64,000 nucleotides of DNA from Bacteriovorax sp. BSW11_IV. GTDB lineage: Bacteria > Bdellovibrionota > Bacteriovoracia > Bacteriovoracales > Bacteriovoracaceae. The position numbers and the translations under genes were made by a program. Positions 1 through 64,000 of the stretch are shown here, one piece after another; the stretch's first letter is position 1, and every line of letters begins with the position of its first letter. The notes beneath the pieces are model-generated. The model saw only the letters and a list, made by a program, of their open reading frames with translations. It was not told the DNA's origin and searched no databases. The stretch lies in assembly GCF_000447755.1 (NCBI RefSeq), contig NZ_AUNE01000003.1, positions 1 through 64,000 on the forward strand, in the 5' to 3' direction.

Positions 1-1
1 A

Positions 2-682
2 CTCTATCGTATGCAACAAAATTTCATCAACGGTTTTACCCATGAACTTAAGACGCCAATTGCATCATTGAGATTGTTCTTAGATACTTTTTATAAGCAT
101 GAACTTCCGCGCCAAGAGCAGTTGAAATATATTGAATTTATGAAACGAGATACGGAGAGATTGGCCGACAATGTGGAGCAAATTCTTTATCTCGGGCGCA
201 TAGAGGATCGATCTTATAAAGGGGAAATGTCTCTTGTGGATCTTTCAAAATTCATGGAATCCCTAATTGAAAAGGCGAGACACCTGCACGAAGATTTAGA
301 GATTAAAATTAAAAATAGTGGTGAGAATTGGTGTCATGTCGATCGAAAATTATTTGAGGCCCTCGTTCTCAATCTTATTTCTAATTCTGATCGCTATAAA
401 CAGTCTTCTTCTGGTCTTTTAGAAGTAGATGTCTTAGGAGAGGGCGCAAAAATCACCCTTAGCTTCAAAGACAATGGTATTGGGATTGATAAGAAATTTC
501 ATAAAAAGATTTTCAAGAAGTTTTTTCAAGTAGGTAAAAGCGCAAAAGGATCAGGACTAGGTCTCTATTTTGTCTGGCAGGTTGTTAAAATGCACAAGGG
601 AAATATTAAAGTTGATAGTGAAGGCAAAGATTGTGGTTCATTATTTACTATCACGCTGCCAAGGGTGAAGTTTAATGACTAA
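2..682 (+). CDS. Sensor histidine kinase, C-terminal part (5' end outside window)
   Basis: Autophosphorylating kinase of a two-component system. The open frame runs to the window edge without a stop, so the Met at base 11 is probably internal and the sensor and membrane part is missing. Visible are the HisKA H-box (FTHELKTP, phospho-acceptor His at codon 41-43), then the HATPase domain with N-box (LNLISNSDRY), G1 box (DNGIGID), an F-box-like KKFFQVG and G2 box (GSGLGL). The stop lies 8 nt inside the response regulator that follows, so the pair is translationally coupled. The signal sensed cannot be read from this fragment. Confidence 0.9.
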   Translation, partial: LYRMQQNFINGFTHELKTPIASLRLFLDTFYKHELPRQEQLKYIEFMKRDTERLADNVEQILYLGRIEDRSYKGEMSLVDLSKFMESLIEKARHLHEDLEIKIKNSGENWCHVDRKLFEALVLNLISNSDRYKQSSSGLLEVDVLGEGAKITLSFKDNGIGIDKKFHKKIFKKFFQVGKSAKGSGLGLYFVWQVVKMHKGNIKVDSEGKDCGSLFTITLPRVKFND

Positions 683-1394
683 AAAAAGAATTCTCGTTAT
701 TGAGGATGAAAAACATATTGCTGAAGGTTTAAAACTTAATTTGTCTTTGCAAGGTTATGACGTCTATGTCGAAAGAGATGGCATGAAGGGCCTTATGCAT
801 TGGAAGGCCAACAAACCAGATCTTCTCGTACTCGATTTGATGTTGCCAACTCTTGATGGCCACAAAATATTAAAGGCCATTCGCGAAATCGATCAAAGAG
901 CACCTATATTAGTTCTTTCGGCCAAAGATCAGGCCAAGGATAAGGTAAGTTGTCTTTTAGATGGTGTTGATGATTATATTGCTAAACCTTTTGACCTTGA
1001 TGAATTCCTTCTTAGAGTAAGAAGACTTATCCAACAATCAGAATGGTATAGTGCGATTCCTGAAGAAGGTAGTCCACAATTTGATGAGGCCTTAAAAGTT
1101 TTTCACTTTGGTCAAAGTAGTGTTGATCTTGAAAAACTTGTGGCAAAAACTCCAAGCGCCGAATTCACACTTACAGTTCAAGAAGCACAGGTCTTGCGTT
1201 TGTTTTTCTCAAATCCAGGAAGACCACTTTCAAGAAAAGAGCTCTTAGAATACGGTTGGGGATATGATGCAGAAACATCAACGCGAACCATCGACAATTT
1301 TATCGTCAGACTGCGTCGTTATTTTGAAGTTGATCCACGTGAACCAGCTCATTTTATCTCAATAAGATCGGTAGGTTACATCTTTAAACCCTAA
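675..1394 (+). CDS. OmpR/PhoB-family response regulator
   Basis: DNA-binding partner of the kinase just upstream (8-nt overlap). 239 aa, normal for the family. The receiver domain (about 1-120) has the acidic pocket E10-D11-E12, phospho-acceptor D54 in VLDLMLP, Ser82 and the conserved K104 in AKPF. The C-terminal winged helix (about 140-239) ends with the usual RTIDNFIVRLRRYFE recognition region and a RSVGYIF wing. It should bind DNA as a phosphorylated dimer. Target genes are unknown; the fabI gene follows on the same strand about 100 nt later. Confidence 0.93.
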   Translation: MTKKRILVIEDEKHIAEGLKLNLSLQGYDVYVERDGMKGLMHWKANKPDLLVLDLMLPTLDGHKILKAIREIDQRAPILVLSAKDQAKDKVSCLLDGVDDYIAKPFDLDEFLLRVRRLIQQSEWYSAIPEEGSPQFDEALKVFHFGQSSVDLEKLVAKTPSAEFTLTVQEAQVLRLFFSNPGRPLSRKELLEYGWGYDAETSTRTIDNFIVRLRRYFEVDPREPAHFISIRSVGYIFKP

Positions 1395-1492
1395 CTCAAA
1401 AAGGCGAATAATCGCCTCATTTCCTATTGTCATTAAAGCTGTGGCCTGTTAGGGTTAACTCCATATTTTTTACTTATTTCAAGGGAATATTT

Positions 1493-2260
1493 ATGAGTTT
1501 AATGAGTGGAAAGAAAGTTCTCATTCTTGGTGTTGCTAACGATATGTCTATCGGTTGGGGGATTGCAAAAGCAATGAAGGCCCAAGGAGCAAGAATTGGG
1601 ATGAGTTATTTAAACGAAGCTCTTCAAAAACGTGTTCAACCACTTGCTGATGAGATTGGCGCGGACTTTACTTTTGAAATGGATGTAACAGTTGATTCTC
1701 ACTATGAAGCAATGAAAAAAGTTGTTGCTGATAATTGGGGAGAAGTTGATGTTATCGTACACTCACTTGCTTTTGCTGATAAGTCAGATCTAAAAGCAAG
1801 ATTTTCAGATACAACAAGAGAAGGCTTCAAGATGGCCTGTGACATTTCAGCATTCTCACTAATTGGTGTTACAAATGCTCTTCGCGATATCCTTGCAAAA
1901 GATGCTTCAATTATGGCCATGACTTACCACGGCTCAGTAGCAGTTCTTAAAGGATACAACGTAATGGGTGTTGCTAAGGCCGCACTTGAATCTTCAATGC
2001 GCTACCTTGCAGATGACCTAGGTCCAGAAGGTGTTCGTGTAAATTGTATTTCTGCTGGTCCGATTAGAACTCTTGCAGCTTCAGGTGTTCCGGGCCTAAA
2101 GCAATTCTTAAAAGATGTTGAAGAAAAAGCACCTTTAAGAAGAAACGTAACTCAAGATGACGTAGGTAATACTGCTGTTTACCTTGCTTCTTCACTTTCA
2201 AATGGTGTTACAGGTCAAACGATCTACGTTGACTCTGGTATCAGCATTGTTGGGGCCTAG
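1493..2260 (+). CDS. fabI: Enoyl-ACP reductase (NADH) FabI
   Basis: Last reduction of each fatty-acid elongation cycle, trans-2-enoyl-ACP to acyl-ACP, in the cytoplasm. 255 aa, the usual FabI length. The N-terminal nucleotide site reads GVANDMSIGWGIA, typical of FabI rather than FabG. The catalytic Tyr-x6-Lys is Y155/K162 (GYNVMGVAK), with the additional Tyr at 145. An upstream in-frame extension from about 1427 exists, but the ATG at 1493 has an AGGGA element at the right distance and gives the family N-terminus. The stop overlaps the GTG start of the next small gene by one base (TAGTG). Confidence 0.95.
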   Translation: MSLMSGKKVLILGVANDMSIGWGIAKAMKAQGARIGMSYLNEALQKRVQPLADEIGADFTFEMDVTVDSHYEAMKKVVADNWGEVDVIVHSLAFADKSDLKARFSDTTREGFKMACDISAFSLIGVTNALRDILAKDASIMAMTYHGSVAVLKGYNVMGVAKAALESSMRYLADDLGPEGVRVNCISAGPIRTLAASGVPGLKQFLKDVEEKAPLRRNVTQDDVGNTAVYLASSLSNGVTGQTIYVDSGISIVGA

Positions 2261-2514
2261 TGAATTATTCTAAGATTCTCGATGAGTTTCCCTTAGATTA
2301 TTTTGTCCCACTGACAAATAATGAAAATCTAGAAGGTCGCCTAACTATTAATAAGTTGGGTGACTCTTTTAGCGTTGAGATCGATATTGTCCTTAAGGAG
2401 TCGAAGAAGATTTGGCGCCATGTGGACATCCTTTATAATAGAGAGTCCAAAGAAGACGCCATCGATCAGGGTGTAAGTCGACTTTCTAAGTACTTATCAG
2501 TTTTTAAACACTAA
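2260..2514 (+). CDS. Small hypothetical protein coupled to fabI
   Basis: 84 aa, GTG start formed by the last base of the fabI stop codon, a classic coupling arrangement. No signal peptide or membrane segment. The sequence looks like a small mixed alpha/beta domain: an aromatic N-terminus (FPLDYFVPL), a central beta-rich part and a C-terminal helix (QGVSRLSKYLSVF). I do not recognise the family. Close coupling to fabI suggests co-expression but does not prove a lipid role. Confidence 0.65.
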   Translation: MNYSKILDEFPLDYFVPLTNNENLEGRLTINKLGDSFSVEIDIVLKESKKIWRHVDILYNRESKEDAIDQGVSRLSKYLSVFKH

Positions 2515-2588
2515 ATTTTTTTCATTTCTTAGATACTTACACAGTGCCTTATGGTAAGGGGAATTGACTAATTTTCCTGGGGATCACC

Positions 2589-5500
2589 GTGTTTAAAAAA
2601 GTAATCTATTACTTCATCGATAATTCATTCGTTGTTAATCTCATCACAGCATTTCTATTGCTAGTGGGTGCGCTATGTTTATTTAGTGTCAAAAGAGATT
2701 TCATTCCTCCTTGGGAAATGAAAATGATCACAATTAGCGCGAGCTTACCTGGAGCAACGGCCAAGCAAGTTGAGTATTTTGTAACATATCCACTTGAAGA
2801 AAGTGTAACAAGCTTTCCTGGGATCTCTGAGATTAAATCAAATTCACAACCAGGGTCTACCTCTATCCAGATAATTCTTGAAGAGAGTTACAAAGAGGTA
2901 GATGAACTTGTTGAACTAGTAAAAGACAGTGTGGAAAACGTAAAGGCCAATCTTCCGAGTGATGTTGAGAATATTTCTGTAAAGAAAATGAAAATGACAG
3001 AGTTCTGGTTGGCCGAGCTTAATATTTTAAACTATGACTATCAAAATGAGGCCCATCGGTTAAGAGTGAATACTCTTGCTGATGATTTTAAAAAAATCCC
3101 AGGTGTCATAAAGGTCGATAACTCTGCACCGGTGCCTGCGGTTTTTGTTAAGTTCGACTTGAATAAATTATCTCGATTTCATCTTGACCTAAGAAGTATC
3201 CAAAGCAAGATCGTTTCCTACTTCCAGTTTTTACCAATTGGTCGAATTGAAAAAAGAGGAGAGACAATCAACGTTGAGGTCGCTCAAAATTTTAACGATG
3301 TCAAAGATCTAAATAATATGGTGGTCAGTGGAAATTCTTCTGGTCGCGTAATTAGATTAAAAGATGTTGCAAAAGTTAGTTTCAAGCAAGGAAAGGTTTC
3401 TGTTACTCAAACAGTTAATGGTGTGTCCTCTGTTGAACTAAGTCTCTATAAAGATGGTCAATCTGATGTTTTAAAGATTAACGAAAAACTTCAAGAGACT
3501 ATTAAAAAGTTTAATGAAGAAGCTCCGATGGGACTGAAAATTATTGAGGCCGAAAATGGGGCCCATTTTATTCAACGACAACTCACTGTTTTAAATAGTA
3601 ACGGGATCCTTGGTTTCATTCTTGTTTTTGTCACACTATTTGTATTTCTAGGAGCGAAAAATGCTCTTATGACGGCCATTGGTTTACCTCTTTCTTATAT
3701 GACAACATTCATTACTCTTAGCTACTTTGGCGTTGGCCTTGATATCATCTCGGTTGTAGGGATGTTATTAGTTATTGGGATTCTCGTGGATGATGCCATT
3801 ATTGTTGCTGAACAGTATGCACAGTATCTAGAGGCGGGAATGGAACCGCGAGATGCTGCTTATCAGGCCGTTCGTAAAACAATTATTCCAATTACAGGTG
3901 CCGTTCTAACAACAGTTGTGGCCTTTTTGCCGATTCTTCTTACTGATAGTGGAATTGGAAATGTTTTAAAAGGTATTCCTTTTGTCGTCATCTCGGCCCT
4001 TGTGATGAGTTGGTTTGAATGTTTTCTTATTTTACCAAATCACCTCGCTCATTATGTTAAGAAAGCTCCAAAACACAAAGAGTCGGGTGTCTTTGTTAAA
4101 TTTAAATCTTTTTACCGCAAGTTTTTGGCGAAAGTTCTACGCTTTAGATATCTTGCCATTTTTTCTTTCGTGGCACTTATGATTGGGTCCTTTGTGTTGG
4201 CCCAGAAAAAAGTTCCTTTAAAATTTGATTTGAGAATTGGTAATGAAAGTTTACGAATTGTGGCCGTATTGAAAGAATCTGCTTCAATTGAAGAAACACA
4301 GGAGAAGTTAAAACCAATTTATAATTTGATTAAAGAAATTGATCCTTCTCGCTACACTGTTTGGGGTGGCATCACAGGAAGAACATGGGTTAATGGTGAG
4401 AGAAAAAAAGGAGAGAAGTATTCAAGCTTCTATATCTATTTTAGCCAAAATCATGAGAATTATATTCAGGACAAAGAGTTCATTGAGAAGTTTTTAAAAG
4501 AGCGCTTAGAGGCCCTTAAGACAGACGAGTTTGAAATTCTTAGTTTAGAAACAAGACGTGGTGGCCATGATAATGCCAAGGATCACGTTATTAATCTTTT
4601 CGTCGAAGGAAAAGACGATTTAAATGAAAATGTAATTGATCAAACAATTAGAGATCTTTCGCAAAATATTACTGGCTTTGATCGCGTTTATCGCGACCCC
4701 AACTTTATGGCCAAAGGTTGGGTGTTTCATCCAAATGAAGAAGTACTAAGTAGCTATGGTTTATCTCGCTTTGATTTGGCCCTATACATTCGTGGTCATA
4801 TTGCAAAAAGTAATGTTGAAGAATTTAGAATGAAGGGCGAGAGAATTCAGGTTTATACTTATTTTAATGAAAATCCTGATGAGATTTCCTTCGAAGAGCT
4901 CTCTGGTATATCAATTGTTCTACCTAACGGTCGTACAGTCACACTTTCTTCACTAGGTGAATGGAAAGAAGAGAACTCTTTTGCACGTATCGAACATGAA
5001 AATCTTGTTAAGTCTTCGAAGTGGGAATTATCGTTTAAAGATGATCTTACGAAGAAAGAATTATTCAATGAGGCCATTTTGAAGATGCTTCCTGAGTTAA
5101 GAGCAAAATTTCCTACTGCTGTAATTAGAACTGATGATGCAGATATTGAAGCAAAGAAGAATAAAGAATCAATGTCAAAGATGGTTTTCATTTGTATTGC
5201 TCTCATTTTCTTTGTGCTTGCACTTATTCTTCAGTCAGTGGCCCAGCCATTATTAATTATCATGGCCATTCCTTTCGGACTTATTGGTGTGATCCTCGCT
5301 TTTTACGCACACGGTGAAACAATAAATGTTATGGCCATCGTTGGAATTATTGGTATGGCCGGTGTTGTTGTTAATGATTCACTTATTCTTGTTGATACAG
5401 TCAATCATTTGACAAGGTCCCTTGGTGAGCGCTCAAGACAGGTGATTATCAACGCCGCCATCATGAGATTGCGTCCAATTTTACTCACAAGTATTTCAAC

Positions 5501-5750
5501 TCTTGGTGGGGTTCTTCCCATGGCCTATGCTATTGGTGGTGATGCTGGTTTTTCTAAAGCTCTGGCCCTATCGCTAGGTTGGGGGCTATGCTTTGCGACA
5601 ATTCTTACGCTAGTTTTACTTCCTGCCTTTATTGAATGCTCATTTGATGTTCTCAATTTTTGGAATAGAAAATTTGGCAAAATGGACAAAAATTCAGTTG
5701 GCATGTCAGAAAAACGTCGCGAGAGTGCGATGAGTCAGTCATTGAATTGA
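2589..5750 (+). CDS. RND-family efflux transporter permease (AcrB/HAE1 type)
   Basis: Proton-driven inner-membrane pump, 1053 aa, normal for the family. GTG start after a GGGGATCACC leader. The first transmembrane helix is at about 12-32, followed by a porter domain containing PGATAKQVEYFVTYPLEE. The TM4 proton-relay acids are in ILVDDAIIVAE, and the TM10-11 region has MAGVVVNDSLILVD and RLRPILLTS. Two large periplasmic loops are present, as expected. No membrane-fusion protein or outer-membrane channel lies beside it, so it is an orphan permease that must borrow partners or work alone. Substrate cannot be predicted. Confidence 0.92.
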   Translation: MFKKVIYYFIDNSFVVNLITAFLLLVGALCLFSVKRDFIPPWEMKMITISASLPGATAKQVEYFVTYPLEESVTSFPGISEIKSNSQPGSTSIQIILEESYKEVDELVELVKDSVENVKANLPSDVENISVKKMKMTEFWLAELNILNYDYQNEAHRLRVNTLADDFKKIPGVIKVDNSAPVPAVFVKFDLNKLSRFHLDLRSIQSKIVSYFQFLPIGRIEKRGETINVEVAQNFNDVKDLNNMVVSGNSSGRVIRLKDVAKVSFKQGKVSVTQTVNGVSSVELSLYKDGQSDVLKINEKLQETIKKFNEEAPMGLKIIEAENGAHFIQRQLTVLNSNGILGFILVFVTLFVFLGAKNALMTAIGLPLSYMTTFITLSYFGVGLDIISVVGMLLVIGILVDDAIIVAEQYAQYLEAGMEPRDAAYQAVRKTIIPITGAVLTTVVAFLPILLTDSGIGNVLKGIPFVVISALVMSWFECFLILPNHLAHYVKKAPKHKESGVFVKFKSFYRKFLAKVLRFRYLAIFSFVALMIGSFVLAQKKVPLKFDLRIGNESLRIVAVLKESASIEETQEKLKPIYNLIKEIDPSRYTVWGGITGRTWVNGERKKGEKYSSFYIYFSQNHENYIQDKEFIEKFLKERLEALKTDEFEILSLETRRGGHDNAKDHVINLFVEGKDDLNENVIDQTIRDLSQNITGFDRVYRDPNFMAKGWVFHPNEEVLSSYGLSRFDLALYIRGHIAKSNVEEFRMKGERIQVYTYFNENPDEISFEELSGISIVLPNGRTVTLSSLGEWKEENSFARIEHENLVKSSKWELSFKDDLTKKELFNEAILKMLPELRAKFPTAVIRTDDADIEAKKNKESMSKMVFICIALIFFVLALILQSVAQPLLIIMAIPFGLIGVILAFYAHGETINVMAIVGIIGMAGVVVNDSLILVDTVNHLTRSLGERSRQVIINAAIMRLRPILLTSISTLGGVLPMAYAIGGDAGFSKALALSLGWGLCFATILTLVLLPAFIECSFDVLNFWNRKFGKMDKNSVGMSEKRRESAMSQSLN

Positions 5751-5801
5751 CATAGTTTTCTAAGTTTGACTTGTGTAATATCATGCACTTATGTAATTTG
5801 G

Positions 5802-5827
5802 ACCTCGTGAAAAAGTTGGCACGAGGT
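5802..5827. repeat. 8-bp inverted repeat overlapping a sigma-54 promoter
   Basis: ACCTCGTG at 5802-5809 and CACGAGGT at 5820-5827 are perfect inverted arms separated by 10 nt. The right arm lies inside the -24 element of the promoter at 5817. It could be an operator that blocks RNA polymerase, or a chance consequence of the promoter sequence. No T-run follows, so it is not a good terminator for the RND gene. Confidence 0.5.
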
Positions 5828-5832
5828 TTGCT
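5817..5832 (+). promoter_or_regulatory. Sigma-54 (RpoN) promoter, exact consensus
   Basis: TGGCACGAGGTTTGCT matches the sigma-54 consensus TGGCACG-N4-TTGC(A/T) at every fixed position, with the invariant GG (5818-5819) and GC (5830-5831) 10 nt apart. Transcription should start near 5843. No start codon with a convincing frame follows before the terminator at 5907, so the expected product is a short RNA. A bacterial enhancer-binding protein would be required. Confidence 0.75.
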
Positions 5833-5842
5833 TATATATAGG

Positions 5843-5935
5843 TGTGTGTGTAGGAGCTTAGAAAAAAGGATTTTTTCAAACCTCCGTCGAATGTCTCTCA
5901 AAAAAGCCCGCGTCTGCAAACGCGGGTTTTTTTTT
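5843..5935 (+). ncRNA. Candidate sigma-54-dependent small RNA (about 90 nt)
   Basis: Bounded by the sigma-54 promoter and an intrinsic terminator. Within it, GAAAAAA (5861-5867) pairs with TTTTTTC (5871-5877) around a GGA loop. An outer pair GGAG (5853-5856) with CTCC (5882-5885) can close the hairpin. CCTCC at 5881-5885 is the complement of a Shine-Dalgarno core, so when unpaired it could bind ribosome binding sites of target mRNAs. This is a structural inference; no known sRNA family is recognised. The alternative is an unannotated mini-peptide transcript. Confidence 0.55.
5907..5935. terminator. Bidirectional intrinsic terminator
   Basis: CCCGCGT (5907-5913) and ACGCGGG (5920-5926) form a 7-bp GC stem with a 6-nt loop, followed by nine T. 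On the other strand an A-run at 5900-5905 supplies the U-tract. It therefore ends both the small RNA on the plus strand and the minus-strand gene at 5940. Confidence 0.88.
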
Positions 5936-5939
5936 GTCT

Positions 5940-6485
5940 TTAAAGTGGGTTTGCATTTATTAGATTTTTACAATCCCAGTCTTTTTCACTGAACCATGAA
6001 AGTCTATGAACTTTTAGCATTGTTGGTCTTTTAGATTTATCAAATGTCAAAAAGGTATGAAGACTTGCTCCCTTGATTTTTATTTCATTAGAAAATAACT
6101 GATTATAAAGATAATCATCGTCTTCACTGTAAATATCAACTTGTTCTCCCTTGTTATTGAAATCTGCAATAGCTTCAGCACAATTTGGGTTTGTTTTATA
6201 TCTAGTGTGATGATAATTGGTGATTCTCGAATAAAGAGAAACGCCATCTTCTCTTGTTTGTATTTGCTCAGAATTTGTTGTGAACTTAAAATCAATAACA
6301 AGCTTGTTGCAATGTTGTCCCTTTGAACTTAGATCAGAGACTTCATTTATTTGAACGACACAGATATTTCCAGTCGGTCTGTGGTTGTAATACTCTATGC
6401 CAAGATAGATGTCATTTGTCCAAACATCAATTAGGGCCGCGTGAGATGTTGTGATAATTGAAAGAAAAAGAAAAAGGATTTTCAT
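5940..6485 (-). CDS. Exported hypothetical protein
   Basis: 181 aa with a short signal peptide (MKILFLFLSIITTSHA, cleavage near residue 16) and no further membrane helix, so periplasmic or secreted. Three Cys remain in the mature part, plus one near the C-terminus, suggesting disulfides. Composition is ordinary; no motif is recognised. It ends at the bidirectional terminator at 5907 and is about 100 nt from the lipoprotein gene upstream of it on the same strand, with a hairpin between them. Confidence 0.7.
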   Translation of the reverse strand: MKILFLFLSIITTSHAALIDVWTNDIYLGIEYYNHRPTGNICVVQINEVSDLSSKGQHCNKLVIDFKFTTNSEQIQTREDGVSLYSRITNYHHTRYKTNPNCAEAIADFNNKGEQVDIYSEDDDYLYNQLFSNEIKIKGASLHTFLTFDKSKRPTMLKVHRLSWFSEKDWDCKNLINANPL

Positions 6486-6549
6486 TTGATTTACTCCTAG
6501 ATTGCGATTCGTTTAAGTGCTGAATAATCGCAAAAATGAGAGTAAAAGA

Positions 6550-6580
6550 GGATGCAACATATTGTTGCATCCTAAGAGAT
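6550..6580 (-). terminator. Intrinsic terminator of the minus-strand lipoprotein gene
   Basis: GGATGCAACA (6550-6559) and TGTTGCATCC (6563-6572) form a perfect 10-bp stem with a 3-nt TAT loop. Read on the minus strand it lies just after the stop codon at 6586 and is followed by TCTTTTACT, a modest U-tract. Confidence 0.65.
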
Positions 6581-6585
6581 TAGAA

Positions 6586-7053
6586 TTAATATCTGAAGTG
6601 AATTTCTTGGAAAACGTGTTCGTTAATACGATCGCTGAAAAAGTCAGTTTTATTTCTTCCAAGAACTTTTGAAACCTTGCTGTAAGCATCAAACATTAAA
6701 TCTAATCTTTGTTTGTAAAGTTTCTCTAGCTGTTTTCTCGTTTCAAAAACTTTTTTATTATCATACTTATCGGCCATGATCCCTTCAAAAAGAATAACTT
6801 TCAATTTGCGAATGTCTTGCTCGATCTCTTGATTTTTTACAAGAACATCGGCATGGATATTTGCAAATTTTTCTTTTTGCTCTGGAGTAATTCCTTTGGC
6901 GTGCTCTAGGACTTCATTCATTTTAGAAATCATCTCTGCACGTGTTTTAATTTGTGGCATTGAATTTTTTTCTGCTTCAATTTCTTTCTTAGTTTGAGAT
7001 GCACATGAAACTGAAATAGTCGCAATTAAAAGAAGGTAAAATAATTTTTTCAT
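6586..7053 (-). CDS. Small helical lipoprotein
   Basis: 155 aa. Signal peptide with lipobox ISVSCAS (lipidated Cys at residue 17). The mature part is strongly helical and charged, with GITPEQKEKFANIHADV at about 54-70, which resembles the LTxxQ helix of Spy/CpxP-type periplasmic chaperones. That resemblance is only suggestive. A hairpin-forming palindrome (7062-7089) lies directly before the ribosome binding site. An intrinsic terminator follows the stop. Confidence 0.75.
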   Translation of the reverse strand: MKKLFYLLLIATISVSCASQTKKEIEAEKNSMPQIKTRAEMISKMNEVLEHAKGITPEQKEKFANIHADVLVKNQEIEQDIRKLKVILFEGIMADKYDNKKVFETRKQLEKLYKQRLDLMFDAYSKVSKVLGRNKTDFFSDRINEHVFQEIHFRY

Positions 7054-7061
7054 AAATAATC

Positions 7062-7089
7062 CTTTTATGACGGTTGTCTGTCATAAAAG
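7062..7089 (-). promoter_or_regulatory. 10-bp inverted repeat next to the lipoprotein ribosome binding site
   Basis: CTTTTATGAC (7062-7071) and GTCATAAAAG (7080-7089) are perfect arms with an 8-nt spacer. On the minus strand the 3' arm runs into AAAAGGA, the ribosome binding site of the gene starting at 7053. It could be an operator, or an mRNA hairpin controlling initiation. Confidence 0.6.
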
Positions 7090-7126
7090 ATAATAGGCCT
7101 TAGTTATAAAATAAACATGATCTAGG

Positions 7127-8056
7127 TCAATTTTGTGTTAAAACTTCATAAATTAAGGCACTGAGATAACGCGCACCTTTTTGCGATAATGTATCAAAGA
7201 GAGGATTGTATTCGTAGATGCCATAATAGTGCTGATTTTGATTTCTTAGTTTATACCAATTAAATATTTCACTTACAGTATGGCCAGGGATTCCGCGATG
7301 GTTAACAGCGCTAACGGCATCCATGACATCGCTCGAAATGGCATCACAATCAAGACTAAGAATAAAAGTATAGTCGCTATAGTCTTCTGTAATGGCATTC
7401 ATGTAAGTACCAATTGATTCGGTGAAATTTTTTGTCCATTCTTTCATCAATGACTGTTCATAAATATCCATCCCTTTGCCGGGAAGTTCATTGTAGTTAC
7501 TTTTTGCGTTAGCAAAATCATGGATTCCTAGTTGGATGAGTTTAAAGTCTTTTTTTGTTTCATTAGCAAATTGTCTAAAAGGTGTGCCAGAATGAAAAAG
7601 AGGGTCTACACGAGTATCTAGATGTGCATCAATATTGAGTACAAGGATTTTATCATGCTTAGTCTCAAGGGCCTTTAAAAGAGGGTAGATATGATCGTGT
7701 CCACCACCAATATGTATGACATTCTTAGAGTTTTTAGTTGAAAGTGAATTTTTAATATTCTCTATTTCAATTTTTTGAAGCTCATCGAAATTGTCATCGC
7801 AATTATCATTGATGACATTTGAGTAATTGAATGTCGTTTCTTTATCGAGATGATCGGCCAGTTTTTTGAAGACATTTATTATGGCATCTGGGCCATACTT
7901 TGCTCCACGACGACCACCATTGCGACAGACACCAATATCACTTTTTGCTAACAGAAATTGCGCAAGGCCTTGATCACTTTCTTTGAAATATTTTTCAAGT
8001 CTATCCTGTGATCTCGAAGAAAGTTGGTCAGGTATTCCTTTATAATCTTCGTTCAT
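7127..8056 (-). CDS. Arginase/agmatinase/formimidoylglutamase-family enzyme
   Basis: Binuclear manganese ureohydrolase, 309 aa, normal length. Metal-binding motifs appear in the family order: GGGHDH at 117-122, DAHLDTR at 143-149 and SLDCDAI at 234-240 (ligands D236 and D238). The Asp-Pro that commonly ends the third motif is replaced by Ser-Ser-Asp. The GGGHDH form and overall pattern fit formimidoylglutamase (histidine breakdown, N-formimidoyl-glutamate to glutamate and formamide) better than arginase, but no other hut gene is nearby, so the substrate is uncertain. Confidence 0.8.
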   Translation of the reverse strand: MNEDYKGIPDQLSSRSQDRLEKYFKESDQGLAQFLLAKSDIGVCRNGGRRGAKYGPDAIINVFKKLADHLDKETTFNYSNVINDNCDDNFDELQKIEIENIKNSLSTKNSKNVIHIGGGHDHIYPLLKALETKHDKILVLNIDAHLDTRVDPLFHSGTPFRQFANETKKDFKLIQLGIHDFANAKSNYNELPGKGMDIYEQSLMKEWTKNFTESIGTYMNAITEDYSDYTFILSLDCDAISSDVMDAVSAVNHRGIPGHTVSEIFNWYKLRNQNQHYYGIYEYNPLFDTLSQKGARYLSALIYEVLTQN

Positions 8057-8135
8057 TTGCTCATCCTTTCAACAATAAAAATATCGTGTAATTACTTGTG
8101 ATTACTTAAGCGCCAGTATACTATTAAATGATATT

Positions 8136-9692
8136 ATGAGTGAAAAAGTTTGGTTTGTCGTAGAAAATAAGCATCAAGTCGGTCCTTTTAGCAGGTCCCA
8201 AATTATTGATATGATCAATAGTGGTGAACTTGATGGAAATGGTTTGGTTCGCCCAAGTGGTGCCCAAATGAAAGTCTCAGTGGCCAACACTGAGGAGTTC
8301 TCACATTTATTCTCTATGCCTGAACTTCCTTTTACTGATAATGATTCGCTGGATCTTCCTCCTCCATTGCCACCTCTTCCTTTTGACACGGCCGTTGCTC
8401 TACCTGAGTTTCCTGATATGCCTCAAACGCCAGAGTTTGAACAAATTCAAGAGCTAGAAGTTGAAATAGAGAAAGAGATTGAGTTAGAAAGTGCTCTGGA
8501 AGACGAAGATGTATACGAAGATGTCGATGAAGAATTTGAAGAAGATCTTGAAGACGATTTTGAATCCGCGCCAGACCAAGACGAGGATTATAGTGAACAC
8601 CACGACACCACAGCACCTAATCTTCAGCTCCTAGACCTTGATGGAGAAAAAATCCCCCTTCAAGATCACGTTGAAAAAAGTCGTCTGAGTGATGTTAAAA
8701 GTATGGCCACCAATCCAGTCTTTGTTCTTGTGTGTGCAACCATCACAGTTGGTGTCCTTCTATATTCTTTTTATGTTGCTCAAAACTTTAAGAGTCAAAG
8801 TGTTGTTCCTAAAAATATCACTGTAGCAAAACTTAAAAAAATGCAAACAATAGCTGTTGCCGTAACGGGTGATAGAGAAATGTATATGGCCCTTACTCGT
8901 GATAAAAATGCCATTTGGCTTGCGACAAATATCATGAATGCCCAAAACTTTACGGCAACATTCAAGAGTGTAGATAAACAGATTTTAGGCCCTAGTGTTG
9001 TGGAGTTTACATCTAAGGCCTCTGGCATGGGTGCTTACGCTGAATTCAAAAAATTGAACTTTACGAAGGGAACTGAAATTATTCCTGGAGAATACGATGC
9101 TGTTGTCACTGTTGAAACGGGAAGTTTTTTTGAAAAACTTCAAAACTTCGGTAAAGACTCCGCGCCAATTGTTAAGAAGCTAAGAGTTCTCCTTCACCCG
9201 AAAGAGAATGAAGATTTTCTTCGTGATTTACAAAATTATCGTGATCGTATCAAAGAAAAAGAACTGAGACCTTTTAAAGAGCGTCTTGAAAAGTATCGTA
9301 CTTTACTTAGTATGATTCAAAGAACTGATAAATCCTACTTTGCTTTTCTCGAAAAGGCGCTAAATGGTCAGAGTATCGAAGAATTTGAAAAGGAATATAT
9401 CACTTCGATTTCCCCGCTATTTCAAAATATTGTCCTTGAGACTAATCGTAAATTGCTAGAGTATGAAAGGGTTTCTCATGGCGATGCTCAGTACTTTAAA
9501 CAGATTATCGAAGATTATAGGGCCTACGGCGAAATGGTTAGTGATATGGTAACTATGACTGGAAATAAAAAATGGCTAAGAAAAAAGGCCAAGAGAGAAC
9601 TGGAAGAAACATTTCGTACCCGTGTCAATGAACTCATTCAAAAGACACAGGTACAAATTCAAAATCTAGAGTCGCAGATCAATCAATTTTAA
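8136..9692 (+). CDS. GYF_2-domain membrane protein
   Basis: 518 aa. The N-terminus (about 4-50) has the GYF_2/DUF4339 pattern: WFVVENKHQVGPFS, then a helix and GLVRPSG. Residues 70-165 are rich in Pro, Glu and Asp and probably disordered. One membrane helix lies at about 193-211 (VFVLVCATITVGVLLYSFY), with no signal peptide, so the GYF and acidic parts face the cytoplasm and the C-terminal 300 residues, ending in a coiled coil, face the periplasm. A TATACT hexamer at 8117 would give an almost leaderless mRNA; no Shine-Dalgarno sequence is visible. The gene overlaps the convergent MBL gene by 14 nt. Confidence 0.75.
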   Translation: MSEKVWFVVENKHQVGPFSRSQIIDMINSGELDGNGLVRPSGAQMKVSVANTEEFSHLFSMPELPFTDNDSLDLPPPLPPLPFDTAVALPEFPDMPQTPEFEQIQELEVEIEKEIELESALEDEDVYEDVDEEFEEDLEDDFESAPDQDEDYSEHHDTTAPNLQLLDLDGEKIPLQDHVEKSRLSDVKSMATNPVFVLVCATITVGVLLYSFYVAQNFKSQSVVPKNITVAKLKKMQTIAVAVTGDREMYMALTRDKNAIWLATNIMNAQNFTATFKSVDKQILGPSVVEFTSKASGMGAYAEFKKLNFTKGTEIIPGEYDAVVTVETGSFFEKLQNFGKDSAPIVKKLRVLLHPKENEDFLRDLQNYRDRIKEKELRPFKERLEKYRTLLSMIQRTDKSYFAFLEKALNGQSIEEFEKEYITSISPLFQNIVLETNRKLLEYERVSHGDAQYFKQIIEDYRAYGEMVSDMVTMTGNKKWLRKKAKRELEETFRTRVNELIQKTQVQIQNLESQINQF

Positions 9693-10560
9693 AGACCGAA
9701 AGCTCCGCCGCCTCATATCTTGTTGAGGCCACATATTTTTTTCCATCATTTTCAATTTTCGCTCCCCAATAAACGGGATCGTGTTCGAATATGGCCGTTA
9801 GTTTATTATCGCAAACAAAGTCTAAGAACTTTCTTTTGTACTCTGTCGTCACACCAGGGTTGATGTCATAGCCCATTACCCATGGAATATGGATGTGGTT
9901 TGAAGTTGGGATTAAGTCCGAAAGATAAATAAACTTTTCATCATAGGGGTGCATCAACCAAGGAGTGTGTCCAAATGAGCACTTGAACTTGATGTCACCT
10001 TCTTCCATGGCAATAATTGTTCCTTCTTCTCCGTCATGCCACTGCACCAGCTTATGCTCTTTGTACCACTCAATCATCGGATCAAAGTAGTGCATATGAA
10101 ATGAACCAGCATCTCTTTCTGTTGGATTGTGAGCATACTCGTAGTGAGATTTATGTAAGTGAAGTTTTGCTTTTTGAAATACTGGCTCAATGCCATTTTG
10201 CGTTTGTTGACCTAGACCACCGATATGATCAAAGTGCATATGACTAATAATGATGTCTGTTACATCATCAGCTTTTAGGCCAATCTCGTTTAGGGCCTTA
10301 ACGAGGGGAGACTTGGCCCCTCTTACATCAAAGTGCCCATCAAACTTGTCTCCGTGGTAATCGCCGATTCCAGTGTCTACAATAATGATTTTATTTTCTG
10401 TTTTAATAAGCTCTAAACGCAGCGCTAAATCAATACGATTGTCTTCATCGCTTGGATGTACTTTGTTCCATAATGGTTTTGGGATGATGCCAAACATTGC
10501 ACCCCCGTCGAGCTTAAATTTTGCCGGTTGTAAGCAGTAATATTGTTTAGATTTTGTCAT
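9679..10560 (-). CDS. MBL-fold metallo-hydrolase
   Basis: 293 aa. The zinc motif HMHFDH (107-112) follows the strand IIIVDTGIGDY, with later conserved His and Asp (GHTPW, IYLSDLIPT, FEHDP) in the order seen in the lactonase/hydrolase branch of the metallo-beta-lactamase superfamily. No signal peptide, so cytoplasmic. It resembles quorum-quenching lactonases and related hydrolases, but substrate cannot be assigned from sequence. Its last codons overlap the end of the convergent gene at 8136-9692. Confidence 0.85.
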   Translation of the reverse strand: MTKSKQYYCLQPAKFKLDGGAMFGIIPKPLWNKVHPSDEDNRIDLALRLELIKTENKIIIVDTGIGDYHGDKFDGHFDVRGAKSPLVKALNEIGLKADDVTDIIISHMHFDHIGGLGQQTQNGIEPVFQKAKLHLHKSHYEYAHNPTERDAGSFHMHYFDPMIEWYKEHKLVQWHDGEEGTIIAMEEGDIKFKCSFGHTPWLMHPYDEKFIYLSDLIPTSNHIHIPWVMGYDINPGVTTEYKRKFLDFVCDNKLTAIFEHDPVYWGAKIENDGKKYVASTRYEAAELSVFKID

Positions 10561-10631
10561 ATAAATTGTCCTTTTATCCCTATTTTACACCTAATCTGAA
10601 TAGTAGAGCAAAAAAATCAAGAGAATTCAAC

Positions 10632-10660
10632 TTGTTATGAAGCGATGCTCCTAGTATGAT
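10632..10660 (+). promoter_or_regulatory. Sigma-70-type promoter for sucCD-ndk
   Basis: TTGTTA (10632-10637), a 17-nt spacer and TATGAT (10655-10660). A start point near 10667 gives a leader of about 58 nt ending in TTAGGAG before the sucC ATG. Confidence 0.6.
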
Positions 10661-10724
10661 GATGGCGACACGACTATTATGGGAACAAATTTGATTCCAA
10701 ATTAAAAATCTTAGGAGTTTTTTT

Positions 10725-11897
10725 ATGAACGTACACGAGTACCAGGCCAAGGAACTAATGAGAAATATGGGTCTCAGTGTCCTAGGCGGCCAGGTCGCAA
10801 AGACTGTGGACGAAGCAGTTGAAGGAGCTAAGAAGCTCGGTGGAAACATTTGGGTTGTTAAGGCGCAAATTCACGCAGGTGGTAGAGGAAAAGCTGGTGG
10901 TGTAAAGCTAGCGAAGTCATTAGATGAAGTAAAACTTCACGCTGAAGACATCCTTGGTAAAACACTTGTAACTCACCAAACTGGACCAGAAGGTAAGAAG
11001 GTTCTAACTCTTCTTGTTGAGGAAGGTTGTGACATCGATCACGAGTACTATGCTGGTGTCGTTCTTGATAGAGGAACTGGTAAAGTTACAATGATGGCCT
11101 CTTCTGAGGGTGGTGTTGAAATTGAAAAAGTTGCAGAAGAAACACCTGAAAAAATCATTAAAGTTGCTATCGATCCAGCAGCTGGTTTCACTCCATTCGT
11201 TGGTAGAAAACTTGCTTACGGTATCGGTATTAAAGATGCTAACGAAGTTAAAGAAGCTGCTAAATTCTTCAAAGGTCTATACGATCTTTATATGAAGTAT
11301 GATTGCTCTGTTGCTGAGATCAATCCACTTGTTAAAACTAAGCAAGGGAATTTCATTGCACTAGATGCAAAACTTAACTTTGATGATAACGCTCTTTTTA
11401 GACACCCTGAAGTTGAAGCAATGATGGATCCAACTGAAGAATCTGAAAAAGAACTTGAAGCTAAGGAATTTGGACTTTCATATATTTCTCTAGATGGAAA
11501 TATTGGTTGTCTAGTAAATGGTGCCGGTCTAGCGATGGGGACTATGGATATTATTAAACTTCACGGTGGTGAGCCAGCTAACTTCCTAGATGTGGGTGGT
11601 GGAGCTACTAAAGAAGCTGTTCAAAAAGCATTCTCAATCATTCTTTCTGACGATAATGTAAAAGCAATTCTTGTTAACATTTTCGGTGGAATTATGAAGT
11701 GTGACATCATCGCTGAAGGTGTTGTTGCTGCTGCTAAAGAACTAGGAATTCAGGTTCCACTTGTTGTACGTCTTGAAGGTACAAACGTAGCACTTGGAAA
11801 GAAACTTCTTTCTGAGTCTGGACTGAAAATTATCGCTGCTGACGATCTTGGTGATGCTGCTCAGAAAGTTGTAGCTGCTGCAAAAGGGGAGGCTTAA
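10725..11897 (+). CDS. sucC: Succinyl-CoA synthetase beta subunit
   Basis: Makes ATP or GTP from succinyl-CoA in the TCA cycle, as a complex with SucD. 390 aa, normal. The N-terminal ATP-grasp region contains [18 protein letters not shown] (Lys and Gly-loop for nucleotide), and the C-terminal ligase domain has GGGATKE and [15 protein letters not shown]. Strong ribosome binding site. sucD begins 2 nt after the stop. Codon use (AAC, GGT, CTT, CCA preferred) is that of a highly expressed gene. Confidence 0.96.
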
Positions 11898-11899
11898 TC

Positions 11900-12778
11900 A
11901 TGGCCATTCTAATTAACAGAGACACAAAACTAATCACAATTGGTTTTACAGGTAAGCAAGGAACTTTTCACTCTCTTCAATCAAGAGATTACGGTACTAA
12001 CTTTGTTGGTGGTGTAACTCCAGGTAAGGGTGGAACTGTTCATGAAGGTTTCCCTGTTTTTAATACAGTAAAAGAAGCTATGGAAAAAACTGGTGCTAAT
12101 GCCGCTATGGTTATGGTTCCACCTCCATTTGCTGCTGACGCAATCCTTGAGTGTGTTGATGCTGGTATGCCACTAGTTATCGCGATCACTGAAGGGATTC
12201 CTATTTTAGATATGGTTAAAGTAAAGGCCGCACTAAAAGGAACTAAGACAAGACTTATTGGACCAAACTGTCCAGGTGTGATCACTCCAGGTGAGTGTAA
12301 GATCGGTATTATGCCAGGTCACATCCACATGCCAGGGAAAGTAGGTGTTGTTTCTCGTTCAGGTACTCTTACATATGAAGCTGTTTATCAGTTAACTCAA
12401 AGAGATATCGGTCAATCAACTTGTGTTGGTATCGGTGGAGACCCTGTAAATGGTACAAACTTCATCGACGTACTAGAGCTTTTTGAAAAAGATCCTGATA
12501 CAGAAGCTGTAATTATGATCGGTGAAATCGGTGGTTCTGCTGAAGCTGATGCTGCTAGATGGATCCAGAAAAATATGACTAAGCCTGTTGTTTCTTTCAT
12601 CGCTGGTGCTTCTGCTCCTGCAGGTAAGAGAATGGGTCACGCTGGTGCACTTATCGCTGGTGGAGACGATACAGCAGAAGCTAAGTTCAAAATCCTAGAA
12701 GAATGTGGTGTAACTGTTTCTCGTTCACCAAATGAACTAGGTCAAAAAATGGAAGAAGTTTTAAAAAATAGAAACTAA
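11900..12778 (+). CDS. sucD: Succinyl-CoA synthetase alpha subunit
   Basis: Binds CoA and carries the transient phospho-histidine. 292 aa, normal. The CoA-binding Rossmann fold has [13 protein letters not shown]; the active-site loop is [12 protein letters not shown] with the phospho-His at residue 247; SRSGTLTYE is also conserved. It follows sucC by 2 nt and precedes ndk by 27 nt, all on one transcript. Confidence 0.96.
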
Positions 12779-12805
12779 TAAGCTTTTTTAAGGAGAGGTT
12801 TAAAA

Positions 12806-13228
12806 ATGGAAAGAACACTTAGTATCATTAAGCCAAATGCTACAATTGATAACAATATTGGTAACATCATTAAGAAATTCGAAGACGAAGGTCTAAGAAT
12901 TGCTGCTTGTAAACTTACAGTACTTTCAAAAGAAAAAGCTGAAGGATTCTATATTGAGCACAAAGAAAGACCTTTCTTTGGTGAGCTAGTTTCTTTCATG
13001 ACTTCAGGTCCTGTAGTAATTATGGCACTTGAAGGTGAAAACGCAGTTGATAAAAACAGACAAATCATGGGTGCAACTAACCCAGCTGAAGCTGCTGAGG
13101 GAACTCTTAGAAAGCTTTACGCTAAGTCAATCGGTGAAAACGCTGTTCACGGTTCTGACTCTCTTCAATCTGCTGAAAGAGAAATTAACTACTTTTTCGA
13201 CAAGAACGAAGTTATTTCACGTTTCTAA
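12806..13228 (+). CDS. ndk: Nucleoside diphosphate kinase
   Basis: Equilibrates NTP pools by phosphate transfer through a phospho-histidine. 140 aa, normal. K9 (LSIIKPNA) and the active His115 in NAVHGSDS are present. GGAGAGG ribosome binding site. Last gene of the sucCD operon, closed by the terminator at 13242. Part of its 3' end is repeated downstream at 13321. Confidence 0.96.
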
Positions 13229-13241
13229 TATGTTGAAATAG

Positions 13242-13269
13242 AGCCTGGTGTATGCCAGGCTTTTTTTTT
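13242..13269 (+). terminator. Intrinsic terminator of sucCD-ndk
   Basis: AGCCTGG (13242-13248) and CCAGGCT (13255-13261) with a 6-nt loop, followed by a run of nine T. Confidence 0.92.
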
Positions 13270-13320
13270 GTCGAAAAAGCCTACGCTCCGGTGGCCCTCT
13301 TTGAGGCCCTCCTCGCTAGG

Positions 13321-13354
13321 TCGACAAGAACGAAGTTATTTCTAGATTCTAATA
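13321..13354 (+). repeat. Partial duplicate of the ndk 3' end
   Basis: Bases 13321-13354 repeat 13197-13230, the last codons and stop of ndk, with 3 differences in 34 positions. The first 22 bases are identical. The copy lies beyond the ndk terminator, just before a second terminator, and is not translated as part of any recognisable gene. Between the copies is GC-rich sequence (13280-13318) unlike its surroundings. Confidence 0.8.
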
Positions 13355-13370
13355 AATCTAAAATAAAAAA

Positions 13371-13400
13371 GGCCCGAGAGATCGGGCCTTTCTATTTTTT
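13371..13400. terminator. Bidirectional intrinsic terminator
   Basis: GGCCCGA (13371-13377) and TCGGGCC (13382-13388) with a GAGA loop, followed by TTTCTATTTTTT on the plus strand and preceded by an A-rich tract that gives a U-tract on the minus strand. It serves the minus-strand gene ending at 13392. Confidence 0.85.
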
Positions 13401-14030
13401 AAACCAACATTCTAATCTTTCGTTTAATCTGATTGTATCAACACGGCATTGATTTGATGGGTAGTCATCTAAGATTGTTTCTAACACAATCTCTTTACTA
13501 AGAACCTCGACACTTGCCCATTGTTCACTATCACTTTCATTAAAAAAATTAGCAAGACTCTGTGCCGTTTCATAGCGAATAATCTTTAATTCATTCTCAT
13601 CTGCATTTTTGTAATATTTGGGCAAGCATACAGAAGTCGCAAAAAAATCGGCCTGTCCCTCTACAGAACCCCACGAGTTTTTCTCGTCCTGCACATGAGG
13701 TGCGCCACCGATAATGTGGCCAATCTCATGGCAAACACTAAATATCCAGCCCTTCTCATCCATATTCTTGTGGCGAGCAAGCCCACCCCATAGTGAGATA
13801 GCATAATGATTATTCGCAGGGTCCTCTTCTTGCTCAAAGCTTGTGATGGCCAAGGGAAGTCCACCTTTCCAAAATAGCTCAAGTTCTACAGGGTAATCTA
13901 AGCGCGAGAATTCATTCTTAAATAGGCCAAAGACTTCCGTTGATAGTTCCGTATAGGATTGTTCGGAGATCGCCGCAAATGAGCTTGTAATTGCCAATAG
14001 AGCAATGATGATGATCTTCATGGGACTCAT
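13392..14030 (-). CDS. Exported HExxH zinc-peptidase-like protein
   Basis: 212 aa. Signal peptide ends near residue 20 (ITSSFAA). The zinc motif HEIGH is at 101-105, with a plausible third ligand in GSVEGQADFF (E124 or D127). Three Cys follow. No propeptide is obvious. A start at residue 4 (base 14021) is also possible. The family is not recognised, and the fold could be a minimal gluzincin. It is followed upstream on the same strand by a second HExxH protein at 14090-14584, which suggests related roles. Confidence 0.72.
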   Translation of the reverse strand: MSPMKIIIIALLAITSSFAAISEQSYTELSTEVFGLFKNEFSRLDYPVELELFWKGGLPLAITSFEQEEDPANNHYAISLWGGLARHKNMDEKGWIFSVCHEIGHIIGGAPHVQDEKNSWGSVEGQADFFATSVCLPKYYKNADENELKIIRYETAQSLANFFNESDSEQWASVEVLSKEIVLETILDDYPSNQCRVDTIRLNERLECWFKK

Positions 14031-14089
14031 CTATCATAATCATGGCAACTTCATAAAGAATTGAATTTTTTACGTATAAAAAGTGCAGA

Positions 14090-14584
14090 TCATTGGTTGA
14101 AAAGCTCTTGGATATATTCTTCAAAGAAGCTCATGAACATTGTACCGCTAACAATATTTGAATGCATGAGAGAAAGAGGACGTCCCGTTTTTTCATCGAT
14201 TTCGTTATTATGTCCTTTTCCTAAAGCACAATGGCCAAGTTCATGGTGGATGATTGACTGTTTAGTATCTTCGCCTACAGCATCCCAATAAGTTGTTTTG
14301 ACGAGGATATCTTTTCTATTACCCCAAATAATACAAACAGCAATAAAAGAGCTATTTTCCTCAATTGAATCTACAAAGTTGATATTAATTGCTGAAGTAT
14401 TAATTGAAAGACCTGTCTCTTGGTAGTAGTTGTCCTCGAAATCATTTTTGTAATTATCAAATGTCGGATCAGAGCTTGTAAAGGCCGAAACGTAATGGCT
14501 TGAAACTTTCGCATCTCCTTCCTCTAGCATTTTTCCACATGCACCCAAGATAAAACAAAGAAGTATGAGCTGGAATAGTTTCAT
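14090..14584 (-). CDS. Lipoprotein with metzincin-like zinc motif
   Basis: 164 aa, ATG at 14584 chosen because GGGAG lies 5 nt upstream; a GTG four codons earlier has no site. Lipobox ILGAC with lipidated Cys16. The zinc site HELGH (114-118) is followed by His125 in CALGKGH, one residue longer than the metzincin pattern HExxHxxGxxH. SLMHS at 138-142 looks like a Met-turn. This is probably a surface or periplasmic protease-like protein. It is separated by 59 nt from the other HExxH gene on the same strand. Confidence 0.7.
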   Translation of the reverse strand: MKLFQLILLCFILGACGKMLEEGDAKVSSHYVSAFTSSDPTFDNYKNDFEDNYYQETGLSINTSAININFVDSIEENSSFIAVCIIWGNRKDILVKTTYWDAVGEDTKQSIIHHELGHCALGKGHNNEIDEKTGRPLSLMHSNIVSGTMFMSFFEEYIQELFNQ

Positions 14585-14730
14585 AAGATCTCCCACAATC
14601 TTTATTTGATTATATGGAGATGAGAAGGGGGAGGAGTTTATATTTCAGTAAATTAAGGCCTAAGTAATTTAGACATCACCACATTTCAATAAGAACTGCG
14701 ACCTTTAAGAATTCCTCTGGTTTTTCAACT

Positions 14731-14759
14731 TTGACTACATTTACTTTATTCAATTTAAC
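14731..14759 (+). promoter_or_regulatory. Sigma-70-type promoter for the 14924 gene
   Basis: TTGACT (14731-14736), 17-nt spacer, TTTAAC (14754-14759). Start point near 14766, leaving a long structured leader before the ATG at 14924. Confidence 0.5.
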
Positions 14760-14795
14760 TGGAGTTAATTGTGAAAAGCTTTACACATTTGAGAA

Positions 14796-14841
14796 GGGAG
14801 TTGCACATTTTCTAAAGCACTCCCTCACACTTAGAGAGGGA
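14796..14841 (+). promoter_or_regulatory. Mutually exclusive leader hairpins (possible attenuator)
   Basis: GGGAGT-t-GC (14796-14803) can pair with GCACTCCC (14817-14824). TCCCTC (14821-14826) can instead pair with GAGGGA (14836-14841). Bases 14821-14824 are used by both, so only one stem can form at a time. The second stem is followed by AATTTTCAATTTAA, a weak U-rich stretch. No known riboswitch family is recognised. Confidence 0.4.
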
Positions 14842-14923
14842 ATTTTCAATTTAATCTTAATTTATTGATATTGCATAAGTGTAAATTAAATTAGCGCTAA
14901 AATAGAGGAATTAAGGAGAGTGT

Positions 14924-16438
14924 ATGGAGATTCTTATTGGGATACTTGCAGTGTTTGCGCTGATTTTTCTTTATGATGTTTTCATTCAAAAAAAACGCGC
15001 GATCATTCACAACTTTCCCATAGTAGGTCACCTTCGCTATTTACTTATGCTCATTGGACCTGAACTTCGTCAGTATTGGGTTGCGAATGATAAGGAGGAG
15101 CAACCCTTTAACCGATCTGAAAGAGACTGGATATATTCATCTGCAAATAATGAAAATAACACTTTCGGTTTTGGGACTAGTGAGATCATCTACTCGGTGG
15201 GCTATCCCATTATTAAAAATGCAGGCATACCTTTTCCAGAACAAAAGGCCTTTAAGTTAAAAGAGGATCCCACTAGAATTCCTTGTCTAAAGACATTGGG
15301 GGAATTTAATAAGCGAGCAAAGGCGTATCGACCTTCATCAATCATAAATATTTCAGGAATGAGTTTTGGTTCCCTTGGAAAAAATGCCATTAGCGCTCTC
15401 AATAAGGGAGCTCTCCTTGCTGGATGTTATCACAATACAGGTGAGGGAAGTGTGAGTGATTATCATCTGCACGGAGCTGATATTATGTGGCAAATTGGAA
15501 CGGGGTATTTTGGTTGTCGTAATCATGATGGGACATTCTCACTTGAAAAACTTGTCGCTCGTTGCACTGAAGTTCCAAATATAAAGGCCATCGAAATCAA
15601 ATTATCTCAAGGAGCAAAACCTGGTAAGGGTGGTATACTTCCCGCAGCAAAAATAACTCCTGAGATTAGTAGAGTGCGAGATATTCCTATGGGTGTGGAT
15701 TGTATGTCTCCCAACTCCCATACCGAATTTTCTAATGCGAGTGAACTTGTCGATTTCATCGAAAAAATTGCAAGTGCTACAGGTCTTCCTGTCGGAATTA
15801 AATCGGCCATTGGACAAGATAATTTTTGGTATGAACTTGCTGATATTATGAAAGAGAGAAATTGTGGACCAGACTTTATAACAATTGATGGAGGAGAAGG
15901 GGGAACGGGGGCCGCTCCTTTGACTTTTGCAGATCACGTCTCCCTTCCTTTTAAAATTGGATTTTCAAGAGTCTATCAGATATTTCAAAAGAAGGGGATT
16001 AGTCAGCGCATTGTTTGGATTGGTTCTGGGAAATTGGGTTTTCCCGATAGATCAATTATCGCCATGGCCTTAGGTTGTGATATTATTCATATAGCTAGAG
16101 AAGCGATGTTAAGTATAGGTTGTATTCAAGCGCAAAAGTGCCACACTGGACACTGCCCGGCCGGAATTGCGACTCAAAATAAATGGCTTGAGGCCGGAGT
16201 AAACGTTGAAGAAAAAGGCGTGAGCTTTAAAAATTATATTTATCATCTTCGCAAAGAGCTGTTACAACTTTCACATGCGGCCGGGTATGAACATCCTTGC
16301 CAGTTTAAAGGTAGCGATATTGAATTTAGTTCAGGGGTGAATAAGTTTTCAACTTTATCTGATATATTCGGCTACGAAAAAGATGATCCTCAATTTATAT
16401 CAATGAAAGAATATTTGTTAGAGAAAAAGACAAATTAA
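14924..16438 (+). CDS. FMN-binding glutamate-synthase-family protein, membrane-anchored
   Basis: 504 aa. The N-terminal helix (about 2-16) anchors the protein; the rest is the FMN/Fe-S synthase domain of glutamate synthase: ISGMSFGSLGKNAI, NTGEGSVSDYH, KLSQGAKPGKGG, TIDGGEGGTGAAP and the Cys cluster CIQAQKCHTGHCPAGIATQ for the iron-sulfur centre. It lacks the amidotransferase domain, so it is not a complete GOGAT. Family members are often annotated as glutamate synthase large-subunit-like, and their real reaction is mostly untested. An NhaC antiporter follows after 15 nt, implying one transcript. Confidence 0.88.
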   Translation: MEILIGILAVFALIFLYDVFIQKKRAIIHNFPIVGHLRYLLMLIGPELRQYWVANDKEEQPFNRSERDWIYSSANNENNTFGFGTSEIIYSVGYPIIKNAGIPFPEQKAFKLKEDPTRIPCLKTLGEFNKRAKAYRPSSIINISGMSFGSLGKNAISALNKGALLAGCYHNTGEGSVSDYHLHGADIMWQIGTGYFGCRNHDGTFSLEKLVARCTEVPNIKAIEIKLSQGAKPGKGGILPAAKITPEISRVRDIPMGVDCMSPNSHTEFSNASELVDFIEKIASATGLPVGIKSAIGQDNFWYELADIMKERNCGPDFITIDGGEGGTGAAPLTFADHVSLPFKIGFSRVYQIFQKKGISQRIVWIGSGKLGFPDRSIIAMALGCDIIHIAREAMLSIGCIQAQKCHTGHCPAGIATQNKWLEAGVNVEEKGVSFKNYIYHLRKELLQLSHAAGYEHPCQFKGSDIEFSSGVNKFSTLSDIFGYEKDDPQFISMKEYLLEKKTN

Positions 16439-16453
16439 AATTAGGGCAATGTC

Positions 16454-17773
16454 ATGAAAGCAAAACTATCACTACTACCAATATTTACGTTTCTTGCTAT
16501 TTTCATTGGAGTGGGAAGTTACCTTCATGCTCAGGGTGTAGACTATGCATTCTATCAATTCCCTGCACCTGTCGCGATTATCCCAGCTCTTATTTTGGCG
16601 GTTATTTTAGGAGGGAAGGATTTAACTTCAACTCTTGATACTCTAGTTCGAGGAGCTGGAAATAAAGATATTATTTCAATGTGCTTAATCTATCTTCTGG
16701 CCGGGGCCTTTGCCGTTGTTTCCAAGGCCTCAGGGGGAGTGGACTCCACTGTCAATTTTGGATTGAGTATCATTCCTCTGCAATTTATCATTCCAGGTCT
16801 TTTTGTAATTGCTGCCTTCGTGTCAACAGCTATGGGGACTTCGATGGGAACAATCGCTGCGATCTCACCGATTGCTTACGCTCTTGGTGAGAAGACGGGA
16901 ATTGACATGAGTCTTCTGGCCGGTGTTGTTTTAGGTGGCTCAATGTTTGGAGATAATTTATCGATAATTTCTGATACAACTATTGCAGCCACTCGTTCAC
17001 AGGGCTGTGCTATGAAGGATAAGTTTAGAGAGAATATTTATATTGCTCTTCCTGCGGCCATAATCACAATTCTCTTTCTATTTACAATTCCAGTAGAAAA
17101 CTTATCTTTAAAAATCGAAGATTATCACTTTATTAAAATTGCCCCATATCTGGCGATTTTAATCTTAGCACTTCTGGGGATAAATGTTTTCGTGGTGCTT
17201 ATGACGGGAGTTCTCTTTGCGGGCATCGTGGCCATGTCTGGGGTGAAAGATTATAGCTATCTGAAATTTTCTCAAGATATCTTTGAAGGCTTCAAATCAA
17301 TGCAGGAGATTTTTCTTCTCTCCATGTTTATTGGGGCATTGAGTGCAATTGTTAAATCGCAAGGAGGAATGAAGGTTCTACTTTATCCTATTGAAAAGGC
17401 CATCATTAAAGCTTCGGCCAAAAAAGGGCCACTTTCTAATCTTGTGAAAGAGTTTGGGGTTAGTATTATGGTATCGATTGTTGATATTTGTACTGCTAAT
17501 AATACAGTGGCCATTATTGTCACTGGTCCATTGGCCAGAGAGATTGTTGATAATCATGGCCTAAGCCCACGTCGCTCAGCGAGCTTAATGGATGTCTTTA
17601 GCTGTGTTTTTCAAGGCCTTATACCTTATGGTGCCCAGGCCCTATTGGTGGCGAGCTCATTTAAGCTCTCGCCATTTGAAGTCACGGCCACGGCCTATTA
17701 CTGCTGGGTGCTCGCTTTTGTTGCTGTCATAAATATTATTTATGTTTCATACCGAAAAAGTGCCTCATTTTAG
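16454..17773 (+). CDS. NhaC-family Na+/H+ antiporter
   Basis: 439 aa with about 11 hydrophobic segments and no signal peptide. Conserved membrane segments include GGSMFGDNLSIISDTTIAA (about 157-175) and DICTANNTVAIIVTGPLA (about 347-364), typical of NhaC/ion-transporter superfamily proteins. It probably exchanges cytoplasmic sodium for protons; a dicarboxylate or amino-acid role cannot be excluded for this branch. Downstream gene of the pair begun at 14924. Confidence 0.82.
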   Translation: MKAKLSLLPIFTFLAIFIGVGSYLHAQGVDYAFYQFPAPVAIIPALILAVILGGKDLTSTLDTLVRGAGNKDIISMCLIYLLAGAFAVVSKASGGVDSTVNFGLSIIPLQFIIPGLFVIAAFVSTAMGTSMGTIAAISPIAYALGEKTGIDMSLLAGVVLGGSMFGDNLSIISDTTIAATRSQGCAMKDKFRENIYIALPAAIITILFLFTIPVENLSLKIEDYHFIKIAPYLAILILALLGINVFVVLMTGVLFAGIVAMSGVKDYSYLKFSQDIFEGFKSMQEIFLLSMFIGALSAIVKSQGGMKVLLYPIEKAIIKASAKKGPLSNLVKEFGVSIMVSIVDICTANNTVAIIVTGPLAREIVDNHGLSPRRSASLMDVFSCVFQGLIPYGAQALLVASSFKLSPFEVTATAYYCWVLAFVAVINIIYVSYRKSASF

Positions 17774-17897
17774 GCCTTGAGTAGCGTCATATCATACTGT
17801 TTTCATGGGGCGTATTTGAAAAAAGTGCCCCTTATAACAAGGTCATGGCCGTTTCATCTATTTAAATTCTACAGTCCTGTAAACTTTTCAAACTTCA

Positions 17898-17926
17898 TTG
17901 AGAAGAGGGGTGCGTTGCGGTATAAC
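17898..17926 (+). promoter_or_regulatory. Sigma-70-type promoter of carD
   Basis: TTGAGA (17898-17903), 17-nt spacer, TATAAC (17921-17926). Predicted start near 17933, 24 nt before the carD ATG. This position argues against a longer CarD starting upstream. Confidence 0.7.
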
Positions 17927-17956
17927 AAATTCGATTTATCTGTTATGGAGGTCGAA

Positions 17957-18430
17957 ATGTTTAAAATTGGCGATCATGCTGTTTGTCCAGGCCATGGTGT
18001 GGGACAAATTTGTGATATCGAGGAGCGAGACTTCGGTGGGCAGAAGAAATACTTCTATATCATCAAGATTATTGCCAATGGGATGACTGTTATGGTGCCA
18101 ACTGACAGCGAGACTGGCGTACGCGGTCTTGTTGACGATGGTGAAATTGATGCTGTTTACGAGCTATTAGGTGACCATGACGTAAAAGTTGATAACTCAA
18201 CTTGGAATCGTCGTTATAGAGATTATATGACAAAACTTAAAACGGGATCGATCATTGAGATCGCTGACGTCTTAAGAGCACTGTTTCTTCTTAAACAAAA
18301 AAAGAATCTAAGCTTTGGCGAGAAGAAGATGTTAGAGCAGTGTCGTGATCTTATTTCCCAGGAAATTTCCCTATCAAAGGGAGTCGATAAGAAAGAAGTC
18401 GACGGCAATCTCGATTCATTTTTTAATTAA
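17957..18430 (+). CDS. CarD/CdnL-family RNA polymerase-binding regulator
   Basis: 157 aa. The N-terminal Tudor-like RNAP-interaction domain begins MFKIGDHAVCPGHGVGQI; the C-terminal part (about 75-157) is helical and includes WNRRYRDYMTKL, as in CdnL/CarD proteins that bind the polymerase beta subunit and stabilise open complexes. The start is set by GGAGGTC 5 nt upstream and by the promoter at 17898, even though the frame is open back to 17777. Monocistronic between its promoter and the terminator at 18434. Confidence 0.9.
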   Translation: MFKIGDHAVCPGHGVGQICDIEERDFGGQKKYFYIIKIIANGMTVMVPTDSETGVRGLVDDGEIDAVYELLGDHDVKVDNSTWNRRYRDYMTKLKTGSIIEIADVLRALFLLKQKKNLSFGEKKMLEQCRDLISQEISLSKGVDKKEVDGNLDSFFN

Positions 18431-18433
18431 TTA

Positions 18434-18460
18434 AAGGCCACTTAAAGGTGGCCTTTTTTT
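18434..18460 (+). terminator. Intrinsic terminator of carD
   Basis: AAGGCCAC (18434-18441) and GTGGCCTT (18448-18455) with a 6-nt loop, then a T-run to 18460. Confidence 0.92.
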
Positions 18461-18484
18461 ATGTCTTTCTTTTAAAATGGTCTC

Positions 18485-20488
18485 GTGAATACAAAATCTC
18501 CCTTTAAATTAAAATCTAAGTTCGATCCTTGTGGTGACCAGCCTGAGGCCATTCGTGCGCTTGTAAAGGGATTTGAAGAGGGGAAAAAGGAGCAAACACT
18601 CCTAGGTGTAACAGGTTCTGGTAAAACGTTTACCATGGCCAATGTCATCCAAAAACTTGGCAAAAAAACTTTGGTGTTGGCCCATAACAAAACTTTGGCC
18701 GCACAGCTTTATGCTGAGTTTAAAGAATTCTTTCCTGAAAATGCAGTAGAATACTTTGTCTCTTACTATGACTATTATCAGCCCGAGGCCTATGTGCCTG
18801 GGTCAGATACTTACATTGAAAAAGATTCGTCCATTAATGATGAAATTGATAAGCTTCGTCACGCGGCCACTCGGTCTCTTTTAGAGCGTGAAGATGTTAT
18901 CATTGTGGCCAGTGTGAGTTGTATCTACGGTATAGGTTCTCCTGAAGAATATTTTAATCAAAGAATTGATTTATTTGTTGGTGATATTGTCGATCGCGAC
19001 GAATTGTTAAAGCGTCTTGTTGCCATTCAGTTTGAAAGAAACGATGTGGATTTTTCTCGTGGTAAGTTTAGAGTTCGCGGAGATGTTGTAGAAGTGTTTC
19101 CGGCCCACGAAGAAAGTGATGTTGTTCGTATAGAATTTTTTGATGATGAAATTGAATCAATCTCCATGGTGGATCCACTGCGTGGGAGAGTGTTAAATCC
19201 TTTAAAGAAAATTTCAATCTATCCAAAATCACATTATGTTGTTGGCGAGGAAAGATTAGAAGAAGCAATTGAGACAATTAAAATTGAACTTCGTGAAAGA
19301 CTTACTGAATTGCAAGAACAAGAAAAACTTGTAGAAAGGCAAAGACTTGAGCAAAGAACGATGCTCGATCTTGAGATGTTAGAAGAAATGGGTTTTTGTT
19401 CTGGGATTGAAAACTACTCTCGCCATATGACTGGCTCTAAAGCTGGTGAGCCACCTCCAACATTAATAGATTATTTCAAAGATGATTACCTTCTTATAAT
19501 TGATGAGTCTCACATAACAGTCTCTCAGGTCGGAGGTATGTTCAGAGGGGATAGGGCGAGAAAAGAAAATCTTGTGAACTATGGTTTTCGTCTGCCAAGC
19601 GCTCTAGACAATAGGCCATTAAACTTCAAAGAATTTGAAGAGAGAAAAGATTATGTTCTCTATGTTTCTGCCACTCCTGCAGATTATGAGTTAGAGCACT
19701 CGGGTGGAGAGTATGTAGAACAGATTATCAGACCAACTGGTTTGTTAGATCCTAATATTGAAGTTCGCGATGCCAGTGACCAAGTTGATGACTTATTAGT
19801 AGAAGCTAAAAAAGTTATCAAAGAAGGCTTTAGAGTTCTTGTGACGACTTTAACTAAAAAATTGGCCGAAGAACTAACCAGTTACTACCAAAGTGTTGGT
19901 ATGCGCATTCGCTACCTTCACTCGGATATTGATACAATTGAAAGAATGGAAATTATCCGCGATCTTCGCTTAGGTGAGTTCGATATTCTGGTTGGAATCA
20001 ATCTATTACGAGAAGGATTAGATATTCCGGAAGTGGCACTTGTTGGTATTTTAGATGCAGACAAAGAAGGGTTTTTGCGTTCTGAAAGATCACTTATTCA
20101 GACCATTGGACGAGCTGCTAGAAATAGCGAGGGACGTGTTCTTCTTTATGCTTATAAAGAAACGAAAAGTATGGCACGCGCCATTAGTGAAACTAAGCGA
20201 AGAAGAGATATTCAAGAGCAGTACAATACTGATCATGGTATTACGCCGACAACTGTTAAAAAGTCTGTTTCTGGTGGAGTCATTGAAACACTTAGAGGCA
20301 ATAAGAAAAAATCTAAATCCAAAAAAGATGTTCAAAAAGAAGTACTTTCACTGAACTCTCTCGATCAAAAAATAGCTGAACTTCAAATTTTAATGAAGGA
20401 ATATTCTCGCGATTTGGAATTTGAAAAGGCCGCCGAAGTTCGTGATGAAATCAAGTCATTAAAAGAAGCTAGACTTCTCCTTTCATAG
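18485..20488 (+). CDS. uvrB: Excinuclease ABC subunit B
   Basis: DNA damage-verifying helicase-like subunit of nucleotide excision repair, acting with UvrA and UvrC. 667 aa, normal. Walker A GVTGSGKT (41-48), the beta-hairpin region [20 protein letters not shown], helicase motifs including IDESH and [10 protein letters not shown], and the C-terminal UVR motif ([16 protein letters not shown]) that binds UvrC. GTG start, with little Shine-Dalgarno sequence, immediately after the carD terminator. No obvious terminator follows; the next 209 nt are AT-rich. Confidence 0.97.
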
Positions 20489-20697
20489 TTATTTATTTAA
20501 TTTTTCATACATTTAAATAGTTTTTATATCATAAGAATTGTGATTTAAATTTATTTAAACACCTAAAATTATATCAAAAATAAATTATTTTAATCATGAA
20601 AAAGTGATGATTCTCATTTTCTTTCCTATGACGCAAATGTATAAGCCTCCTAAATAATTTACCCGTAACTTTAACGCTCAACTTTAAAGGAGTCGCG

Positions 20698-21621
20698 ATG
20701 AAAAAGTTTTTATTGGCAGCCGTAATGGTTTTCAGTGCTCTATCTGCACAGGCCGTTAGCTTAACGTTCAAATTCGAAGTTTCTTCTTCAGGAACATCTC
20801 TTTATGCTTGTAACGCAGGTCTTAAGCACCTTGGTTACTCAACAAGAGTTTGTTATGAAAGAGCTAACCCAACTGTTTCTTGTAACCCTGCTCTTTGTGA
20901 GGAAGGTCAAGCGTGTAACTGTGTTTGTACAGGTGGTTTTGATGCTACTACAAATACATCTCGCGGAGATGGTGAGTACAGACTTGATTTCATGAGTGCT
21001 CGTGTTGCTAATTGGTCAGACAATGGTGAACTTCCAACTAATATCAGAAATATCAACAAAACAGCTGCAACAGCTCAGTACAATACTGTTGTAGAAGAAG
21101 CTGATAAATTCTCTAACCAACTTCTTAACCTAAGCTTCGAGCTAGGTTCTGAAAGATATGGTGCTGAGTACTACGTAGATGTATGTTTCAGAGCGCCACA
21201 AATCACTTACCCAGGTTCATACAACAACAGTGACAAACTTAACTGGGGTGTAGATCTATCTGCAACTATTACTGACATCGCAGGTGATAACGACACATAT
21301 GAGTGGGATCTTGGAACTACTGATACAGTATACCACCAAACTCCATACTACACACTTGCTGGTCTAACAGCTGAAGCTACTCTTTACTGTAAAACTAAGT
21401 CTGGTGAAGTCATCAGCAAAGTATACGGTGCTAGAACTTTCGACGCTGGTCAACTTGCTAACTTTGTAAAAGGTTACAACATGGCAAAAGACCTTAAGGG
21501 TTGTTATGTTCGTTACACTTTCAAAGAGACAAACAGAGAAGGTCTTACAAGTGTAAGAAAGTGGAAGAAGCAACAAGCTAGAGTTTGTACTTACTCTTCT
21601 TTCAACGAAGTTGCTGAATAA
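20698..21621 (+). CDS. Secreted Cys-rich protein A (first gene of secreted operon)
   Basis: 307 aa with a clear signal peptide (cleavage after AQA, residue 19). 13 Cys in the mature part, including CNPALCEEGQACNCVC. A diverged paralogue of the protein at 23286-24482: shared blocks are CNAGxxHxxxxTxVCY, NxR-N, SFxLGxERxxxEYxVDxC and a C-terminal Cys pair. AAAGGAG ribosome binding site. Codon choice resembles sucCD and flagellin, so expression is probably high. A GNRA-capped hairpin follows the gene. Family unknown; likely a cell-surface or released structural protein. Confidence 0.8.
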   Translation: MKKFLLAAVMVFSALSAQAVSLTFKFEVSSSGTSLYACNAGLKHLGYSTRVCYERANPTVSCNPALCEEGQACNCVCTGGFDATTNTSRGDGEYRLDFMSARVANWSDNGELPTNIRNINKTAATAQYNTVVEEADKFSNQLLNLSFELGSERYGAEYYVDVCFRAPQITYPGSYNNSDKLNWGVDLSATITDIAGDNDTYEWDLGTTDTVYHQTPYYTLAGLTAEATLYCKTKSGEVISKVYGARTFDAGQLANFVKGYNMAKDLKGCYVRYTFKETNREGLTSVRKWKKQQARVCTYSSFNEVAE

Positions 21622-21642
21622 TTTATTTTCAAAATAAATAAA

Positions 21643-21666
21643 TGGCCCAGGGGAAACCTTGGGCCA
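21643..21666 (+). other. Intercistronic hairpin with GAAA tetraloop
   Basis: TGGCCCAGG and CCTTGGGCCA form a roughly 10-bp stem (one G-U) capped by GAAA at 21653-21656. No T-run follows, so it is less likely a terminator than an mRNA processing or stability element separating the strongly expressed first gene from the rest of the operon. Confidence 0.6.
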
Positions 21667-21681
21667 ATTAAATGGGTCGTT

Positions 21682-23283
21682 ATGATTAGAATTCTTATTT
21701 GCTTTCTTTTATCATTTAAAGCTCTCGCATGTACTGATGTGTTGGTTCCTAGCGAGTTGAATATGGCCCTAGATCCTAAAAATGAATCTTTCTATTTCTA
21801 TAATGATCTCAGAGCGATTCATGACAGACCAAGTATAAGCGCAGAGAATTGTTTCAAAACAGCAGCTTCAAATAAGTACTTGATGTTTGCCGTTTCACTA
21901 GAGAACTTTGTTTTATCTGATGAATTTCTAACTTACTCGATTAATGATGATTTAACGATGCAAGGGGATTCTTGTTCGTTAAAGAATTCACCAGTTGAAA
22001 AACTTCAAACTAAAGATGAGCGCAATCAAAGACTAAGAGATAGAAGAGATCTACTTAATAGCTGTATTGTATATCAAGTTACTGACTTCTCTAAAGCAGG
22101 ACTTGTTTATCCCGAAAAACAACCAGGTTGTTCAGTTGAGCGTATTTCAAATAATGCGGCCAATTTTAAAGGACCATTTTGTTTTTTTAAGCCAAATGTA
22201 GATAGCTCAATTGTACTTAGCTTTGATGTGGCCCCTGAATGTTTAAGTTATGACTTTTTCAGATCAAATAAAATTAAAACATCTGATGCTCTTGGGATGC
22301 TTGCTATTTATGAAGCAGGTGATGCAAGTGGGAAGAGTTCGGATTTAACGGCCTTAAAACAGCTTCCATTTAGAGTGTCAGTAAATGCTGATGAAAATGT
22401 TGTAAAAACAAATAGTGATATCGGTGATAAGAGACCAACATGGCCAACAACATGGCCCGTTTCAAATCTCTTTTTAGCTGAACCAAAAATTGTTAACTCT
22501 TCAACGACATATGATGAAATCTATTTTCCCATTTTTGTCTCAAATATTTGTGAAAGAAAATGTGTTAATGATCTTTGCTCATCAGCATGTGATTACTCAC
22601 AACCAGTAGTTGCTGAGTACGCACTTTATGAAAATGTTAAGGGAAAAAAATCTCTTGTAACAGCTTGGTTTGATGGTGGGGTTGCTCCTGCAAATTGGCA
22701 AGGTATTTTGCAAGGTGTTGGGGCGAAACTTCAAAAGGGACTTCTTGTTCCTGAAGTTAAGTATACTGTTGAAATCAACTTTAAAGATCAAGAATTAAAC
22801 TATCTAGGGCTTAAGGGAAGAATCGAAAAACAAATTAGAATGAATCCAAATCAAATTCCTGGAATGAGACATGGTGGTACTTCAATTAATGAGATTCCAA
22901 CATTCAATAATATTGGAGAAATTGGAAAACTTCCGTTGATTAAAGATATCCAAGGGATTTACTTTAACGGAAAAGGCTTCACAGGTGTTAAAGACGCTCT
23001 TCGTTCTATATCACGATTCTTTAAGAGTTCTTTTTGGCCACCGTATTTTGAAGAAGTTTGTAATGGCAACTCGTGTGTTAAGAACGATAAATATGTTGGG
23101 AAGCTTATTCTAGATTTTACATTAATAGAAAAAAATAAAAAACTAAAAGTTAGTGAATATACATTCAGTCGCGAAGGAACATTTTTTGGAAATACAAGAT
23201 ATGAAAATTATCAGTTTCCGAAAAAAGATTGTGGCTTTGGAACAAATGACGACGAAGAAGAACTTCCGGATTTTGATTTTTAA
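21682..23283 (+). CDS. Secreted hypothetical protein B
   Basis: 533 aa. Signal peptide MIRILICFLLSFKALA, then a mature protein with 15 or so Cys, among them CERKCVNDLCSSACDY at about 290-305. The middle has WPTTWPVSNLFLAEP, and the C-terminus is acidic (NDDEEELPDFDF). Beta-rich by composition, no known motif. Two nt separate its stop from the next start. Position in the operon suggests it works with proteins A and C. Confidence 0.75.
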   Translation: MIRILICFLLSFKALACTDVLVPSELNMALDPKNESFYFYNDLRAIHDRPSISAENCFKTAASNKYLMFAVSLENFVLSDEFLTYSINDDLTMQGDSCSLKNSPVEKLQTKDERNQRLRDRRDLLNSCIVYQVTDFSKAGLVYPEKQPGCSVERISNNAANFKGPFCFFKPNVDSSIVLSFDVAPECLSYDFFRSNKIKTSDALGMLAIYEAGDASGKSSDLTALKQLPFRVSVNADENVVKTNSDIGDKRPTWPTTWPVSNLFLAEPKIVNSSTTYDEIYFPIFVSNICERKCVNDLCSSACDYSQPVVAEYALYENVKGKKSLVTAWFDGGVAPANWQGILQGVGAKLQKGLLVPEVKYTVEINFKDQELNYLGLKGRIEKQIRMNPNQIPGMRHGGTSINEIPTFNNIGEIGKLPLIKDIQGIYFNGKGFTGVKDALRSISRFFKSSFWPPYFEEVCNGNSCVKNDKYVGKLILDFTLIEKNKKLKVSEYTFSREGTFFGNTRYENYQFPKKDCGFGTNDDEEELPDFDF

Positions 23284-23285
23284 TT

Positions 23286-24482
23286 ATGCTTAAACTGATT
23301 GTAGCTTTATTTATTTTTTCATTCACGGCCCACGCTGGCAATAGTTGTCCTTCGTATAAGGCACAAGTTTGTCACGCCGGAAGCTCAGTGAACCCTCATT
23401 ATGTTGACATTTGCGTCAGCTTCTCCGCTCTTTGGGGGCATTTCACAACAGACGAATACGACTATTATGGACCATGTCGACTGAAGAATCTTAAAGATCC
23501 CTACGTATGTAATGCAGGGATGAGACATAAAGATGCTCAAACTCAAGTCTGTTATACAATTGAAAATGATGAGATTCATTATGTGAACGAATGTGGTGAT
23601 TCTTATAATTGTTATTGTTCACCGGCCGAAGTCGCTAACCAGTTTGACTTCTTTTCATATGTTCTCGGGGACTTTAATCCCTTTGATGAGTCTATTCAAA
23701 ATGTAAGAACTCAAAATACGTCAGCAGGTAAAGATACTTACAACGTTGCAACTTCTAATCCTCTATGGACAAGACTTATCACAGACAATGGTTTGTCCTT
23801 CAATCTTGGTACTGAAAGAATGAATGGAGAGTATTTTGTTGATATGTGTTGGGTTAATACGACTGGTGTTGATCAATACTCGCTTGATTTCAATATTAAT
23901 TCAATTATTGAATCTGCTGAGCATAATGGTGATAGCTATCCTGTTGCTTCAGGGCTTGTGACTAAATTTCAATTGCTATGCGATTACAATATTGATGGTC
24001 AGTATAATTCGAATTCTTTAACACTTGTTAAAGATACTGGTTACTCATCGTTCTCAGTAGGTTCATTTTTTGGAATGAATTATAAAGTTGAAAATGCTGA
24101 ATATTGTATACTTCGTCAAAAGTTAATGGAAACTAAGCCTGAATATTTAAGACCACATGACCTTAAAAAGATCGTGGTTCAAAATAATATGAAGGCTGAA
24201 GTTCAAGAGTACAATGAAGGACCAATTCAAATTTGTAATGTTCAGGCCAATAAAAAGAATGGAACGATTGAATCTACACCACCAATGACAGATGTTATGA
24301 AGTTTCAGTTCTCAAATAATGGATATACTTGTACACAACTTGAATTTCGCGACACAGATCACTTGAGACATTATCTCGTGACCTATGGGAAACAAAACGA
24401 ATTTTTAAAAATACATCAACACGATTACGTTGGAATTTGTAATAATACATGCGGCCCAATTCATGGGAATGGTGCCAATTAG
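23286..24482 (+). CDS. Secreted Cys-rich protein C, paralogue of A
   Basis: 398 aa. Signal peptide to residue 17 (TAHA). Shares with protein A the blocks YVCNAGMRHKDAQTQVCYT, NCYC, SFNLGTERMNGEYFVDMCW and LLCDYN, and adds about 90 residues at each end, the C-terminal one with CNNTCGPIHGNG. The conserved Cys positions imply the same disulfide pattern. Translationally coupled to its neighbours (2 nt and 10 nt gaps). Confidence 0.78.
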   Translation: MLKLIVALFIFSFTAHAGNSCPSYKAQVCHAGSSVNPHYVDICVSFSALWGHFTTDEYDYYGPCRLKNLKDPYVCNAGMRHKDAQTQVCYTIENDEIHYVNECGDSYNCYCSPAEVANQFDFFSYVLGDFNPFDESIQNVRTQNTSAGKDTYNVATSNPLWTRLITDNGLSFNLGTERMNGEYFVDMCWVNTTGVDQYSLDFNINSIIESAEHNGDSYPVASGLVTKFQLLCDYNIDGQYNSNSLTLVKDTGYSSFSVGSFFGMNYKVENAEYCILRQKLMETKPEYLRPHDLKKIVVQNNMKAEVQEYNEGPIQICNVQANKKNGTIESTPPMTDVMKFQFSNNGYTCTQLEFRDTDHLRHYLVTYGKQNEFLKIHQHDYVGICNNTCGPIHGNGAN

Positions 24483-24492
24483 GGAGATGAAT

Positions 24493-25032
24493 ATGAAAAA
24501 ACTTTTAGCAATGTTAACGCTTGTTGCTTCTCTTGCAGCTTTTGCTGGAGACGTAGATGATTTCTTTGGTGGTGGTGAAGATCAATTTGATTTTCAAAAT
24601 AGATTTTCTGATGCCGATATTCTAATGCAAGTAGACCGTGATGCGGCCGTAGCTTGTTATGGATCACTATGTACTCTTCACTCAGTAACTAATCGTTACG
24701 GTGGATTTGAAGTTGAATTCACAGTAGGAGAGAACCTAGGTAATTCTTCTTCAGGTGGCGCTGTTATTATTACAGGGGGCAAAGACGGATATGATACATG
24801 TGATACATGTAATGACGGAATCTCATGGGGTGTAACAGTTCGTTATAAAAAAGGTCAGTGTACTCAAACAATTAATGTTCCTAAATCAGTATACTATGCC
24901 ATCAATACTTATATGTATGGTCTTATTGATGAAGGTGGAGCAACGAGAAGAGGTTTCACTCCAGCTGATGAAGCAATGATTATGTTCTATACAACAATTA
25001 TGAGTAAAGCTTCTGGCTGTCAGATGCAATAA
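24493..25032 (+). CDS. Secreted hypothetical protein D
   Basis: 179 aa. ATG at 24493 chosen because AGGGAG lies 6 nt upstream; an in-frame ATG at 24487 is too close to it. Signal peptide ends near AAFA (residue 18). The mature N-terminus is acidic and Gly-rich (DDFFGGGEDQFDF). Cys pairs ACYGSLC and TCDTC suggest disulfides. No family recognised. Fourth gene of the secreted operon. Confidence 0.75.
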   Translation: MKKLLAMLTLVASLAAFAGDVDDFFGGGEDQFDFQNRFSDADILMQVDRDAAVACYGSLCTLHSVTNRYGGFEVEFTVGENLGNSSSGGAVIITGGKDGYDTCDTCNDGISWGVTVRYKKGQCTQTINVPKSVYYAINTYMYGLIDEGGATRRGFTPADEAMIMFYTTIMSKASGCQMQ

Positions 25033-25052
25033 TTTAAGACGGGTTTAAATTG

Positions 25053-27554
25053 ATGTTTAAAATACTATTTTCTCTATTCTTGGCCATGACGATAAGTCTT
25101 CCGACTTTAGGGAAGGAATTTGATTTAAACCCTCTTCGTTTCACGAATCGAGCACAGTGTGCTCTTGATTCAAATATGCCTGCAGACTCTGTATTTCTGA
25201 TTATCAATAATGTTGATCCAGGTCGTGCTTTTTATAAGCTTGCGAAGTTAACAGGGTCAGATCCAAAAGTTGTAACAAAAAATGGGATTGAAGTATTCCG
25301 TTATACGGTGATCAATCTTTTTCAAATTATTCACAATAAATTATTGAACAGAGAGCTCCCACTATTACCATCAGACACAACGAGATTAGAAAGACATCTC
25401 CCTGATGATTATACTAAGTTTTCGGCAAAGTGCTCTGGTCAAAATAGTTGTAAGTCAATGCAGTCTTATATTCAATTTCTATGGGAAAACTCAGAGAGAA
25501 AGACGAGTTCTGCATCTAAAGTTATCAAGAACTATGAACTAGATAACTTTCACTCTAAAGATAATTATCTTGTTGAAAAGAACTTTGAAAAAGAGGGGCC
25601 AAAACTTTTTTGTCATTATTTGAAAAAGTTTTCACCACTTCAAGCACATCTTTACGGAACAAAACCAAATCGTAAGGCCTATGAGCAATTTGCTGTGGCC
25701 CTAGATAAAATTGATGATTACCTCGGTGAGTGTGATCGATTTGATAATCATGAAAATTTAAAAGTAGCAGCTTATCAATTTGATATAGCCGGTGTTAAAG
25801 AAAAGCATTGGAATGAACTTGGATTTGATTACTGGCATAGTTTAAAGACTTATTTTTCATGGGCCTTTAGAAATGCTTCTGTTGTAAGAGAGCTTTCTAA
25901 TCAATACTACAGCATCTTCAAGGGTCTTGAAATTGAAAATCTTGTAATGTTAATGCCAAATAGCTGTAAAAGTATTGAAGCTCCAAAATGTAATAGCGAT
26001 CTATTAGGGCAAAAAGCTATCCGTGAATTCGCTCAATCTGATTTCAAAACTCAGGCATTTGATGCAGATATCTTTGACGGTGTTCCTAATGGTCCACAAG
26101 ATGATCTTGTAACTGACCCCTTCACTGAAGTTAATACTGATATTTTAGATCTTTCAGAATTCGATCTTGCCTCTCAATGGGCACAGAATATGACTTCAAA
26201 TTTAAGTGGTACAAGAAATACAATAAAGAATAATGTTGTTAAGGCAGTTAACTTCATTAATATTATGTCTCGTCACTTCCCACTTCAAAAGTTTGAAGTA
26301 GAGTTCCAGAAGCAATTTCAAACAATTTTGAATTCTGGGGGGAATAACGCTGCCAAAAATGAACTTTATTATTTATGTTCTGAATATTATTTCTTGGCCC
26401 ATGAAACATTCAGTTCTGTACGCGGAAATCTTGATGTTCTAGCTAAGACCAATATCCTAGATGAGATGGTTTTAGGGTTTAGCCAAAAGAATATTTCGGA
26501 ACTCTTTTCATATTTTGATATTTTTTCGAAGCAAGTAATTGGTGCTTGTTCAAAACTATCTCAGAAAGAAATTTTTGATGATGAATTTGAACTTGAAAAG
26601 GCCGGTTATGCCCAGTGGTACCTTGATAAGACTGCTAAAGAAAAAAGAATTCAATCTCAATTTAAGGCCAAACAATTGGAGAAACTGAGCAAAAGGGTTC
26701 AGCCTCTTATTTCTTATAAATTGTTTGAATCATATCCAACTTTTGACAATATTGTCTGCTTAGATGCTTCACACTGTGCAAGAGAACTAGCGACATCTGT
26801 AGTGGAAATTTTTAGAGCAGTAACTTATGCGAGTTCCCTATGGGCGAAAAAAGATCAAATCGCTTCAAACAGTGGATTTAACCCATATGCAGAACGATTG
26901 GCCTGTAAGGTTTATGATCCATGGTTTAAAACGAAATCGATGATTTTCAATCTCGTTTCAGATATTGGTCAAGCGGCCCTTACTTTCACTACTCCTGGTT
27001 TGATTTATGGAAGATTAGGATTGCAACCAGGGCGAGTTGTTTCATTTAAGCAACTCGTTAAAGAAGGCATGATTGAATATGATCCGCAAATGAAGCCACA
27101 ACGAATTGTTGCGGGACTTGCTGCCGACTTTGGTCCTTTGTTGGGTGTTCCTTGTAAAATTTCAATTGCGAATACGGCGAATAATCCTTATGAGAACTTC
27201 CGATTTGTCGGAATTAGTGCTGGAACTTGTTCTTCCAAAGAAGAGCACACAACAATCGCAAACTCTGGTAGTGATGTAAGTGACCTTCCTGTTGAGGATC
27301 GTTCAGCATGTGCTGGATGCCAAATTAATTTTGAAGGAGTGGCCACTTCCTTAACTCATGTTGCACAGAATGTTGGACCCATATATTTTCTAGTAAGAGG
27401 CTTTGTCCGTTTGTATAAGGCCCTTAAAGATCCTCATAATATTCCAAGAGATTGGGAAGCTGTACCATCAGATATCTATGATACTTATAAGAAATATGGC
27501 TATATTCCTGAGCGTTGTGTGAAGAAATTTAGAAAGGGGAGAGCATGTCGTTAA
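25053..27554 (+). CDS. Large secreted hypothetical protein E
   Basis: 833 aa, ATG at 25053 (a TTG one codon earlier is possible). Signal peptide to about residue 20 (LPTLGK). Mostly helical by composition with many Cys in spaced pairs (KCSGQNSC, CLDASHC, CAGC, CVKKFRKGRAC at the C-terminus). Late segment FTTPGLIYGRLGLQPGR and a hydrophobic VGPIYFLVRGFVRLY near 773-787 could touch a membrane. No family recognised. Its end overlaps the next gene by 10 nt. Confidence 0.75.
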   Translation: MFKILFSLFLAMTISLPTLGKEFDLNPLRFTNRAQCALDSNMPADSVFLIINNVDPGRAFYKLAKLTGSDPKVVTKNGIEVFRYTVINLFQIIHNKLLNRELPLLPSDTTRLERHLPDDYTKFSAKCSGQNSCKSMQSYIQFLWENSERKTSSASKVIKNYELDNFHSKDNYLVEKNFEKEGPKLFCHYLKKFSPLQAHLYGTKPNRKAYEQFAVALDKIDDYLGECDRFDNHENLKVAAYQFDIAGVKEKHWNELGFDYWHSLKTYFSWAFRNASVVRELSNQYYSIFKGLEIENLVMLMPNSCKSIEAPKCNSDLLGQKAIREFAQSDFKTQAFDADIFDGVPNGPQDDLVTDPFTEVNTDILDLSEFDLASQWAQNMTSNLSGTRNTIKNNVVKAVNFINIMSRHFPLQKFEVEFQKQFQTILNSGGNNAAKNELYYLCSEYYFLAHETFSSVRGNLDVLAKTNILDEMVLGFSQKNISELFSYFDIFSKQVIGACSKLSQKEIFDDEFELEKAGYAQWYLDKTAKEKRIQSQFKAKQLEKLSKRVQPLISYKLFESYPTFDNIVCLDASHCARELATSVVEIFRAVTYASSLWAKKDQIASNSGFNPYAERLACKVYDPWFKTKSMIFNLVSDIGQAALTFTTPGLIYGRLGLQPGRVVSFKQLVKEGMIEYDPQMKPQRIVAGLAADFGPLLGVPCKISIANTANNPYENFRFVGISAGTCSSKEEHTTIANSGSDVSDLPVEDRSACAGCQINFEGVATSLTHVAQNVGPIYFLVRGFVRLYKALKDPHNIPRDWEAVPSDIYDTYKKYGYIPERCVKKFRKGRACR

Positions 27555-28096
27555 TTAGAGTTTTCCTTTTTTCATTTATCATGATCTTAAGTCACAATGC
27601 TTATTCTTTAGTTTTTTATAATCAATGGAATCAGTCTTTTGAAAAAGAGCTCGTTCTCGATTGCGATTATGGAGAAGAGTCAATCTGTCTTGAAGTATGC
27701 AATGAAGAACGTCTTTGTGTTGTTAAAGAAGAAGTTTGTCAAAATTGTGTGGCCAATACTGCTCAGATGAGTGACGTATTCACAAACATGGGACGCACTT
27801 ATGTTAACACAACTGAAATTGCTGATATTGATTCAGTCATTGACTTGATCAAAAGTGGTGAGTTTGTAAGTATCAATTCAAAGTCTCTTTATAATATGAT
27901 TTATGAGTTTGATTCATTTGAACTCCGTCAAAACTTTCAATCTCTTTGTCCTGTTCATGTTGGGTATCCTGTTGTGATTTTCGATAAATTATCAAACGGT
28001 GAAATGGGAAAGGTTCGTTATGTTGGTTGTGGCGACACGACATATGTAATGGATCATAACAGTGGTATCAGTTCAACAATAAGTGAGCTCTACTAA
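27545..28096 (+). CDS. Secreted hypothetical protein F (last gene of secreted operon)
   Basis: 183 aa. Signal peptide ends near NAYS (residue 21). N-terminal Cys-dense part (CDYGEESICLEVCNEERLC, then CQNC) followed by a domain with two more Cys. GGGGAGAG ribosome binding site inside the previous gene. The convergent gene begins 3 nt after its stop, and no terminator is seen. Function unknown. Confidence 0.75.
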   Translation: MSLIRVFLFSFIMILSHNAYSLVFYNQWNQSFEKELVLDCDYGEESICLEVCNEERLCVVKEEVCQNCVANTAQMSDVFTNMGRTYVNTTEIADIDSVIDLIKSGEFVSINSKSLYNMIYEFDSFELRQNFQSLCPVHVGYPVVIFDKLSNGEMGKVRYVGCGDTTYVMDHNSGISSTISELY

Positions 28097-28099
28097 GCT

Positions 28100-28627
28100 T
28101 TAATGTTCTTTTGTTAGAAGATAGGCCGTAATTTTTGCCACGCGAACTCTTTTTTCTATGCTTTCTTCCCCTTCAAGTAAAAAGTCCTGCAATTCATGGC
28201 CTAGACCCAGTTTGCAGGCAAACAGATCGGCTTCAATTTGGGCGAGGAGAGGGTCAATATTTTTCTTTGAATGTTCGTGATAAAGATGACCCAGTTCATG
28301 TGCAAGAATGGCAAGGCCTTCATAATTTCTTGGCCCTTTAAGGGACTTAATAACCTCTGGAAAGAGGATGATAATATGAAATCTATCATTAGCACTTAGT
28401 GCGCACGCATATCTTCCTGAGGCCTTTAAAAAAGCTATTGGAAAATCTTTAAGTAATTTCGCAGCAACTTGGTCAGGAATGCGTTCAAAGAGATCTTTAA
28501 ATGAGGCCATTATAAAACGATCTTCCAGAATCCATGAGTTCTCTGGGAGCTCGATAATTCTTTTTTTAAATTCCACTAAGTTATTTTTATTTTTTGAGTG
28601 ATGCTTTTTGAACAGTTGTGTGAACAT
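28100..28627 (-). CDS. Cytoplasmic HExxH zinc-peptidase-like protein
   Basis: 175 aa, no signal peptide or membrane helix. HELGHLYHEHS at 110-120 gives the HExxH site, and E132 in AQIEADLFACKLG is placed as the third ligand, like M48/minigluzincin proteins. Small size suggests a minimal peptidase domain or a toxin-antitoxin-linked protease. It faces the secreted operon convergently and is followed by nothing recognisable on its own strand. Confidence 0.7.
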   Translation of the reverse strand: MFTQLFKKHHSKNKNNLVEFKKRIIELPENSWILEDRFIMASFKDLFERIPDQVAAKLLKDFPIAFLKASGRYACALSANDRFHIIILFPEVIKSLKGPRNYEGLAILAHELGHLYHEHSKKNIDPLLAQIEADLFACKLGLGHELQDFLLEGEESIEKRVRVAKITAYLLTKEH

Positions 28628-28741
28628 TTTCTGCCTCCATCACACTTATCGGAACACTAGAAGAACTGATAAATCAGAGCAAAAGACCAAGGTAATTTGT
28701 GCCCTTTTTTGAAAAAGCAAATTATTGATAATATTAATGCA

Positions 28742-29131
28742 ATGAATAAGTTATCAGTGTTTTTCTTCTTGTTTTTATTTTCATTTCTCTCTTTTTCTCA
28801 AGAGAGGTCATCTGCGTTTATTATTACGGCCCATGGTGATTACTATAAAGTTCTTGGACCATCTGCGCTTGTGGGTCTTAAAGGAATAACAAAATCGCAA
28901 ACAGTGGCAGTTATTATTGAGAATAAAACTCTCTCAAAGTTAGTTGGAAAAATAGAAAGTGGACAAAAAGATCAAGTCGAATTTGTGACAATTGAAGCTG
29001 GTCATTCGAAGTCTATTGATCTTACGTTGAAAAAAGGTCATAAATACTATTTTTATCCACTTAGTCCTGCATTTCAGCGTGTAGAGCTAATGATTGGAAA
29101 GAAGGCCTATGAGATTCCTGCAAAAAGATAA
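28742..29131 (+). CDS. Small exported hypothetical protein
   Basis: 129 aa. Signal peptide MNKLSVFFFLFLFSFLSFSQ. The mature part of about 110 residues is beta-rich. ATG at 28742 gives the best signal peptide; a GTG at 28697 would add 15 residues. Its end overlaps the phosphoesterase gene by 23 nt, so the two are co-translated. Function unknown. Confidence 0.65.
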   Translation: MNKLSVFFFLFLFSFLSFSQERSSAFIITAHGDYYKVLGPSALVGLKGITKSQTVAVIIENKTLSKLVGKIESGQKDQVEFVTIEAGHSKSIDLTLKKGHKYYFYPLSPAFQRVELMIGKKAYEIPAKR

Positions 29132-30242
29132 AATATCAAAAACAATTTTAGTTATAAGCGACATTCATTTGGGCGCTGGGCAATATATAAATGATCATAG
29201 AAATTTTCTTGAAGATTTTCATTTTGATGAAGAGTTGGTTGATTTTTTAGAATACTACAGTTCTGGTGATTATTTAGGGCGTGAGGTTGAGTTAATTATT
29301 AACGGTGATCTTTTTGATCACCTTGCTGTTCCTTATGTTCCGTATTTTGATGATGAGTATTGGTCTGAAAAATCGGCCCTGAAGAAAACTGAGATTATCT
29401 TAGATGCCCATAAAGAGGTTATTAATGCCCTTGATGAGTTTGCATCAAAGAAGAAAAAGAAGATAACCTATATTATTGGTAATCACGATGCTGAAGTTGT
29501 ATTTGAGTCAGTTCAAGAATTGATCTATTCTCGCTTTAGTGAAAAATCTCGTGAAAATTTTAAAATTCTTTTAAATCCCGAATCAAATTATACACCTCAT
29601 GAAGGTGTTGTTCTAAGACATGGTCATGAATATGAAATGGCCCATAGTTTTGATGTTAATAATAGTATTATTGAATCAAAAACAGGAGAGAAGTACTTTA
29701 TTCCTCCATGGGGATCATATTATGTTACGCGAATCATAAATAAGTTCAAAGAAGAGCGTTCATATATCAATGCGGTAAGACCCATTCGAAAATTTTTAAT
29801 CAATGGTCTTATTTATGACACTTTTTTTACTTTACGATTTATGTTGGCCAATGCTTTTTACTTTATAATGGTCCGTTCAATCTATATTTTTAAGCAGTCC
29901 AAAGACTTAAAGAAAATTGCTTCGATGGTAAAAAAAGAGTTAGAGCTTTTTCAAGATTATGAAGTCTTAACAGAAAATTATCTGCGTGATAATCAAGATG
30001 TTAAAGTCCTTATTGTGGGACATACTCATGAGCCAATCATCCGTACTTTTTCATCTGGTCAAACATTTATAAACACTGGGACTTGGACGAAAATGTATCA
30101 TCTAGATTTTGGTAAGGGCCAAGATATTCTTTCTTATGCAGCAGTTGATATTGTTGAAGGGAAAGAAAAAGGACCACGTTTAGAAGTGGCCCTTAATAAT
30201 TGGAAGGGGACTAGCAACCTTCCGTATAATGAACTTACCTAA
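29109..30242 (+). CDS. Calcineurin-like metallophosphoesterase
   Basis: 377 aa. Family motifs in order: SDIHLGAG, NGDLFDHL, GNHDAE, HGHEYE and GHTHEP, giving a complete two-metal site. ATG at 29109 chosen for the GAAGG 5 nt upstream. A hydrophobic stretch near 236-256 (TFFTLRFMLANAFYFIMV) could associate with the membrane. It resembles the UDP-2,3-diacylglucosamine hydrolase group, but substrate is uncertain. Confidence 0.82.
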   Translation: MRFLQKDKISKTILVISDIHLGAGQYINDHRNFLEDFHFDEELVDFLEYYSSGDYLGREVELIINGDLFDHLAVPYVPYFDDEYWSEKSALKKTEIILDAHKEVINALDEFASKKKKKITYIIGNHDAEVVFESVQELIYSRFSEKSRENFKILLNPESNYTPHEGVVLRHGHEYEMAHSFDVNNSIIESKTGEKYFIPPWGSYYVTRIINKFKEERSYINAVRPIRKFLINGLIYDTFFTLRFMLANAFYFIMVRSIYIFKQSKDLKKIASMVKKELELFQDYEVLTENYLRDNQDVKVLIVGHTHEPIIRTFSSGQTFINTGTWTKMYHLDFGKGQDILSYAAVDIVEGKEKGPRLEVALNNWKGTSNLPYNELT

Positions 30243-30752
30243 TTAAGCTTCTGAGTAACAAAGCTCCATGTACATCGGGCCATGGGCAGAGTTAATTGGA
30301 ATCAAGATAACGATTGTTCCATCTGGATATTTAATTGTATGACCTGAGCCTTCGATCATAGAAGGGATGGCCATATTTGATGAATATCCAAGTCCTGCTA
30401 AATCTCTTTTAGCATTACCCATAATCATATTTGCAATCTCGCCGCCTACATCTTGTATTTCATCGTTGTACTCAGTAAAAGTATCCATAAGCATTGCACT
30501 GGCCACTTTGAAATAGGTATCATAAGGCCAAGATAGAACTAACATTGCTCTATATGGTCTTTTCTCACCATCTTTTTCGACTTCACCATTAAGACCGAGT
30601 ACAGCTGAAACATCGCCTTTTGAACGATTGTCTTGCTTGATCGTTGGTTTTTGAGGGTCTAGTTTAGTAAAAACCATTGTTTCAAAAACATTTTTTGCTG
30701 CTTCTATAAATGGCCTAGAAAACTCTATAAAATTGTTCTTTGCCGTCATCAT
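30243..30752 (-). CDS. cheX: CheX-family chemotaxis phosphatase
   Basis: 169 aa. CheC/CheX/FliY-type domain with the active-site helix EIQDVGGEIANMIMGN, where Glu and Asn correspond to the catalytic pair that dephosphorylates CheY-P. Last gene of the leftward signalling operon, 17 nt after the HPt-like gene. It probably resets the CheY encoded two genes upstream. Confidence 0.82.
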   Translation of the reverse strand: MMTAKNNFIEFSRPFIEAAKNVFETMVFTKLDPQKPTIKQDNRSKGDVSAVLGLNGEVEKDGEKRPYRAMLVLSWPYDTYFKVASAMLMDTFTEYNDEIQDVGGEIANMIMGNAKRDLAGLGYSSNMAIPSMIEGSGHTIKYPDGTIVILIPINSAHGPMYMELCYSEA

Positions 30753-30769
30753 TACTCCATATTTTTTAA

Positions 30770-31276
30770 TTATAATCCTAAACTTGACATCAAATCATCA
30801 ATTGAAGTTTGCGACAGATTTTTACTCTGTGGCTCTACTGCGCATGATGCTCTTTCTATATCTTTAAACTTCTCAGACAACCAACTTAATCTTGTACCAA
30901 AGGCCTGAGTGTTTAGGCTTTTAAGGCCTTGCTCGTTACCTGTTTTAATTTGATTAACCATCTTTCTTAGAAGTTCTACAGAGTCAAAAAGAATTGCAAT
31001 AACAACTTCTAATAGGGCAGTGTCTGTAGATTGACTCGACTTATAGCCAATCACTTTTCCTAGCTCACAGAATGTTGCAATTTCATCTGCACCGATAGAC
31101 TTGGCCGCTCCCATAACTCTATCGATTAATTGACCAAACTTTTCTAATTCCTCTGATCTTGTTGGATCTTCTTCAAGAATTTCCAGTCCTTCCTCTAGCT
31201 GATTAAATAGTTCGATTGATTCATCACAAAAATCAATAACTATTTCTCTCATTGAAGGATCATTGATAAGACTCAT
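30770..31276 (-). CDS. HPt-like protein lacking the phospho-histidine, with CheY-binding-like tail
   Basis: 168 aa, all helical. Residues 1-120 fit an HPt/CheA-P1 fold, but the place of the phosphorylated His is Arg53 (IDRVMGAAKSIGADEI). A linker leads to the C-terminal LSQTSIDDLMSSLGL (154-168), which resembles both the CheY-P-binding end of CheZ (VDDLLDSLGF) and the FliM N-terminal peptide (LSQxEIDALL). CheY is encoded 8 nt upstream. Likely a CheY-docking or localisation factor rather than a phosphotransferase. Confidence 0.7.
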   Translation of the reverse strand: MSLINDPSMREIVIDFCDESIELFNQLEEGLEILEEDPTRSEELEKFGQLIDRVMGAAKSIGADEIATFCELGKVIGYKSSQSTDTALLEVVIAILFDSVELLRKMVNQIKTGNEQGLKSLNTQAFGTRLSWLSEKFKDIERASCAVEPQSKNLSQTSIDDLMSSLGL

Positions 31277-31284
31277 GGCAATCC

Positions 31285-31680
31285 TTAGTTGAAGATTTTA
31301 TCAATCTTCTCTTTTAAAACTTGCGCAGAAAATGGCTTAACAATGAAGTTACTCACACCTGCTTTAACTGCAATAACAACGTTTCCTTGTTCAGCTTCTG
31401 CTGTAATCATTAGGAATGGTAGTTTTTGAGTTTGTTCTGTTGCTCTTACTTTTTTTAGAAGTTCTAGACCAGTCATTTGTGGCATGTTCCAGTCAGAAAC
31501 AATAAATTGATAGGGCTCATTAGTTTGAAGGGCATTCTCAATCATTGGCCATGCCGTGGCCCCATCATCGGCCTCTGTGATATTCTTAAAGCCGATTTGG
31601 CCTAGCATATTCTTGATGATTTTTCTCATTGTCGCCATATCATCAACAACTAGGATTTTCATGTTTGCATTTAATGCCAT
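31285..31680 (-). CDS. cheY: CheY-like single-domain response regulator
   Basis: 131 aa. Acidic pocket D13-D14, phospho-acceptor D63 (VSDWNMPQM), T93 and K115 (VKPFS) are all present, and the WNMPxMTG signature is that of true CheY. AGGAGACGG ribosome binding site. Middle gene of the operon with pseudo-HD-GYP upstream and HPt-like and CheX downstream. Expected to bind the flagellar switch or the HPt-like protein's tail when phosphorylated. Confidence 0.93.
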   Translation of the reverse strand: MALNANMKILVVDDMATMRKIIKNMLGQIGFKNITEADDGATAWPMIENALQTNEPYQFIVSDWNMPQMTGLELLKKVRATEQTQKLPFLMITAEAEQGNVVIAVKAGVSNFIVKPFSAQVLKEKIDKIFN

Positions 31681-31701
31681 TTCCGTCTCCTAAAAATTAA
31701 A

Positions 31702-32754
31702 TTACGCAGCTTTTTGCTCGTTCTGTAATATTGTATCCGTCTCTAATAAATAGGTTATATTTTCGACTATTTTATCGCCAAACTCCAATTCGAGTCCAGC
31801 GCTAAGTGTTTTATTTTTAAGGTTTATTATAACCGATCTTAATGGTTGCTTAATGCCAGTCACTTTACCCATTGAATACTCAAATATGTGTGAGATTGCG
31901 CCAATAATTAGGGCCAGCTGATCGATATAGTCTCCTCTTTTGAAAGAAGGAAAGCCACTGCCGTCATGGCGCTCGTGATGCTGAAAGACGATATTTTTAA
32001 CTCTTTCAGAGAGCTCTATTTTTGATTTTAATATCACGTGATGTGAGTAGCCTGGATGTTTTTTAAACTTTTTCTTCTCAACATCATTCATTTCTATTTG
32101 TGGCTTATGATTGAGGTACCAATCCATTTGAGAGAGTCCTAAGTGGGCAAAAAACGCCCCACAAACAAGATCTGCTAAGCTTGTTTCATCTTTAATGTTA
32201 CAAATTTTAGCAAAGAAGTAGCTCACCGAAATAATTCTGTTATAAATATTATCTTCAACAAGAAGTTCTTCGCCAAGAAAAGAGGCCAAGCTTACAGTGT
32301 GAGATGCATTGAGACTAAAAGTCATAATTTCTTCTCTGGCCTCTCTTATAATAGGCATGAAATCATCGTTTTGAGCACATTCTTTGAAAGTTGGCTTAAA
32401 ATCAAAGTTAGTTTCAGGATTTTCTCTTCTGGCCATTAATGCTTTTATTCTTCTGTCTCTTTCAACTTCTTCTGGGGCCAATTCTCTTTTTTGATTTTGA
32501 GGGAGCTGATCTTTTGTAACACCCGTTGCTCGGAAAAATGTTTTTTCCTGACTCTCATTGATCGCAAGTTTTCCGCCCTTATCTAGAATAAAATTAAGAA
32601 AGAACTCTTTATCTTTTGTCAGCGGGCTATTCGCATATAGAAAAGGTGAGTATTGATTTGTTCCAGGATTAAAAACATAAAGATGAAAAGGAAATATCTT
32701 ATCCGTTTTTAAAAATTCTCTTTCAATTACGAAGAAAGTTCCTTGCGTTTTCAT
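31702..32754 (-). CDS. Degenerate HD-GYP-domain protein
   Basis: 350 aa. The N-terminal 150 residues look like a PilZ-like or unknown beta domain. The C-terminal part has HD-GYP helices: the metal-binding His-Asp is His204-Leu205 (FFAHLGL), KHPGYSHH is kept, and the signature is HHERHDGSGFP (259-269). Loss of the Asp, and Ser where a later conserved Asp is usual (AISHIFEY), suggest it no longer hydrolyses cyclic di-GMP but may bind it or a partner. Start ATG overlaps the upstream stop by 4 nt. Confidence 0.78.
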   Translation of the reverse strand: MKTQGTFFVIEREFLKTDKIFPFHLYVFNPGTNQYSPFLYANSPLTKDKEFFLNFILDKGGKLAINESQEKTFFRATGVTKDQLPQNQKRELAPEEVERDRRIKALMARRENPETNFDFKPTFKECAQNDDFMPIIREAREEIMTFSLNASHTVSLASFLGEELLVEDNIYNRIISVSYFFAKICNIKDETSLADLVCGAFFAHLGLSQMDWYLNHKPQIEMNDVEKKKFKKHPGYSHHVILKSKIELSERVKNIVFQHHERHDGSGFPSFKRGDYIDQLALIIGAISHIFEYSMGKVTGIKQPLRSVIINLKNKTLSAGLELEFGDKIVENITYLLETDTILQNEQKAA

Positions 32755-35573
32755 GCACTCTTTCCTTTAAACCATTTATTGAAAAATGACAGAACTTTTG
32801 CCTGTGGTTTTTGATCTTTATCTTTTCCTTTATCTTGATTTTCTTCTTTCTTGGCCATTCGAGTTTCAAACTCGATTAGGCGTTCATTACCGCCGTGGTA
32901 ACGATCTAGAACGAATCCTCTTAAAGACTCAATCATAGTCTCAATAACAACACCTTGTTCTTTTTTTGCAAGATCGTTCGTTCCTTTTGGGAAATCGATA
33001 AGAGCATATCCTAGTTTTTCAACGCCTTCTAAATATGGGAAATAAAATGTATTTGTTTCAGTTAGAAATTTATCATCTTTCCATGTTGGAATATTGAATG
33101 GGCCAAGTTCATTTATCCTAGTTTTTAATTCAATCTCTTTATTCTTCAAAAAATCTTCTTCAAAAAGTTTTGATTCATTGTAATGAGAATAAATCTTCTT
33201 CGGTGACGATTGACCGTGTTCTGTTTGGTAAAATTCTAGGTGAGCGCCAAATCGAAGAAATAGTTCTTCAGCAATGAAGATGATATTGTCTTCGAAATTA
33301 TTTTTTCTTTGTTCATAACGAGCGAGAACTTTTAATGCGACTTCGATTCCATGGGATTCAACTTTAAAAAAACGATCTATGACAACATCGTCTTGTAGAT
33401 TTTCTGCAGGAATTGGAAGATCATATTTTTCGAGAAGATCACTAGGGTAGAGGACATTTGTCTTTTCTGTTTCTGCGTTATCATCACCGATAAATTCAGC
33501 ACCTAACTTTTTCTTTGTCCCGCCACTTCCATAGATACTGATATCTTCAAATTCTTTTTTTAATTGGCCGTAATCAATTGTCTGTTCCCCAAGATCGACC
33601 TTTTCTTTGAAATTAATTTCAACATTATTTTTTTTATCTTTTTTGTCGAGATTAAAAGTAGAACCTTTTTCATCTTTTTTCAAATTCCAGTCATATTGCT
33701 TATGTTTGATACCCTCACGGCTATCCATATACGTTTTAATATGTTCTGTGCTTGATTTTCCAATCTTTGGACCATTGTCTTCATCTTCGATGTTAAGACC
33801 GTTTCCTTGATTGTTCTTTTTATTTAATTCTTTCTCTTTGTCTTGGGCCTTGTACTTATCTTTTTCAAACTCCAGTTCAGTTTGTTCTTTCTTCTTTTTC
33901 TTACCATGAGAGTCGTCTTCTTCTAAGTTAAGAGATTTTTCTTTATCTTTTTTCTCTTTTTCAGAGTTTTCAATTTCTTTGAGAGCGCCATTGTGTTGGT
34001 CTTCATCGTCGGCCTCAAGATCAAGAGCATTTTCATTTTCACTTTCATCATTGGGCTTGACATCAAGCTGTTTATCTTCATGTTGATTTTGCTGTTCATC
34101 ATCTAGAGCATCTAGATCAAGACCTTCTTGCTCATTGTTGCGATTATTGTCGGCCAATGTTGTTAATTCTGTGGCCTTTTTCTTTCTTTTTTCATCTTCT
34201 TCATCTAAAAGAAGTTGTTCTTCTTTTTTACGCTTGCGCTCTTTTTCTTCTTCATGGAGAGAGTCATTTCTTTCTTTCTCATCTTTTAATTGAAGTTCTT
34301 TATTTTTCTTCTTAGCGTTGTTTGGATCTTCTTCATCTTCAAGATTGAATCCTTTTTCTAGTTCACGCTTTTTCTTTTCATTTTCAAATTCATCTTCCGA
34401 TTGTTCTTTTCTTTTTGAATCACCGTCTTCATCAAGCTGAAGGGATTGAGCGCTATCTTTCGTGCTCATATATTCATCATCTATACGATCTTGAAATCCT
34501 TTTCGCTTTTTACTCTTGTCTTCTTCTGTTTCTAGTTCTGTTTGTTTTTTCTTGTTGTTGTGACTAGAATCTTCTTCTAGTAGGAGAGACCTGTTCTTCT
34601 TACCATTTTTTTCATCTTCTTCGTCATCATAAAGTCCGTTTTCTTTTCTTTTGTGCTTCTCGTCCTGAATTTCAAGTTGGAGACTCCTACGAATATCATC
34701 TTCGTCTTCATCATCTGAAGATGTAATATTAAGCCCTGCACTTTCTTTTAACTTATAGATGTCTTCATCGTCTTCAAAATGATTGTTTTTCTTTTTTGAT
34801 TCTTCGTCGTCAAAATTTAGGGTTATTTCGTCTTTTTTTACATTTCCCTTGTAGTATGAATCAATTGTATTTTCTTCAACACGCTTTTTCTTTTTTTCCT
34901 CTTCATCATCTTCGATATTATCTAGCTCTATTGAAGCTTTTTTCTTTGAACTCCAATGTGTAGCTATTGTGTCTTCTTGATATTTGTTTTTCTTTTTAGT
35001 GTCGTCATCATCTGAAGAGATTTCGAGCATCTTTTCTTTTTTATCTTTTGCATAAATATCTTCTTCATCGCTATCTTCTTCGGCCAAGATTCCTTTTTCG
35101 ACTCTTTGTTTTTCACCCGTTGATTCTGATTTTGTGAAGGCATCGTTTTGAGAGAAAACTTTTTCTTCTTCCTCATTGTCTTCTTTGATCACGATCGTGT
35201 TAATAAGCATTTTAACTTTAAACATGAGTGTCTTAGGGTTTACTGGTTCAGGAATGAATTCAGTTAATCCAAGTTTTGTAAACTTATCAACGGTTTTTCT
35301 AGGTAAATTTGTTGGTGAGAGAAGCAATACTTTTGAATGAAGCTTATGAATAAATTTTTTATTTGCTTGCAATGAAAGTGCACATTTTTTTGGAGAAGAG
35401 AATAAAATAACGGCCTGACCAATCGTTGGTAGGAGCTGGTTGATTTCCATAATCTCATCAACTTCAAAAATTTCTACATCAAGTTCGTCAATGACTTCTT
35501 CAACGGCCTGTTTTAATTTCGACAGGGACTCTGTAAGAGGAAGTACGAAGACAAGCGGTTTCTTAGCACTCAT
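32751..35573 (-). CDS. Pseudo-receiver protein with long charged repeat region
   Basis: 940 aa, first gene of the leftward signalling operon. Residues 1-130 resemble a receiver domain that has lost the phospho-Asp (ILFSS strand) and has Glu for the usual Lys (FIPEPVNP). Residues about 130-680 are a Lys/Glu/Asp/Asn polyampholyte with at least ten degenerate units of the form LxL, acidic stretch, KKK. Residues about 690-915 form a folded domain that may be GAF-like. No membrane segment. I know no described family with this arrangement. Confidence 0.75.
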   Translation of the reverse strand: MSAKKPLVFVLPLTESLSKLKQAVEEVIDELDVEIFEVDEIMEINQLLPTIGQAVILFSSPKKCALSLQANKKFIHKLHSKVLLLSPTNLPRKTVDKFTKLGLTEFIPEPVNPKTLMFKVKMLINTIVIKEDNEEEEKVFSQNDAFTKSESTGEKQRVEKGILAEEDSDEEDIYAKDKKEKMLEISSDDDDTKKKNKYQEDTIATHWSSKKKASIELDNIEDDEEEKKKKRVEENTIDSYYKGNVKKDEITLNFDDEESKKKNNHFEDDEDIYKLKESAGLNITSSDDEDEDDIRRSLQLEIQDEKHKRKENGLYDDEEDEKNGKKNRSLLLEEDSSHNNKKKQTELETEEDKSKKRKGFQDRIDDEYMSTKDSAQSLQLDEDGDSKRKEQSEDEFENEKKKRELEKGFNLEDEEDPNNAKKKNKELQLKDEKERNDSLHEEEKERKRKKEEQLLLDEEDEKRKKKATELTTLADNNRNNEQEGLDLDALDDEQQNQHEDKQLDVKPNDESENENALDLEADDEDQHNGALKEIENSEKEKKDKEKSLNLEEDDSHGKKKKKEQTELEFEKDKYKAQDKEKELNKKNNQGNGLNIEDEDNGPKIGKSSTEHIKTYMDSREGIKHKQYDWNLKKDEKGSTFNLDKKDKKNNVEINFKEKVDLGEQTIDYGQLKKEFEDISIYGSGGTKKKLGAEFIGDDNAETEKTNVLYPSDLLEKYDLPIPAENLQDDVVIDRFFKVESHGIEVALKVLARYEQRKNNFEDNIIFIAEELFLRFGAHLEFYQTEHGQSSPKKIYSHYNESKLFEEDFLKNKEIELKTRINELGPFNIPTWKDDKFLTETNTFYFPYLEGVEKLGYALIDFPKGTNDLAKKEQGVVIETMIESLRGFVLDRYHGGNERLIEFETRMAKKEENQDKGKDKDQKPQAKVLSFFNKWFKGKSA

Positions 35574-35738
35574 GCTTTATTTATCGGGAATTTGCGTCCA
35601 CAAGTTTACGAATTTTACACTGATTTTGAGATATAAAGAGGCACGTGTCGGGAGCGTTTTTGTCGGTTATTATTTTCAAAAAAAAATAAAAAATTCTCTT
35701 AAGCTTTTACACAGAACTCCGAATTGGTATCTGCAAAT

Positions 35739-35779
35739 CTTAACCACGGTGGTTAAGGCAAAAAAGAATTTAATTCTTT
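35739..35779 (+). promoter_or_regulatory. Two tandem palindromes upstream of flagellin
   Basis: CTTAACCAC-G-GTGGTTAAG (35739-35757, 9-bp arms) and AAAGAATT-T-AATTCTTT (35763-35779, 8-bp arms) each have a single central base, and their centres are 23 bp apart. One-base loops do not suit RNA hairpins, so they look like protein operators. They lie 80-120 bp before the flagellin ATG. Confidence 0.55.
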
Positions 35780-35858
35780 AAGAGCAGTACGCTCATTGGT
35801 CCGCAAGGTAGAAGGACTTATCTCCAGGAGGGGAGAAGATGAACCAAGGAGGATTTCA

Positions 35859-36692
35859 ATGGGTCTACGTATCAACACTAACGTCTCTTCTCTGTCTGCA
35901 CAAAGAACATTAGGCGTTAACAACACACAACAAGCTGACACTTTAGGAAAGCTATCTTCAGGGACAAGAATTGTTAAGTCTGCTGACGATGCTGCTGGTC
36001 TAGCAATTTCTGAAAAGTTAAAGGCACAAATCAGATCAACAAACCAAGCTGAGAGAAACGCGAACGACGGTATCTCTATGATTCAAACGGCTGAAGGTGG
36101 TCTAAGTGAAATTTCAAACATCTTAGTAAGACTAAGAGAACTATCAATCCAATCTGCTTCAGACACAGTAGGTGATTCTGAAAGAAAGTTTACTGATCTT
36201 GAGTATCAAAACTTAAAGCAAGAGGTTGAAAGAATTTCTCAAGTTACTGAATTCAACGGTAAGAAGCTATTAAATGGTGCCGGTGATAAGTATGATTTCC
36301 AAATCGGTATCAATAACGATGATTTCCAAGATAGAATTTCATTTGATGCTGCTCAACTTAACTCTTCAATTTCTCAACTTGGAATTGATGGACTTGGTGT
36401 AGAATCGAAAGAAAATGCACAAGTTGGACTTGAGTCACTTGATAATGCAATTCAAATGGTATCGGGACAAAGAGCGGAGCTAGGGGCGAAGCAAAACAGA
36501 CTAACTTCAACGATTCAAAACTTGCAAGTTAACTCTGAAAACTTATCTGCTGCTAACTCACGTATCCGTGATACTGACTATGCTGCTGAGACAGCTAAGA
36601 AGACGAAGCTAGACATTCTAACAAATGCTGGTACTTCGGTTCTTGCTCAATCAAACGCACAAGGACAAGCTGCACTAAAACTAATTGGCTAA
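35859..36692 (+). CDS. fliC: Flagellin
   Basis: Major filament subunit, 277 aa. The N-terminus MGLRINTNVSSLSAQRTLG and C-terminal ANSRIRDTDYAAETAKKTK are the conserved D0/D1 coils; the central variable domain is very short, as in many sheathed or minimal flagellins. The start is set by AAGGAGG 6 nt upstream, although the frame is open from 35796. Strong codon bias. Single gene closed by a terminator; divergent from the CheY operon. Confidence 0.96.
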   Translation: MGLRINTNVSSLSAQRTLGVNNTQQADTLGKLSSGTRIVKSADDAAGLAISEKLKAQIRSTNQAERNANDGISMIQTAEGGLSEISNILVRLRELSIQSASDTVGDSERKFTDLEYQNLKQEVERISQVTEFNGKKLLNGAGDKYDFQIGINNDDFQDRISFDAAQLNSSISQLGIDGLGVESKENAQVGLESLDNAIQMVSGQRAELGAKQNRLTSTIQNLQVNSENLSAANSRIRDTDYAAETAKKTKLDILTNAGTSVLAQSNAQGQAALKLIG

Positions 36693-36718
36693 TTACAGTA
36701 AGTATAAGCATATGGTTG

Positions 36719-36749
36719 AAGGCCACTCGAATGAGTGGCCTTTTTTTTT
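36719..36749 (+). terminator. Intrinsic terminator of flagellin
   Basis: AAGGCCACTC and GAGTGGCCTT form a 10-bp stem (36719-36728 with 36733-36742) around a GAAT loop, continuing into a T-run that ends at 36749. Confidence 0.93.
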
Positions 36750-36755
36750 GGAGGC

Positions 36756-36964
36756 GGCATCCGCAGGAGCGGATGACGCCGAACAACTTCGAGCGTAGCA
36801 GGATGCGTAGCGAAGAATCTTAGGCATCCGCAGGAGCGGATGAGGCCGAACAACTTCGAGCGTAGCAGGATGCGTAGCGAAGAATCTTAGGCATCCGCAG
36901 GAGCGGATGAGGCCGAACAACTTCGAGCGTAGCAGGATGCGTAGCGAAGAATCTTAGGCATCCG
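36756..36964 (+). repeat. Three 67-bp tandem repeats plus an 8-bp partial copy
   Basis: Units at 36756-36822, 36823-36889 and 36890-36956, then GGCATCCG at 36957-36964. Units 2 and 3 are identical; unit 1 differs by one base. Each contains CATCCGC-AGGA-GCGGATG (7-bp hairpin), CTTCG...CGAAG arms and two GCGTAGC copies. GC content is far above the surroundings. They sit between the flagellin terminator and a convergent gene. No spacers, so not CRISPR; REP-like or minisatellite. Confidence 0.92.
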
Positions 36965-36981
36965 AAAAAGCTACGGGCTAA

Positions 36982-38028
36982 TTATTTACAAAATATTTTT
37001 GAATTATTTGAAGCCGCATAGAACACGTCATAAACGACTTTTACCCAGTCGTTAAGATTTTTCCAAGAGACCATTCGGTAGCTGAAATCGACACCACGTT
37101 TGAGATGGCCATAGTATAGATCTGTTAGAATCCCATTTGAACATTCTTTGAATCTTTGTCCTAGTATTATCAGAGATGATGAGGCCACCTTTATTTCGGT
37201 GAAACTAAATGTCATATTTTCGACTTGTCTTCCTACAGTAATCGATGCGCTCTTCACTTTGTCTGGTGCAATGAGAAGAAGCTGATGAATTGTATTATAT
37301 ATAATCTCTCTCTTATTTGCTTCAATATTGAAGTTGCTATACTTGGACTCAAAGATTTCAATTTGCATGAGATAGATATAGGACATTAAGGTGTCTACAA
37401 AAAGAGGATTTAGCTTCTCTATTAAAGTTAGCCCATGTGTTGGTAAAATATCACTAGAGCTTAGAAAGATGAAAACTTCATTTCGAAACTCACTGATTGG
37501 TGCCATTGATTTTGGTAATTTCTTCTTCTTTTTTTTGTTAAAAATTCCTTGAAAAAAACCTTTTTTCTCATAGGGATTTTTTTCTTTAGCAAATTTCAGA
37601 TCATCAACTATTGATTCAATATATTCTTTGTACTCATTTTTTAATGTCGATTCATCTTTTGAAAGGGCGAGAGCTTCTGCCCAAGTCGATTTTGCCTTTT
37701 CATTCAATTCATCAATTATTTCCCAATCAACTGCACGGTTTAAGTAGTCTTTGTTGACTTTGATAACCCTTTCATCTTTTTCTTGCCATGTATATTTCAT
37801 ATTTCTGAAAAAGCGATGAAGTTGAGGATTTAAAATTTGAGTATTGGACCATTGAAGATCATCTGAATAATCAAAGATATCTGGTAAATCAGGATTGAAG
37901 TCATTTGTTAATTCTACTTTTGTATAAATGTCATTATCCGTAAAATAAGGATAGCTAATGCTTTTATCCCCATTATTTGCGAGAGCAAATTTTGAGAAGA
38001 GAAATAGGATCATAATTAAACTTTTCAT
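36982..38028 (-). CDS. Exported hypothetical protein
   Basis: 348 aa from the ATG at 38028 (a Met five codons earlier is possible). Signal peptide MKSLIMILFLFSKFALA. Largely helical, with a basic stretch at about 165-170 (NKKKKKKLPKS) and only two Cys near the C-terminus. No recognised motif. The stop lies 17 nt from the end of the flagellin-linked tandem repeats. Confidence 0.68.
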   Translation of the reverse strand: MKSLIMILFLFSKFALANNGDKSISYPYFTDNDIYTKVELTNDFNPDLPDIFDYSDDLQWSNTQILNPQLHRFFRNMKYTWQEKDERVIKVNKDYLNRAVDWEIIDELNEKAKSTWAEALALSKDESTLKNEYKEYIESIVDDLKFAKEKNPYEKKGFFQGIFNKKKKKKLPKSMAPISEFRNEVFIFLSSSDILPTHGLTLIEKLNPLFVDTLMSYIYLMQIEIFESKYSNFNIEANKREIIYNTIHQLLLIAPDKVKSASITVGRQVENMTFSFTEIKVASSSLIILGQRFKECSNGILTDLYYGHLKRGVDFSYRMVSWKNLNDWVKVVYDVFYAASNNSKIFCK

Positions 38029-38224
38029 TATAGCTAATCCCAAACATTAAACAGATGCCTAGAATTTTGACATCAAATTATCATTCAAATAACTAACAAC
38101 GCATGAAAAATGCTTCTTTGGGGGGATTGATGCATTTTCCATGCCGTTAGTAGGATAAATATATAGGATTTTTTTTGGGGCCAAGTGGAGATTTACTGTC
38201 TTTTTTGGCCCTTTTAGGCGAAGT

Positions 38225-38632
38225 CTAATCTACTGAATTTACTTTTATTCCGTGTTCTTTGAGCAGTTTCGTGAATATTCCATCCCCATTGGTGATAGCA
38301 CCAGAGAATGAGCCATCGTAAATTTCATCGCAACCGCACATAGGTGATTTTGACTTTAGATAGGCCTCATCAGCTCCTGTTAGCAGGGCCATTTTAAGGG
38401 CCTCCTGAGCACCTTTGTTGAACTGTGCTGTTACGTCCTTTCCTTTGTTGGAAAGTACTTTGTCGCCTTGAATTTCTGAAGGGTCACGAGGAGTTGTAAG
38501 ACCACCCATTTGCTCAGGGCACACGGGGATGGCCTTTCCCTCTTTTACAAGATCAATGATAAATTGGCGCTCTTTACTTTGGCAGTCAAAGCGACATTCA
38601 ACTCCAGCGAGACAGGCGCTTACAATTTTCAT
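38225..38632 (-). CDS. DUF523 family protein
   Basis: 135 aa, the family length. Conserved features: SACLAGVECRFDCQ, CPEQMGGLTTPR, DVTAQF, LKSKSPMCGC and IYDGSFSGA. Four or more Cys are placed like a metal or Fe-S site. Biochemical role is not established for the family. 23 nt after the thiolase stop on the same strand, so probably co-transcribed. Confidence 0.88.
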   Translation of the reverse strand: MKIVSACLAGVECRFDCQSKERQFIIDLVKEGKAIPVCPEQMGGLTTPRDPSEIQGDKVLSNKGKDVTAQFNKGAQEALKMALLTGADEAYLKSKSPMCGCDEIYDGSFSGAITNGDGIFTKLLKEHGIKVNSVD

Positions 38633-38655
38633 GTGATCTCCTTTGGTCTATTGAA

Positions 38656-39840
38656 TTAACATCTCTCAAAACTTACTGAAACACCTTGTCCCACACCGAC
38701 ACACATTGAAGCAAGACCTTTTTTTAGATTCGGGTTTTCTTTCATGATGTGAGTGAGTGTTGTGACAATTCTAGCTCCACTTGCCCCAAGAGGGTGTCCG
38801 AGTGCAATGGCACCACCTTTGAGATTGACCTTGTTTAGATCAATGTCTAATTCTTTTGTGCAAGAAAGCACTTGCGCAGCAAAGGCCTCGTTTAATTCGA
38901 AAACATCGAAGTCTGAAATTTTCTTATTAAATCTTTTCATAAGTACTTTTGTCGACTCTACTGGGCCGATTCCCATTGTATTTGGATGTACGCCCGCAAC
39001 ACCAACACCAGTTATCTCAAGGATTGGTTCTAGGTTATGTTTTTTTAGAAATTCTTCACTCGCTAAGAAGACACAGCTTGCTCCATCATTCATTGGGGAA
39101 GCATTGCCTGCTGTCACCGTACCATTTTCACGAAATACTGCGGCAAGTTTACCAAGCTTTTCAATTGTTGTATCAGGTCTAGGGCACTCATCTTCACTGA
39201 TGATCGTTTCACCTTTTTTATGAGTGTGAACTACGGGAACAATCTCATTAATAAAACTGCTTTTGATGGCCTTCATATGTGAGTTTAATGCAAATTCATC
39301 TTGAGCATCGCGTGTAATATTGTGAATCTTTGCTAATTCTTCTGCTGTTTCTCCCATGCTCCATTGAGGAAATAATTTTTTCATCTTTGGATTTACAAAG
39401 CGCCATCCAAATGTTGAATCAAACATTTGTGAATCTCGCCCATAGGGCGAGCTTGCTTTGCTCATAACAAAAGGGGAGCGGGTCATACTTTCTGTTCCGC
39501 CAACTAAAACGGCATCACAAAGGCCAAGATTTATTCTTCCCATAGCATCGATAATGGCATCAAGAGAAGATGCACAAAGTCTATTAATTGTTGCTCCTGG
39601 AACACTGTAAGGAAAACCAGCAAGGAGGAGAGACATCCTGGCAACGTTTCGGTTATCTTCTCCTGCTTGATTTGTACAGCCAGCTAAAACGTCATCAATT
39701 TCTTCCATCGAAAATGATTGAGAGTTTTTAAAGTCTGTGAAAAGACCTGCAAGGAGGTCGTCAACTCTGACGTCTTTTAAGCTTCCCCCAATTCTACCAA
39801 TGGGAGTTCTTTTTGCGTATGTTAAATAGACTCTTTTCAT
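38656..39840 (-). CDS. Acetyl-CoA C-acyltransferase (thiolase II type)
   Basis: Reversible Claisen cleavage of acetoacetyl-CoA or 3-oxoacyl-CoA. 394 aa. Catalytic Cys89 (NRLCASS), GHPLGASGARI with the active His, and CVGVGQG with the second Cys. FGWRFVNPKM resembles the 3-oxoadipyl-CoA thiolase branch, so substrate is not certain. The catabolic genes elsewhere in the window that yield acetoacetate make acetoacetyl-CoA a plausible substrate. It lies downstream of HPPD, separated by a terminator-like hairpin. Confidence 0.9.
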   Translation of the reverse strand: MKRVYLTYAKRTPIGRIGGSLKDVRVDDLLAGLFTDFKNSQSFSMEEIDDVLAGCTNQAGEDNRNVARMSLLLAGFPYSVPGATINRLCASSLDAIIDAMGRINLGLCDAVLVGGTESMTRSPFVMSKASSPYGRDSQMFDSTFGWRFVNPKMKKLFPQWSMGETAEELAKIHNITRDAQDEFALNSHMKAIKSSFINEIVPVVHTHKKGETIISEDECPRPDTTIEKLGKLAAVFRENGTVTAGNASPMNDGASCVFLASEEFLKKHNLEPILEITGVGVAGVHPNTMGIGPVESTKVLMKRFNKKISDFDVFELNEAFAAQVLSCTKELDIDLNKVNLKGGAIALGHPLGASGARIVTTLTHIMKENPNLKKGLASMCVGVGQGVSVSFERC

Positions 39841-39852
39841 AATGCTTCCATG

Positions 39853-39890
39853 AAAAAAAGGCCCGCATGGTGCAGGCCTTTATTTTTAGT
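39853..39890. terminator. Terminator between hppD and thiolase
   Basis: AAAGGCC (39857-39863) and GGCCTTT (39875-39881), with GCA/TGC pairs inside. The A-run at 39853-39859 gives a U-tract on the minus strand, and TTTATTTTT serves the plus strand. It lies 18 nt after the hppD stop and only 13 nt before the thiolase ATG. Confidence 0.75.
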
Positions 39891-39898
39891 AATAGTTA

Positions 39899-40975
39899 TT
39901 ACAGATATCCACGTTTCATTTGATCGCGTTCGATCGCATCAAATAGGGCCTGGAAATTTCCTTCTCCAAAGCCATAGTGTTTCTTTCTTTGAATATACTC
40001 AAAGAAAAGTGGTCCAACATATGTTTCAGAGAAGTTTTGAATTAGGTATCCTTCACTGTCACCATCAACTAGAAGTTGTGCTTCTTCAAGAACATTAACG
40101 TCTTCAGTTACGTTAAGACCTCTTTTTGGAATGTCTTCATAATATGTGTGAGGAATATTCAAAAATTTCATTCCTCTTTCTCTAAGATCCATTACTGTTG
40201 TAATAATATCACCACAAGTTAGAGCAATATGTTGTACTCCAGAACCTTTGTGTAGGTCTAGAAATTCTTGAATTTGTGATTTTCCATTGTCAGCATCTGG
40301 TTCATTGATTGGAATAATAACGGCGCTGTTGGCAAGCTGAACAACTTCTGATTGTAGACCCGTTTTAGCTCCTTTGATATCAAAGTAGCGAGTAACTTCC
40401 ATTCCATAAACTCTTTTATAGAACTCAACCCATTTTGTCATTTCACCTTTCGGTACGTTATTTGTAAGGTGGTCAATTCTTGCGACTCTCGATCTTAGAG
40501 GCTTGGCCTTTGGATCGTTTTCAATGCTTTCGTAATTTGGTCTAAAGCTTTCTCTTGGTCTTTCAACAAATTCATTGAGAACGTCACCAAAACCTTTGAT
40601 CGATGCTGTTCTAAAAACACCGTCAGCAGTTTCAACAGTCTTAAGAGGTGAAACGACTTCAGCCCCTCTTTTTGCTGCCTCAGTGATAGCGTGTTCAGCG
40701 TCTTCAACAAGAAAACTCATTGTTGATACACCTTCGCCGTGTAGATCAAAATACTTTCTTGAATGTGTTTCTTTGTTAGTGCTTGCACTTAAAAGAAAAC
40801 GAACTTGTCCTTGCGTGAAAAGCTCAGTTTCAAGTTCTGTGTTTTGAGCAGTTTTTGCAAAGCCCATAGTGTAAAATAATTCTTTTGTTTTTGTGCCTAG
40901 TGAATCACATGTAAATTCAAGGTGATCAATGGCCAAAATCCCTAGGGGATTTTTTTCGTTTATTTGTGAGTTCAT
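39899..40975 (-). CDS. hppD: 4-hydroxyphenylpyruvate dioxygenase
   Basis: Converts 4-hydroxyphenylpyruvate to homogentisate in tyrosine catabolism. 358 aa, normal. The Fe(II) ligands are His169 (RIDHLTNNV), His249 (VQHIAL) and Glu326 (LFFEYIQRK). AAGGGAG ribosome binding site. No homogentisate dioxygenase is in the window, so either the pathway continues elsewhere or the product serves pyomelanin or plastoquinone-like chemistry. Confidence 0.95.
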   Translation of the reverse strand: MNSQINEKNPLGILAIDHLEFTCDSLGTKTKELFYTMGFAKTAQNTELETELFTQGQVRFLLSASTNKETHSRKYFDLHGEGVSTMSFLVEDAEHAITEAAKRGAEVVSPLKTVETADGVFRTASIKGFGDVLNEFVERPRESFRPNYESIENDPKAKPLRSRVARIDHLTNNVPKGEMTKWVEFYKRVYGMEVTRYFDIKGAKTGLQSEVVQLANSAVIIPINEPDADNGKSQIQEFLDLHKGSGVQHIALTCGDIITTVMDLRERGMKFLNIPHTYYEDIPKRGLNVTEDVNVLEEAQLLVDGDSEGYLIQNFSETYVGPLFFEYIQRKKHYGFGEGNFQALFDAIERDQMKRGYL

Positions 40976-41115
40976 TTTAACTCCCTTCTTCTCAATTATA
41001 ATGGCATAATAGATTCATCATTTTTTCTTATAATTTACAACTCGTAAAGGGCCTTTGGGTCAGTTAGATATATAATTAGATTGTATTGCATAGGGTTATT
41101 TACTGGAGATAAGGG

Positions 41116-42372
41116 ATGAGAGAGTCGTGCGCCGTTATATTTAAGTGTGTTAACGAATATTTTGTCGTTAAGCGCAGTGAAAAACTCTCTGTTTTTCCTG
41201 GCTATCATGCCTTTGTCGGTGGGAAGGTTGATGAAGGGGAGGGGCTTCTTGAGGCCTTAAAGCGTGAAGTTATGGAAGAAGTTGGCCATGATTTAGATCA
41301 GGTAATATCACTTGAATATCTTTGCTATGCGACGACTCCTGAGTTTAATCCCTATCGTTTCAAAACTCATTTTTATATAGCACATGTCCATGAAAAACCT
41401 CAGTTCACTCTCTTGGAACATGAAATTCAATCTGGCCACTGGCTCACAAGTGAAGAATTTTTAAATCTCTATGATAAAGGCGATGCTCTAGCTGTACCTC
41501 CAATTATTAAATTATTTAAAATGGATTTTAATGTTAGCAATGAAGATATTGTGGATGTTTCGCCAAAGGACAAAATTCCTCTTATTGAGCCTGTAAAAGA
41601 TTTTGTAATGTTATTTCCTCTTAGCCATACATTTCCACCCGCCAATAGAACGAATTGTTTTTTTATTGGGGATAAATTTCATAATGTTCTTGTTGATCCT
41701 TCTCCAAAAGATGGAGAAGAGCTTCAAAAGCTGATGAATACTTTGAATGACTATCCTGTCGAAAAAATATTTATTACTCACCATCATCCAGATCACCATG
41801 AGTTTGCCGATATTCTGGCCAGAACTTTAAATGTACCCGTTTTATGTAGTGCAGATACAAAGAACAGAATCGAAAAACGTTACAATCCTTCTTTTTTTAA
41901 AGATATTGACTATCGTGAAATTCAAGAAGGTGATGTTGTCACTATCTGGAGGGGAGAGAATGTATATGCCATGGCCGTTCCCGGTCATGATGAAGGTCAA
42001 TTGGCCCTTTTTCCAGAAAGTAAAAAGTGGGTTCTTGTTAGTGATCTGATTCAAACTATTGGAACAGTCGTTATTGGCGGTGACGAGGGTGACATGGGCA
42101 AGTACTATAGGAGTTTAGAAAAAGTTATTGATATGAGGCCTAGTTATATTTTCCCCTCACATGGAATTGGTCTAGGTGGAATTGAGAAACTTCGAACAAC
42201 TCTCAAACATAGAAAGATGAGGGAAGAGCAAATAGACAAACTCTATAAAGATGGTCTCTCAGAGAAAGAAATTCTCGCAATTGTATATGAGGGGTTGTCC
42301 GCTAATTTAGAAAAATATGCAATGAAAACAATCAGAGCGCACCTTATCCATTTGGGTCATTTTGAAAAGTGA
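41116..42372 (+). CDS. Nudix hydrolase fused to MBL-fold (LACTB2-like) domain
   Basis: 418 aa. Residues 36-57 fit the Nudix box Gx5Ex7REUxEExGU exactly. Residues about 165-360 are a metallo-beta-lactamase domain with HHHPDH at 222-227, DPSPKDG and GHDEGQLAL, then a C-terminal helical region (KLRTTLKHRKMREEQ) like LACTB2-type hydrolases. No signal peptide. Such fusions occur in bacteria but their substrate is not known; one enzyme may act on a nucleotide conjugate and the other on the released ester. ATG after GGAGATAAGGG. Confidence 0.85.
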   Translation: MRESCAVIFKCVNEYFVVKRSEKLSVFPGYHAFVGGKVDEGEGLLEALKREVMEEVGHDLDQVISLEYLCYATTPEFNPYRFKTHFYIAHVHEKPQFTLLEHEIQSGHWLTSEEFLNLYDKGDALAVPPIIKLFKMDFNVSNEDIVDVSPKDKIPLIEPVKDFVMLFPLSHTFPPANRTNCFFIGDKFHNVLVDPSPKDGEELQKLMNTLNDYPVEKIFITHHHPDHHEFADILARTLNVPVLCSADTKNRIEKRYNPSFFKDIDYREIQEGDVVTIWRGENVYAMAVPGHDEGQLALFPESKKWVLVSDLIQTIGTVVIGGDEGDMGKYYRSLEKVIDMRPSYIFPSHGIGLGGIEKLRTTLKHRKMREEQIDKLYKDGLSEKEILAIVYEGLSANLEKYAMKTIRAHLIHLGHFEK

Positions 42373-42504
42373 CATTTTTAAGAGGCAAATTTAATTTATT
42401 TTGTGTTCAAAAAAATGGGACAAATTGGTTAACCAATTTTCTTAATTTCAATGTGTTATTGTTCACTTAGTAAACTTTTATTTCTTTACTGATATAAAGC
42501 AGGT

Positions 42505-42529
42505 ATTACGGACCCCCTTCGGGGTCATA
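42505..42529 (+). other. Stable GC hairpin in leader of the 42591 gene
   Basis: GACCCC (42511-42516) and GGGGTC (42521-42526) form a 6-bp stem, with ATTA/TAAT able to extend the base. No T-run follows, so it is more likely a leader structure than a terminator. It lies 62 nt before the TTG start. Confidence 0.5.
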
Positions 42530-42590
42530 ATAGCTAAAGATAATTCAAAGTCTAGACGAGAAGATAGACGAAATTACTAAGGATAATCTT

Positions 42591-45311
42591 TTGCTTAAAC
42601 TATTGACCCACCTGACATTAATATTTCAACTCATATTGTGTAGTAATGTGTACGCTCAAGAATTTGGTGGGTTTGTAATGCCAAAGCAAGTAACTTTGCA
42701 TCCACAAAAAGTTGATGATGTTCGTTGTGAAAATCTAGTGTTTTCTTCAAATCCCTCTATAACAAGCGTTAAATGTCTAAATGAAATTTCATTCTCAGGT
42801 AGAAGAAGTAACATGAGTGTGAATGGTGCTGAGCAGGCCAAGAAAATTTATAAAACCATCACTTCTGGCGCACAATCTAGCTTTTTGAATAATCTCATTA
42901 GTAGAGACTTCAATATGAACTCGTTGGATTTCTATTGTCGTAAAGTAGATGATGATAGAAGTATTGTTTCTCAACTTAGCAAAAATGTTGATGCTATTAC
43001 TAATTGTAATGTAAGCGATAAAATCGAAGATAGATGTGATTGTATCAACAATGCTGTTAAATCAGGGAGAATTCCAAAAATTTCTGATTCAGAACGTAAT
43101 GGGCTGAATGATATAATTATCTCTAACGCTGGTAAAACAGCGTTTATGAATACTTTGGGACAACATTCGAAAAATTCAACAATTTTGGCCTACTTCATAA
43201 CAAATGGTACAAAAGAGCAGAGGGCAAAAATTCTTGCAAACAAAGGTGCTCATGCTTGTATTCCAGGTAAGATCAAAGAAATTATTGCTAAAGATAAGTG
43301 TGACTCAAAGATTAAGCAAAAGCTGTCTCTTAGTTTGGTAAATAGAGATAAGAAGTGTTCGACAGAAAAGAACTTGGCAAAAGACGATGCTCAATTATGT
43401 GGTGAGTGGAATGAATTTAAAGATGCCCTTAACATACAAAAACTAAGTGAAAAAGATAATGCATGGTCTACCTTAGTTGATAAGTATGATGCTTCTCAAA
43501 GAGAATTGTTTTTTGATTCAAAAAATGCCGTCAATAAAGAGTTTGCACAGGTTTCAGCTGATGAATTTATTAAAGATCTTAAAGAGAGACCTGCTTCAGA
43601 TTTAGGTGGCCGTTGGTTTTCATATCCAAGAAGTTCTGAGGAAATGAGGGCCTTTATTGATTCGATTAAAAAGTATGAAAAAGAAAAGGCCGCCATTCAA
43701 GGAGTAGGACTTTTCAAGCAAAGTGAAGCCCATTTGATGGGAACAAAGATGCAAGGTGACTATGTCCAAGCAATGGAAATGGTGACTCATATTTATCGAA
43801 GTCCATTTTTAAGAGATCGTTTCAAAGGTTTGTTTAACGACATTAATGCTACGAAGTCATTAGGGAGCTTCTACCAAGAAGCAGCTGTTAAACTTGATAT
43901 GAACGGAATTGGGGATATCGAAAAGTTTATAACTGATATTGAGAATGAAGAACTTGATAAGGCCATGGCCTCTTGTGCTGATGTTGGAAAGAAATTCTCT
44001 AATTCTTGTAATATGCAAAGCCCATTAACAAATGTGACTCCAGAAGACTTCCTCACTAGAGGTAATGAAATTTTATCTGCTCTTCAAAATGCTGTTAATG
44101 ATGTTCCTACTATTGGTCGCCCGGCATTTGAGAGTGGGGCCATGCAATACTATTGTTCAATTTATGCTGCAACACTTGAGAATGGAAAAGTGGATCTTCT
44201 GAATGATAAAGTTCCTGTCGTAGCAGATTACTCATTTAGACAAAAGACAAATGATTTTTTCAAAAACTCTTTTGGACAGACAGTTGAGGGGAAAGAAGTC
44301 CTTGGTAAAATTGAAAATGAAGGTAACGATAAAAAGGCCTTCAGTGAAGTTTTTCAGGATAATAGTGTTTTTGCTGAGGCCGTGAAATATGCTAATACTT
44401 CTAGTGACTCAACAGGTACAAATTTATTTACACCACCTGTAGTAAGTGCCCCAACAGACATGATTCAGGCGAAAAAAGCATTAAATTCAATTGAGAAAAC
44501 TCTAGGAGAGTCTTTCGATAGTGAGTTGAAAGCATCTTTGCAAGAAGATTTGGATAAGATAAAAAAAGAATTTGAAATTAGTGATTCAAATAAAAAAACG
44601 AATAGTGCTGATAGCAAGGACGATCCTAGGTTAACGGAACTTTTGAAGAAACTAGAAACGATGACTAAAAAAGTGGAAGTTTTAAGTGCTGAGAATAATA
44701 AAAAACGTGAGCAGCTTGCTAAAGCAAACGCTGAAAACACTCAAACAGTACAAGGTCCAAGTTCTAGTAAAGTCAAATCAGCTAAAAACTCGGCCCGTCA
44801 ATCTTCTGGAGCAGGTCAGGGCGCTGTTGCTGCTAATTTTAGACAAGGAGCCGCAATAGGATCTGGTTCTTCAAGTCTTTCTGGTGGATCAAGCGCTCCT
44901 TCAAGCAGTGCTAGCAATTCATCTTCGTCATCATCATTAGTTCAAAGAAATAGTGGACGTAGTGCCTTAAGCTTAACGTTAAAAGAAACAGTCAAAGGCT
45001 CAGTTGTTGTTGCTAATAAGACTGAAGTTTATGCGGCCCTAATCAATTCAAATGGTGTACCTGTCATGCTTCAAATTTCTGAAGGTGTATTTGAGAAGTA
45101 TGAACCTATAGTTGATGAAAAAGGAAATGTCGTTGTTAAAGATGGTGTGCCTTTATTTAAGAAAATTATCGTAAAAGTAGACGCTAAAAAAGGTAAAAAG
45201 CAGCTGATCTCAGCTAAACCTAAAGAATCTGACGAAAAAGATGAAGGAAAAAGGAAAATTTACCGATTAGATGATTTGAATAGAGAAATTGATCAGTCTA
45301 AGAAAAAGTAA
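42591..45311 (+). CDS. Large exported protein with coiled coil and Ser-rich linker
   Basis: 906 aa, TTG start after AAGGA at 42578-42582. Signal peptide to about residue 22 (SNVYA). Residues 25-640 are helical with Cys in clusters (DRCDC, CDSK, CSTE). A coiled coil lies at about 680-715, a Ser-rich flexible stretch at 755-790, and a compact C-terminal domain at 805-880 ends in basic residues. This resembles a surface protein with a stalk. The next gene starts 12 nt later. Family not recognised. Confidence 0.75.
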   Translation: MLKLLTHLTLIFQLILCSNVYAQEFGGFVMPKQVTLHPQKVDDVRCENLVFSSNPSITSVKCLNEISFSGRRSNMSVNGAEQAKKIYKTITSGAQSSFLNNLISRDFNMNSLDFYCRKVDDDRSIVSQLSKNVDAITNCNVSDKIEDRCDCINNAVKSGRIPKISDSERNGLNDIIISNAGKTAFMNTLGQHSKNSTILAYFITNGTKEQRAKILANKGAHACIPGKIKEIIAKDKCDSKIKQKLSLSLVNRDKKCSTEKNLAKDDAQLCGEWNEFKDALNIQKLSEKDNAWSTLVDKYDASQRELFFDSKNAVNKEFAQVSADEFIKDLKERPASDLGGRWFSYPRSSEEMRAFIDSIKKYEKEKAAIQGVGLFKQSEAHLMGTKMQGDYVQAMEMVTHIYRSPFLRDRFKGLFNDINATKSLGSFYQEAAVKLDMNGIGDIEKFITDIENEELDKAMASCADVGKKFSNSCNMQSPLTNVTPEDFLTRGNEILSALQNAVNDVPTIGRPAFESGAMQYYCSIYAATLENGKVDLLNDKVPVVADYSFRQKTNDFFKNSFGQTVEGKEVLGKIENEGNDKKAFSEVFQDNSVFAEAVKYANTSSDSTGTNLFTPPVVSAPTDMIQAKKALNSIEKTLGESFDSELKASLQEDLDKIKKEFEISDSNKKTNSADSKDDPRLTELLKKLETMTKKVEVLSAENNKKREQLAKANAENTQTVQGPSSSKVKSAKNSARQSSGAGQGAVAANFRQGAAIGSGSSSLSGGSSAPSSSASNSSSSSSLVQRNSGRSALSLTLKETVKGSVVVANKTEVYAALINSNGVPVMLQISEGVFEKYEPIVDEKGNVVVKDGVPLFKKIIVKVDAKKGKKQLISAKPKESDEKDEGKRKIYRLDDLNREIDQSKKK

Positions 45312-45323
45312 TCGGTAGGTTTT

Positions 45324-46391
45324 ATGAAATTGTTCTTTATCTTTTTACTGGCCATATTTTGGCAGAGTCAGGCATTCGCGTCGAAATCATTTTTTGGTTA
45401 TTCAGAATCGGCCGACGTCTTTACTATCTTAGATAATCTCTCTGAATGGCACAACGGTGCTAAAAGAGAATATCGTGTCGCTTATCAAGAAAAATTTGGT
45501 CTCAAAGATAAAGATATTGAACTTTTTCAAGTTTATCGATCATTTCGCTTACGATTTGCGAATGTAGCTAAAAACTCTCAAAATAGTGAAGGCTTCTCTA
45601 ATACAGATGTTGGAACAGATATTATTTCCAAGGCCTTTTATGAATCTCAAACAGTAGATGAGGCCCTTAGAAAATTAAGTAAAGATCTTAAAAAAGATGA
45701 TGTTGTTTTCCTCGCCGATGTTCTAAAACATTTTAAACCTCAATTTAGTGAGTGGATCAAAGAGTCTCAGGCGTTTAAATCTAAGGTTAAAGATCTTGAA
45801 AGATTATTTTCAAAAGAGATGGTTCAAAAGACAATTAAAGATTCGCAAAAATTTTTAGGACACAAAAAGTTTGATCTCCAAATTCACTTGGCATGGTGGC
45901 CTAAAAATGTAGCACCTGTTGCGAGTTTTTATGGCAACCATGTTGTGCTTCATTTTAATCCTATTGATCAACTTGCTTCGTTGAATACGGCCATTTTAGT
46001 GGAGGCCTCTGTTGCAGCTCTTATGAGAAATTTAGAACAAGAGACAAAGAACAATTTTTCAAAGTCTTATTTTAATAAGTGCCAGCTCAAAAAAGAGTTT
46101 CCAAACTTTCCAAGTGATCTTTATTTGGAGAGACCACTCGTTCTTGCAATGAGTCACTATTATCAAGGTTCATTAAAAGAAAAGAGAACTTTTGATGTTT
46201 TTGTGAAATGGGATGGCAATGAGCTCGTTAATTTGATGAGTAAGGACTTTTTTATGTACTATCTTCACGCATTGCGTACAAAAATGTCTTTCGGTCCAGA
46301 TTTCGCTCAAAGTCTTGGTGGCATTTGTCAGAGCTATGTTCAGGCCTATCAGGCCATGGAAAAGGCACGTGCACGCGAAGCGTCTCGCTAA
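45324..46391 (+). CDS. Exported hypothetical protein, partner of 42591 gene
   Basis: 355 aa. Signal peptide MKLFFIFLLAIFWQSQAFA. Mature part mostly helical; LAWWPKNVAPVASFYGNHVVLHF at about 190-212 looks like a folded beta core reminiscent of zinc peptidases, but no HExxH is present. Two Cys. Co-transcribed with the gene upstream (12 nt gap). Function unknown. Confidence 0.7.
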   Translation: MKLFFIFLLAIFWQSQAFASKSFFGYSESADVFTILDNLSEWHNGAKREYRVAYQEKFGLKDKDIELFQVYRSFRLRFANVAKNSQNSEGFSNTDVGTDIISKAFYESQTVDEALRKLSKDLKKDDVVFLADVLKHFKPQFSEWIKESQAFKSKVKDLERLFSKEMVQKTIKDSQKFLGHKKFDLQIHLAWWPKNVAPVASFYGNHVVLHFNPIDQLASLNTAILVEASVAALMRNLEQETKNNFSKSYFNKCQLKKEFPNFPSDLYLERPLVLAMSHYYQGSLKEKRTFDVFVKWDGNELVNLMSKDFFMYYLHALRTKMSFGPDFAQSLGGICQSYVQAYQAMEKARAREASR

Positions 46392-46450
46392 TATCTAACG
46401 CAAAGCTATTGCAGGTCGTGTCTTAATAAAAAAGCATGGCCCGCTCCGAC

Positions 46451-46479
46451 TTGTCTATCTGCACTATCCTCAATACAAT
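46451..46479 (+). promoter_or_regulatory. Sigma-70-type promoter of the leucine-catabolic operon
   Basis: TTGTCT (46451-46456), 17-nt spacer, TACAAT (46474-46479). Start near 46486, about 38 nt before the mccB ATG. Confidence 0.6.
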
Positions 46480-46523
46480 CGTAGCGTATTTTTTTGTCAA
46501 CGACATTTACCCATGGGGATCAG

Positions 46524-48146
46524 ATGGATATTTTACATTCACAAATAGATGTGAATTCTGAAGACTTTAAGGCCAATAAAGAATTTCACTTAGGCCTCAA
46601 AAATGAACTCAAGAAAAAATTAGATGAAGCAAAATTAGGCGGTGGACAAAAGTCTGTTGATCGCCATCATAGTCGTGGAAAGTTTTTACCACGTGAAAGA
46701 ATTGAGAGAATCCTCGATGACGGTTCTCCCTTTGTCGAACTATCGGCCTTGGCCGCTGGCGAAATGTATGGTGGAGACGTACCTTCGGCAGGGATTATTT
46801 GTGGTGTTGGTCGTGTACACGGTGTTGAGTGTATGTTTGTTGCAAACGATGCTACAGTAAAGGGGGGGACTTACTTTCCCTTAACTGTTAAAAAACATTT
46901 ACGTGCTCAAGAAATTGCTCGTGAAAATCGACTTCCTTGTATTTATCTTGTGGACTCTGGTGGGGCCTTCTTACCAATGCAAGATGAAGTCTTTCCAGAC
47001 AAGGAACACTTTGGTCGCATTTTTTATAATCAAGCTCAAATGTCTGCAATGGGTATACCTCAAATTGCCGTTGTCCTAGGTTCTTGTACTGCTGGTGGTG
47101 CATATGTTCCTGCAATGGCCGATGAGTCTGTTATTGTAAAAGGTAACGGGACAATTTTCCTTGGTGGGCCACCCCTTGTAAAAGCGGCCACAGGCGAAGA
47201 AGTTTCTGCAGAGGATCTTGGAGGTGCCAAAGTTCATACTAGTGACAGTGGTGTGGCCGATCATTTTGCAGAAGATGAAGAAGAGGCACTTATAATAACT
47301 CGTAATATTGTTGAGAATTTGAATTATAAATCGGTGGGAGAAATCCTAGGTCAAAAGTCTATCAAAACTGTTACTGATCCGCTTTATGATATTGATGAAG
47401 TTTATGGAATCGTTCCTTTTGATACTAAAAAACCATTTGATGTTCGTGAAATTATCGCACGTTTAGTAGATGGTTCACAATTTCATGAATTCAAAGAGCG
47501 CTACGGTACAACTCTCGTTTGTGGATTTGCAAGAATTCACGGACATCAAGTAGGGATTGTGGCCAATAATGGTATTTTATTCTCTGAGTCTGCAGTTAAA
47601 GGTGCCCACTTTATTGAGCTGTGTGGTCAAAGAAAAATTCCTCTTGTTTTCTTGCAGAATATTACTGGTTTTATGGTTGGTAAGAAATACGAGTCTGAAG
47701 GAATTGCCAAGCACGGTGCAAAAATGGTGACCGCAGTTTCTACAGTAGATGTTCCTAAGTTCACAGTTATTATTGGTGGATCATTTGGTGCAGGAAATTA
47801 TGGAATGTGTGGTCGTGCCTATTCTCCTCGTTTTCTTTGGATGTGGCCAAATGCTAGAATTTCAGTAATGGGTGGAGAACAGGCCGCGGGCGTTCTCACA
47901 ACTGTACGCCAAGAAGGTCTGCGTGTTAGTGGAAAAACACCTATGACAGATAGTGAAGTTAGGGAGTTTCAAAAACCTATTTTAGATAAATATGAAAACG
48001 AAGGAAGTGCTTACTATTCAAGTGCTCGTTTGTGGGATGATGGAATTATAGACCCTGCTCATACTCGTGACATTCTTGGATTAGCGATTTCTGCTTCTTT
48101 AAATGCTGAGATTAAAGAATCAAAATTTGGTGTTTTCAGAATGTAG
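46524..48146 (+). CDS. mccB: Methylcrotonyl-CoA carboxylase carboxyltransferase (beta) subunit
   Basis: Transfers CO2 from carboxybiotin to 3-methylcrotonyl-CoA in leucine breakdown. 540 aa. Contains [38 protein letters not shown] and [13 protein letters not shown], the pattern typical of MCC rather than propionyl-CoA carboxylase. ATG at 46524 with GGGGATC upstream is preferred over a TTG ten codons earlier. First gene of an operon whose other products fit the same pathway. Confidence 0.92.
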
Positions 48147-48186
48147 GATCGAGCATTAGAAAAAAATTGGGAATATTGGAAATATA

Positions 48187-48996
48187 ATGATGAATGAATC
48201 GAAATTATTTACACAAGAACTTGACGACAAAGGCGTACTAACCGTAACCCTCAATCGTCCTGAACTCCATAATGCCTTCAATGATGAACTCATTGCCTCA
48301 ATGACAACAGCTTGCGAGCAATGGGAGCTAAATGACAAAGTTCGCGTGATTGTTCTCACGGGTGAAGGCCGCTCATTTTGTGCAGGAGCTGATTTGAATT
48401 GGATGAAGAAAATGAAAGATTACTCTGATGAGGAAAACTTTCAAGACTCTAAAAAGCTCTCTAAGCTTTTTGAATCTATTAACTCTCTTTCAAAACCAGT
48501 TGTAGGAAAAGTTAATGGCGCTGCCCTTGGTGGTGGTGTTGGGCTTGTCGCCGTATGTGACTATGTTGTAGCGAAAGAGGATGCTAAATTTGGATTAACT
48601 GAAGTTCTCTTAGGACTTGCTCCTGCTGTTATCTCTCCTTATGTTATGGCCAAAATTGGTGAATCAAATGCCAGAGCACTGTTTTTAACTGGTGAAAAAT
48701 TTGGACCTGAAAAGGCCATGAATATTGGGCTTATTCATCAAGTTTCATTATCACGTTACTTTGAAAAAGATGTTGATGAAGTCGTGGCCCGATTACTGCA
48801 AGCTGGTCCAAAGGCCCAGCAGGCCACAAAGAAATTAATTCAAAATGTAATTCGCTTAACAAATGATGAGCCTTTTGAAGGTGTGGTAAAATACACTTGT
48901 GAAACAATTGCACGTCTTCGTACCAGCAGTGAGGGTCAAGAGGGGATGAGTGCTCTTCTTGAAAAAAGAAGACCGAACTGGATGGGAGATAAATAG
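48187..48996 (+). CDS. liuC: Methylglutaconyl-CoA hydratase (crotonase family)
   Basis: 269 aa. Oxyanion-hole motifs GRSFCAGADLNWM and GAALGGGVGLVAVCD; KFGLTEVLLGLAPAVISPYV is the pattern of LiuC/AUH hydratases. Converts 3-methylglutaconyl-CoA to HMG-CoA, the step between MCC and HMG-CoA lyase, both encoded alongside. Stop overlaps the next GTG by one base. Confidence 0.88.
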   Translation: MMNESKLFTQELDDKGVLTVTLNRPELHNAFNDELIASMTTACEQWELNDKVRVIVLTGEGRSFCAGADLNWMKKMKDYSDEENFQDSKKLSKLFESINSLSKPVVGKVNGAALGGGVGLVAVCDYVVAKEDAKFGLTEVLLGLAPAVISPYVMAKIGESNARALFLTGEKFGPEKAMNIGLIHQVSLSRYFEKDVDEVVARLLQAGPKAQQATKKLIQNVIRLTNDEPFEGVVKYTCETIARLRTSSEGQEGMSALLEKRRPNWMGDK

Positions 48997-50477
48997 TGAG
49001 TACAATTAAAAAAATTCTTATTGCAAATCGTGGAGAGATTGCTCTTAGGGTTATGAAAACTTGTCGTGAAATGGGGATCGCTTCTGTTTCACTCTATACT
49101 GATAAAGAAGTTGATTATCCTCATGCGTACTCTGCTACAGAATCTTACTCTTTAGGAGATGGTCCTTTAAGTGAGACATATTTAAATCACGCAAAAATTA
49201 TTGCGCTCGCAAAAAAGTGTGGTGCAGATGCCATTCACCCAGGGTATGGCTTTCTTTCAGAAAATGGTGTCTTTGCTGACAAAGTAAGGGCCGAAGGAAT
49301 TATTTTTATTGGCCCTAGTTCTGATTCAATGTTGATCATGGGTGATAAGAAAACTTCTAAACAAAAAATGGAAGAAGTTGGTGTTCCTTTAATTCCTGGT
49401 TACCACGGTAATGAACAAGCCCCAAGCTTCTTGAAGGATGAAGCTAAGAAGATTGGCTACCCTGTACTTATTAAGGCCTCTGCTGGAGGTGGTGGTAAAG
49501 GGATGAGAGTTGTTAGGAGTGAAGCTGAGTTTATTGATGGACTAGAAGCTGCCAAAAGAGAGGCCATGAATGCCTTTGGTGACGATACTGTACTTGTTGA
49601 AAAATACATTACAAATCCTCGCCATATTGAAGTTCAGGTAATGAGTGATCGTCACGGAAATCACCTTCATCTTTTTGAAAGAGAATGCTCTATCCAAAGA
49701 CGCCATCAAAAAATTGTTGAAGAAACCCCTTCAACTGCTCTTGATGAAAAAACGAGACAAGATATTACAGCTTCAGCAGTGGCCATCACGACGGCCATTA
49801 ATTATGAAGGAGCTGGTACTGTAGAATTTATTCTTGATGAAGATGGGAAATTTTATTTTCTTGAAATGAATACAAGGCTCCAAGTTGAGCATCCTGTGAC
49901 TGAAATGGTAACTGGTCTTGATCTTGTGAAAATGCAAATTGAAGTTGCTAGAGGTGATAAGCTCCTTATTACTCAAGATGAAATTGTTCAAAAAGGTCAT
50001 GCTATTGAAGTACGTCTTTATTCTGAAGATCCTGACAATGGGTTCTTACCTGCCACTGGTAAAATCTCTGTCGTCGGTCATCCTACTTTGAATGGGACGA
50101 GATTGGATTCGGGTTATGTTGATGGTAATGAAGTTACTATTAACTTCGATCCAATGCTAGCGAAGCTCATTGCGTGGGGAGAAAACAGAGAGGTTGCGAC
50201 ACAGAAAATTTTGGCCTCACTTTGTGATGTGGCCTTTTTAGGTGTTAAGACAAATCGCGATTACTTAAGAAGAATTTTAGAGACAGAAGAATTTAAAGTT
50301 GGAAATACTTATACTCACTTTGTAGAAACTTACAAAGACAAGCTCTTAAAACGTGAGGTCAGCTCTGATGAAGAGGCCCTTGCAATTGCCACTTTCTTAC
50401 TTGAATCGAGAAAAGGAAAAGCCGGTACTATTGGTACAGGTCCATGGAGTGAATTACACGGATTTAGGAATTGTTAA
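48996..50477 (+). CDS. mccA: Methylcrotonyl-CoA carboxylase alpha: biotin carboxylase part
   Basis: 493 aa, GTG start in TAGTG overlap. Biotin-carboxylase N-domain (ILIANRGEIALRVMKTC), ATP-grasp with ASAGGGGKGMRVV, carboxylase signatures RECSIQRRHQKIVEE and EMNTRLQVEHPVTE. A normal MccA continues into BT and biotinyl domains to about 650 aa; here a TAA ends it after the carboxylase domain, and those domains are on the next gene. The biotin carboxylase core appears intact. Confidence 0.92.
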   Translation: MSTIKKILIANRGEIALRVMKTCREMGIASVSLYTDKEVDYPHAYSATESYSLGDGPLSETYLNHAKIIALAKKCGADAIHPGYGFLSENGVFADKVRAEGIIFIGPSSDSMLIMGDKKTSKQKMEEVGVPLIPGYHGNEQAPSFLKDEAKKIGYPVLIKASAGGGGKGMRVVRSEAEFIDGLEAAKREAMNAFGDDTVLVEKYITNPRHIEVQVMSDRHGNHLHLFERECSIQRRHQKIVEETPSTALDEKTRQDITASAVAITTAINYEGAGTVEFILDEDGKFYFLEMNTRLQVEHPVTEMVTGLDLVKMQIEVARGDKLLITQDEIVQKGHAIEVRLYSEDPDNGFLPATGKISVVGHPTLNGTRLDSGYVDGNEVTINFDPMLAKLIAWGENREVATQKILASLCDVAFLGVKTNRDYLRRILETEEFKVGNTYTHFVETYKDKLLKREVSSDEEALAIATFLLESRKGKAGTIGTGPWSELHGFRNC

Positions 50478-50478
50478 T

Positions 50479-50964
50479 ATGAAAAAAGTTATTTTATTAA
50501 ATGGTGAAAAAGTAGAAGTACAACTCTTGGACCTAACTGGTCATAGTGTTTCATTTTTATACAAAGGAAAAGAATATTTCTTTGAAAAAGTAGCAAGCGA
50601 TGCCACAAGCTATAGCTTAAAAAATGGTAGCTCTAATCATAAAGTTCTTTTTGATGGGAAGAATGCTCTTGTTGGTGGCAAGGATTTATCAATTGAAAAT
50701 CCTAGAACATCACGTACAAAAGGTAAGAGTGATGTAGATGCTGGAATGTCTGCACCAATGCCTGGTAAAATTTTAAAAGTTCTTGTGGCCCCTGGCCAAA
50801 GCGTTCAAAAAGGTGAGTCCTTACTTGTTATGGAGGCCATGAAAATGGAACATGCGATTAAGGCATCATATGATGGTGTATTGAAAAAAGTTTACTTTTC
50901 TGAAGGACAACTCGTAGAGGCCGGTGCGGCCCTTGTTGATCTTGAAAAAAGTGCGGAGTCATAA
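50479..50964 (+). CDS. Methylcrotonyl-CoA carboxylase alpha: BT/biotinyl-carrier part
   Basis: 161 aa, ATG one base after the mccA stop. Residues 1-75 fit the MCC-type BT domain that docks on the beta subunit; residues about 90-160 are the biotinyl domain with VMEAMKMEH carrying the biotinylated Lys. Together with the upstream gene it makes up one complete MccA. AGGA at 50466 may serve as ribosome binding site. Confidence 0.88.
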   Translation: MKKVILLNGEKVEVQLLDLTGHSVSFLYKGKEYFFEKVASDATSYSLKNGSSNHKVLFDGKNALVGGKDLSIENPRTSRTKGKSDVDAGMSAPMPGKILKVLVAPGQSVQKGESLLVMEAMKMEHAIKASYDGVLKKVYFSEGQLVEAGAALVDLEKSAES

Positions 50965-51887
50965 TGTTAAAATCACTTCCCACTGATGTTCGCATCATCG
51001 AGGTTGGACCTCGTGATGGACTTCAAAATGAAAAAAAAGTTTTAAGTACAGATGATAAGGCCCACTATATCAAGCTTTTGACTCAAACTGGTCTTAAGAC
51101 TATTGAAGTGACAAGTTTTGTTCGTGCGGACAAAATTCCACAAATGGGTGATGCCGTATCTTTGTTTGAGAAGGTTAAATCTTTTTTACCGACAGATATC
51201 CATGCTCCTTGTTTGGTTCCTAATCTAACAGGACTTGAGACTGCACTAGATATTGGAGTTAAAGAAATTGCTGTCTTCACAGCAACGAGCAATACATTTA
51301 ATAAGAAAAATATTAATGCCACAATTGAAGAATCATTCGAACGAATCAGACCAGTCGCAAAGATGGCGATTGATTGTGGAATTAAAGTTCGCGGTTATAT
51401 TTCAACGGTATTTGGCTGCCCTTACGAAGGTCAAACTTCAATTGAAAACTTGATGAAGGTGACTCGATTTTTAGATGAGATTGGTTGTTATGAAATTTCA
51501 TTAGGTGACACTATTGGTGTAGGAAATCCTGCACAAGTTTTGGCCATCACGAATGAACTTAAAAAAGAATTCAAACTTGATCGTTTTGCCATGCACATGC
51601 ATGATACTAATGGAATGGCCCTTGCCAATATCCTTACGGCCCTTGATTGTGGTCATACTAATTTTGATTCTTCATCTGCCGGTCTTGGTGGTTGCCCTTA
51701 TGCAAAGGGTGCCACAGGCAATGTGGCCACTGAAGATGTCGTTAATTTATTACATTGCCTCGGTGTAAACACAGGTGTTGATATGGAGAAATTAACCACG
51801 GCCAGCGAGTTCATTCTTTCTAAATTAGAGAAAAAGAGTTCTTCAAAATTTTACAATGCCTATATGGCAAGAAAGGCAAATCCATGA
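50964..51887 (+). CDS. mvaB: Hydroxymethylglutaryl-CoA lyase
   Basis: Cleaves HMG-CoA into acetyl-CoA and acetoacetate. 307 aa, normal. TIM-barrel motifs: VGPRDGLQNEKK, GDTIGVGNPAQV, HMHDTNGMALAN and the flexible active-site loop GLGGCPYAKGATGNVATED with the catalytic Cys. TAATG start overlap with the preceding gene and ATGA overlap with the next. Confidence 0.95.
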   Translation: MLKSLPTDVRIIEVGPRDGLQNEKKVLSTDDKAHYIKLLTQTGLKTIEVTSFVRADKIPQMGDAVSLFEKVKSFLPTDIHAPCLVPNLTGLETALDIGVKEIAVFTATSNTFNKKNINATIEESFERIRPVAKMAIDCGIKVRGYISTVFGCPYEGQTSIENLMKVTRFLDEIGCYEISLGDTIGVGNPAQVLAITNELKKEFKLDRFAMHMHDTNGMALANILTALDCGHTNFDSSSAGLGGCPYAKGATGNVATEDVVNLLHCLGVNTGVDMEKLTTASEFILSKLEKKSSSKFYNAYMARKANP

Positions 51888-52699
51888 GCCAATATAATCA
51901 ACACTTCACTGATTTAATCGTTGAAAAAGATGAACATCTTTTATGGCTTACACTCAATAATGAAAAGGCCTCGAATGCAATCACTGATGGCATGATTGAT
52001 TCCTTAGAGACTGTTTCAAAGCTTGCGGATAGCGATCCTGAAATTCGTGTCATGATTATTACGGGAGCAGGAAAGAATTTTTGTTCTGGCGGTGATGTTG
52101 AGGCCATGGAAAAGAAAACAGGAATGTTTGCGGGCGAGTCGTTTGAATTAGGTAATCGCTATAAAGAAGGCATACAAAGAATTCCAAGGGCCCTAGAGTC
52201 TTTCCAAAAACCAATAATTGCTATGGTTAACGGAGCTGCCATTGGTGCCGGTTGCGACCTTGCTTGTATGTGCGATATGAGAGTGGCCAGTGATAAGGCC
52301 AAGTTTGGTGAAACTTTTGCAAAGCTTGGTTTGGTGCCAGGTGATGGTGGGACGTTTTTCTTACAACGTGTCGTAGGTTACGCCAAGGCCATGGAAATGA
52401 TTTTAACAGCTGATATCTATGATGCTAACGCGGCCCTTGCAATGGGACTTGTTAATCAAGTTCATTCTTTTTTGGATCTAAAAGAAAAGACAAGAGAGCT
52501 TGCTATGAAGATTACTCATATCGGTCCAGTTGGGTTAGCTCTTACTAAGAGAGCTCTTAAAATGGGCCGCACTCAAGACTTAAATGCCCAGCTAGAAGTA
52601 CTTTCTATGTATCAAGGTATTGCTCAAAGAACGGATGATCACTTTGAAGGGCTACGCGCCATGAAAGAAAAAAGAGCTCCAGAATTCAAGGGCCGTTAG
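51884..52699 (+). CDS. Second enoyl-CoA hydratase/isomerase (crotonase family)
   Basis: 271 aa. GKNFCSGGDVEAM and GAAIGAGCDLACMCD form the oxyanion hole, and KFGETFAKLGLVPGDGGTFF carries the putative catalytic Glu and Asp. Overlaps mvaB by 4 nt. A precise substrate in or beside the leucine pathway is not clear, since liuC already provides the methylglutaconyl-CoA step; beta-oxidation or a related branched substrate is possible. Confidence 0.85.
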   Translation: MSQYNQHFTDLIVEKDEHLLWLTLNNEKASNAITDGMIDSLETVSKLADSDPEIRVMIITGAGKNFCSGGDVEAMEKKTGMFAGESFELGNRYKEGIQRIPRALESFQKPIIAMVNGAAIGAGCDLACMCDMRVASDKAKFGETFAKLGLVPGDGGTFFLQRVVGYAKAMEMILTADIYDANAALAMGLVNQVHSFLDLKEKTRELAMKITHIGPVGLALTKRALKMGRTQDLNAQLEVLSMYQGIAQRTDDHFEGLRAMKEKRAPEFKGR

Positions 52700-52708
52700 G
52701 CCCATCTC

Positions 52709-52773
52709 CAGATGTCAGAAGTTTTTAAAAATTAAGTTTGTCTTATAAGTTGACAGAACTCCTCTGACATCTG
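52709..52773 (+). terminator. Long inverted repeat after the leucine operon
   Basis: CAGATGTCAGA (52709-52719) and TCTGACATCTG (52763-52773) are perfect 11-bp arms around a 43-nt loop, followed by T-rich CTTTTAATAAGTTTTAATTTTT. Likely a transcript-end structure. Confidence 0.6.
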
Positions 52774-52811
52774 ACACTTTTAATAAGTTTTAATTTTTAC
52801 ATGGATGTTCA

Positions 52812-53159
52812 GTGAAGAGAATTTTTTTCATTTGCCTTCTCTGCGCCTCGTGCTCCACTCTTGTTTTTGAAAATACTGGAGTAGGAGAGTTGAACTTGGA
52901 TGTGAATCCAAAACACACGACGGCGAGGAAAAGTGAAGGAGTGAAAGAATTTTATCTATGGGGAATGATTCCCGCCAAGCACACGGTACAAGTTGATTCA
53001 CAGTTGCTTAAAAGTGGGGGAAGTGAATTTTCCAATATCTCTTTTGGGACGTATAAAACGACCAGAGATACATGGATGGCCATCCTTTCTTTTGGACTCT
53101 ATACGCCTGTGCACTATTTCGTTGAGGCCCATTCTGATGAAGGGTTGATTCGTGAATAG
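52812..53159 (+). CDS. Bor-like lipoprotein
   Basis: 115 aa, GTG start. Signal peptide with lipobox LCASC (Cys14). Mature region has KEFYLWGMIP and LSFGLYTPVHYFVEAH, matching the central and terminal pattern of phage-lambda Bor/Iss lipoproteins (GxxxxxxVD... GIYTP). Bor gives serum resistance in E. coli, but here only the fold similarity is suggested. Overlaps the next lipoprotein by 8 nt. Confidence 0.65.
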   Translation: MKRIFFICLLCASCSTLVFENTGVGELNLDVNPKHTTARKSEGVKEFYLWGMIPAKHTVQVDSQLLKSGGSEFSNISFGTYKTTRDTWMAILSFGLYTPVHYFVEAHSDEGLIRE

Positions 53160-53478
53160 GAAAACTTATTTTTTTACATTTATTTTTTTGCACATGGGTC
53201 TTTTAAACAGTTGTGCGAGCTCAACAAAAATATCTGGAGGAAGTTGTTTCAAATCAACTCTCGCTCCTCATGGCCAGTTGAAGCAAAGGCTAGAAGTTCG
53301 AAAGATTAGCTTTGGAAATGAAAAATCCAAGTTGAAAGATATCCTATTAGCAAATGATTTGGGTTGTGAAGGCACAAGAATTGGTGGGGTTCAAATTAAA
53401 TATAGTGCTTTAGATGCGCTATTTAATGTGATCCCTTTTGTGAACTCAAAAACTCTTGTATTTGAAATTTTAAATTAA
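53152..53478 (+). CDS. Small lipoprotein
   Basis: 108 aa, GTG start within the previous gene. Lipobox LLNSCAS (Cys21). Mature part has two Cys and a TGC-free beta-rich sequence ending NSKTLVFEILN. No recognised family. Paired with the Bor-like lipoprotein. Confidence 0.62.
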   Translation: MNRKTYFFTFIFLHMGLLNSCASSTKISGGSCFKSTLAPHGQLKQRLEVRKISFGNEKSKLKDILLANDLGCEGTRIGGVQIKYSALDALFNVIPFVNSKTLVFEILN

Positions 53479-53549
53479 ACAAGTCACGGACGAACGTCTA
53501 CGGGCCAGGGATGGGCCACTAAGTAACCGATTTCATGATGAATAGGTTA

Positions 53550-53573
53550 AAGGCCAGGGAAGGCCTTCTTTTT
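53550..53573 (+). terminator. Intrinsic terminator of the lipoprotein pair
   Basis: AAGGCC (53550-53555) and GGCCTT (53562-53567) with a 6-nt loop, then CTTTTT. Confidence 0.6.
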
Positions 53574-53625
53574 GCTCCAATTACCTAAAATCACCCTCTT
53601 TATTCTCATGATATTAAATAGACAA

Positions 53626-53633
53626 GCCGATAA
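53626..53633 (+). promoter_or_regulatory. Perfect sigma-28 -10 element (GCCGATAA)
   Basis: GCCGATAA is the exact FliA -10 consensus and lies 35 nt before the ATG of the 1168-aa protein. The expected TAAA at the right -35 spacing is missing, so this may be chance. Confidence 0.25.
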
Positions 53634-53667
53634 GCTCTTGAGGTATTTTGCCTTGTGAGAGAGAAAA

Positions 53668-56600
53668 ATGAGAAAAGTAATCATCGCAACGATGACATTA
53701 TTCGGTCTATTTAGTGGGATCTTTGCTAGCTCTGAGCAAAGTGTTGAGCTCATCATTCCTAAACCCTATGCTCCAGAAAAAGGTTTTTTTGCAACTGCTA
53801 CGTCAATGTTTCTAGTGGATACTGTTGGTGAGTTTAAAAGTATTGAAAACTCTATTCGCAAAAAGCTTGCTCCTTATGAAGTTGCGCTTGCGAAATATTA
53901 TAGTCAGAAAGATTTGGATAAGCTCATCACTGAAACAATGAGTGCTGTAAATAAAAATATTATCAAAGATGACCTCACTGATCAGAGGGCAATTGCTACG
54001 GCCAGATACCTAGGGCGAGAGCTTATTGGTAAAATATTTGAAAGAGTACTTGAAGTCGAAGGTATAAAAGATGAAAGTGCAAGAAAAGTGTGGAAGGATA
54101 AATTATTAAGTCCTTTTAATCGTTGTATCAACGAGTCTCGTAATTTTCTCTATGATGGCGCGGGTTGTATCGGTAGTTTGACGGCCGCATTGATTCCAAA
54201 TGTTGGCCTGGCCATGACTCACGAAATGTCGAAGTCAAAACTTGCCCCAATACTTCCTGAAGATCAACGTCAGACATTTGTCGAAGGGCGTGTGCGCGAT
54301 TACAGATTGTGCTTTTTAAACAACAGAAAAAAAGATGCAGAGGCCGTAAAGGGCTGTGCTCTTGATTCTATAAAAGTTGGTGTTATCGCTGTAACAAAAA
54401 AGAAGGTAAGTGACACCATTGATGCCACAACAACTGATCCAAAAGTTTATAGCGATATCATGAATAAGAGTATGCCTCCATTTCAAAAATGTATGGGGGA
54501 AATTGGTAGGGGGCTTCCTCGTAATAAGCCTTATGATTATCAAATCAACAGATGTTTAGACGGGGTTGTATCAACAGTGGGACAGGGTTTAATTCCTGTT
54601 AAAATTGGAGAGAATCCAGCGGTTACAAATAATTTAACTTCTGCTCAGATAAGCTTACTCGTTCCTCAGAAAAAAGAAGAGTTCAAAAAATGTATTGATG
54701 AGATGGTTAAAAAAGATCAAAGAGTTGGCGGGTCTATCGATTCTAAAGAATGTGAAACACGTATAACTAATGATGTTACGAAGTCTGTTGTTTTAAGTAT
54801 TTTTGATAGTAATGCTCGTAAAAATCTTGGGCCAATTAATAAAGGACTTGCCGACAGTGTTGCAAAAAAGGCCACTGACCTTCTAGAACAGTGTTGGCAT
54901 CAAAAAATTGCTGGAGAAGAGAAAAATAAGTGTCTCAAAGATTCAATTTCAACTTTATCAATTGATATTGCCAACGAAAAAATTAAGAAAGAGTTACCTA
55001 AAGAAAATGAGCAAACGAAAAAGATAAGAATGGGACTGATGTCCGGCTTTGAAGGATGTTTAGATAAGGGTCTAAGTGGTGATATTGCTTCTGATCCAAA
55101 CTTGAGTTCTAAAGTAACTGGTTGTGCTACAGAGTTAACGAAAAACTCGGCCATGAAAATTGCGGAGTATCAGTTGTCTGAAATTATAGGGGACAAAGTT
55201 TCTGGCCCTGAAAAGGTTCAAATTATAAATAAACATGTCTATCGTGATTTAGAGCATTGTCTTGGAAGTGCACCAACAGAAGAAATTCTTTCTAGTTGTG
55301 TTACGAATTTGAAAAAAAATGCATCACACGATATTGCCATTCTAAGCTTCAGCGCTGAAATTGATAAATTTATTAAAGAAAATGGTGGTAAAGATAGACT
55401 CGGCATCAAAACGTCAGATATTCAAAAATTGAAAAGCCAACTTGAAAGAGACTTGGCATCATGTCTTGAAAAAATTAATGATAAAGACCCAATGCCACAA
55501 ATTAATCAGTGTATTAAAGGACAGGTTTTCAACTTGGCGACGACGCTGGGTGATTATCAATTTAATGCTAGTGTAGGCACATTGTATAAAGGTCGTGAAA
55601 GTGTTCAGCACATATTCCATGAAGAGTTCACAGGAAATTTCAGAGGGTGTTTGAATAGAGCACAAGGCGAAGATTACGATCTCAATGGATATATGGATAA
55701 CTTAAAAACGTGTACCAATGAAGTTTCTTCGAAAACGATGTACTCAATGGGAAGGGATCAAATTCAATTTGCTCTTACGCAAAACTTAAAAGATAAACCT
55801 GGGGTGGACCGCAAACAACAACGAGAGGCCCTTACTCTTTCACTTCTTGCTCCTTACAAAGAATGTCTCGATACAGCGCCTAAAAAAGATACATGTATCT
55901 CGGGTCTAAAAACTGAGGCCACTAAGGCAGTCGTTGAACAATATGCAAAAAATGAGGTTGAATTTCAGCTCAATACAAAAGAGATGCCGAAGAATCTTGG
56001 AACAATTCTGGAAGAATTCAAAAAGTGTATGATCCAAGCAAAGAGTGATCAAAAAGCGCAAGATCGTTGTGTTAAGAATTTTTCTATTAAATTTGCCAGT
56101 GCCCTTGGTAATATGAAAGTTCAGTCTGTACTTAATTCGACACTTGGCTCAGAAGATTTTGCGACAAATAAAAAAGAAATAGATTCAATGCTTAAAGACT
56201 ACGACTATTGTCTTCGTCGATTAAATTCTAAAGAATACGTTAATGAAGTAACTGCTGGAGTTACTGAGTGTATCGGAACTTTACAAAAAACGGCCGAAGG
56301 AATCGTTAAAAAAGTCGCAACGGGATGGATTTCTACAACAAGTCCATTTGCTGATTTTAATAAAGCTATTGCTGCAAGTTTACCTTGTATCGCAGGTCTC
56401 ATGCCTGCATCTCCTTATGATGGAGACTTAAAAAAGCAAGTTGACTCGGCCCTTAAACCTGTTGCGATTATGATTGGTCAGTATCTTGATTACAACATCA
56501 AAGAAGCTGGAGAAGATCTTCCTAAAGTCCTTGAAACTCTATTAAAAGATATCGACGAAGGCGATTCTCTTGAGGCCAGGAGAAACCTTGTGGATACACT

Positions 56601-57174
56601 TGTTGAAACTGGTGCTCTTGATCAAATTATTAAGGCCATTGTGTTGGACAAAGTTAAAGGTGGTTTAAAATCAGTTTCTGATAGTGAGATACCTCAAAGT
56701 GTGAAAGACAAAATTTCTAGTAAGGCCAACTTAGATTCTATTTTTAAAGGAAAAGTTGCTGCTGAAATTAGAGAAATGGTAGCAGAGTCTGTTTTAAGAC
56801 CAGTTCTTGTTGATGGTGAAAAAATGAGTGGACAAAAAGTTAGTGCTGCAACTAAGGAGATCACTCAAAAAGTTACTGAGGCCCTCGCCACGTCAGATAA
56901 GTTTGGGCAAGAAATTATTCGTGTAAGCGTACAAAATAAAATAAATCAAATGGGATCAGTAAAAAGATTTTTTGGAAAAATGATCTACGGGTCTGATTCG
57001 TTCAATTGGTCAAAAGTGCGTGAATCGGATAAGGGAAAAATTGCCGAGGCCTATATTACTCGACATGTTCTAATGCCTAAGCTGCGTGGGGAAGTCATTG
57101 ATGAATCCACTATGGCCAATATCAATAAGAAGGCCGAAGAATTGGTCACTAGCGCTGTAAAGAGTTATGAATAG
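53668..57174 (+). CDS. Secreted protein with twelve Cys-pair helical repeats
   Basis: 1168 aa. Signal peptide to about residue 20 (SGIFAS). From residue about 150 to 880 the same unit recurs twelve times: aromatic-x2-Cys, 10-25 residues, Cys, then a helix; examples are FNRC...GC, YRLC...GC, FQKC...RC, FKKC...EC, YKEC...TC, FKKC...RC and YDYC...EC. The Cys in each unit are well placed for a disulfide across a helical hairpin in the periplasm. The C-terminal 250 residues lack Cys and are helical. No known family. Single gene, own leader. Confidence 0.78.
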   Translation: MRKVIIATMTLFGLFSGIFASSEQSVELIIPKPYAPEKGFFATATSMFLVDTVGEFKSIENSIRKKLAPYEVALAKYYSQKDLDKLITETMSAVNKNIIKDDLTDQRAIATARYLGRELIGKIFERVLEVEGIKDESARKVWKDKLLSPFNRCINESRNFLYDGAGCIGSLTAALIPNVGLAMTHEMSKSKLAPILPEDQRQTFVEGRVRDYRLCFLNNRKKDAEAVKGCALDSIKVGVIAVTKKKVSDTIDATTTDPKVYSDIMNKSMPPFQKCMGEIGRGLPRNKPYDYQINRCLDGVVSTVGQGLIPVKIGENPAVTNNLTSAQISLLVPQKKEEFKKCIDEMVKKDQRVGGSIDSKECETRITNDVTKSVVLSIFDSNARKNLGPINKGLADSVAKKATDLLEQCWHQKIAGEEKNKCLKDSISTLSIDIANEKIKKELPKENEQTKKIRMGLMSGFEGCLDKGLSGDIASDPNLSSKVTGCATELTKNSAMKIAEYQLSEIIGDKVSGPEKVQIINKHVYRDLEHCLGSAPTEEILSSCVTNLKKNASHDIAILSFSAEIDKFIKENGGKDRLGIKTSDIQKLKSQLERDLASCLEKINDKDPMPQINQCIKGQVFNLATTLGDYQFNASVGTLYKGRESVQHIFHEEFTGNFRGCLNRAQGEDYDLNGYMDNLKTCTNEVSSKTMYSMGRDQIQFALTQNLKDKPGVDRKQQREALTLSLLAPYKECLDTAPKKDTCISGLKTEATKAVVEQYAKNEVEFQLNTKEMPKNLGTILEEFKKCMIQAKSDQKAQDRCVKNFSIKFASALGNMKVQSVLNSTLGSEDFATNKKEIDSMLKDYDYCLRRLNSKEYVNEVTAGVTECIGTLQKTAEGIVKKVATGWISTTSPFADFNKAIAASLPCIAGLMPASPYDGDLKKQVDSALKPVAIMIGQYLDYNIKEAGEDLPKVLETLLKDIDEGDSLEARRNLVDTLVETGALDQIIKAIVLDKVKGGLKSVSDSEIPQSVKDKISSKANLDSIFKGKVAAEIREMVAESVLRPVLVDGEKMSGQKVSAATKEITQKVTEALATSDKFGQEIIRVSVQNKINQMGSVKRFFGKMIYGSDSFNWSKVRESDKGKIAEAYITRHVLMPKLRGEVIDESTMANINKKAEELVTSAVKSYE

Positions 57175-57241
57175 TGTCTATATATAGGACACTATTTCGC
57201 TAGATTACCCTGTGTTTTCAACTGTTTAATGTCTTAAGTCT

Positions 57242-57257
57242 TGGCAAGATAATTGCT
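57242..57257 (+). promoter_or_regulatory. Sigma-54 promoter of the secreted CheD-like gene
   Basis: TTGGCAAGATAATTGCT: GG (57243-57244) and GC (57255-57256) separated by 10 nt, with only one mismatch to the TGGCACG-N4-TTGC consensus. Start point near 57268, just 4 nt before the ATG at 57272, giving an almost leaderless message. Confidence 0.65.
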
Positions 57258-57271
57258 TTTAATTGAGTATT

Positions 57272-57868
57272 ATGAAAATGATACTTGTGTTGGGGATATT
57301 GATTAGTTCACTATCTTCATTTGCCAATGATACAGGGAATGAGCCTGAAGTTTTTCAGCGTGAATTCATTTACACTCATCGTAGTGTTCATCCTAATATT
57401 CAAACATATGGGGTTAATACTTGCGTTGCTGTCTACTTATTCAATGGAGATGGTCATGCTATTATCGCTCATTTTGATGCTTCTATTAAAGCTAAGAAAG
57501 AATTATCAAAAATGATTACTCTTTTAGGTGAAGGAACAAAGGCGAAAATTTTTGGTGGAGTTGAGGGAGCAAGATTAAATACATTTGGGGAAATTTTCGA
57601 TTCACTCAAATATTATAACATCCCTGTTGTTGAATTTCGTCAAAATGAAAGAGGTTCAGATAGTATGTCATTAAGTTTCAATCTTGAGACTAATGAAGTT
57701 TCTGAGTACGATGAAATGAATTCATATGATACGTTTGATATCGTTGAGGGAAAGCTTAAGCGTCTTCATATTGGACCTAAAAGAATGTTTCGACATATGG
57801 ATTCTCTTGGTGGCGGTGATATCGTTGAGAAACAAAAAAGTTCGACAGGCTTTAGGCCTATTTTCTAA
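57272..57868 (+). CDS. Exported CheD-like glutamine deamidase
   Basis: 198 aa. Signal peptide cleaved near SSFA-ND (residue 18). The mature protein follows the CheD fold: Thr45-x5-Cys51-VAV and His67 in IIAHF reproduce the Thr, Cys and His of the deamidase site with the CheD spacing (Cys to His one residue shorter), followed by KAKIFGG, a helix and LSFNLETNEVS, matching CheD's YNIETGKL. Chemotactic CheD is cytoplasmic; a signal peptide is unusual. It may act on prey or periplasmic proteins. A TTG at 57263 would precede the predicted transcript start. Confidence 0.72.
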   Translation: MKMILVLGILISSLSSFANDTGNEPEVFQREFIYTHRSVHPNIQTYGVNTCVAVYLFNGDGHAIIAHFDASIKAKKELSKMITLLGEGTKAKIFGGVEGARLNTFGEIFDSLKYYNIPVVEFRQNERGSDSMSLSFNLETNEVSEYDEMNSYDTFDIVEGKLKRLHIGPKRMFRHMDSLGGGDIVEKQKSSTGFRPIF

Positions 57869-57878
57869 TCAATTCACA

Positions 57879-59921
57879 CTATTCATCTAAAAGTGACATT
57901 AGGCCCTGAAAGAAATCTTTTTTATAAGTTTCTGCTTCGTCAGCACTCATATGCCCAAAACTTGTTCTGTCTTGAATTAGAAGAAGTCCTTCTTTGTCGA
58001 GTTCGTGAACAAAACGAGAGGGATGTCTAGGCGTAAGGTTCCCGTACATTTTTCTTTGTTTACAATAAGTCATAAAGAGCTTCTTTTGAGCTCTTGTTAT
58101 TCCAACATAGCATAAACGTCTTTCTTCACTTATATCTTCACCTTGCTTGACCGTTTTTTTGTGAGGAAGAAGCTCTTCTTCCATACCAATGAGATAGACT
58201 GTATCGAATTCAAGTCCTTTAGAAGAGTGAAGAGTCATAAGTGTTACTTCATTTTTTCTAACATCAGAGTCTTCGTCTTCTTTTGAAGTATCTTGAGAGT
58301 CTTGCAGGAGAAGTTTTTCTACAAATGATTTTAGAGTGGCACTTTCTTTTTGTCTTTCCGTAAAACGGGCCGCTGATTCAATGAAGTTCATAACGTCATT
58401 TTTTCTGCGCTCAATTTGTTTTACGTTATCGTAGTTCTTGGCAATAAATTCAAAATACGAAATATCCTCAACAATCCCCGATATACTTTCAGCAAGCGAG
58501 CTTCTGTCAAAGACGTCTTTGTATTTACGAATAAGCTCAATAAACGTTTTGATCTTTTCTTCTCTGTTCGGATCAAGGGCGGGATAATCTTCCATGGCCT
58601 TAAATAAAGAAATATTTTCTTCGCTAGATTTTTCAATATATTTTTCTAGCGTCTTAATTCCAATCCCACGGTTTGGTACATTGAGTATTCTTCTAAGTGC
58701 CATTTGATCATTGGGGTTTAGAATAAGAAAGAGATAGGCCATGAGGTCTTTGACTTCTTTTTTCTCATATAGCTTTTGGCCACCGACGATAGTGTAGGGC
58801 ACTTGGCTTAGGCGTAATTCATCTTCAAGAGGTTGGACTTGAGTATTACTTCTGTAAAGAATTGCAATATCTCCAAGGTGTCCACCTTTTGATTGATGAT
58901 TAACGATCTCTTCAACAACGACTTGTGATTCATGGTCTGTATCGGCCATTTGCCAAAGGATTGGCTTGAAGTCACTTTGCCACTCACTCCAAAGTGTTTT
59001 ATCTCTTCTATGTTTATTCTCGCTGATAACTCTGTTTGCAAGATTTAGGATAGGCAAGATTGAACGGTAGTTTTGCTCAAGTTTAACAACTTTTGCACCC
59101 GGAAAATTTCTCTCAAAGCTCAAAATATTTGTGATATCAGCACCCCTAAAAGAATAGATGGCCTGATCATCATCGCCAACGACACAAAGATTATTATGTG
59201 TTTTTGTAAGATGCATGATGAGATTAAACTGAAGTGTGTTAGTATCTTGATATTCATCAATCATGATATAGCGAAATTGTTCTGAATAGGCGGTGGCCAC
59301 ATCGGGATGCTCATCGAATAGTCTAACTGTTAAAAGCAAGATGTCATCAAAGTCGATTGCATTGAAAAATTTCAACTTCTCTTGATAGTATTCATAGCAA
59401 TAAAGTGTTGCATGACTATAGGGATCTTCGTCGTTAAAAAACTCACTATTAGCGTAATCATCATAAGAAACCCCTTGGTTTTTTAGAAAACCAATACGCG
59501 AGAGGATATCTTCTTTTTTAAAGTTTTTATCAGCATTAAATCGTTTTAGGCCTTCTCTTAGAATGGCCAACTGATCACTTGTATCATAAATGGAAAAGTT
59601 TTTGTGGTAACCTAGCTTTTCGATTTCTTTCTTAAGAATTTTTAGGCCTAAAGAATGGAACGTTGCAAGAGTGATTCCTCTTGTTAACCTTTTGTTTAAA
59701 AGGGCATGAACCCTTTCCTTCATCTCTTTTGCGGCCTTGTTGGTAAAACTAACGGCCAAAATATTCTTTGACGGAATATTGAGGTTATCGACCATGTGCG
59801 CTATCCTGTAAGTAAGCGTTCTAGTCTTGCCGCTGCCAGCACCGGCCAGAATTAATACTGGTCCTTCGATGGTTTCGGCCGCTTCGCGTTGTTTGTCGTT
59901 TAGTCCTGAGAGTGAAATCAT
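57879..59921 (-). CDS. pcrA: UvrD/PcrA-family DNA helicase
   Basis: 3'-5' superfamily 1 helicase for repair and replication. 680 aa, normal. Walker A LILAGAGSGKT, motif II IDEYQDTNTLQ, motif III GDDDQAIYSFRGA, motif IV EQNYRS, motif V TLHSSKGLEF and motif VI CYVGITRAQ. Start ATG at 59921, divergent from fumarase with 147 nt between. An inverted repeat lies just upstream. Confidence 0.95.
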   Translation of the reverse strand: MISLSGLNDKQREAAETIEGPVLILAGAGSGKTRTLTYRIAHMVDNLNIPSKNILAVSFTNKAAKEMKERVHALLNKRLTRGITLATFHSLGLKILKKEIEKLGYHKNFSIYDTSDQLAILREGLKRFNADKNFKKEDILSRIGFLKNQGVSYDDYANSEFFNDEDPYSHATLYCYEYYQEKLKFFNAIDFDDILLLTVRLFDEHPDVATAYSEQFRYIMIDEYQDTNTLQFNLIMHLTKTHNNLCVVGDDDQAIYSFRGADITNILSFERNFPGAKVVKLEQNYRSILPILNLANRVISENKHRRDKTLWSEWQSDFKPILWQMADTDHESQVVVEEIVNHQSKGGHLGDIAILYRSNTQVQPLEDELRLSQVPYTIVGGQKLYEKKEVKDLMAYLFLILNPNDQMALRRILNVPNRGIGIKTLEKYIEKSSEENISLFKAMEDYPALDPNREEKIKTFIELIRKYKDVFDRSSLAESISGIVEDISYFEFIAKNYDNVKQIERRKNDVMNFIESAARFTERQKESATLKSFVEKLLLQDSQDTSKEDEDSDVRKNEVTLMTLHSSKGLEFDTVYLIGMEEELLPHKKTVKQGEDISEERRLCYVGITRAQKKLFMTYCKQRKMYGNLTPRHPSRFVHELDKEGLLLIQDRTSFGHMSADEAETYKKDFFQGLMSLLDE

Positions 59922-59942
59922 GTCTACAAAATACAGAAAAAG

Positions 59943-59962
59943 TGTTCATGAGGCAATGAACA
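59943..59962 (-). promoter_or_regulatory. Inverted repeat upstream of pcrA
   Basis: TGTTCAT and ATGAACA arms with a 6-nt spacer, about 22-41 nt before the pcrA start. Candidate operator; it does not match a LexA box I can name. Confidence 0.35.
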
Positions 59963-60014
59963 TTACAGGGTGAATGATAAAGATTTTTGGCCAGACGGAA
60001 CATTTAAAATTCGA

Positions 60015-60020
60015 TATAAT
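60015..60020 (+). promoter_or_regulatory. Candidate -10 element for the fumarase genes
   Basis: TATAAT matches the -10 consensus. CAGACG 17 nt upstream (59992-59997) is a weak -35. Predicted start near 60027, followed by AAGGAG before the ATG at 60069. Confidence 0.4.
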
Positions 60021-60068
60021 TTTAAGCAATTCCAGACATTTAATTTTTGACAACATAAGGAGTTCTTC

Positions 60069-61193
60069 ATGGTTAAGAAGAAAGCTAAAGCAAAAAAAGT
60101 TGTGGCCAAAAAAGCCGTTAAAAAAACAACTAAGAAAACAACAAAAAAAGTTGCAGCTAAAAAAGTTGTAGCAAAGAAAGCGACAAAAAAAGTAGCAAAG
60201 AAAGTTGCAAAAAAAGTTGCAAAAAAAGTTGCAAAGAAAGTTGCAAAAAAAGCGGCACCAAAAAAGGCCCCAGCAAAAAAGATTGCAGTAAAAAAAACTC
60301 TTGCGAAAAAAGGTGGCGATCAACTTTTTGACTCTCTTTTAGAGCTTATCAGAAAAACATCTGCTGAAATTCCTGGGGATATCCAAAAGGTTATTCTTGA
60401 GGCCCTTCACCGCGAAGAAAAAAATACAACTGCTGAATATGCAATGAATATCATCAAAGCAAATATTGAGCTTGCAAAGAAAAAGTCTCAACCTCTTTGC
60501 CAAGATACGGGAACTATTTTGTTCTACGTTTCTCACCCTGTTGGATTCAACCAAACAGAATTTACGAAAACAGTTCATAAGGCCGTAAGAAAAGCAACTG
60601 AAGTTGGTTTCCTTCGCCAAAACTCAGTAGATTCACTTACTGGTAAGAATGATTCTATGAACGTTGGTCCAGGTCACCCAGATATTCACTTTCATGAGCA
60701 TAAGAAGAATTCAGTTGAGATTAAACTGATGCTTAAAGGTGGTGGTTGCGAGAACGTTGGTGCTCAATACTCTCTACCAAACCAGGCCCTAGGTGCTGGA
60801 CGTGATCTTGATGGTGTGAGAAAGGCCATTCTTGATTGTATCGTTAAGGCCCAAGGTAAAGGTTGTGGCCCAGGTGTTCTAGGTGTTTGTATCGGTGGAG
60901 ATAGAGGTGCTGGATACGTTCAATCTAAAGAGCAACTTCTAAGAAAGTTAGATGATGAAAATTCAGTTGCTGATCTTAAAAAGCTTGAAAAAGATATCGT
61001 TGAAACTGCTAATAAACTAGGAATTGGTCCTATGGGATTTGGTGGGAAAACAACTTTACTAGGTTGTAAGATTGGAACACTAAACAGATTGCCTGCTTCG
61101 TTTTTTGTTTCTGTTTCATATATGTGTTGGGCCTACCGCCGCCAAGGTGTAAGCCTAAAAGGTGATAACTCAATCGCGAAGTGGTTATACTAG
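60069..61193 (+). CDS. Class I fumarate hydratase alpha subunit with histone H1-like N-terminal tail
   Basis: 374 aa. Residues 1-80 hold 38 Lys with Ala, Val and Pro in KKVA repeats, the composition of histone H1-like and AlgP-type tails. Residues about 84-374 are the Fe-S fumarase catalytic region, with cluster Cys144 (PLCQDTGT) and further Cys in GGCENVGA and TLLGCKIG, plus GGDRGAGY. The tail is in frame behind AAGGAG and no other start codon lies before the catalytic domain, so the fusion is real. Catalyses fumarate to malate with the beta subunit encoded next. Confidence 0.88.
   Translation: MVKKKAKAKKVVAKKAVKKTTKKTTKKVAAKKVVAKKATKKVAKKVAKKVAKKVAKKVAKKAAPKKAPAKKIAVKKTLAKKGGDQLFDSLLELIRKTSAEIPGDIQKVILEALHREEKNTTAEYAMNIIKANIELAKKKSQPLCQDTGTILFYVSHPVGFNQTEFTKTVHKAVRKATEVGFLRQNSVDSLTGKNDSMNVGPGHPDIHFHEHKKNSVEIKLMLKGGGCENVGAQYSLPNQALGAGRDLDGVRKAILDCIVKAQGKGCGPGVLGVCIGGDRGAGYVQSKEQLLRKLDDENSVADLKKLEKDIVETANKLGIGPMGFGGKTTLLGCKIGTLNRLPASFFVSVSYMCWAYRRQGVSLKGDNSIAKWLY
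60192..60251 (+). repeat. Five 12-bp tandem repeats within the fumarase tail
   Basis: Units of GTTGCAAAAAAA (first one GTAGCAAAGAAA) at 60192-60251 encode KKVA repeats. Because 12 is a multiple of 3, copy-number change alters tail length without shifting frame. Confidence 0.85.
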
Positions 61194-61202
61194 GAGAGTT
61201 TT

Positions 61203-61769
61203 GTGAAAAAATTAGATTACCCATTTAAAAAAGAAGATATTTTAGATTTAAGAGTAGGTGATATGGTTCTTATCACTGGTAAGCTCTTTACTGGTCGCGA
61301 TGCTGTTCATAAGCGTTTGCACGATGGAGTGAAATCTCCTGTTGATTTACAAAATCAAATCATTTACCACTGCGGTCCAGTTGTGATCGGAGATAAGAAA
61401 AAAGGTTTTGAAGTTAAGGCTGCCGGTCCAACGACTTCAATTCGTGAAGAGCCTTATCAGTGGGAAGTTATGCGTGATTATGGAATCGTAGGTGTTATCG
61501 GTAAAGGTGGCATGGGTCCGAAAACTTTAAAAGGTTGTAGTGACTACGGTTGTGTTTACATGCATGCAATCGGCGGGGCCGCACAGGTATTGGCCGAGAA
61601 GATTAAATCTGTAGATAACGTTTACTGGGAAGATTTAGGTTCTCCTGAAGCGATCTGGGAATTAACAGTGGAAGAATTTCCTGTTGTAATTACTATGGAT
61701 GCTCACGGTGGTTCACTTCACGAGAAAGTACAAGCATCGTCAGAAGAAGAATTGAAGAAATATCTTTAA
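61203..61769 (+). CDS. Class I fumarate hydratase beta subunit
   Basis: 188 aa, GTG start after GGAGAG, 9 nt from the alpha stop. Contains GDMVLITGKLFTGRDAVHKR and GPTTSIREEPYQ, and GVIGKGGMGPKTL, the Fe-S hydro-lyase beta-domain pattern. In FumA these domains are fused; separate subunits are common in archaea and deep bacteria. Terminator at 61787. Confidence 0.93.
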   Translation: MKKLDYPFKKEDILDLRVGDMVLITGKLFTGRDAVHKRLHDGVKSPVDLQNQIIYHCGPVVIGDKKKGFEVKAAGPTTSIREEPYQWEVMRDYGIVGVIGKGGMGPKTLKGCSDYGCVYMHAIGGAAQVLAEKIKSVDNVYWEDLGSPEAIWELTVEEFPVVITMDAHGGSLHEKVQASSEEELKKYL

Positions 61770-61786
61770 TTTTTAGCTGTGACTTA

Positions 61787-61819
61787 TTGGGCCTAAGGTT
61801 TGGGCCCAATTTTTTTTTA
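61787..61819 (+). terminator. Intrinsic terminator of the fumarase pair
   Basis: ATTGGGCC (61787-61794) and GGCCCAAT (61804-61811) form an 8-bp stem followed by a T-run to 61819. Confidence 0.9.
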
Positions 61820-61829
61820 GGGAAAGATC

Positions 61830-63755
61830 ATGACAAATAATTGCCTTTATTCACCTGATAAAATGCGAATTGAAAGATCAACAATGTTCTTGTTCGCAAA
61901 TAAGATGAAAGAAAAAGGACATATTCAATCAAACGAATACGCTGAGCTTCACGCTTTTAGCATAAACGAGAAAGAACTATTTTGGCAGGAGCTAATTTCT
62001 TACTTCGGTGTTTCTTTCATAGGGGAGATGGCACCGGTGTTGTTGGATAACAGCTTCGAGAGCTATTCGTGGTTCCCAAATATGCAATTAAATTTTGCAG
62101 AGAATCTTTTGCGAGCTGGGCATGGTGAAGATGTTGCTTTGAATTTTGTACATGAATCAGGCCTAAAAAAACAAATGTCTTATAATGACCTAAGAAAAGA
62201 TACGGCGAGACTGCAAAATGCATTAAGGCCTTATTTGTCAAAAGGCGATGTCCTTGCCTGTTATATGCCTAATCTATGTGAAACCGTTATTTCAATGCTT
62301 GCTGCAACAGGGTTAGGGGCGACATTTACTTCTACATCAAGTGATTTTGGTGTTGAAGGTGTTACAGATCGTTTTGGACAATCAAAACCTAAGGTTTTAG
62401 TGGCCGCTTGTGGTTATGATTATAACGGAAAGTATTTTGATTGTTTGCCAAAAATTAAAACAATCAAAAAAGAGCTTCCTTTCATTGAAAAAATAGTACT
62501 TGTTGATTTTCTTGGAAAGAATCCAGACATCTCAGATATTGAAGACGCCGTAATGTGGGATAATTTCTTATCTGATAATTTTGAATTAACTTTCACGAAA
62601 GTTGATTTTGCTCACCCTCTTTATATTATGTATTCAAGTGGAACAACAGGAAAACCAAAGTGTATTGTCCACTCTACTGGAGGAGTCCTTCTTCAACATA
62701 TTAAAGAGCTTGGGCTTCACAGTGATTTAACAAGTGATAAGAATATTATGTTCTTTACCACTTGTGGATGGATGATGTGGAATTGGTTGGTGAGTTCACT
62801 TTATTTTGGATCAAAAGTAACGCTTTATGAAGGAGCTCCTTCAAAACCATCTCTAAGTGGATTTTTAGATATCATTAACTCTGAAAAAATTAATATTTTT
62901 GGAACAAGTCCAAAATACTTACGTGCTCTTGAAGATAGCGGTGAAGAGATTAGTGATTTTCCTAGTCTTGAGACAATGCTCTCAACTGGTGCCCCTTTGC
63001 TTCCAGAGCAATTTGACTTTGTTTATAATAAAATTAAAAAAGATATTCATCTTTCAAGTATTAGTGGGGGAACTGATATTCTTGGCTGCTTTATGCTAGG
63101 AAATCCAATGCTCCCTGTACATAGAGGTGAAATTCAGTGCCTTGGTCTTGCAATGGATGTGGCCTGTTTTGATAATAATGGTCACGACCTTAAAGGGAAG
63201 GAAGGGGAGCTTGTGTGTAAGCAAACTTTTCCAAGCAGACCAATTTATTTTTTGAATGATGATAATAATGAAAAAATCAATAAGGCCTACTTCGATGAGT
63301 TTAAAGGAGTTTGGCATCATGGTGATTTTATCTCAATTACAGACTACGGATCTGTCATCGTTTATGGCCGCTCAGATGCGACACTAAATCCTGGTGGTGT
63401 TCGTATTGGGACGGCGGAAATCTATCGTCAAACAGAAGGTCTTGGTTATTTGATCGATTCTATTTGTGTCGGTAAGCAAGAAGATGGTGATGTTAGCGTT
63501 CTTTTATTTGTTAAAATGAAAGAGGGTGAAATTCTTAGTCATGAGAGAATTACAGAAATTAAATCTCTTATTAAAAAGAATACGACTCCAAGACATGTTC
63601 CTAAAGATATTTTTGAAGTAAGTGATATTCCCTATACTAGAAGTGGAAAAAAGATGGAGCTTGCTGTGACAAGAATTATTAATAAAAAGGAACTGACAAA
63701 TCTTGAGGCCGTAGCTAATCCTGAGTGCTTGGATGATTATAAAAAGTATATTTAA
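61830..63755 (+). CDS. Acetoacetyl-CoA synthetase
   Basis: 641 aa. Adenylate-forming enzyme: MYSSGTTGKPKCIVH (P-loop-like), SGGTDILGCF, YGRSDATLNPGGVRIG and the C-terminal TRSGKKMELAV with the catalytic Lys. The N-terminal SPDKMRIERSTMFLFANKM and length are those of AACS rather than acetyl-CoA synthetase. It would activate acetoacetate released by HMG-CoA lyase and by tyrosine breakdown, feeding thiolase. ATG after AGGGAAAG. Confidence 0.9.
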   Translation: MTNNCLYSPDKMRIERSTMFLFANKMKEKGHIQSNEYAELHAFSINEKELFWQELISYFGVSFIGEMAPVLLDNSFESYSWFPNMQLNFAENLLRAGHGEDVALNFVHESGLKKQMSYNDLRKDTARLQNALRPYLSKGDVLACYMPNLCETVISMLAATGLGATFTSTSSDFGVEGVTDRFGQSKPKVLVAACGYDYNGKYFDCLPKIKTIKKELPFIEKIVLVDFLGKNPDISDIEDAVMWDNFLSDNFELTFTKVDFAHPLYIMYSSGTTGKPKCIVHSTGGVLLQHIKELGLHSDLTSDKNIMFFTTCGWMMWNWLVSSLYFGSKVTLYEGAPSKPSLSGFLDIINSEKINIFGTSPKYLRALEDSGEEISDFPSLETMLSTGAPLLPEQFDFVYNKIKKDIHLSSISGGTDILGCFMLGNPMLPVHRGEIQCLGLAMDVACFDNNGHDLKGKEGELVCKQTFPSRPIYFLNDDNNEKINKAYFDEFKGVWHHGDFISITDYGSVIVYGRSDATLNPGGVRIGTAEIYRQTEGLGYLIDSICVGKQEDGDVSVLLFVKMKEGEILSHERITEIKSLIKKNTTPRHVPKDIFEVSDIPYTRSGKKMELAVTRIINKKELTNLEAVANPECLDDYKKYI

Positions 63756-63756
63756 T

Positions 63757-63790
63757 AAAAAAGGCCTCTTTTGAAGAGGCCTTTTTTTTT
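63757..63790. terminator. Bidirectional intrinsic terminator
   Basis: AAGGCCTCTT (63761-63770) and AAGAGGCCTT (63774-63783) with a TTG loop, flanked by an A-run and a T-run, serving AACS and the convergent gene. Confidence 0.92.
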
Positions 63791-63791
63791 A

Positions 63792-64000
63792 TTAAAATTT
63801 TAATTCAATTCCAATTCCGAGAATTCCACTATCACTGAAGTGAGGGCCATTAATCGGGTCGGACACATGAGGACGGTTAAACCAATATGTTTTTGCATCT
63901 TTAATAACTGTCTTTTCAAAAACATTATTTACGCCATCTAGCAAAGCGCCTGCTGGGTCCATAAAGGCCATGGCCACAGAACCTAGTTTCTTGCTTCCAA
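63792..64000 (-). CDS. C-terminal end of an unidentified protein (rest outside window)
   Basis: About 69 residues, open to the window edge. It ends ...SGILGIGIELKF; a C-terminal Phe after alternating hydrophobic residues is typical of outer-membrane beta-barrels, but the fragment is too short to identify. Confidence 0.5.
   Translation of the reverse strand, partial: GSKKLGSVAMAFMDPAGALLDGVNNVFEKTVIKDAKTYWFNRPHVSDPINGPHFSDSGILGIGIELKF

What the first reader, a model, noticed from the sequence alone, without database searches (positions are those of the whole stretch)
57242..57868. Exported CheD-like deamidase under a sigma-54 promoter
CheD deamidates glutamines of chemoreceptors in the cytoplasm. 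This protein keeps the Thr, Cys and His of the site with near-identical spacing and several fold-specific segments, but begins with a signal peptide. Secreted deamidases of related folds (BLF1, CNF1) are toxins. In a predator it could modify prey proteins. The promoter predicts a transcript starting only about 4 nt before the ATG.
Basis: partly seen in the sequence, partly recalled or inferred. Interest (0 to 1): 0.78.

Follow-up and report, generated by a model that had tools for sequence, protein, structure and literature searches.

The report
Exported NTAN1/CheD-type protein amidase
A bacterium of a predatory lineage carries a secreted cousin of two enzymes that work inside cells (human NTAN1 and bacterial CheD, which strip the amide group from asparagine or glutamine in proteins), so this chemistry may also be done outside the cytoplasm, on a target nobody knows yet.

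Summary
ORF 57272-57868 (198 aa) has a signal peptide, its only Cys is Cys51, and Thr45/Cys51/His67 match CheD's catalytic triad. The CheD label is only partly right. Two AlphaFold models of the family match human N-terminal asparagine amidohydrolase NTAN1 best (Z 17-18, 161-166 residues), ahead of CheD (Z 13-14, about 125). Cytosolic CheDs from the phylum form a separate, well supported group, and CheD's HxMLP and GG...R motifs are missing. The closest relatives are in Halobacteriovoraceae-type genomes; 13 aligned members share an export signal and a C-terminal motif (RHxDSxGGGD). NTAN1's substrate-N-terminus loop (Ser254/Thr255/Glu260) has no aligned counterpart, so Asn specificity is unproven. 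CheD coexists with it in some genomes, so it does not replace CheD. Its neighbourhood is not conserved, and its patchy presence among likely predators weakens a general prey-toxin role. The sigma-54 site is real for this genome (24 sites versus 1 control, mostly before exported proteins) but absent upstream of the close orthologues, and gives an unusually short 4-nt leader. Most likely it is an exported Cys amidase acting on Asn/Gln side chains; substrate and compartment are unknown.

The parts
57272..57868 (+). Exported amidase of the CheD/NTAN1 superfamily, 198 aa, ATG start
57272..57325 (+). Signal peptide MKMILVLGILISSLSSFA (residues 1-18), likely cleaved before Asn19
   Evidence: sequence; equivalent, non-conserved N-termini in all 13 members; low pLDDT at 15-20
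57404..57406 (+). Thr45, equivalent of CheD Thr21 / NTAN1 Ser69
   Evidence: invariant in 13 members; alignment with CheD
57422..57424 (+). Cys51, predicted nucleophile (CheD Cys27 / NTAN1 Cys75); only Cys in the protein
57470..57472 (+). His67, predicted catalytic His (CheD His44 / NTAN1 His92), in an HxD motif shared with NTAN1 and not with CheD
57791..57820 (+). Family-specific C-terminal motif RHMDSLGGGD (residues 174-183), absent from CheD
   Evidence: R174, H175 and S178 invariant; G181, G182 and D183 in at least 90% of 13 members
57241..57257 (+). Sigma-54-type promoter TTGGCAAGATAATTGCT; predicted +1 at 57268
   Evidence: rpoN present; not found upstream of Halobacteriovoraceae-group orthologues
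57169..57197 (+). Hairpin between the upstream gene and this gene (terminator-like, approximate ends); suggests the gene has its own promoter
   Evidence: -13.7 kcal/mol, z -2.3

Best explanation
The gene encodes a soluble, Sec-exported cysteine amidase: a distinct exported branch of the CheD/NTAN1 superfamily lying on the NTAN1 side of the split from cytosolic CheD. Inferred chemistry: Cys51 attacks the carboxamide of an Asn or Gln side chain, His67 activates the Cys, Thr45 orients the His, and ammonia is released to leave Asp or Glu. Inferred selectivity: the part after residue ~150 (helix 155-167 and the RHxDSxGGGD segment) sits where the first half of NTAN1's appended, site-covering region sits, so a chain end or a flexible segment is a likelier substrate than CheD's receptor helices. 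Inferred place: the periplasm, envelope or, in predators, the prey space. Inferred control: in this genome, a sigma-54-dependent promoter belonging to a set that mainly serves exported proteins. Shown here: fold match, triad conservation, export signal, separation from CheD, promoter statistics. Not shown: activity, substrate, final location.
For: Fold: models of the window protein (pLDDT 84) and of relative L009 (pLDDT 89) match NTAN1 at Z 17.3 / 161 residues / 2.3 A and Z 18.2 / 165 / 2.6 A, CheD at Z 13.7 / 126 / 3.1 A and 13.3 / 125 / 3.1 A, and everything else at Z 8.7 or less. Sequence: Pfam NTAN1 model PF14736 matches 9 of the first 11 members, best E 8e-7, and is over its cut-off for L036 and for the G048 member; the family profile finds T. 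maritima CheD at E 2e-5. Triad invariant, plus equivalents of NTAN1's Gln51 and Thr74 (Gln29, Thr50; roles in PMC7022378). Single Cys in 12 of 13 members. Signal-peptide-like start in 13 of 13. Tree: 10 CheDs separated at 100/99-100 support. CheD and the exported protein coexist in G045 and G046. Sigma-54: 24 sites versus 1; 17 of 17 site-proximal genes have signal-peptide-like starts against 36% of background ORFs, p 3e-8.
Against: No biochemistry is known to me for any member found here. NTAN1's Nt-Asn-reading residues Ser254, Thr255 and Glu260 lie beyond the stretch that aligns in the better model (18-187 to NTAN1 37-230), and Thr73 is not conserved, so the substrate could be different. The signal-peptide caller used here is crude (2 of 7 CheDs also pass). 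The sigma-54 site is not conserved and leaves only 4 nt of leader. NTAN1 is one very long branch in the tree.
Confidence: 0.7

Rival explanations
1. It is an exported NTAN1 in the strict sense (a narrower version of the best explanation): it deamidates N-terminal Asn of peptides or proteins, either the cell's own exported proteins or prey fragments.
For: Closest fold; equivalents of NTAN1 Cys75, His92, Ser69 (as Thr), Gln51 and Thr74, and the HxD motif.
Against: The second half of NTAN1's appended region, with Ser254/Thr255/Glu260 that hold the N-terminal Asn, is outside the aligned part; Thr73 not conserved; no exported N-degron system is known to me.
Confidence: 0.3
2. It is an exported CheD proper: a deamidase of internal glutamines, acting on surface or prey proteins.
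For: Thr45/Cys51/His67 and the surrounding VQTxGVxTCVAL segment resemble CheD; profile E 2e-5 to T. maritima CheD; a few members hit NCBIfam CheD models; L034 just passes Pfam CheD's cut-off.
Against: CheD motifs HxMLP and GG...R are replaced; CheD matches fewer residues and at lower Z than NTAN1; the CheDs group apart; the deamidated sites of chemoreceptors are cytoplasmic (established knowledge), so an exported enzyme cannot reach CheD's known target.
Confidence: 0.15
3. It acts on cell-wall or small-molecule amides (for example amidated peptidoglycan stem peptides), comparable to the fold relative YfiH/PgeF, and serves envelope remodelling.
For: Same fold class as YfiH/PgeF (Z about 8); exported; the sigma-54 gene set is directed at exported proteins.
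Against: YfiH is structurally much further than NTAN1; no conserved neighbouring cell-wall genes.
Confidence: 0.12
4. It is a non-catalytic protein that merely kept the fold.
For: No activity known.
Against: Triad and surrounding residues are invariant over proteins only 28-39% identical to the window protein, and the lone Cys is always retained.
Confidence: 0.05

Closest known systems
Human NTAN1, protein N-terminal asparagine amidohydrolase (PDB 6a0e; Pfam PF14736; PMC7022378)
   Same: alpha-beta-beta sandwich (Z 17-18, 161-166 residues), Cys/His/Ser-or-Thr triad, QRE strand, TC and HxD motifs, first part of the appended C-terminal region
   Different: Exported; about a third shorter; the 231-310 part with Ser254/Thr255/Glu260 is not matched; has its own RHxDSxGGGD motif; bacterial
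Thermotoga maritima CheD, chemoreceptor glutamine deamidase (PDB 2f9z; Pfam PF03975)
   Same: Core fold (Z 13-14, about 125 residues), Thr-x5-Cys and His spacing, GG turn
   Different: CheD is cytosolic, has HxMLP and GG...R motifs and no C-terminal lid; its receptor target is cytoplasmic
YfiH/PgeF (peptidoglycan editing factor)
   Same: Same fold class, Cys/His site
   Different: Z about 8; zinc at the site (PMC7022378); different substrate
BLF1 and CNF1 catalytic domain
   Same: Distant fold relatives with a Cys/His deamidase site; act outside the producing cell
   Different: Z 5-7 only, no sequence similarity found; glutamine deamidases with other targets
CheD-like proteins of giant viruses (Moumouvirus, Tupanvirus, Fadolivirus; predicted structures)
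   Same: Similar predicted fold, Foldseek E 6e-9 to 2e-7
   Different: Uncharacterised; 15-21% identity

Membership tests
NTAN1 (PF14736) | Cys/His/Ser catalytic triad in a CNF1/YfiH-like fold | tested here: met
   (Thr45 in place of Ser69)
NTAN1 (PF14736) | Pfam model match over the curated cut-off | tested here: inconclusive
   Window protein: no match; relatives L036 and the G048 member pass, others fall under
NTAN1 (PF14736) | Residues that bind the N-terminal Asn (Thr73, Thr74, Ser254, Thr255, Glu260) | tested here: not met
   Thr74 equivalent Thr50 conserved; Thr73 not; the aligned range ends at NTAN1 residue 230 for the better model, so 254-260 have no aligned partner. Residue-level superposition was not available
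NTAN1 (PF14736) | Deamidates N-terminal Asn | not testable with these tools
   Needs a peptide assay
CheD (PF03975) | Thr/Cys/His triad with CheD spacing | tested here: met
CheD (PF03975) | CheD signature motifs HxMLP and GG...R | tested here: not met
   HxD instead of HxMLP, and no GG...R loop; only L034 keeps a GG there
CheD (PF03975) | Pfam model match over the cut-off | tested here: not met
   No match in the window's genome even at E 10; only L034 of the family reaches it
CheD (PF03975) | Groups with known CheDs in a tree | tested here: not met
   Ten CheDs separate at 100/99-100
Exported protein (Sec signal peptide) | Positively charged start, hydrophobic core, small-x-small cut site | tested here: met
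   All 13 members; crude caller, no SignalP on hand
Sigma-54 promoter | GG and GC at -24/-12 in a TTGGCA-N6-TTGC context, in a genome with rpoN | tested here: met
Sigma-54 promoter | Conserved at orthologues | tested here: not met
   none of the same-family orthologues has one within 200 bp (the distant, G+C-rich L034 has a weak match, not counted)
Secreted deamidase toxin (BLF1, CNF1) | Close structural or sequence relationship | tested here: inconclusive
   Fold relation only, Z 5-7, no sequence match

The most novel reading that the evidence does not exclude
Some predatory bacteria secrete a protein asparagine/glutamine amidase that edits proteins or peptides of the prey, or of their own envelope, outside the cytoplasm, under a sigma-54 programme that switches on exported proteins. 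This would be a protein-deamidation step outside the cytoplasm, in a lineage distinct from CheD.
Probability: 0.25. Interest if true: 0.75.

Novelty: new variant of a known kind. Interest (0 to 1): 0.52.

Why it matters
NTAN1 and CheD are both known as enzymes of the cell interior. An exported branch with the same catalytic site would show this deamidation chemistry being used outside the cytoplasm, and it bridges NTAN1 and CheD in sequence: the NTAN1 structure paper found no sequence similarity to known proteins in prokaryotes (PMC7022378), whereas this family matches both models. If it acts during predation it gives a simple, testable modification of prey proteins.

Tried and rejected
Single-sequence searches of Pfam, NCBIfam and PDB with the window protein gave nothing. 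An operon partner: none conserved; neighbours are shared only within pairs of close genomes. A phage origin: no viral contig encodes a relative, no PHROG match. Replacement of a lost CheD: the window's genome has 23 chemoreceptor matches and no CheD, but other genomes hold both CheD and the exported protein. An N-terminal Asn as self-substrate (the predicted mature window protein starts with Asn19): not conserved in relatives. A shared GTGTTTAAA-like upstream motif: seen in only four relatives and not in the window. L034 has a sigma-54-like CTGGCGCGTGGCTTGCT 29 nt before its assumed ATG, but in a G+C-rich record with an uncertain start, so not counted. AU test of exported-family monophyly against NTAN1 falling inside it: not rejected, p 0.10. 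Papers: none held both Halobacteriovorax and deamidase, and two predator papers do not mention deamidases or CheD.

Full report
Observation. The ORF is as described: ATG 57272, stop 57868, 198 aa. It starts MKMILVLGILISSLSSFA-ND, a normal-looking Sec signal peptide. The possible catalytic residues are Thr45, Cys51 and His67. The window protein alone gives no Pfam or NCBIfam match and no meaningful PDB sequence match.

Family. Searching 129 genomes of the class gave ten clear relatives, all in the same family-level group, and a profile search of 369 genomes of the phylum added four more distant ones (L033-L036) and two marginal matches. Named records place several members in Halobacteriovorax/Bacteriovorax and Halobacteriovoraceae, and one in a groundwater deltaproteobacterium. 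The alignment of 13 members keeps Pro25, Glu26, Gln29, Arg30, Glu31, Gln44, Thr45, Gly47, Thr50, Cys51, Ala66, His67, Asp69, Gly95, Gly96, Leu138, Lys161, Arg164, Arg171, Arg174, His175 and Ser178. Twelve of 13 have exactly one Cys after the signal peptide, Cys51. All 13 begin with a hydrophobic, non-conserved leader.

CheD or NTAN1? The profile finds T. maritima CheD in the PDB at E 2e-5 and human NTAN1 at 0.1, while the Pfam NTAN1 model matches 9 of the first 11 members, best E 8e-7, and exceeds its cut-off for L036 and for the G048 member; L034 matches both families. By structure the answer is clearer. The window model aligns with NTAN1 at Z 17.3, 161 residues, 2.3 A, and with CheD at Z 13.7, 126 residues, 3.1 A. 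A second model, of relative L009 (pLDDT 89), gives Z 18.0-18.2 for four NTAN1 entries over model residues 18-187, and 13.3 for CheD. YfiH/PgeF follow at about 8, BLF1 at 6-6.7, CNF1 at about 5. In a joint alignment with nine CheDs from the phylum, the T. maritima CheD core and human NTAN1 (typed in from memory and confirmed identical to 6a0e over residues 1-310), the exported proteins share HxD, TC and QRE with NTAN1 and lack CheD's HxMLP and GG...R. Trees put the CheDs together at 100/99-100 support, with the exported proteins and NTAN1 on the other side. NTAN1 is a long branch and its exact place is unsure.

Working of the enzyme. [quoted passage not shown] The triad, Thr74 and Gln51 have invariant equivalents here; Thr73 does not. 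In the better model the alignment stops near NTAN1 residue 230, so the 254-260 loop has no aligned partner; the conserved RHxDSxGGGD segment may do a similar job, but this is a guess. I therefore claim an Asn/Gln side-chain amidase with a partly covered site, not a proven N-terminal asparagine amidase.

Biology. The gene stands alone: its neighbours are conserved only between close pairs of genomes, a hairpin separates it from the upstream gene, and no second copy exists in the genome. The window's genome has 23 chemoreceptor matches and no CheD; G045 and G046 have both a CheD and the exported protein, so the exported one is not a substitute. No published mention was found.

Promoter. TTGGCAAGATAATTGCT at 57241-57257 fits the sigma-54 consensus with one deviation. 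The exact pattern TTGGCAN6TTGCW occurs 24 times in the genome against 1 for the reversed control, rpoN is present, and the window holds 2 sites against 0.11 expected. Together with two CTGGCA sites, 17 sites lie within 60 nt of an ATG-started ORF, and all 17 products have signal-peptide-like starts against 36% of 190 background ORFs (p 3e-8, crude caller). So the site fits a genome-wide pattern, in line with the published view of sigma-54 as a controller of the bacterial exterior (PMC3162934). Yet the distance from predicted start to ATG is 4 nt where the others have 14-39, and none of the same-family orthologues has such a site. The promoter is probable, lineage-specific and unproven.

Verdict. 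A real, exported, uncharacterised branch of a known superfamily, closer to NTAN1 than to CheD. The toxin reading is possible but unsupported.

Noticed in passing
G000 genome; loci L055-L078, L110, L111: Sigma-54-type sites in this genome (24 versus 1 control) lie almost only upstream of genes for exported proteins or lipoproteins (17 of 17 with a nearby ATG-ORF). Most relatives in the same family group show similar counts (12-29 versus 0-3), while two genomes elsewhere in the phylum show 2-9. This looks like a sigma-54 secretome regulon.
   Followed up: partly
window 53668-57174: Upstream exported protein of 1168 aa has 25 Cys, 24 of them in 12 regular pairs (C-x9-21-C) with a period of about 63 residues; weakly like DUF445; absent from the same spot in the sister genome G002.
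   Followed up: partly
window 5816-5832 and locus L071: Two sigma-54-type sites of nearly identical sequence (TTGGCACGAGGWTTGCTTATA) have no ATG-started ORF close downstream; possible small RNAs or misread short genes.
   Followed up: no
window genome G000: 23 chemoreceptor matches but no CheD; CheD is scattered through the phylum (94 of 369 genomes), often in frames of about 520 aa, which suggests fusions.
   Followed up: no
locus L034, 1489-2160: A more distant exported relative (phylum search) that just passes Pfam's CheD cut-off and nearly NTAN1's, with CheD's GG loop and this family's PEVxQRE and RHxDS motifs: a link between the two families.
   Followed up: partly
viral structure library (no window coordinates): Giant viruses (Moumouvirus, Tupanvirus, Fadolivirus, ChoanoV1) encode predicted proteins of the same fold, one annotated as CheD.
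   Followed up: no
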